A stretch of 21,709 bases of DNA from a virus. The stretch is taken from the IMG/VR virus record IMGVR_UViG_3300030389_001335, positions 1-21,709 of that record; one strand, 5' to 3'. The translations under genes were made by a program, and so were the position numbers. The notes under the pieces are model-generated. The model did not search any database, was not told the DNA's origin, and saw nothing but the letters and a program-made list of their open reading frames with translations. Shown piece after piece: positions 1-21,709 of this stretch (its first letter is position 1; every line of letters starts with the position of its first letter).

Positions 1-39
1 AGGAAGATTACCATACCCGGCAGCGGTTTTGAATGCCAT
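1..39 (-). CDS. Probable major capsid protein, N-terminus only (runs off the left edge)
   Basis: Thirteen codons are present and read MAFKTAAGYGNLP. An AGGAGA ribosome-binding site at 47-52 lies 7 nt before the ATG, so the start is well defined. From memory, AAGYGNLP-type N-termini are typical of major capsid proteins of marine phages. The gene directly follows a scaffold-like gene and has its own promoter and leader, as expected for the most abundant virion protein. Only the first residues are visible, so the identity rests on this short motif and on gene order. Another virion protein is the alternative. Confidence 0.65.
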   Translation of the reverse strand, partial: MAFKTAAGYGNLP

Positions 40-238
40 GATATTATCTCCTATTTAGCATTTTACAGATGCAAACTCATTAGACTAATCAGAGGCTGAT
101 TCGCTGTGGGTGCGTATCATATTTAGTTGGCCGACCAAATATTCAACGGGCCACGCTCGTCAGGTAATCCATAAGACTGTAGCGTTTGCGGATCGGGGTA
201 AGCAGGTAGCGAACCCGCTTACACCTATAATGACTATA
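40..238 (-). promoter_or_regulatory. Structured 5' leader of the capsid mRNA
   Basis: There is no convincing gene here. Three inverted repeats fall in the predicted leader. GTAAGC/GCTTAC at 198-222 can extend inward by GGT/ACC. An AU-rich 9 bp stem (one G-U pair in the leftward transcript) lies at 119-142. AATCAG/CTGATT with a 3 nt loop lies at 87-101. None is followed by a U-tract, so they look like mRNA-stabilising or regulatory hairpins rather than terminators. The ribosome-binding site at 47-52 is left unpaired by them. Confidence 0.5.
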
Positions 239-266
239 GTTATACGAAAAAATAACTAGTTGTCAA
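239..266 (-). promoter_or_regulatory. Sigma70-type promoter for the capsid gene
   Basis: Read leftward, a perfect -35 TTGACA (261-266) is followed after 16 nt by TATAAC (239-244), which matches the -10 consensus at 5 of 6 positions. The -10 continues into TATAACTATA, the same 10-mer found at the main leftward promoter near 14850. Transcription would start near 230, giving the capsid mRNA a leader of about 190 nt. Confidence 0.7.
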
Positions 267-275
267 TACTTTTTT

Positions 276-1130
276 TTATCGGGCTGAACCCGATATATCA
301 TAGACAAACTTTCCTGAGCGGATAGCGTCCATAATTTCATCAGAACGAGCTTCATATTCTTGTGCAGACATACGTTGAACTTCTGATTCTTTTAGATAAG
401 AAGATGCCTCATTGTCTTGCGGCTTGCTTCTAGTATTTTTTGATGTGACAGCCTCTGCGGCATTGCCCTTTGGCTTTTTCTTTGTAGTGATGTTTCTGTC
501 TGACTTATACAAGTCAATAGCACGGGCAGCAGAGCGAGCATCATTGTCGTTCTCATAGAGTGCTTCCTGAACCCATTTAGGTTGTTCCGTAGCCCAGTCA
601 TGGAAGTCATCACTTTCCCGAATGTCATCAAAGTCAGGATGTAAGCGCATTAATTCTGCTTCTGCTTTTTCTCGCTTTGCATTGAACTGCATTTCGTCCA
701 CTGCCTTAAAACGATCTTCCAATTCTTTAGTTTGCTCTTGAGCTTTTTTGGCAGCAATAGTTTCAATAATAGCAGCAACATCTGGATAATTCCTTGCCCA
801 AACTTCTAGGTCTTCATCAGATTTGGGAAGCTGCATTTCTTTACGAGTGGCCGCATCCAGTTGTCCTTTAAGTTCACTTAGTTGATCTTGAAACTCTTTT
901 TCTTTTTCTTGCATATGACGCCGTAAATCGCCATATCTTTTCTTAAATGTTTTTTCTTCAGCAGAATCTGGCTGGGCTTCTTGCTCTTCACCCTCACCTC
1001 TTTGTTCTTTTAGAAGTTGCTCTAGCTCTTCTTCTTCTTTTTTTATTCTGTCTGCATTAGCATACGGTTTGGATACAAATGCTGTTTTTTTCTGTGGCTG
1101 CATTTCTTCAGCCATAATTGCTTCGTTCAT
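276..1130 (-). CDS. Capsid scaffold-like protein
   Basis: This 284-residue, highly charged protein is predicted to be mostly helical, with coiled-coil stretches at about 28-50, 63-95 and 123-160. The central region carries HPDFDDIR (164-171), then FHDWATEQP and AIDLYK blocks that I associate with marine phage scaffold proteins. The C-terminal third is rich in Lys, Ser and Asn, typical of scaffold tails that bind the capsid lattice. TAGGAGA precedes the ATG. The gene lies immediately upstream of the probable capsid gene. Scaffold proteins template procapsid assembly and leave before DNA fills the shell. No protease motif is visible. The function is inferred from composition and position. Confidence 0.72.
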   Translation of the reverse strand: MNEAIMAEEMQPQKKTAFVSKPYANADRIKKEEEELEQLLKEQRGEGEEQEAQPDSAEEKTFKKRYGDLRRHMQEKEKEFQDQLSELKGQLDAATRKEMQLPKSDEDLEVWARNYPDVAAIIETIAAKKAQEQTKELEDRFKAVDEMQFNAKREKAEAELMRLHPDFDDIRESDDFHDWATEQPKWVQEALYENDNDARSAARAIDLYKSDRNITTKKKPKGNAAEAVTSKNTRSKPQDNEASSYLKESEVQRMSAQEYEARSDEIMDAIRSGKFVYDISGSAR

Positions 1131-1195
1131 AGTTTTCTCCTATCTGGGGCCATCGTAGCCATGTCGGGGGATGGGTAGGCCAGGTATAAGGCTGT

Positions 1196-1408
1196 TTAAC
1201 GTGCAGCCAAGCCACGTCTGCCACGATCTGGTCGTGACGATTCAATGTCAATGACAGACATAAGTTCACTGCCAAGGACACGCCCAATGGCGCGAATTTG
1301 TGGTGTGCCAATTAGACTTTGAATAATTTCTCTATCTTCATCATTTAAATTATCAAAACGACGTTGAACAGCTTTTTGATAATCAGCAAGTGTTGGTTGT
1401 CTAGCCAC
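1196..1408 (-). CDS. Small conserved phage protein, 70 residues, GTG start
   Basis: I start this gene at the GTG at 1408 because AAGGAG lies 6 nt upstream. The longer reading frame from 1447 has no such site and would run through the end of the preceding gene. The overlap with that gene is 8 nt. The product begins MARQPTLADYQKAV and continues with a helical region containing DEDREIIQSLIGTPQIRAIGRVLG. It ends with a basic tail, RPDRGRRGLAAR. I do not recognise a domain. It sits between the GNAT-like gene and the scaffold, so a virion or assembly role is possible but unproven. Confidence 0.7.
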   Translation of the reverse strand: MARQPTLADYQKAVQRRFDNLNDEDREIIQSLIGTPQIRAIGRVLGSELMSVIDIESSRPDRGRRGLAAR

Positions 1409-1889
1409 TTTTTTCTCCTTCACGAATCCAATATTGCTCTTCGTCAATAATCCATTCTAAATCGTCATATTGATCATCTGTTAAATTTTTCAAAAAGGTT
1501 TGCACTTCACTTTCCGCTAATGTCATGTCGTGATATTTTACATACCTTTTTTGTAGACCTGTATCTTTGGTTGTTGTAAAAACAAGCGTCATGTCTTTTT
1601 GTTTTGCTAGTTCAAACACACCATCGACACACATTTTTATTGCTTTGTGTGCTTGCTTCATGGGTGCGCTTTTGTCAACAACAAGCCACTCCATGAAAGA
1701 AAACTTAGTGCCAACCCCTATGTACAAACCTGCACCACAAATCGGCATTCCTTCGTTTTCAATTATTACACCATCAGGAGGTAGACATTCCTGCGGAACA
1801 ATTCCAAATTCCCAATCTTCCCACCACTTTACGAGTGTGGGGTAGTCTTTATTAAGCTGCCATAGACGTTTTTTTAACAAGTTCCTCAT
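1401..1889 (-). CDS. GNAT-like acyltransferase fold protein
   Basis: The 162-residue product has the layout of a compact GNAT N-acetyltransferase. A strand pair covers VIIENEGMPICGAGLYIGVG (41-60), followed by SFMEWLVVDKSAP (64-76). The helix that normally cradles acetyl-CoA follows at about 77-96, and TLVFTTTKDTGLQKRYVKY (101-119) corresponds to the last conserved block. The canonical Q/RxxGxG/A loop is not clear, so catalysis is uncertain. The start overlaps the end of the large structural gene by 38 nt and has AAGGA directly against the ATG, which is unusually tight. A TTG 9 nt further in is an alternative start. Proteins of this type occur in phage structural operons, but their substrate is unknown to me. 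Confidence 0.6.
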   Translation of the reverse strand: MRNLLKKRLWQLNKDYPTLVKWWEDWEFGIVPQECLPPDGVIIENEGMPICGAGLYIGVGTKFSFMEWLVVDKSAPMKQAHKAIKMCVDGVFELAKQKDMTLVFTTTKDTGLQKRYVKYHDMTLAESEVQTFLKNLTDDQYDDLEWIIDEEQYWIREGEKSG

Positions 1890-4800
1890 TCCTTATTTTC
1901 ACGTTTTCTTCGCTTTCTTTTGCGCCATTTTCACGCCAATTATCGAAGAAGTCGTCACCAGTGTCTAGCAGTCTTTCTTGTTCAGTCACTTCAAAGTAGT
2001 CAGTGAATATAGTATCGTTAATCATAATGCGCCTGTTTTCAGAGCCGAAGATATAAACAATCGTATCTTCATCGCTGATAAACTTACCCTTGCGACTATC
2101 CTTAACTCGCACCCATGCATCGTCCTCTAGCACCATGTGAGTGCCAGATACTTGAATGCCATCATAGTCATAGATAGAATCTACTAAGAACCGGCCTGCG
2201 GCAAACACAAAGCCACCAAGCATAACCTCATCACCAATGTCAACTTCTTCAACTGGTTTGGTGCTTCCGTCTTTCATGGTAATAGGTGTTCCTTTTACAA
2301 AACATCCGTCATCACTGTCATCTTTCTCTTCTTTAACAGTCGTTTGTGTTGGCTTTGACCAATCGTGATCATCCGAATAATAAACTTTATTATCTTCAAT
2401 TTTAGTTGCGGTTCCTTGATCATCGCGAACACGGTCGTCTTTAAAGCCGTGCTTGTTGGCTAAATCCAGTTCTTGTTGTCTTTGTCTTTCTTCAAATCTC
2501 TTCTTTTCTTCGGCAGCTATACGGTCTTGCTCTGCCTTCTTTACTCGTTCTGCTTCTGCTGCTTCAGCGGCGGCAATGCGCTCTTGAGCTTCCCGCCTTT
2601 CTTTTGCTCTAGCAGCATCTTCAGCAATACGTGCGGCATCCGCAGCAGCTTGTTGCTCTGCTTTAGCTCTATCCGCTTCTTCAGCTTGACGACGCAATTC
2701 ATCTTGCCGTCTCATTTCTTCCGCATCACTAAAGTCACGCTGTGCCTGCGCCTCTACCTCAAAAGAAGAGGGAGCCGATGGTCTTGGATTCATTATGCCC
2801 AACGGATCGAGTCCAGCCGGTTGAATGGGCGTTGTTTCTCGTGGTGGCGCTGGCGGTGGGCTAAAGCTTTCATCCATCGTGCTACCAGAAATTGCCTGCT
2901 GTATTAGATTTTGTGTTGTCTGAATTGGTGTCGGTGTAGACTCAAACGCCGCTCCTTCGTCCAACGATGGGTCACCACTAATCGCACCAGAGAACTCTGG
3001 CGCAGTGTATGTCCCTGGAGTTCCTCCAACAATTGTCCCTGCAGGTCGAGTTGTAAATGTTACATCACCCGTACCAAATTCTGGATACGGTATGCCGTCA
3101 GGGGTTCTTGGGAACTGTGGTCCCTCCGTAGTAAACGGACCTGTATCAGACGGAGTAAAGTCTGGTGCTGGTTGTCCAGTTCCTGTTATATCTTGTCCTT
3201 CAAAACCAAGCGCCCCCATTTGTGTTGCTGCCGATGGCCGTGGTGGTGGCGCAACAGGCATTACTGTTGGCACACCCGTTTTAGTATTCAGAGCGTCTAA
3301 GAAATTATCATACTTGTCTTTTTGCACATCGTTAAGCGTACGATATGCGTTGGTATTTTTATTTCCAATAAAGCCACCACGCCATCCAGACTCATTACCG
3401 GCAGAAATAACATTAAAGTAATCTTCACGATTACCATAGCTTGCATCTGCACCTTTACCTACAGCCTCGCCAGTAAATGGATCAATGGCGATACCATGAA
3501 TATTAAAGACGCCACCAGTAGCCGCATCTAAATCGCCCGGTTCAAGTCCTATATTGCCGGTAATAGGCACTTGTAAATTTTCCATAGCTTGTTCACGTGC
3601 TTTCATAACTTCAGCAGTCGGTGGACCCATTGTTTGTTTTTTACCGCCTATAGTTACTTCATCACCAATGCCAAAGGGAAGAAGCGCACCAAGGTTAAAG
3701 CCGCCGCCACCCGTGATGCCAAGCTTGGCTCTGGTGTCCTGAATTTTTTTAGCTCTTGCCCGCTCTTTTGCTACTGCCGCTTCTGCTTGCCCCTCACCAT
3801 CGTCCTTCTGTTCTGTTTGTGTCGTCGTGGTGGTTGTAGTCGTTTCCTCTGCTGTATCTTCCGCTGTCGTAACAGGCTGTGGGAAGAAGCCGTCAGGGAT
3901 CGGATATAAAGGCTGGCCACCAAAAAATGGAATTTGAATTAGTACACCAGCATCATTTACATACGGACGTAGCTCTGTAGTGAAAGAGGAACCCCCACCA
4001 GAGGTACCCATGAGATCACTATAGGTTGGAACAACACGCGCTGTGTCATCTTCTTCCTCTCGCTCCTCAAGCTGGTACGGATCATCCTCTACAGAACCAC
4101 CCTCTTGCATCATCATTACAGGCGTTTCATCTTCAAGTTCAAGATCAGAAATGTCAAAAGGAATATCGTCAGGTAAAATAGCTTCGTCACTATTACCCAT
4201 CTGGCCCATATCTTCCATGCGCTGAAGACCTATTTTCGCCCTCTGCCGCATTTTCATCAAAGTTTCAAGACCATAATATCTAACTACGTCGGCAGGAAAT
4301 ACAAATTCGCCCTCACTTAGCTGCGCCGGAATATCGTCGCGAACTTCTTTTTTAAGAGAGCCTACTGGAACATCATTACCAGAGATAGGATCAACAGAAC
4401 CACCTTCATCTTTTAGTCCACCCTCATCAAAGAGGTCCATTTGTCTACGCATCGAAACGTCTCCACCTTCGTTAAAACCTATCCCAGTGCCAGGTATGAC
4501 CAACCCCATACCAAACAAACCCTTCTTTTCTGGTTTGCGTACTGTTAATTTTTGTCCCGTCTTAATTAAGTCTGGGTCTTCAATCTGAGGGTTCATTGCT
4601 AATAGCTGATCCACAGACATATTTTGTTCTTTTGCTATTTTACTTAAAGTATCGCCCTGCCCAATAGTCCGCATTTCTCTATCGGAATCTATAATGGGCA
4701 GAGCGGCTTCTTCATCTTTTTTCACAGCGACTGTAGTCGTGGGGATAGCATCAATACGACTACCACGTAATTTTTCTCTTGCTGCTTGTAAATCTACATT

Positions 4801-5214
4801 TGTATCTAGGTCAATCCTAGAAAGTTCAATGGCCTCATTGATCATTGAAAAATCGTCTAAGTCTTTTCCTAAATATGTAGACTCTGTTGCGTCACTATTT
4901 TCCATTCTAACAACGGCAGCAACAGCTTTTGCTAAGTTTTCTTCAGTTATTTTATTATCACCAATTTGGCTTTGCACATAATTGGCGTATTCTCTAGTTT
5001 TATTCTCATTAGCAGGAGCGTATTTTGCAATTACTTGATTAATATCGCCATCAAATTCCTTCATTTTAGAACGAAGATCATAAGCTAAAGCACGTAATCC
5101 CATCTCAGGAGAACTAAATACTGCAAAGCGTCCCTTACCATACGTTTGGCCAGTTTCGCCTGCGTATCCTTGTCCTACTTCAATATTGCCGGGGTTATTA
5201 TATACTGTTGCCAT
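1852..5214 (-). CDS. Large virion protein: NNPGNI muramidase-like domain, LysM, coiled coil, C-terminal Hint
   Basis: The 1120-residue product starts at the ATG at 5214, with AGGG 7 nt upstream. A longer frame from 5334 would add an unrelated hydrophobic leader read from inside another gene. Residues 6-85 contain YNNPGNI, a FAVFSSPEMGLRAL block and YAPANENKTREY, the pattern of a phage peptidoglycan-cleaving virion family. A LysM peptidoglycan-binding domain follows at about 182-226. Next come GEFVFPADVVRYYG (302-315), Thr-rich and Pro-rich linkers, and a long Glu/Arg/Ala coiled coil (about 825-912). The C-terminus is a Hint domain starting at Cys971 in GCFVKGTPITM, with the block-B Thr-Xaa-Xaa-His equivalent SGTH ending at His1026. 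I infer an internal or tail-tip protein that attacks the wall during DNA entry. Whether the Hint cleaves or ligates cannot be read from sequence. Confidence 0.8.
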   Translation of the reverse strand: MATVYNNPGNIEVGQGYAGETGQTYGKGRFAVFSSPEMGLRALAYDLRSKMKEFDGDINQVIAKYAPANENKTREYANYVQSQIGDNKITEENLAKAVAAVVRMENSDATESTYLGKDLDDFSMINEAIELSRIDLDTNVDLQAAREKLRGSRIDAIPTTTVAVKKDEEAALPIIDSDREMRTIGQGDTLSKIAKEQNMSVDQLLAMNPQIEDPDLIKTGQKLTVRKPEKKGLFGMGLVIPGTGIGFNEGGDVSMRRQMDLFDEGGLKDEGGSVDPISGNDVPVGSLKKEVRDDIPAQLSEGEFVFPADVVRYYGLETLMKMRQRAKIGLQRMEDMGQMGNSDEAILPDDIPFDISDLELEDETPVMMMQEGGSVEDDPYQLEEREEEDDTARVVPTYSDLMGTSGGGSSFTTELRPYVNDAGVLIQIPFFGGQPLYPIPDGFFPQPVTTAEDTAEETTTTTTTTQTEQKDDGEGQAEAAVAKERARAKKIQDTRAKLGITGGGGFNLGALLPFGIGDEVTIGGKKQTMGPPTAEVMKAREQAMENLQVPITGNIGLEPGDLDAATGGVFNIHGIAIDPFTGEAVGKGADASYGNREDYFNVISAGNESGWRGGFIGNKNTNAYRTLNDVQKDKYDNFLDALNTKTGVPTVMPVAPPPRPSAATQMGALGFEGQDITGTGQPAPDFTPSDTGPFTTEGPQFPRTPDGIPYPEFGTGDVTFTTRPAGTIVGGTPGTYTAPEFSGAISGDPSLDEGAAFESTPTPIQTTQNLIQQAISGSTMDESFSPPPAPPRETTPIQPAGLDPLGIMNPRPSAPSSFEVEAQAQRDFSDAEEMRRQDELRRQAEEADRAKAEQQAAADAARIAEDAARAKERREAQERIAAAEAAEAERVKKAEQDRIAAEEKKRFEERQRQQELDLANKHGFKDDRVRDDQGTATKIEDNKVYYSDDHDWSKPTQTTVKEEKDDSDDGCFVKGTPITMKDGSTKPVEEVDIGDEVMLGGFVFAAGRFLVDSIYDYDGIQVSGTHMVLEDDAWVRVKDSRKGKFISDEDTIVYIFGSENRRIMINDTIFTDYFEVTEQERLLDTGDDFFDNWRENGAKESEENVKIRNEELVKKTSMAA

Positions 5215-5419
5215 CGCTATCCCTGACTTCGGTTCTAAGATTGGTAAGACGACGCAAAGCAGCAATAGCGCCTTGAGAACGGTACACCAATATGTCATTT
5301 TCTGCTTGCTCCAACGACTTTTGTTGAAGCACAATCAGTTCATCTAAATATTTACTGAACTGTTCCCACTGCTTGTGGTTCACCAGCGGCTTCAGCTTGC
5401 TGAGTCGTTCCTTGGTCAT
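5198..5419 (-). CDS. Small helical protein overlapping the portal gene's 3' end
   Basis: This 73-residue product is predicted to be almost entirely helical (KQWEQFSKYLDELIVLQQKS, then AAIAALRRLTNLRTEVRD region). I use the ATG at 5419, with AAGGA about 10 nt upstream. GTG codons at 5425 and 5440 are alternatives, and the last gives 80 residues. It overlaps the portal stop by 68 nt and the next start by 17 nt, so it is translationally linked to both. Similar short helical proteins often follow portal genes in marine phages. The function is unknown; a portal-associated or adaptor role is only a guess. Confidence 0.75.
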   Translation of the reverse strand: MTKERLSKLKPLVNHKQWEQFSKYLDELIVLQQKSLEQAENDILVYRSQGAIAALRRLTNLRTEVRDSDGNSI

Positions 5420-7472
5420 TCGCACTAAATCCTTGTTCACCCGGTACAGGTGCTTGTCCTACACCGATTGTTCCTCCACCTGCCCCTGTCGGGTCTGCAG
5501 CATCAGCCCCTGCAGGTGCGCCAGCTTCAGCTTGTGCTGGTTGCTGGAATGCTTTGAGAAGTTCTGCTTGCAACGAAGCTTCATCCATATTGTTTGTGAC
5601 CTTATCAGGGTCAAGATCAAGCGACTTTGCAATCTCTCTAATAATATACTGAAACTTTGCAAACGGTGCAAGAGCCGGATTACTAGCAATTTGTAAAAAT
5701 TGCATGAGTCGTTGGCTACGAACTTCATTTGCCATAAGGCTTTCAGTACCACGCGCCTTAACTTCTAAATCTCCTTTAATTTCAGGATCAAAGTCAAATT
5801 GCATGTTAAAGCGGAAAAAGCCCTCACCAAGAGGACGAAGGAGGTAATCATCCACATTTTTGATGACGTTCTTTGTGCCACCCGCTGCGGCATTCATCAA
5901 CATTGAAATACCACTAGCTGTGCGACCAACTCCGCTAATACCCGTCTGTCCATGTGCAAAAGACGGGAATCCTGTGCTTTCATCTGAAAGCTGTCTTGCC
6001 TTGTCAAACAACATCATGTTTTCACTTGACACATTAGGAAACTTTGTGCCAAAGATTGCCTGACCAGGTGCGCCACCTTGACGCCTAAACACTTTGCCGG
6101 GATACAATGCTAAGTCTTGCCCCGGCACAAGATTTGTTTCATCAACCTCTACAATTAGATTGCCAGACAACACGGCATTATCCACCGCCATGCGCATGAA
6201 GCCATTCATTAGCGTTTGCGTGTCGTCCATATTTTCGGCAATACCTACACCAAAAAAGCTGTATGGGTTTAGTTCATAGGGCGAGGCGTGGTACGGTATC
6301 TTTGCCGGTTTAAACGGATTTAATACGACCCGCAAAAGTTTACCATTACAAATCCAAATATTTGCTTGTAGCTCATCAAAGTCTTTTAGTTCTTCTGGAA
6401 TCTCTACACCTTCAACTTCAAGCATCTCTGTGTCAATGGTTCCCCAATACTCAAGAACCTCAAAACGATCAACACCATGCTCTGGAGCGTAGTCTGCAAG
6501 ATCGTCTTCCCAATACTTTTTAGTATAATTTTCACCAATGTCGATTACTTCATCAATTACATTGCCCCGAAAATAAGGTCGCTTCTTTAGCTGACGTAAT
6601 TGACTACGCGACATTTTGTGACGTTCAATTACAAACTGGGCCTCGTCCATATTATTAGCGTCAGGGTCAGGATAAAAATTCCAAACGGACACATGAGAAA
6701 CTTGCGGCACGGTTTTAAAAAGCGGGTCATAAGAACCTTCCTCATCCCAATTAGGATATTCTTTATCAATGGCAAATGGACCCTTAATCACACCTGTGCC
6801 GAAAAGCGCCATCTCAAACGCCGTGCTACGCAAATGCTTGTTTGCTCCAGACTCTTCTAGTTGATCGTGGATTTTTTTCTGCATGGACTTAGCAGCAACC
6901 ATAGCAGGACTAAACGTAATCGCTGTCGCTGTTGTGCCAATGCCTTTTTCAAGAGTTTCGACATCCTGAAGTTTTTCAGTCAGGGGGCCAAGGCTGTCCA
7001 TCAAAGATTGTTGCGTTGCACCGGCAGGAAAATCCTGTCCGTCACCCTCAAAACCATACGGGCTATCAAGAGGATCACGAAGCTGTTCTGGCTTTTGTGG
7101 ATCAAAATTAACGTCCGCAACCACCCCGTCAGGAAGTTCCGTAGGCTCAATAGACAAAGGAAATTTGTTATTGGCAAACAGCACGTCAACAATTTGCCCG
7201 TAAGCAGCGAGTGTTTTTGTTTTCGTTACTTTAATAAATACACGAGACTTTTCAGCTTCGGTGAACTGAACGTCAGGACCGTACAAACCACGGTAGTTTC
7301 TGTAGGATTTAATCCATCGCTCTTCATCTTGATATCTGTAATCTTCAGCGCGAGTGTATAAAGACTGAACGTAACCAATCAATCCAGAAACTTCTATGTC
7401 TGAAACAGTGGTATCCTCACTATCTGTTAACGCGATAGCGTCTGTCTCCATTGGGATTTCATCTTCATCCAT
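5352..7472 (-). CDS. Portal protein
   Basis: The portal forms the dodecameric ring at one capsid vertex through which DNA is packaged and ejected. This 706-residue product has the architecture of podovirus-like portals. It has an acidic N-terminus and a helical YRYQDEERWIKSYRNYRGLYG block. The clip/wing region contains VSVWNFYPDP and FVIERHKMSRSQLRQL, and the stem region PYSFFGVGIAENMDDTQTLMNGFMRM. The crown has GVGRTASGISMLMNAAAG and LLRPLGEGFFRFNMQFDF. The final roughly 60 residues are a low-complexity Ala/Pro/Gly/Gln tail. AAGGA lies 8 nt before the ATG. The gene follows TerL with an 11 nt gap. Gene order and motifs agree well. Confidence 0.88.
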   Translation of the reverse strand: MDEDEIPMETDAIALTDSEDTTVSDIEVSGLIGYVQSLYTRAEDYRYQDEERWIKSYRNYRGLYGPDVQFTEAEKSRVFIKVTKTKTLAAYGQIVDVLFANNKFPLSIEPTELPDGVVADVNFDPQKPEQLRDPLDSPYGFEGDGQDFPAGATQQSLMDSLGPLTEKLQDVETLEKGIGTTATAITFSPAMVAAKSMQKKIHDQLEESGANKHLRSTAFEMALFGTGVIKGPFAIDKEYPNWDEEGSYDPLFKTVPQVSHVSVWNFYPDPDANNMDEAQFVIERHKMSRSQLRQLKKRPYFRGNVIDEVIDIGENYTKKYWEDDLADYAPEHGVDRFEVLEYWGTIDTEMLEVEGVEIPEELKDFDELQANIWICNGKLLRVVLNPFKPAKIPYHASPYELNPYSFFGVGIAENMDDTQTLMNGFMRMAVDNAVLSGNLIVEVDETNLVPGQDLALYPGKVFRRQGGAPGQAIFGTKFPNVSSENMMLFDKARQLSDESTGFPSFAHGQTGISGVGRTASGISMLMNAAAGGTKNVIKNVDDYLLRPLGEGFFRFNMQFDFDPEIKGDLEVKARGTESLMANEVRSQRLMQFLQIASNPALAPFAKFQYIIREIAKSLDLDPDKVTNNMDEASLQAELLKAFQQPAQAEAGAPAGADAADPTGAGGGTIGVGQAPVPGEQGFSANDQGTTQQAEAAGEPQAVGTVQ

Positions 7473-7483
7473 GTGATTTTTCC

Positions 7484-9046
7484 TTAATAACCAAAGGTAT
7501 TATCCGCTACTTGCATACCTGTCGATGGTCTGCCTTGGGGGTCATAGTCAAAAATAGAGAACCGGGGTCTGGACATAATACCGTACCGGAGCGCATCGTA
7601 AAGATGGTCTTCAGACCTTGTGTCAACATCCTCTGGATTTCTCTTATCCAAGGGGATAGACGGTATTTGTGATATGACATTTGTGCAGCTACTAAAGAAT
7701 ACAAGACGCGGTTCCTCTGTAAATTCATCTACCTGTAGGCGACGATGAATCTCGTTCTTGCCAGACACCCTACTGCCTCTACTCCTATCGGATGGACGCC
7801 ACCGGCATCCTCTCTGTATCATTTGTTCAGCTAGGCTAGGACCAGTATCGCCACGCTTATGCCAAAGACTACTATCAAGTACACCATACTTAATGTTACC
7901 ATCTCCAGCTTCCAAGTCAATAATTTGATCTGCAAGATCGGTAGCAAGTACTTTTGATACGTACAACTCACGATAGACAATAAGCTGTTCAGAAGGTGAT
8001 ACAGCAAACCAAAGGACGCCACTAAAGCTACCATAGCCATAATCACAAGCCCTAAACTTAACCCAATTATTAGGAATGGAGAAAGGCTCAACAACATGAA
8101 TATCGCGATTAAACTCTGTGAAAGCCGCACCCTCTTTGATATCCCAATCACCTTCAAGAAGTTGCCGTCTCTGTTGTTCGGGTAATGACAGAAGCATTGC
8201 TTCGTAGTCACCAGATTCAGCAAGGTATGGATTATCTGTCAGACGCGCTGGTATAAACCGCCGCTTGAACAGAGGCTTTCCTGCTTTGGAATGTCCTGCA
8301 GGATAGCGCAATATTTCGCCTGTTTCTATATCTGTCGCTTCAAAAGACTGATTGAAAGGTGCCGGATCAATAAACATCTTTTTGACCCACTGATGCCCCC
8401 TTCCTCCAGGGTTAGTCGTAGCCCTCATAAAGATGGGCAAATCAGGGGCAGTGGAGCGTAGACGACTTCGCATATAGTTCCATGCGTAGGGCGTAGCCCA
8501 TTGTGTAAGTTCGTCAAAGCCTATCCAGCTAAATGCCAGACCCTGATAACGAAGCACGTCCTCATCCCTGTCTAGGTAGGACATCCACAGCCTCGCTCCA
8601 GATGGCGCGGTCCACTGCATCTTTCTCTCTGACCACTTGATACCGGGCCAAATCTTCGGATACAACTCTTGTGACTTGAAAATAAGTTCACGAAGTTCTT
8701 CTGTTGTATGTCGAAGTAGCAATCCACTAAACTGTGGATGGCCCAAGTACCGCAGGGGGTCAGCTAACATTGCGTAGCTTTTACCACCACCAGCACTACC
8801 GCCGTACAAGCACTCTCGCTCACTAGCGGCAAGGAACTCTGTCTGTGGCCCTGGGTTGGGCCTAAACAGTACATTGGCATGTTCCGCTATAGAACTCTCT
8901 ACAGGCTCTCTATCCTCAACTTTCGGCGTTTCTACGCTTGGCTCCAAGACGGGTGTCTTCGATTTCTTGCGCCTTGGCGATTGCCTTTTCCGCATACTCT
9001 GCCCACTTGCGGAGGCTTGCAGCTTGGTTCTTACGCTGTCGCTCAT
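7484..9046 (-). CDS. terL: Terminase large subunit (packaging ATPase/nuclease)
   Basis: This motor protein cuts concatemeric DNA and pumps it through the portal. The ATPase domain shows Walker A YGGSAGGGKS (81-90), Walker B ending in Asp178-Glu179 (SWIGFDEL) and the ATTNPGG coupling motif (209-215). The RNase H-like nuclease domain shows Asp335 in RACDYGYGSFSG, Asp391 in VLDSS, and the DHLYDALRYG block (480-489) that supplies the third acidic residue. The 520-residue length is normal. The first 55 residues are basic and Pro/Ser-rich and overlap the preceding gene by 131 nt. A weak AGGA lies 13 nt upstream of this ATG, so a later start remains possible. Confidence 0.95.
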   Translation of the reverse strand: MSDSVRTKLQASASGQSMRKRQSPRRKKSKTPVLEPSVETPKVEDREPVESSIAEHANVLFRPNPGPQTEFLAASERECLYGGSAGGGKSYAMLADPLRYLGHPQFSGLLLRHTTEELRELIFKSQELYPKIWPGIKWSERKMQWTAPSGARLWMSYLDRDEDVLRYQGLAFSWIGFDELTQWATPYAWNYMRSRLRSTAPDLPIFMRATTNPGGRGHQWVKKMFIDPAPFNQSFEATDIETGEILRYPAGHSKAGKPLFKRRFIPARLTDNPYLAESGDYEAMLLSLPEQQRRQLLEGDWDIKEGAAFTEFNRDIHVVEPFSIPNNWVKFRACDYGYGSFSGVLWFAVSPSEQLIVYRELYVSKVLATDLADQIIDLEAGDGNIKYGVLDSSLWHKRGDTGPSLAEQMIQRGCRWRPSDRSRGSRVSGKNEIHRRLQVDEFTEEPRLVFFSSCTNVISQIPSIPLDKRNPEDVDTRSEDHLYDALRYGIMSRPRFSIFDYDPQGRPSTGMQVADNTFGY

Positions 9047-9326
9047 GCTGTAATCTTTTCCTCAGTCCTACATGTGAGATGTAACGACCAGAGTTTGCGG
9101 ACAACCAGTTTGCCACTTCCCGATACGAATACTGCTTCACATGCTTTCTTGCAGTTTCTAATAAATCTAATTCTTTTGAGACAGGTATTAGAATGTCGGG
9201 GTCACTCTCATCTGCCTCATACCCAAAGGGTATTGTACGTGCTATTCGTGGAACCGGAACCCACTCTTCCTCATCTTTAATATCTGTAGGTTGCGGAAGT
9301 TTAAATCGACCTGCTGTTCTAGTCAT
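8916..9326 (-). CDS. Helix-turn-helix-like packaging-region protein between TerS and TerL
   Basis: I start this 136-residue protein at the ATG at 9326, which overlaps the TerS stop by 8 nt and has GAGG 5 nt upstream. An Asp/Glu/Pro N-terminal part is followed by YREVANWLSANSGRYISHVGLRKRL (about 85-110), which looks like a DNA-binding helix-turn-helix. A long basic helix, ASLRKWAEYAEKAIAKAQEIE, ends the protein. Its 3' end overlaps terL by 131 nt. Such a protein beside TerS may assist DNA recognition for packaging. That is inference, since the domain is only HTH-like by eye. Confidence 0.78.
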   Translation of the reverse strand: MTRTAGRFKLPQPTDIKDEEEWVPVPRIARTIPFGYEADESDPDILIPVSKELDLLETARKHVKQYSYREVANWLSANSGRYISHVGLRKRLQHERQRKNQAASLRKWAEYAEKAIAKAQEIEDTRLGAKRRNAES

Positions 9327-9693
9327 CGTCCTCTGCAGGAGCCTTGGGTGGCATAAGCATAACACCACCACTTGCTTCAACCTTTAGCTTTTCTGTTTTA
9401 ACCAAGCCTACACGATCAAGTAATTCTTTAGCAGCAACCATTTTTTCCTTAATACCAAGCTCTGTAGGATCATACAACGCACCCGCCATAGACATTGCTG
9501 CTTTGGGAGCGTTACGTGCCATATACATCTGCGTGGCCTCAAGGATTTCTTCTTTCAAGCCCTTAACAATTTCTGTAGAGGAGCTATTGTCAGAATATCC
9601 AGCCATACGTTTTGCCGTGGGAATGTCACCACCAGCTTCGTCAAAAAGCACATCAAGAAACTTTTGCTGTCGTTCTGTTAGCTGTCTAGCCAT
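9319..9693 (-). CDS. Terminase small subunit-like protein
   Basis: This 124-residue protein has the usual small-terminase layout. The N-terminal LTERQQKFLDVLFDEAGGD (5-23) leads into TAKRMAGYSDNSSSTEIVKGLKEEI, the DNA-binding helix-turn-helix. A helical oligomerisation region contains MARNAPKAAMSMAGALYDP and MVAAKELLDRVGLVKTEKL. The tail is short and acidic. The small subunit recognises the packaging start site and regulates TerL. GAGGA precedes the ATG, and the gene sits two genes upstream of terL. Motifs and position support the call well. Confidence 0.82.
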   Translation of the reverse strand: MARQLTERQQKFLDVLFDEAGGDIPTAKRMAGYSDNSSSTEIVKGLKEEILEATQMYMARNAPKAAMSMAGALYDPTELGIKEKMVAAKELLDRVGLVKTEKLKVEASGGVMLMPPKAPAEDDD

Positions 9694-9721
9694 TTTCGTT
9701 CTTCCTCAGTATAAGGCCACA

Positions 9722-9922
9722 TTATTTTTTACTCTCATGTCCCATCCAAATAGCAAAAGCACCAGTCATTGCACCCATTACAACAGAAACAAATCCAGCT
9801 TGAACAGCAGTGGGATACTCTAAGTGCATGAACCACTCTGCACAGCGCCACGCCATAAAACTAAATAAAAGCGTCATTAGGCGCGGTAACACCTTCCACT
9901 CTAAAAACTTATCTGCGGCCAC
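9722..9922 (-). CDS. Holin-like small membrane protein
   Basis: This 66-residue protein has two predicted membrane segments (about 12-32 and 42-61) and a short charged C-terminus, GHESKK. That is the size and topology of a class II holin, which permeabilises the inner membrane at lysis. It starts with a GTG whose G is the last base of the preceding TAG stop, so translation is coupled to the lipoprotein gene. Pairing with a lipoprotein that has a C-terminal membrane segment suggests a lysis cassette. No separate endolysin is in view. Confidence 0.7.
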   Translation of the reverse strand: MAADKFLEWKVLPRLMTLLFSFMAWRCAEWFMHLEYPTAVQAGFVSVVMGAMTGAFAIWMGHESKK

Positions 9923-10353
9923 TAATCATTTTCCTTCATCTTGCCAATTTTTTCAACAAGATTATTGATAGTCTTAGCATCCTCTGGACGTTGCTTGAAG
10001 CGTCCCATGAGATATGTAATCAACATAGGTACACCAATAACCGCAATGCCAATAGCGATTACAATCTCAAACGCATGAGCAAGAAGCTGGTCAAAAGCAA
10101 CTAGCATCGCTTGCCAAGGATTTTCAACTTCTTTTATCTGTTCTGTACTCAAGCTCTTGTCGTCCTTTACTAGTGTTGCTCCAGCTATGGCTCCCCCTGC
10201 TGTTACAGCACCAATAGCCATAGGGTTTGTTGTTATCACCGCAGTCCCAATGGCCGCTCCCGTTGCTCCTGCTGTTGTTGATATATCAGAAAAATCTATT
10301 CTACCACATCCTGCCAGCAATGTCAAGACTATAATAGCCGTCAATATACGCAT
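9922..10353 (-). CDS. Lipoprotein with C-terminal membrane segment, candidate one-piece spanin
   Basis: The 143-residue product begins with a lipoprotein signal peptide ending in the lipobox LLAGC, so Cys16 would be acylated. A Gly/Ala/Thr-rich stretch follows (about 27-60, glycine-zipper-like), then a short soluble region. A strong membrane helix lies at about 95-117 and a basic or mixed cytoplasmic tail at 118-143. An outer-membrane lipid anchor plus a C-terminal inner-membrane helix in one chain is the known layout of a u-spanin, which fuses the two membranes at lysis. The next gene is holin-like. A Gly-rich pore or entry-exclusion lipoprotein is the alternative. The start overlaps the preceding stop as TAATG. 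Confidence 0.6.
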   Translation of the reverse strand: MRILTAIIVLTLLAGCGRIDFSDISTTAGATGAAIGTAVITTNPMAIGAVTAGGAIAGATLVKDDKSLSTEQIKEVENPWQAMLVAFDQLLAHAFEIVIAIGIAVIGVPMLITYLMGRFKQRPEDAKTINNLVEKIGKMKEND

Positions 10354-10598
10354 TATGTTCTCCGAAACTTGGCCGTTTTTTTAGCTATTTTTTTGGGCTG
10401 TTTAACGAACTGTTTACCGGCTCGTGAACCTTTCCTTTTAGCTTTGGTTGTAGCCGCGTATTCCTGCGGCGATAGCGACTTGATAGCTGCTGCCGGTAGA
10501 TACCTCTCTCCAGTCTCACTGGATTTTTTACCACTCTTGGTTCTCCAATCCTGCTTTGTCCAACTCTTGAGACTCTTCTGCGATTTTTTTAGAGACAT
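10353..10598 (-). CDS. Very basic 81-residue conserved phage protein
   Basis: The protein is Lys/Arg-rich throughout, with LKSWTKQDWRTKSGKKSSET near the N-terminus, then RYLPAAAIKSLSPQEYAATT and a Lys-rich tail. I recognise the pattern as a small protein recurring in marine phages, without a known function. The charge suggests nucleic acid binding. Its ATG shares a base with the upstream stop (TAATG), and its own stop shares a base with the lipoprotein ATG, so the three genes are translated together. Confidence 0.8.
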   Translation of the reverse strand: MSLKKSQKSLKSWTKQDWRTKSGKKSSETGERYLPAAAIKSLSPQEYAATTKAKRKGSRAGKQFVKQPKKIAKKTAKFRRT

Positions 10599-11296
10599 TA
10601 CTGCATCGCTTCCTTGATTGAGTTCATTATGTCGCGGATAGTTACAGGTTTCTTACTAGGGTTATATTTACACTGTATCTCACTTGGGTAGTATTGACCA
10701 CGCTCAATAGATACTGTATCTATAGTATTGTTTGGCCCTTTGTAGATACAAAGGTTTTCACCAGAGTACATCTCACACTTAACAAGTCGGCAGGTTACAT
10801 ACTCAGGATATGTAACCGAAGCCTTGGCTGAGTGTGCCTTTAGCAACATCACAAAGCTATAAAGAACTGCAGCGCCAACACTTACAAGTATTGTCCAAGC
10901 CACAATCTCCATGAACTTACGACGCTTCTCACGCTGGCGATAGATTGTTTCCTGTCTCTGCTTACGTATCCGTCCTTCTGTAGCAATCAAATCGTCCCAA
11001 GCTTTTTTGCCAAGTGTTAAGCTAATCCATTGCTTCAACTCGTCGCGCTGGGCCTGTGCCTTGCGCTTGTTGGCAAACGCTTCCATCGCTTCCTGTTCTA
11101 CCGTCTTGCCCGAAAACAGCTTCTTGAAGATGGGTGGATTCTTCGCCTCACGCTCTGCTTGTTCTAGGTCAGACAATGCTCCCATCCAGCGAGACAAATC
11201 TCCCGCCATCTGTTCAATGTCACGGCCTATCGCAAAGCCTTTTTTGATAGTGCTAAACGCTGCCGAAGCAGTCGCCATTGCGCTTATAGGGTCCAT
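10598..11296 (-). CDS. Single-span membrane protein with Cys-containing C-terminal domain
   Basis: The 232-residue product has a helical N-terminal part with NPPIFKKLFSGKTVEQEA (53-70) and a basic helix, GRIRKQRQETIYRQREKRRK (108-127). One membrane segment lies at about 131-152. The C-terminal 80 residues contain Cys169, Cys174, Cys183 and Cys209. If the basic side stays inside, the Cys domain is periplasmic and may form two disulfides. I recall homologues in marine phages but no function. A role in the host envelope at late infection is plausible from its place just ahead of the lipoprotein and holin-like genes. The start overlaps the preceding stop as TGATG. Confidence 0.8.
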   Translation of the reverse strand: MDPISAMATASAAFSTIKKGFAIGRDIEQMAGDLSRWMGALSDLEQAEREAKNPPIFKKLFSGKTVEQEAMEAFANKRKAQAQRDELKQWISLTLGKKAWDDLIATEGRIRKQRQETIYRQREKRRKFMEIVAWTILVSVGAAVLYSFVMLLKAHSAKASVTYPEYVTCRLVKCEMYSGENLCIYKGPNNTIDTVSIERGQYYPSEIQCKYNPSKKPVTIRDIMNSIKEAMQ

Positions 11297-11487
11297 CAGT
11301 ACAGTCTCACTTGTTCTGGATTCACCAGTTTGGGCAAGCAGTAGGAAGTTAGCTGATTACCCTGTTTACGTATTGTTTGTGCATACCAGACGCACTCACT
11401 TAAATCTCTAAAGTATAAATCATTGCTGACTAACCTTCTCTCTTCCCCCACTCCAAGAAACACGAATAGGAGAAAAGCATGTGTCAT
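11296..11487 (-). CDS. Small exported or membrane-anchored protein with two cysteines
   Basis: The 63-residue protein opens with a hydrophobic THAFLLFVFLGVG segment that could be a signal peptide or anchor. A short domain follows with Cys32 and Cys50, spaced for one disulfide. It resembles in plan the protein at 14311-14526. The start overlaps the previous stop as ATGA. No family is recognised. Confidence 0.68.
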   Translation of the reverse strand: MTHAFLLFVFLGVGEERRLVSNDLYFRDLSECVWYAQTIRKQGNQLTSYCLPKLVNPEQVRLY

Positions 11488-11762
11488 TTATACCCGCCAC
11501 CTTTGGCTTTGTATTGCTTGGCAAGCATCTGGGCTTTACGCGCCGACCATTGACCAGGATTACCTCCCTTGCCACCAGCTTTAATCTTGTTAAACAAGTT
11601 CTTTCTCATGGTGGGCTTAGTATAGTTGCCAGCTTCATTAACTCTGCTTTTGCTCTTTGCCGCACCGCCCGGCGCAAGTTTAAGCGTTCTATTCTGTTTC
11701 TTTTTCGCTCTAGCCGGTGAGGTTTTCTTTTTTGCTGGGGGTTTTTTAGAGACACGAACCAT
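11484..11762 (-). CDS. Very basic conserved phage protein, 92 residues
   Basis: The N-terminal half is a Lys/Arg/Pro/Ser tail. The C-terminal half contains VNEAGNYTKPTMRKNLFNKI and GGNPGQWSARKAQMLAKQY, a conserved block I recall from marine phages, ending GGGYK. The function is unknown; the charge suggests binding to DNA or RNA. Two overlapping AGGAG sites (AGGAGATAGGAG) precede the ATG, the first at normal spacing, so it is probably well translated. The stop of the preceding gene lies in this ribosome-binding region. Confidence 0.8.
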   Translation of the reverse strand: MVRVSKKPPAKKKTSPARAKKKQNRTLKLAPGGAAKSKSRVNEAGNYTKPTMRKNLFNKIKAGGKGGNPGQWSARKAQMLAKQYKAKGGGYK

Positions 11763-11772
11763 CTCCTATCTC

Positions 11773-12129
11773 CTATACATTGGGATCAAAAAATTCTTCA
11801 GCAGACACTACACAGACAATACTGCTGGCTGCGCTTGCAGCTATCACAATCTTATCCTCTGATTTAAGAATAATAGGTTTGTCCATCGTAAATACAGACT
11901 CTGCAGTTTTTGTAGCTAAAGAATGTTCTGAAAGAATCGTTGTAGTGGTGTTTGGAACTTTTTCATAAATCTTAATTGTAAATGTTCTAGCACTTGCATT
12001 ACTATTAGTAAGAAGCAAATGTCTTACGTGAGACACATGATTTTTAGGTACGAGATAACAATCAGTATCACTATTACCAACAGCCGTTATATCTGTCGTA
12101 AACTTTGACCCGTTACTAGCTATAGGCAT
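11773..12129 (-). CDS. Putative beta-rich virion accessory protein
   Basis: This 118-residue protein is Ser/Thr/Val-rich with alternating hydrophobic residues, consistent with a beta sandwich. Examples are HVRHLLLTNSNASARTFTIKIYEK (about 35-58) and PIILKSEDKIVIAASAAS. Proteins of this look in phage operons are often decoration or tail accessory proteins. It lies among tiny genes upstream of the packaging genes. No catalytic motif is seen. The ATG shares a base with the preceding stop (TAATG). The fold is inferred by eye only. Confidence 0.7.
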   Translation of the reverse strand: MPIASNGSKFTTDITAVGNSDTDCYLVPKNHVSHVRHLLLTNSNASARTFTIKIYEKVPNTTTTILSEHSLATKTAESVFTMDKPIILKSEDKIVIAASAASSIVCVVSAEEFFDPNV

Positions 12130-12272
12130 TACTTGTTACCCCAATCCAGTACGTTACGATGTTTTTTCCAGAACCAGTTGCCCACAGAAGTGAAGGGCTT
12201 GCCCGTATAGAGCAAAGCCCATCCAAGATACTTAACCAAAGTGCGTCTTAGGTTTGTTGCGTTTATTAACAT
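12129..12272 (-). CDS. Small Trp-rich protein, start uncertain
   Basis: The likely core is LVKYLGWALLYTGKPFTSVG followed by NWFWKKHRNVLDWGNK. The reading frame opens at 12314, but its first 25 codons lie wholly inside the basic 35-residue gene at 12232-12339. I therefore place the start at the ATG at 12272 (47 residues), and a TTG at 12239 is an equally good option. The stop overlaps the next ATG as TAATG. It is hydrophobic and aromatic enough to touch a membrane. No function is recognised. Confidence 0.55.
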   Translation of the reverse strand: MLINATNLRRTLVKYLGWALLYTGKPFTSVGNWFWKKHRNVLDWGNK

Positions 12273-12339
12273 TCTTTTTGTGAACTCCAGGTCTACGGAT
12301 GCGTTTACGCCCAATCTTTACGTGTGTCTTATACGCCAT
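12232..12339 (-). CDS. Basic 35-residue microprotein
   Basis: The product begins MAYKTHVKIGRKRIRRPG and is about 40 percent Lys/Arg. Its ATG overlaps the end of the SET-domain gene by 11 nt, within the same operon. The KIGRKRIRRPGVHKKN pattern is one I recall in tiny marine phage proteins, which supports it over the overlapping out-of-frame reading frame. No strong Shine-Dalgarno sequence is visible, so translation may be coupled to the SET gene. A nucleic acid-binding role is inferred from charge only. Confidence 0.65.
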   Translation of the reverse strand: MAYKTHVKIGRKRIRRPGVHKKNVNKRNKPKTHFG

Positions 12340-12694
12340 TTATATCTCTGCTATCCCAATAGTCCTCGCCATAGTCGTGAAAGATTTCATCATTCTGTTT
12401 TATATTCTGAACAGCATAAAACTGCACAAAACGATTGTCCTCTTCTAAAACTATCCACTCTGCATTTGGTGTACTACTGTGATTGTACACCATTCCATAT
12501 CCTAGCGGGATAAGAAACTCCTCAACGTCTTCGTTAGGTGATTGAAACATGTAGTTATGTAAGATACAGTCATCTCCCACGTCAGTGTCATCCGCGACCA
12601 AATAAGGACACAACTCAATCGTATCTCCGACTGCGTAGTCCTTATCAGCGAATACACCATGCCCATGAATTGAGGAATCAGAGACATAGGGCAT
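12329..12694 (-). CDS. SET-domain protein, putative lysine methyltransferase
   Basis: SET domains move a methyl group from S-adenosylmethionine to protein lysines. This 121-residue protein has the core signatures in order. SIHGHGVFA (8-16) matches the GxG-type SAM motif. VYNHSSTPNAEW (69-80) matches the NHxxxPN knot. IKQNDEIFHDYGEDYW (98-113) matches the GEE(I/L)xxDYG motif with its substrate Tyr. There are no pre-SET or post-SET zinc sites, as is usual for short viral and bacterial members. The ATG shares a base with the stop of the Met/Gly/Lys repeat gene. A Lys-rich substrate encoded next door is an appealing but untested idea. Confidence 0.82.
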   Translation of the reverse strand: MPYVSDSSIHGHGVFADKDYAVGDTIELCPYLVADDTDVGDDCILHNYMFQSPNEDVEEFLIPLGYGMVYNHSSTPNAEWIVLEEDNRFVQFYAVQNIKQNDEIFHDYGEDYWDSRDINGV

Positions 12695-12870
12695 TACTTT
12701 TTCTTTTTGGCCATACCGCCACGCATCATCTTCTTCTTTTTGGACATCTTGGCCATGCCACCGCCCATCATCTTTTTCTTCATCATACCGCCGCCGCGCA
12801 TCTTCTTCTTCGCCATGCCACCGCCGCGCATTTTTTTCTTAGCCATTTTGGCTTTACCGTGCATTGCCAT
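12694..12870 (-). CDS. Met/Gly/Lys repeat microprotein (58 residues)
   Basis: The product is built almost only from Met, Gly, Lys, Arg and Ala. It has about three and a half copies of a 10-residue unit, KKKMRGGGMA, with variants MMKKKMMGGG and KKKKMMRGGMA. An AAGGAG lies 8 nt before the ATG, and the stop overlaps the next ATG (TAATG), so it is a real gene despite its low complexity. The 30 nt DNA units vary at synonymous sites, which argues that the protein sequence is maintained. The function is unknown. Charge suggests DNA or RNA packing, or membrane contact. Confidence 0.78.
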   Translation of the reverse strand: MAMHGKAKMAKKKMRGGGMAKKKMRGGGMMKKKMMGGGMAKMSKKKKMMRGGMAKKKK

Positions 12871-13387
12871 TTCTTAATCTCCTTCTGTCAAGAACTAAGG
12901 CTTCATATACTTCGTTTGGAAAGTTTTCATAGTAACCAGACTTTTCCAAACTTAATGCCGCATCATCTAAGGGCGACAGTCTCTGCACGAAAACCATGCA
13001 GTATTCCAATTCGTTACTAGTTATACCATCATTTACTAAAAAGTCAAGTCCCGCGTCTACTGCATCGTAGTCGGGATGAAAGACCATCAAGTGCATATCC
13101 ATACCAGCGACAGACAGTGCCTCATTCATACCATCGCACCAACCGTCCAGATAATCCATATCTGGCATGTCTTCTTCTGCCCATACAACTATATCATAGT
13201 CGTGGCTATCGAATATCTCTACTTCGTAACGTAATCCATCTAGTCCAGTGTTTATACTGAATATAACTTTATCGTCTGCCCATGCCTTTGCAGCATAAGG
13301 GCAGGGCGGCATACCGTTAAGCTTTATGTTTGGCACCTCAAGAAAATCTTTTGACCACTTACGAATATCACGCTCTACGGGATGCAC
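12854..13387 (-). CDS. Conserved phage protein with a CPYA motif, 177 residues
   Basis: The N-terminal part reads KWSKDFLEVPNIKLNG then PPCPYAAKAW, a CPYA motif that recurs in related marine phage proteins. The rest is an acidic alpha/beta domain with DIVVWAEEDMPDMDYLDGWC and EYCMVFVQRLSPLDDAALSL blocks. It has no obvious catalytic residues that I can assign. A GTG at 13387 is my preferred start, with a weak AAGA before it. A TTG at 13411 gives 185 residues. It overlaps the preceding gene by about 20 nt and the next by 17 nt. Confidence 0.75.
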   Translation of the reverse strand: MHPVERDIRKWSKDFLEVPNIKLNGMPPCPYAAKAWADDKVIFSINTGLDGLRYEVEIFDSHDYDIVVWAEEDMPDMDYLDGWCDGMNEALSVAGMDMHLMVFHPDYDAVDAGLDFLVNDGITSNELEYCMVFVQRLSPLDDAALSLEKSGYYENFPNEVYEALVLDRRRLRNGNAR

Positions 13388-13667
13388 GGGTCTTCTTCTT
13401 CTGTTGCTCAATAAAACGACGATATACGTTTGCCGCAGAGGCTTTGCCAGCGGCTCTCGCCCTTTGTTCCATAGCTATGGCTGCTTGTGTTTTGTGATTG
13501 TGTGAACGACCAGAAGCTCTAATCTTACGAACAGAAGCCTCTGCGTCCTTAACCGTAGCAAACTTTAAGCCCTTGATTGTACCTTTAGGGTCTTCGTCTG
13601 TATACAGGTCGCTATGCTTTTTTGACTTTGCGGGTTGACCTTTTTTTCTTGGAACTCTTCGCGACAC
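13368..13667 (-). CDS. Basic conserved phage protein, 99 residues, GTG start
   Basis: The sequence KSKKHSDLYTDEDPKGTIKG, then LKFATVKDAEASVRKI, SGRSHNHKTQAAIAMEQRA and AANVYRRFIEQQKKK, matches a family I recall in many marine phages with no known function. It is about one quarter Lys/Arg. The N-terminal 18 codons overlap the preceding microprotein gene in another frame. The start is a GTG without a clear ribosome-binding site, so it may depend on coupling. Confidence 0.8.
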   Translation of the reverse strand: MSRRVPRKKGQPAKSKKHSDLYTDEDPKGTIKGLKFATVKDAEASVRKIRASGRSHNHKTQAAIAMEQRARAAGKASAANVYRRFIEQQKKKTRASRRA

Positions 13668-13767
13668 TTGGTAACAATCCTTTGTTTACAGCCCTTGCTC
13701 GTTCACTGAAACCCATCTTCTGTCCTGTGCGTATCTTACGACGGATAGTAGATAGTTTCGCAACCAT
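13612..13767 (-). CDS. Basic 51-residue microprotein
   Basis: The product reads MVAKLSTIRRKIRTGQKMGF, then SERARAVNKGLLPSVAK and a Lys/Arg/Ser tail. The ATG shares a base with the upstream stop (TAATG), and the 3' third overlaps the next gene by 56 nt in another frame. It is too short and too basic to classify. Its place in an unbroken chain of coupled genes supports it as real. Confidence 0.7.
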   Translation of the reverse strand: MVAKLSTIRRKIRTGQKMGFSERARAVNKGLLPSVAKSSKKKRSTRKVKKA

Positions 13768-14012
13768 TAGACATCAAAGCCCATCTTGCGTACAGCGGTC
13801 TTACCCTTCTCTGTTTTAGCAAGAGCTTTTAGCCCTGGGTTTGGTAGATTGTCTGTAACAGAACCGCCGTTGGCTAGATACATATGCTTCTTACCGTTGG
13901 CCATACCACCCATTGCCATCTTGGATGCGCCCATTTTTTTCAGTTTACTTTTCGGCATGGTGCCAACACCTATCGACACAACCGTTACTTCATCTTTTTT
14001 ATGCTTGCCCAT
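13767..14012 (-). CDS. Basic Gly/Met-containing conserved phage protein, 81 residues
   Basis: It contains MGASKMAMGGMANGKKHMYL, then ANGGSVTDNLPNPGLKALAKTEKG and KMGFDV at the C-terminus. The GGxxMANGG-type segment recurs in small marine phage proteins and resembles the Met/Gly composition of the repeat protein at 12694-12870. AAAGGA lies upstream, and the ATG shares a base with the preceding stop. Function unknown. Confidence 0.78.
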   Translation of the reverse strand: MGKHKKDEVTVVSIGVGTMPKSKLKKMGASKMAMGGMANGKKHMYLANGGSVTDNLPNPGLKALAKTEKGKTAVRKMGFDV

Positions 14013-14314
14013 TAGTATTTTCCTTTACGTGATTTGGGGCTAGATTTTTTGGGCTTGCCTGCCCCACCCCACAATGTTCTACATGCCCAGTATCGTGCCG
14101 ATAGAATATCGGTAGCTGAGTCACACTTATGTCTGGCACGAAATGACTTACGCGCTGCCGCACTATAGTTGTGACCATAGCCCGTAGCACCAAAGTGTAT
14201 CAGCTTTACTTTATCACCTTTCTTAGCCAACACCATCTTTTTCTTACCTTCACGATTAGATTTGATGGGTTTGTTGTAGCCGGGAAACGTGATACCCCGA
14301 TATTCTACACTCAC
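14012..14314 (-). CDS. Basic conserved phage protein, 100 residues, GTG start
   Basis: The central part, KLIHFGATGYGHNYSAAARK and SFRARHKCDSATDILSARYW, is a conserved block I recall from marine phages, with Cys, His and Trp residues. The tail, KPKKSSPKSRKGKY, is strongly basic. Cys64 and Cys78 could bind metal together with the nearby His, but spacing does not fit a classical zinc finger. The GTG start overlaps the previous stop as GTGA. Function unknown. Confidence 0.78.
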   Translation of the reverse strand: MSVEYRGITFPGYNKPIKSNREGKKKMVLAKKGDKVKLIHFGATGYGHNYSAAARKSFRARHKCDSATDILSARYWACRTLWGGAGKPKKSSPKSRKGKY

Positions 14315-14526
14315 AATGACATGCCTTTTAGTTGTGGTTCTTCACACTTAAAATGAAAATTAAGTGGCACAGGCATCATCATAGAAATACCTGTTATCAT
14401 TTCTTGCACACGTCCGTAGCATTCTTCTTTAGTTTCATACGGACCACGTGTATCTTCTGCAGTTATGCACTCATTAGGGTCTGTAACACCAATAGCGCAA
14501 AACAATACGATTGCTTCAAACATCAT
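14311..14526 (-). CDS. Small exported Cys-containing protein, 71 residues
   Basis: A short hydrophobic N-terminus (MFEAIVLFCAIGV) looks like a signal peptide or anchor. The remaining domain contains Cys20, Cys36 and Cys61 with TAEDTRGPYETKEECYGRVQ. The ECxxR-type spacing resembles small secreted proteins of marine phages. It parallels the protein at 11296-11487 in layout. The ATG overlaps the preceding stop by 11 nt. The function and final location are unknown. Confidence 0.7.
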   Translation of the reverse strand: MMFEAIVLFCAIGVTDPNECITAEDTRGPYETKEECYGRVQEMITGISMMMPVPLNFHFKCEEPQLKGMSL

Positions 14527-14731
14527 CTGTGTCCTTCCATCCCTCTGCTTTCATTGCTTCTTCAACATGCTTGAGAGTAAATGGACGGCCATAATGTGCC
14601 TCCACAGCTTGTCTCACAAAGAATACATCACTGTGGGGAATGTGTAAATTACGTAAGCTGTTTGTCTTGATGGCTTCATAGAATGCCTCAAGCACATTGT
14701 CGGTATACAGTTTTACAGATTTATTTCCCAT
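14516..14731 (-). CDS. First gene of the leftward operon, 71-residue helical protein
   Basis: The product begins MGNKSVKLYTDNVLEAFYEA and contains a helical region, SDVFFVRQAVEAHYGRPFTLKHVEEAMKAEGW. Two helices with an intervening GRPF turn could be a small winged or HTH fold, but no family is clear. The ATG at 14731 is preferred; a TTG two codons earlier has no advantage. The Shine-Dalgarno sequence is weak. It lies about 105 nt downstream of the predicted promoter, the place where a regulator could sit, but that is a guess. Confidence 0.68.
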   Translation of the reverse strand: MGNKSVKLYTDNVLEAFYEAIKTNSLRNLHIPHSDVFFVRQAVEAHYGRPFTLKHVEEAMKAEGWKDTDDV

Positions 14732-14784
14732 TGTCAAGTATCTTTTTTACAAACTTACAAGAAAGTCCAGTAGGGGGTTACATT

Positions 14785-14798
14785 TAATGTTAACATTA
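14785..14798. promoter_or_regulatory. 14 bp perfect palindrome in the leftward leader
   Basis: TAATGTTAACATTA is a perfect 14 bp palindrome between the leftward promoter and its first gene. It has the form of an operator for a dimeric repressor. No repressor gene is identified in the window. Confidence 0.4.
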
Positions 14799-14836
14799 GG
14801 TGTCTTTATCATCTTTGTTTCTTTATCTAATGCCCC

Positions 14837-14879
14837 ATTATATGTTATAGTTATACCATATTTCACACATGCTTGTCAA
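14837..14879 (-). promoter_or_regulatory. Main leftward promoter
   Basis: Leftward, a perfect -35 TTGACA (14874-14879) is followed after 18 nt by TATAAC (14850-14855). A second TATAAC (14844-14849) and a TATAAT (14837-14842) come immediately after it. The run contains the same TATAACTATA 10-mer as the capsid promoter near 239. This should drive the structural and lysis operon with host sigma70-type RNA polymerase. The triple -10 makes the exact start uncertain. Confidence 0.7.
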
Positions 14880-15006
14880 GGATAAAAACACTGTCTGGAT
14901 AAATTAAATGTATTGACACAAGATTTTGTAGCATTGCTTGTCTACACCCATATTGTCACTTGCACTTGTGGTTAACACTCTATTTTCCTAATCTGTGTAC
15001 TTCTCT

Positions 15007-15016
15007 GTATATATAC
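15007..15016. repeat. AT palindrome GTATATATAC
   Basis: A perfect 10 bp palindrome, followed by CGTACCGTACG (15016-15026), a second odd-length palindrome. A 12 bp version, GTATATATATAC, lies at 15249-15260. Such steps melt easily. Confidence 0.6.
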
Positions 15017-15057
15017 GTACCGTACGGGGGTGGCGGTCCGGCCATGCACCTTCTTAC

Positions 15058-15077
15058 CGCGAACATAACGCGAACAT
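15058..15077 (+). repeat. Direct repeat CGCGAACAT, two copies 11 bp apart
   Basis: CGCGAACAT occurs at 15058-15066 and 15069-15077. A degenerate third copy, GTGAACATTCAC at 15168-15179, is itself an inverted repeat (GTGAA/TTCAC). One-turn spacing would put bound proteins on one face of the helix. Confidence 0.55.
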
Positions 15078-15193
15078 TCCTTGGCGCGACGTGAAGAAAG
15101 CCGCCTAAACCCTTGTTTTTATTGCGCGAGGCAAAGGATAGGACATCACTTGACCCTAGAACAAAGCGTGAACATTCACCGATTCGACAATCT

Positions 15194-15232
15194 GCACAAA
15201 AAATAGGCAGACTGGTGCATAAAAAATAGGCA
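15194..15232 (+). repeat. 16 bp direct repeat GCAYAAAAAATAGGCA, two copies
   Basis: Copies at 15194-15209 and 15217-15232 differ at one base and start 23 bp apart, about two helical turns. The A6 tract would bend DNA. They lie just left of the TTGAC palindrome cluster. Confidence 0.65.
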
Positions 15233-15248
15233 TCCCCTGACACCTTTA

Positions 15249-15260
15249 GTATATATATAC
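15249..15260. repeat. AT palindrome GTATATATATAC
   Basis: A perfect 12 bp palindrome of alternating purine and pyrimidine that abuts the TTGAC inverted repeat cluster. Together with the related site at 15007 it brackets the 16 bp direct repeats. Confidence 0.6.
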
Positions 15261-15263
15261 CCC

Positions 15264-15310
15264 CGTCAAAATCTTGACGCTTGTCAAACTATTGACACAC
15301 CAAGCGTCAA
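15264..15310. repeat. Cluster of TTGAC inverted repeats, probable operator or initiator site
   Basis: CGTCAA-N4-TTGACG (15264-15279) and TGTCAA-N4-TTGACA (15282-15297) are two successive palindromes with identical 4 bp spacers. A perfect 10 bp inverted repeat, TTGACGCTTG/CAAGCGTCAA, spans 15274-15310 and overlaps both. This regular arrangement looks like tandem dimer-binding sites. Confidence 0.65.
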
Positions 15311-15386
15311 ATCTCCGACAAACTTTTTTTGATTGTGCCTTATTCGTGCCACATTCTTATTCCATCATACAACCATCGCGAAACAA

Positions 15387-15404
15387 AGCGACACACCAGC
15401 GACA
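15387..15404 (+). repeat. Direct repeat AGCGACA, two copies 11 bp apart
   Basis: Copies at 15387-15393 and 15398-15404, embedded in AGCGACACACC and AGCGACAAGCC. The spacing equals that of the CGCGAACAT pair. Confidence 0.45.
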
Positions 15405-15481
15405 AGCCCTAGCGGTAGGAAACAAGGTGCAAGCGGAAACGACGACCGATAGAGCCAAAGGGCGAGGGTACACGCGATAGA

Positions 15482-15530
15482 GACTAAGGGACTAAATGAA
15501 TACTTGACTAACCTAATACGACTAGACTAA
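15482..15530 (+). repeat. Cluster of GACTAA repeats
   Basis: GACTAA occurs at 15482, 15490, 15506 and 15525, and GACTAG at 15520. Five copies in 49 bp is far above chance for a 6-mer. Within it lies TAATACGACT (15514-15523), identical to the first half of the T7 RNA polymerase promoter. Confidence 0.5.
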
Positions 15531-15593
15531 CGTAATGATACTAGCCCGATGCAAGCTAGGCGGTTAAACCCACGAATTGCATCACTACATCGA

Positions 15594-15691
15594 AGCGGAT
15601 AGGCATATACTTGAAGCTATAGGGTCAACAATACGGCAAGCGACTGACCCTTTGAGTTTGGACCGTACCAACGGCAGACTAGCGGATAGGC
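15594..15691 (+). repeat. Direct repeat AGCGGATAGGC, two copies
   Basis: Exact 11 bp copies at 15594-15604 and 15681-15691. Between them AGGGTCA (15621-15627) and TGACCCT (15645-15651) form a 7 bp inverted repeat with a 17 nt spacer. The second copy enters the stem at 15686-15738. Confidence 0.5.
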
Positions 15692-15738
15692 CACAAAGCG
15701 AAGCTTCTAACTACATCGGCTAAATACCGGTGGCCTAT
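15686..15738 (+). ncRNA. Candidate structured RNA or cruciform
   Basis: A perfect 9 bp stem, ATAGGCCAC/GTGGCCTAT, encloses 35 nt. Inside are a second small palindrome, GAAGCTTC, and a CGG/CCG hairpin, giving a possible three-way junction. There is no U-tract after it, so it is not a simple terminator. It lies in the likely leader of the rightward operon or could be a separate small RNA. The strand is assigned by proximity to the rightward genes. Confidence 0.4.
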
Positions 15739-15940
15739 ATGGCAAGCCTCAAACAATGGCGTTTTTATTGTGGTGGGTGACCAATGTCTCTGAAAGGTGA
15801 GGCTATAGAACTATGATTGAGTTACATAGTCAAAAGGTGTCCGGCCAATTTGGGGGTGGAGTGTAGCTGCCAAGTGTGGTAGTGTATGCCATGCACAAAG
15901 CCCCCATTCTTTATTCAATAACCAACCAAGGGGTGACGCT
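15739..15940 (+). promoter_or_regulatory. Untranslated region before the rightward operon
   Basis: No gene is supported. It contains an ACTATG/CATAGT hairpin (15810-15830) and a TGGGGG/CCCCCA pairing, about 60 bp overall, just before the first gene. The first gene has an AAGGGG ribosome-binding site. No -35/-10 pair of good quality was found, so the rightward promoter is unidentified. Confidence 0.4.
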
Positions 15941-16645
15941 ATGTCATACAATCTTATTGGGGTTGGCAGTAATGCCAAGACTGTGAAGGGTGATGGGTCA
16001 GAGTACATGACGGGTATCATGTACCTCAAGCCCTTCAAGACTATTATTGAGGGCAAGACATTCAATGTGTGTGCATTGGCTGAGAAAGCACAATGTCACA
16101 AGGGCTGTCTTGTATCTGCTGGGCGAGGTAAAATGTCCAGTGTTCAGCGTGGGCGAGAACGCAAAACTGTGTGGTATCATACTGACCGCATTGGGTTCAT
16201 GGATGCGCTTATAAACGACATAACTATTTTTAGACGTAGGCAACGCAAGAATGGTGTCCAACCATGTGTGAGGCTGAACGGTACGTCAGACATATTGTGG
16301 GAAAAGGCTGGCATCATGGAACAATTCCCTGACGTACAGTTTTACGACTACACAAAAATTGTGGCACGTGCTTACAAGCCAATGCCTAGCAATTATCATC
16401 TCACACTGTCATACAGTGAGGCAGATGCTGACTATGCAGAACAGGTATTGACTGCGGTACGCGAGACAGGTATCAACGCCGCAGTAGTATTCCGCGACAA
16501 GCTACCCGCCACGTTCAAAGGGTTGCGGGTGGTAGACGGTGACAAGGACGATTTGCGATTCCTTGACCCGCAAGGTGTGATTGTCGGGCTGAAGGCAAAG
16601 GGTGATGCCAAGCACGATGACACTGGATTTGTAATTGACGCATGA
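15941..16645 (+). CDS. Phage gp88-like protein
   Basis: This 234-residue protein matches in layout the family around mycobacteriophage gene product 88, found widely in phages without a proven activity. Landmarks are Cys44-x7-Cys52-x3-Cys56, RERKTVWYHTD, VRLNGTSD (110-117), VQFYDYTK (132-139), NYHLTLSYSE (151-160) and VVDGDKDDLRFLDP (197-210). The Cys trio may bind metal. AAGGGG lies 9 nt before the ATG. It is the first gene of the rightward operon, so it is probably made early or strongly. The family call is from remembered motif pattern, and no function is claimed. Confidence 0.82.
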   Translation: MSYNLIGVGSNAKTVKGDGSEYMTGIMYLKPFKTIIEGKTFNVCALAEKAQCHKGCLVSAGRGKMSSVQRGRERKTVWYHTDRIGFMDALINDITIFRRRQRKNGVQPCVRLNGTSDILWEKAGIMEQFPDVQFYDYTKIVARAYKPMPSNYHLTLSYSEADADYAEQVLTAVRETGINAAVVFRDKLPATFKGLRVVDGDKDDLRFLDPQGVIVGLKAKGDAKHDDTGFVIDA

Positions 16646-16654
16646 GGTGATAAG

Positions 16655-16834
16655 ATGACTTTCGAGGAATTTATGAAAGAATGTGACGCAATCTGCACGG
16701 CAGAAATTGGCGTCGGTGTACATGACATGCCAGATTTATTGTGGCGTGATTTTCACGAGGACGGTTTATCGCCACAGGATGCGATAGACTGTGCAATGGA
16801 AGAATGGGGAATGGATATGGAAGGAGTATGGTAA
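16655..16834 (+). CDS. Small acidic protein, TFEEFMKEC type
   Basis: The 59-residue product reads MTFEEFMKECDAICTAEIGV, then VHDMPDLLWRDFHEDGLSPQDAI and an acidic Trp-containing tail. It resembles a short phage domain of unknown function (I think DUF5419, unconfirmed). GAGGTGA precedes the ATG. It follows the gp88-like gene by 9 nt and is one base from the next gene. Two Cys residues (10 and 14) are close together. Confidence 0.75.
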   Translation: MTFEEFMKECDAICTAEIGVGVHDMPDLLWRDFHEDGLSPQDAIDCAMEEWGMDMEGVW

Positions 16835-16835
16835 C

Positions 16836-17033
16836 ATGACTATCGCAACACATACGCTAAAGTTTGAAAAGCGCGACCATTATGGTGAGATTAGATTTTA
16901 TCCCATGTGTCCGAAGGCACAGTTTCTGTGTAATCTTTCGGGCAGGAAGACATTCCATGTGCAACAGTTGGTTGACATCAAGCGCAATTTGGGATATAAC
17001 GTAGAGATACTTGGGTTCCAACTGCCTGAGTAA
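16836..17033 (+). CDS. Small protein of unknown function, 65 residues
   Basis: I start at the ATG at 16836, with GGAG 11 nt upstream, rather than at 16791, which lies inside the previous gene. The product begins MTIATHTLKFEKRDHYGEIR and has CPKAQFLCNLSGRKTFHVQQ with two Cys (25 and 32). It is probably a compact beta-rich fold. No family recognised. Confidence 0.72.
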   Translation: MTIATHTLKFEKRDHYGEIRFYPMCPKAQFLCNLSGRKTFHVQQLVDIKRNLGYNVEILGFQLPE

Positions 17034-17062
17034 GTAGCAACACAACGAAAGGAGACTATGCT

Positions 17063-17239
17063 ATGTTCAAGAAAACTGTAAATGTGAAGGCAATCATTCG
17101 TAACCCTGTGGGCGTGGAGAATCTCCAGTTTCGCCGCACAACCGGACGCTACAAGCAGAAGGGTACATTCTCTTCCAACAAGGGCTACCTGTCGGTGTCG
17201 CGTGATGCCAACAGTGGTCAGTTCGTAGCACGTGCGTAG
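17063..17239 (+). CDS. Basic small protein, 58 residues
   Basis: AAAGGAGA precedes the ATG. An ATG 7 nt earlier is out of frame and stops after seven codons. The product reads MFKKTVNVKAIIRNPVGVEN, then LQFRRTTGRYKQKGTFSSNK and GYLSVSRDANSGQFVARA, suggesting a small beta-barrel with basic residues. Nucleic acid binding is possible. Function unknown. Confidence 0.72.
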   Translation: MFKKTVNVKAIIRNPVGVENLQFRRTTGRYKQKGTFSSNKGYLSVSRDANSGQFVARA

Positions 17240-17399
17240 GATTGCACCAATCAATCCGGTAGCAAAGGCACTCGCTCTGTCAAGACGCAGGGCGAGTGTC
17301 GTACCACCAAAGAAAGGTAAAGGTAGCTATGGCAAAGCAGAAAGACAAAAAGGCAAACGAGTTGACGTTCCAGAAAATTCCGGTAAAGAAAAAGGTTAA
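17232..17399 (+). CDS. Basic microprotein with GTG start, overlapping
   Basis: A 55-residue reading frame opens at a GTG overlapping the previous stop by 8 nt. It reads MRRIAPINPVAKALALSRRR then ASVVPPKKGKGSYGKAERQ. The INPVAKAL...VVPPKKGKGSY pattern resembles tiny proteins I recall from marine phages, which is why I list it. Against it are the GTG start without a Shine-Dalgarno sequence and a 71 nt overlap with the next gene. Its DNA contains an 11 bp hairpin (17269-17298). Confidence 0.5.
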   Translation: MRRIAPINPVAKALALSRRRASVVPPKKGKGSYGKAERQKGKRVDVPENSGKEKG

Positions 17400-17481
17400 G
17401 GCGTTGCAAGATTGGCGGCGCAGCCGGAGGGCAAATCGTAAAGCAAAGCAACAGATGCAGGAGGTATCTTACAATGGATAG
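17329..17481 (+). CDS. Highly basic 50-residue protein
   Basis: I place the start at the ATG at 17329, after AAAGGTAAAGGTAG. The product begins MAKQKDKKANELTFQKIPVK and is over one third Lys/Arg, with VKALQDWRRSRRANRKAKQQ. It overlaps the next gene by 8 nt. No family is recognised; charge suggests nucleic acid binding. It competes with the overlapping frame at 17232-17399, and both may be translated. Confidence 0.62.
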   Translation: MAKQKDKKANELTFQKIPVKKKVKALQDWRRSRRANRKAKQQMQEVSYNG

Positions 17482-17830
17482 GACAACAGCTAAAGCACTA
17501 CGCAACAAACTCAACGCAATCTTTGCGGAGCATGGGATTGATGGGTACGAACTGGAGGTCGGAAACGCGAGGTATGACCATGTTGAAGTCACGTTCAAAG
17601 TAATTGTGCGAGAGCAAGGCGCAAAGTCTAGGGAACAGCGCGAACTTGAAATGATGGCGCGTCTGTCTGATCTTGATACCAACAAGATTGGCGACGGCAA
17701 GTACACGCTGATTGGCTACAAGTCACGCGCCCCGAAGAACCCGTGGATTGTGAAGGACATGCGTTCCGGTGGTGAGTATGTCATCAATGACATGACAGCC
17801 AAGCGTTGGTTTGGAAAGGATGTTGCGTAA
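17474..17830 (+). CDS. Conserved phage protein of unknown function, 118 residues
   Basis: A perfect AGGAGG lies 9 nt before the ATG, the strongest ribosome-binding site in this arm. The product has a helical N-terminus (TAKALRNKLNAIFAEHGIDG) and a beta-rich middle (HVEVTFKVIVRE). The C-terminal block, LIGYKSRAPKNPWIVKDMRS then EYVINDMTAKRWFG, I recall from other phage proteins. It looks like a small protein-binding or nucleic acid-binding fold. Function unknown. Its stop shares a base with the next ATG. Confidence 0.78.
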   Translation: MDRTTAKALRNKLNAIFAEHGIDGYELEVGNARYDHVEVTFKVIVREQGAKSREQRELEMMARLSDLDTNKIGDGKYTLIGYKSRAPKNPWIVKDMRSGGEYVINDMTAKRWFGKDVA

Positions 17831-17970
17831 TGGATGAAGGCTTTGAGTTTGACGGTATATGGATTACCGACAGAACTAAAACACCGTGTGGCAGGTTCGA
17901 CCTGTCGCCGGAACAATCTGATGAACTGTATGGAAAGGACGATACAGATGAATGTACTATCACTGTTTGA
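17830..17970 (+). CDS. Acidic 46-residue microprotein upstream of the methyltransferase
   Basis: The ATG overlaps the preceding stop (TAATG) and the frame ends 23 nt inside the methyltransferase gene. It reads MDEGFEFDGIWITDRTKTPC, then GRFDLSPEQSDELYGKDDTD. The acidic, single-domain look contrasts with the basic neighbours. Its tight overlaps support translation. A possible link to the methyltransferase is only positional. Confidence 0.62.
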   Translation: MDEGFEFDGIWITDRTKTPCGRFDLSPEQSDELYGKDDTDECTITV

Positions 17971-18856
17971 CGGTATGTCCTGTGGACGTATCGCTCTAGA
18001 CAAAGCTGGCATCAAGGTAGACAAATACTTTGCCAGCGAGATTGACAAGTATGCAATCAAGGTTGCCAAGGCAAACTACCCTGACACGGTACACGTTGGG
18101 GACGTACAGGAAATCCAAGCCGCGGACGTAGGCGAAATAGATTTGCTGATCGGTGGCAGTCCGTGCCAAGGCTTCAGCTTTGCTGGCAAGCAACTCAACT
18201 TTGACGACCCACGTTCCCAACTGTTTTGGGAGTACGTGCGTCTACTGCGAGACTTGCAACCCAGCTACTTCCTGTTGGAGAATGTCAAGATGAAGAAGCA
18301 GTCAATGGATGTCATCACTGAAGCATTGGGTGTCGAGCCTGTCTTCATCAACAGTAGTCTTGTGTCGGCACAGAACAGGCAACGCTACTACTGGACAAAC
18401 ATTCCGTTCACCATGCCAGAGGACAAGGGCATTGTGTTGCAGGATGTTCTTGAGGATGGCTGTGTTGATCGTGACAAGTCACACTGTTTGGACGCCAACT
18501 ATTTCAAGGGTGGCAATCTCAAGCAATACTTTGAGAAGCATCGTAGGCAACTTGTGTTCAGCAAGAATGGCATGTGTCATGTCGGTGACGCTGACATCAA
18601 TGGCAATGACAATATCAAACGTGTGTATCATCCTGCTGGCAAGTCACCCACACTGACTACCTCGTCAGGTGGACACAGACAGCCGAAGACATTTGTGCCG
18701 CCGAATTCTTGGCGCAAGCTGACACCATTGGAGTGTGAGCGTTTGCAGACTGTGCCGGAAGGCTACACCAACCATGTGTCCAACACCCAACGCTACAAGA
18801 TGCTTGGCAATGGCTGGACTGTGGACGTTATCGCACACATCTTGAAAGGAATGTAA
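17948..18856 (+). CDS. C5-cytosine DNA methyltransferase
   Basis: The 302-residue enzyme transfers a methyl group from SAM to cytosine C5. Motif I is SLFDGMSCGRIAL (5-17). Motif IV is GGSPCQGFSFAGK (69-81) with catalytic Cys73. Motif VI is LLENV (109-113), and motif VIII is AQNRQRYYW (141-149). Motif IX is KLTPLECERLQTVPEGYT (257-274) and motif X is MLGNGWTVDVIAHIL (285-299). The target-recognition part lies between about 165 and 250. I start at 17948, after GGA; the longer frame is antisense to nothing but lies in the microprotein. No restriction enzyme is visible, so it may be an orphan protecting phage DNA or altering host DNA. Confidence 0.95.
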   Translation: MNVLSLFDGMSCGRIALDKAGIKVDKYFASEIDKYAIKVAKANYPDTVHVGDVQEIQAADVGEIDLLIGGSPCQGFSFAGKQLNFDDPRSQLFWEYVRLLRDLQPSYFLLENVKMKKQSMDVITEALGVEPVFINSSLVSAQNRQRYYWTNIPFTMPEDKGIVLQDVLEDGCVDRDKSHCLDANYFKGGNLKQYFEKHRRQLVFSKNGMCHVGDADINGNDNIKRVYHPAGKSPTLTTSSGGHRQPKTFVPPNSWRKLTPLECERLQTVPEGYTNHVSNTQRYKMLGNGWTVDVIAHILKGM

Positions 18857-18860
18857 TATT

Positions 18861-19247
18861 ATGAGCGACATGAAAATGCCTATACCCCTGACTTCACAGG
18901 CCGTAGAAGAATTACGAGTCGTGTGTTTTGAAATCGTCCAAAGACTTTATGAAAAAGATATCGGAGGACGTAGTATCGTCAGTTTTTGGGAGAGAAGCAG
19001 AGCGATCCCTAGTTTGCCTAGAGATTACGGTGTACAATTACATTTTAAGAAATCCAAGGTGGACGTTACCGGATTAGGATACGAGCAAGATAGGTGGACA
19101 GTGCATGCCTACAAAGTAGACTACAAAAAGGAATTGCCTTTCTCTACGAGAGAGGAGAGCAAAACACTAGTGTTCAAAGACGCCTTGTTACATCCTGACG
19201 ATGCCTATGCGTGGTTGGACGAGTATGAGGAGAACTATGATGAATGA
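18861..19247 (+). CDS. Protein of unknown function, 128 residues
   Basis: AAAGGA lies 11 nt before the ATG and the gene follows the methyltransferase by 4 nt. The product is charged, with DYGVQLHFKKSKVDVTGLGY (about 54-73) and WTVHAYKVDYKKEL suggesting beta strands, and an acidic C-terminus, AWLDEYEENYDE. I recognise no domain. Its DNA looks somewhat richer in A+T than its neighbours by eye. It may be a more recent acquisition, but this was not measured. Confidence 0.72.
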   Translation: MSDMKMPIPLTSQAVEELRVVCFEIVQRLYEKDIGGRSIVSFWERSRAIPSLPRDYGVQLHFKKSKVDVTGLGYEQDRWTVHAYKVDYKKELPFSTREESKTLVFKDALLHPDDAYAWLDEYEENYDE

Positions 19248-19533
19248 AGACATCTTTGATACACAGTCAATGGACTACGAGTACATCAAACGATGGTATG
19301 AAGGGAGCAACGACATGATGAAACAGTATACGATTATTGGTGAAATATTCTTGAAGTCGGGGTTTTCCCACAGGTTTCTTGATTGGACTGAGGGCAAAGA
19401 TGTTGACGAAGCTTGCCGTGCTATGTCTATGAATCTTGAAGAGAAGTATGATGACATAGAGGATTGGGAACTTTACTTCATCCTTGATGGACACCATGAC
19501 GATGTATACCCTGTTGATGGAGAAGACGAATGA
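19240..19533 (+). CDS. Acidic protein of unknown function, 97 residues
   Basis: Of two adjacent ATGs I choose 19240, because GAGGAG is 7 nt upstream; 19237 adds one Met. The stop of the previous gene overlaps by 8 nt. The product is very acidic, with MDYEYIKRWYEGSNDMMKQY then YDDIEDWELYFILDGHHDDV near the end. Acidic phage proteins of this size sometimes mimic DNA or bind host proteins. That is speculation. Confidence 0.7.
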   Translation: MNEDIFDTQSMDYEYIKRWYEGSNDMMKQYTIIGEIFLKSGFSHRFLDWTEGKDVDEACRAMSMNLEEKYDDIEDWELYFILDGHHDDVYPVDGEDE

Positions 19534-19712
19534 TACTTGACCCAGAGGATGATCCACGCCTGACCAATGTACAAGCGCAACTGAAAGCATTGCGTCAGTA
19601 CATGGACGAAAGGTTGTGGGAAAGTAAGGACGTATGCCCAGCTAGACAGGCAGAGATTAAACGCTTGACTATGCTGCTGGCAGAGGGCAAACTGTACGAA
19701 CCTAAGTTTTAG
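19530..19712 (+). CDS. Small helical protein, 60 residues
   Basis: The ATG overlaps the preceding stop as ATGA, with GGAG upstream. The product is predicted helical throughout (LTNVQAQLKALRQYMDERLW and ARQAEIKRLTMLLAEGKL), with one Cys36. It could be a coiled-coil partner. No family recognised. Confidence 0.7.
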   Translation: MILDPEDDPRLTNVQAQLKALRQYMDERLWESKDVCPARQAEIKRLTMLLAEGKLYEPKF

Positions 19713-19728
19713 AGAAAGGAGACAAGCC

Positions 19729-20187
19729 ATGCCAAACTGGTGTCAGAATGTAATGTATATCCAGAACCACAACCCATCGTTGGTCACGGCCATCAAAGAG
19801 GGCAACCTGTGCGAACACATTGTGCCGGAACCAAAGGATGATGAAGGTGAACCAACGTCGGGTTGGTATGACTGGCGCGTAGAAAATTGGGGAACCAAGT
19901 GGGACATCAAATGCGAACACGTTGAGGTCGATGATGACGATACCTTAATCGTCAAGTTTGACACGGCATGGTCACCACCTGACAAAGTGTTTGACGCCAT
20001 GCACAAAAAGGGCTATCTCTTTGAGGCATACTATGTCGAGTATGGTATGGAATACTATGGTTCATATGTGAATGGACGAGATACAACAGACAACTTCCCA
20101 GAGGGCAAGTTCTGTCCATCAGATATGTACGACGACTACGAGGGATGGTCACATCCTAATCGCCACCTGCGCGAAAACTATTCATAG
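19729..20187 (+). CDS. Api92/DUF1281-like ferredoxin-fold protein
   Basis: The start MPNWCQNVMYI, the NWGTKWDIKC block (53-62) and FDTAWSPPDKVFDAM (77-91) are the hallmark motifs of the Api92-like family (DUF1281, ferredoxin-like), found in phages and plasmids. The C-terminal half has YVEYGMEYYGSYVNGRD and an acidic tail. The family function is unknown to me. AAAGGAGA lies 9 nt before the ATG. The 152-residue length is close to that of other phage members. I am confident of the family, not of any role. Confidence 0.85.
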   Translation: MPNWCQNVMYIQNHNPSLVTAIKEGNLCEHIVPEPKDDEGEPTSGWYDWRVENWGTKWDIKCEHVEVDDDDTLIVKFDTAWSPPDKVFDAMHKKGYLFEAYYVEYGMEYYGSYVNGRDTTDNFPEGKFCPSDMYDDYEGWSHPNRHLRENYS

Positions 20188-20201
20188 AAAGGAGACAACA
20201 C

Positions 20202-20405
20202 ATGTTAGGATTGTTAGCTACGTTTGCGTTTGCTATGTTTGCACAGGACAACGCAGAGTTTATCACAGACATGAACGCCAAGCTGGAACAGGATTGCACG
20301 TTCACATATACAGGTAAGCAAGAGGTGCGGCCTGATGTCCCACACATTGCTGTGGACAACAAGTACGTTTACTTCAGCATGGAACCCTGCCCGAAAGGAG
20401 AGTAG
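20202..20405 (+). CDS. Small secreted protein, 67 residues
   Basis: A hydrophobic N-terminus, MLGLLATFAFAMFA, ends at a plausible signal peptidase site before Gln15. The mature part has Cys32 and Cys63, suited to one disulfide, and otherwise looks like a small beta domain. A strong AAAGGAG precedes the ATG. The likely location is the periplasm. Function unknown. Confidence 0.72.
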   Translation: MLGLLATFAFAMFAQDNAEFITDMNAKLEQDCTFTYTGKQEVRPDVPHIAVDNKYVYFSMEPCPKGE

Positions 20406-20407
20406 AC

Positions 20408-20740
20408 ATGAATCTGGTATTGAACACCACGCACTATGATGCACCGAAGGAACACCTTGTCGAATCACTTGGCCTGTTGCCTCACTGGGTTGTCGAGTAT
20501 AATATTCTGGGTGGCAAAGACCTCGTGCAATACATGACAGAACGCTATGGCTTTGGTGAGTTGTATAAGTTTGAAGGTACAGTCACAGAGGATGGCCGGT
20601 GGCAGAGTCCACACGAAGATGACGAAGACCTAGAGTATGTGGGCAAGATGCAGACAAAGGATGGCACTGTGTACTTCTATCCATACGCAATCACTGCGCT
20701 GCCTACTGATGATGGCTACTTTGTCACGAGGATGGACTGA
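20408..20740 (+). CDS. Conserved phage protein of unknown function, 110 residues
   Basis: The pattern LGLLPHWVVEYNILGGKDLV, then YGFGELYKFEGTV, a DGRWQSPHEDDEDLEY stretch and the C-terminal GYFVTRMD recurs in phage genomes without known function. AGGAG lies 8 nt before the ATG and the spacing from the previous stop is 2 nt. It is acidic with a probable beta core. No catalytic motif. Confidence 0.78.
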   Translation: MNLVLNTTHYDAPKEHLVESLGLLPHWVVEYNILGGKDLVQYMTERYGFGELYKFEGTVTEDGRWQSPHEDDEDLEYVGKMQTKDGTVYFYPYAITALPTDDGYFVTRMD

Positions 20741-20741
20741 C

Positions 20742-20891
20742 ATGGGCGAGGACACATTGTTTGACCATGACTGGGATGACAAGCACATCATAGACATTGA
20801 GTGGGACAATCCCAACCGTGAAGCCGAGACAGAGATGCTCATCAAATGGGGGTTATATCAGCCCCCACGAAAGGAGAAAGACGATGCGTAA
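20742..20891 (+). CDS. Acidic small protein, 49 residues
   Basis: I start at the ATG at 20742, one base after the previous stop; the frame open from 20637 lies inside that gene. The product reads MGEDTLFDHDWDDKHIIDIE, then WDNPNREAETEMLIKWGLY. It overlaps the next ATG by 8 nt and carries that gene's AAAGGAG in its last codons. Function unknown. Confidence 0.65.
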   Translation: MGEDTLFDHDWDDKHIIDIEWDNPNREAETEMLIKWGLYQPPRKEKDDA

Positions 20892-21165
20892 TACTTGGAA
20901 CATGATTATGGATTGGCGTTACAATCCCCTGTCACATATACCTGACATGAACACACGGCATATGATAATGCAAGTGCTGGCGTGGATGTGGTGTATTATC
21001 TTTAGCATGTGGCTTGGCAGTATCGTTGCCTTTGGTATCAGTGCCATTGCCCATGTCCTGTTGATTGCTGGCATCTTTATCACGGCAGGTGTGTTTGAAA
21101 CAGCCAAGCGTAGGCCGCAGTATTTCGGTGGGCTTGGCAGAGGTAATGGGGGTGAGCATGAATAG
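20884..21165 (+). CDS. Two-span membrane protein, 93 residues
   Basis: I start at the ATG at 20884, 7 nt after AAAGGAG. An N-terminal NPLSHIPDMNTRHMIMQ segment precedes two hydrophobic helices at about 29-50 and 54-71. A basic turn (KRRPQY) and a Gly-rich C-terminus, GGLGRGNGGEHE, follow. It could be a holin or a host membrane modifier. Unlike the leftward holin candidate it has a longer soluble N-terminus. Function unknown. Confidence 0.72.
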   Translation: MRNTWNMIMDWRYNPLSHIPDMNTRHMIMQVLAWMWCIIFSMWLGSIVAFGISAIAHVLLIAGIFITAGVFETAKRRPQYFGGLGRGNGGEHE

Positions 21166-21325
21166 ATACAGAATTGACCTATCGGGACAGACTGTCGGTC
21201 TGGACTTTGATGTGGAGTTATATGTACACGCTGACAGCATCAAAGACGTTGTTGATATATTCAGGGAGTATGACATTGTTAGACTTCAAGTCATATCCCC
21301 AGATGATGGGGGTGAACATGACTAA
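21158..21325 (+). CDS. Small protein of unknown function, 55 residues
   Basis: It starts at the ATG at 21158, overlapping the preceding stop by 8 nt. The product reads MNRYRIDLSGQTVGLDFDVE, then LYVHADSIKDVVDIFREYDI, a likely ferredoxin-like beta-alpha-beta piece. It ends DDGGEHD, almost the same as the GNGGEHE end of the preceding protein. This is because the stop/start junction is duplicated. Confidence 0.65.
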   Translation: MNRYRIDLSGQTVGLDFDVELYVHADSIKDVVDIFREYDIVRLQVISPDDGGEHD

Positions 21326-21461
21326 GCTGTGGCACAGGGTGAGGGACTACTACCTCACGCATGACGGCATTGAGATGTTTTTGTTCGCATGTGTGTTTGG
21401 TTCTCTAGGTTGGATAGCCTACCATGCTGTAGTCGGAATTGTAGAGAGAATTACAGGTTAG
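21318..21461 (+). CDS. Single-span membrane microprotein, 47 residues
   Basis: It starts at the ATG at 21318 in the duplicated junction. The product has a basic N-terminus, MTKLWHRVRDYY, and one membrane helix at about 18-42 (MFLFACVFGSLGWIAYHAVV). The short tail suggests the N-terminus is inside by the positive-inside rule. Function unknown. Confidence 0.65.
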   Translation: MTKLWHRVRDYYLTHDGIEMFLFACVFGSLGWIAYHAVVGIVERITG

Positions 21462-21478
21462 TGAAAGGAGTATATGAC

Positions 21479-21709
21479 ATGACAGAAAATGAAACATTGA
21501 ATGAGTGGGAACTAAAACGCGAAGCCGCGACACAGGCTTGGAAATCTATGACATCACATCAGCAGGAAGCTATGCTAGAGATGCTGAATGCATGGGTTCC
21601 GATTCGCAGTCGTGTTAGTGAGTTGTGTTCGCTTGACTATGATGACCTACGCGCCGTTGACAATGCATGGTATCAGTTGAAGAATGCGCTAGTTGACAAA
21701 GACGTTGAA
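21479..21709 (+). CDS. Protein of unknown function, N-terminal 77 codons (runs off the right edge)
   Basis: AAAGGAG lies 9 nt before the ATG; an ATG 5 nt earlier stops at once. The visible part is acidic and helical, with ETLNEWELKREAATQAWKSM, then MLEMLNAWVPIRSRVSELC and DDLRAVDNAWYQLKNALVD. The end is missing, so no family is assigned. Confidence 0.7.
   Translation, partial: MTENETLNEWELKREAATQAWKSMTSHQQEAMLEMLNAWVPIRSRVSELCSLDYDDLRAVDNAWYQLKNALVDKDVE

Follow-up and report, generated by a model that had tools for sequence, protein, structure and literature searches.

The C-terminal domain of a 1120-aa protein encoded by an uncultivated marine phage is, by profile, predicted fold, and conserved residues, a member of the HINT superfamily that begins at Cys971, and its gene is accompanied by a downstream gene for a protein with a predicted GNAT fold. 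We consider it probable (roughly 0.6) that this Hint-GNAT pair is a portable C-terminal processing cassette for phage structural or entry proteins and that it acts at the Gly970-Cys971 bond; we infer its catalysis, the partnership of the two proteins, and the outcome of the reaction. The Hint domain itself was already known, and what is new is its pairing with a GNAT-fold protein.

Gene context and protein architecture

The window, which is the whole 21.7-kb virus record that we analyzed (21,709 nucleotides), carries the Hint-ended gene on its minus strand (1852–5214). The features of the locus and of the encoded protein are as follows.

276–1130, minus strand: 284-aa protein occupying the place of gp48 in HMO-2011, ahead of the coat gene; context (phrog_13678, E = 1.4e-68)
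1196–1447, minus strand: small ORF ending in RGRRGLAAR, counterpart of an HMO-2011 ORF of 65 aa that lies downstream of the syntenic gene
1401–1889, minus strand: predicted GNAT-fold partner, 162 aa, whose start overlaps the end of the Hint gene (AlphaFold2, Foldseek, linkage)
1852–5214, minus strand: HMO-2011-type protein with a C-terminal Hint, 1120 aa (ATG at 5214, stop at 1852)
1855–1989, minus strand: post-Hint tail, residues 1076–1120, a predicted helix, partly of low confidence (conserved "FF.NW...NV..LN" pattern)
1990–2304, minus strand: predicted Hint core, residues 971–1075, with C971, S1023-G-T-H1026, and D1072 (AlphaFold2, Foldseek, conservation)
2302–2307, minus strand: predicted scissile Gly970-Cys971 junction (conservation among relatives)
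2440–2742, minus strand: charged coiled coil or linker, residues ~825–925 (TolA-like, heptad-type stretch at ~820–925; sequence)
4087–4458, minus strand: conserved central domain of HMO-2011-type proteins, residues 253–376 (alignment, 69% identity to HMO-2011)
4540–4668, minus strand: LysM, residues 183–225 (Pfam PF01476, E = 1.9e-11, above cut-off)
4807–5199, minus strand: YNNPGNI-type muramidase/transglycosylase-like N-terminal domain, residues 6–136 (phrog_873 "endolysin," E = 2e-16)
5352–7472, minus strand: portal protein, SU10 type; context
7484–9046, minus strand: terminase large subunit; context

The gene order in the window is terminase, portal, Hint-ended protein, small genes, and phrog_13678 protein, and a synteny comparison identified the same order in Puniceispirillum phage HMO-2011 and in roseophages such as CRP-1. 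In both HMO-2011 and CRP-1, an unnamed syntenic gene sits between portal and coat, and it is the HMO-2011 product of this gene to which the central domain of the 1120-aa protein is similar. An earlier note, made from the sequence of this DNA, had called the 1120-aa protein a virion protein; synteny with the portal-coat gene of HMO-2011, rather than proteomics, is the basis on which that description stands, and the protein is a putative virion protein.

The same note had described a wall-cleaving YNNPGNI-type N-terminus, a LysM at about residues 182–226, a long coiled coil, and a Hint domain running from Cys971 to past His1026. All four were recovered: residues 6–136 match not only the phrog_873 family but also virion lysozyme heads, e.g., gp16 of phage CR8, the LysM boundaries differ by one residue at each end, the coiled coil corresponds to the TolA-like charged stretch, and Cys971 and His1026 lie at the positions given, with the Hint starting at Cys971. 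One correction concerns the end of the chain, where ~45 residues (1076–1120) trail the Hint core.

The RGLAAR end of the small ORF at 1196–1447 recalls the KMKRGGLASKK tail of other HMO-type family members, and because of this resemblance we considered whether the ORF arose by detachment of the C-terminus from the main protein; HMO-2011 has a similar ORF yet lacks a Hint, which leaves that reading no more than possible. It is uncertain whether the ORF is a member of the Hint-GNAT cassette.

Identification of the Hint domain

With the single sequence as query, the match to Pfam Hom_end_hint reached 23.5–28 bits, which is under the gathering score of 32.1, and covered the first 28 residues only; all of the aligned relatives (40/40) match this family. 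Against a Hint profile derived solely from phage relatives outside the HMO type, the 1120-aa protein scored 213 bits (E = 1.5e-65), and the best of 200 shuffled C-terminal stretches scored 9.7 bits. AlphaFold2 modeled the Hint region with a pLDDT of 80, rising to ~90 or more across most of the core. The earlier note had named comparison of a predicted structure with Hint folds as a check, and the top PDB matches returned by Foldseek were all HINT folds. The best match was BUBL1 BIL2 from Tetrahymena (6y75; E = 1.9e-6, probability 1.00), and further matches included the Clostridium thermocellum BIL (2lwy), the gp41-1 and DnaB inteins, Hedgehog (6tyy), and Vint (8r2c). Profile score, predicted fold, and conserved catalytic residues thus uphold the Hint identity.

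The Hint family is common among uncultivated marine phages, with at least 148 relatives identified in the first profile scan; we counted features over 114 distinct Hint sequences and aligned 100 of them for residue conservation. The equivalents of Cys971, His1026, and Asp1072 (Hint positions Cys1, His56, and Asp102, with the Asp in block F) are invariant in the alignment (100/100). Cys occupies position 1 in all 113 complete relatives, and the residue before it is Gly in 105/114, often preceded in turn by poly-Gly. Within block B (TxxH), the His is present in 100/100 sequences, and the first position is Ser in 90 and Ala in 10, not Thr. The domain is always C-terminal in this family, with ~40 residues from a D-Y-F motif to the end of the chain.

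Neither intein block G nor a C-terminal His-Asn is conserved in the alignment, and HN or HQ occurs in just 10/114 tails, in agreement with the earlier observation that the His-Asn of inteins is absent here. Without a C-terminal His-Asn or a +1 nucleophile, the domain is not a canonical intein, and the lack of His-Asn in the window Hint also rules out an A-type BIL. In 22 of the 148 sequences, a complete, separate BIL-like domain that does end in His-Asn stands directly N-terminal of the Hint.

Using tblastn, we found no match to the Hint family in isolated phages, and a second query gave only partial matches or intein block-A look-alikes. A cellular origin was rejected: a genome collection yielded six matches, of which one was clear and the rest were short and partial, and the clear one is a metagenome-bin contig with a phage-type Gly-rich Hint gene.

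Linkage of the Hint and GNAT-fold genes

A GNAT gene lies downstream of the Hint in 78/78 loci with enough downstream sequence; a 79th flagged locus (L092), which has only the first block in common with the Hint, was left out of this count. Across distinct Hint sequences, 111/114 have the GNAT gene downstream, and the other three are at contig ends; a third scan added 12 new Hint sequences, of which 11 are accompanied by the partner gene and the remaining one lies at a contig end. In a reciprocal scan with the partner profile, 145 matches have a Hint upstream, and eight were flagged as lacking one. Among these eight, L242 does have a Hint ~2 kb upstream, the contig of L214 stops ~1.4 kb upstream of the GNAT gene, and the remaining six are distant relatives from Bacteroidetes phages or uncultivated phages. 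For HMO-type genes, the GNAT gene is present in 7/7 with a Hint vs 0/76 without (Fisher p = 2.4e-10, which, like the other linkage counts, takes no account of shared ancestry). The carriers span several unrelated protein groups, including HMO-type, glycine-rich adhesin-like, and VrlC/DUF4815 proteins, and in larger phages the linkage is kept even where an Asp/Asn beta-hydroxylase gene and an SDR gene stand between the Hint and the GNAT-like gene.

These counts modify the earlier reading in two respects. That reading treated the Hint alone; its frame of an N-to-S shift only, with release or attachment as the result, is retained, but it missed the partner gene. It had also tied the Hint to a wall-cutting entry protein, a specificity that we reject because unrelated virion-type proteins also bear the domain, and most carriers are such other proteins.

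The C-terminus of the HMO-type family is itself an interchangeable cassette. A basic tail resembling KMKRGGLASKK closes many of the proteins, a Gly-rich linker plus a domain that starts with Cys closes some, and a Hint closes others; most lack the Hint-GNAT cassette. One of the Cys-starting domains, in the ctYwJ313 homologue, is CFI-box-CTERM (NF041770; 52 bits vs a cut-off of 40); the window protein has no match to NF041770, and the related motif NF041763 reaches just E = 0.74. N-terminal heads also swap, with NNPGN in the window protein, Phage_lysozyme2 in one homologue (L004), and others elsewhere. In pelagimyophage-type carriers, the cassette parts VrlC, which is intact in HTVC008M as one 2001-aa chain, into two ORFs. 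On these contigs, which are roughly 30–54% identical to HTVC008M, the N-halves stop at HTVC008M positions 1456–1469 and the C-halves begin at 1477–1479; the split may represent one old insertion.

The predicted GNAT-fold partner

Sequence searches of Pfam and PDB gave no reliable match for the 162-aa partner, so fold comparison was needed to identify it. AlphaFold2 produced a model with a pLDDT of 90, and all Foldseek matches to this model were GNAT proteins (E = 1.1e-6), the PanD-PanZ entry 4cry among them; based on the model, the partner has a GNAT fold. The acyl-CoA loop that defines motif A of the GNAT superfamily (R/QxxGxG/A) is not retained in the partner. Over the 100 aligned sequences, the last Gly position is H, F, or Y in 100/100, and the commonest residues at the first Gly position are K, N, T, I, L, and Q, none of them Gly. 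Cys51 and Tyr116 are invariant in the same set.

Partner sequence distance correlates more strongly with the distance of the Hint tail (partial r = 0.38) than with that of the core (0.20), which is consistent with docking on the tail, although tail and partner also adjoin each other in the DNA. More generally, both linkage and correlated distances can come from common descent and recombination of neighboring DNA. In phages of Cellulophaga, Tenacibaculum, Maribacter, and Flavobacterium, distant relatives of the partner adjoin structural genes but no Hint is present, and the partner may therefore have a more general role.

Proposed mechanism and alternative explanations

Hint domains carry out an N-S acyl shift at Cys1, and GNAT proteins combine a thioester and an amine into an amide. 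In the mechanism that we propose, Cys971 would attack the Gly970 carbonyl in an N-to-S acyl shift, so that the flexible linker would end in a thioester. Because it lacks the C-terminal His-Asn, the Hint could not finish splicing, and the thioester would be resolved in trans, with residues 1–970 either freed by hydrolysis or passed to an amine. The GNAT-like partner would most likely be a dedicated activator (PanZ-like) or a transferase for the thioester step, and it probably docks on the Hint core or on the C-terminal tail, residues 1076–1120 being a possible docking segment. We favor a processing cassette because both activities have precedents: PanZ, a GNAT-family protein, promotes the activation of PanD, whose acyl shift at Gly24-Ser25 is of the N-to-O type (PMC4410942), and BUBL1 BIL2 forms isopeptide bonds without ATP, its Hint thioester being passed to a lysine amine (PMC8616854). 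Points that count against the proposed mechanism include the many HMO-type proteins, the majority, that lack the cassette, and the Ser or Ala that block B has in place of Thr. Release and attachment seem to us about equally likely.

Simple release, which we advance tentatively, would have a PanZ-like partner only trigger the N-S shift, after which hydrolysis would free the wall-cutter from the Hint and tail, these acting as an assembly or packaging tag. The PanZ precedent (PMC4410942) and the presence of the PanZ structure 4cry among the Foldseek matches fit this outcome, as do the C-terminal position of the Hint behind a flexible linker and the other cassettes that family members bear at the same place; however, PanZ acts CoA-bound, whereas the CoA-loop glycines are missing in the partner.

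Covalent attachment is possible, albeit somewhat doubtful. Here the Hint thioester would be an acyl donor, and the CoA-less GNAT-like protein would transfer the chain onto an amine of another protein (perhaps the C-half where VrlC is split), acting as a phage protein ligase. The amide-forming chemistry of GNAT proteins, the replacement of the motif A glycines in 100/100 sequences alongside invariant Tyr116 and Cys51, the VrlC halves that flank the cassette, and the isopeptide bonds that BIL2 makes from a Hint domain (PMC8616854) all point in this direction. On the other hand, the split halves could associate without ligation, and loss of the CoA loop also suits a non-catalytic scaffold. The full version, in which a Hint thioester and a CoA-less GNAT transferase give phages an ATP-independent ligation that joins virion proteins (including the split VrlC halves) or tethers the particle to its target, appears rather unlikely to us.

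It is unlikely that the GNAT-like protein acts on virion proteins on its own, as a modifying enzyme or chaperone, and that the two genes are co-inherited as mere neighbors. The relatives beside Hint-free structural genes in Bacteroidetes phages would be explained in this way, but the linkage, which is strict in both directions and holds on different host proteins, even across the hydroxylase and SDR genes, and the lack of the partner from every HMO-type locus without a Hint (0/76) argue otherwise. Least probable is that the Hint has lost its activity and persists, as the remnant of an intein or BIL, in the role of a structural cap: this would account for the missing His-Asn and for the BIL-like domains directly upstream in 22/148 sequences, but divergent sequences conserve the Cys, His, and Asp and the Gly at -1, none of which a structural cap would need.

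Comparison with known systems

Like the window Hint, BIL domains, including ciliate BUBL1 BIL2, have a HINT fold and an N-terminal Cys; they act by cleavage or transfer instead of splicing, as the window Hint would under the proposed mechanism, and BIL2 attaches its own N-extein to amines. The window Hint differs in lacking the C-terminal His-Asn, in being terminal, in having a fixed GNAT-fold partner gene, and in residing on phage structural proteins. The Hog domain of Hedgehog is likewise a C-terminal Hint and, as we propose for the window Hint, uses the N-S shift only, without C-extein splicing, but it belongs to another lineage, and it is the window Hint that has a partner protein. In PanD-PanZ (PanM), the client undergoes a backbone acyl shift at a Gly-nucleophile bond, and the protein that promotes this shift belongs to the GNAT superfamily; PanD, however, is a pyruvoyl zymogen with an N-O shift at Ser and not a Hint, and PanZ is CoA-dependent. 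CFI-box-CTERM (NF041770) is an alternative C-terminal cassette of this phage protein family that also starts with Cys and follows a Gly-rich linker, but the domain is unrelated, and the window protein does not belong to it. Virion-associated lysozymes of the T7 gp16 type are large particle proteins that also carry a wall-cutting head of NNPGN type, whereas the Hint-GNAT cassette and LysM are foreign to that lysozyme family.

Implications

Searching open-access papers for Hint together with phage virions, GNAT, HMO-2011, or pelagiphages, we found nothing describing a Hint-GNAT pair, and among described Hint systems we found none with a fixed acyltransferase-fold partner or serving as an interchangeable tail on phage-particle proteins. 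Because the gene pairing is strict, the question of function is directly testable with two small proteins. If active, the pair would give phages a new route for maturing their entry proteins or assembling them covalently. It would also be a second case of a GNAT-fold protein governing a backbone acyl shift and might yield a new ATP-independent tool for joining proteins; the ligase reading, if true, would be categorically new.

Gene context of the Hint-GNAT cassette

The Hint-GNAT cassette, which pairs the gene for the Hint protein with that for a GNAT-like partner, is flanked by two ORFs of a split gene for the pelagimyophage-type virion protein VrlC in the related loci L061 (1228-8477), L239, L241, L242, and L247. 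Whereas VrlC occupies two ORFs in these cassette-bearing loci, that of HTVC008M (L252 2567-8572) is a single intact chain. In some loci (L217 3781-4999; L239; L241; L242; L194; L204; L090), inserted Asp/Asn beta-hydroxylase-like and SDR genes separate the Hint gene from its GNAT-like partner.

C-terminal variation

Two Hint domains occur in tandem in L029, L031, L033, L048, L186, and others, with a complete domain resembling bacterial intein-like domains (Cys ... His-Asn) immediately 5' of the C-terminal Hint. In some HMO-type proteins (L012 3861-6845; L158; L015 5010-8750; L173), the Hint position is taken by CFI-box-like C-terminal domains that start with Cys and are preceded by Gly-rich linkers. 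A small ORF lies 3' of the main gene in the window, with a counterpart in L011 (between 8289 and 8559); both have the end motif RGLAxR/KGLASK, which resembles the basic tail of other HMO-type family members.

Other genes in the window

1196-1447 (-), small ORF 3' of the main gene
12329-12694 (-), SET-domain ORF, 121 aa (Pfam E 3.1e-11, above cut-off)
15941-16645 (+), GP88 family protein (PF17338, E 6.9e-47)
17834-18856 (+), gene for a C-5 cytosine DNA methyltransferase, with a Pfam match at E 1.1e-49

The SET-domain ORF possibly represents a phage-encoded protein lysine methyltransferase.
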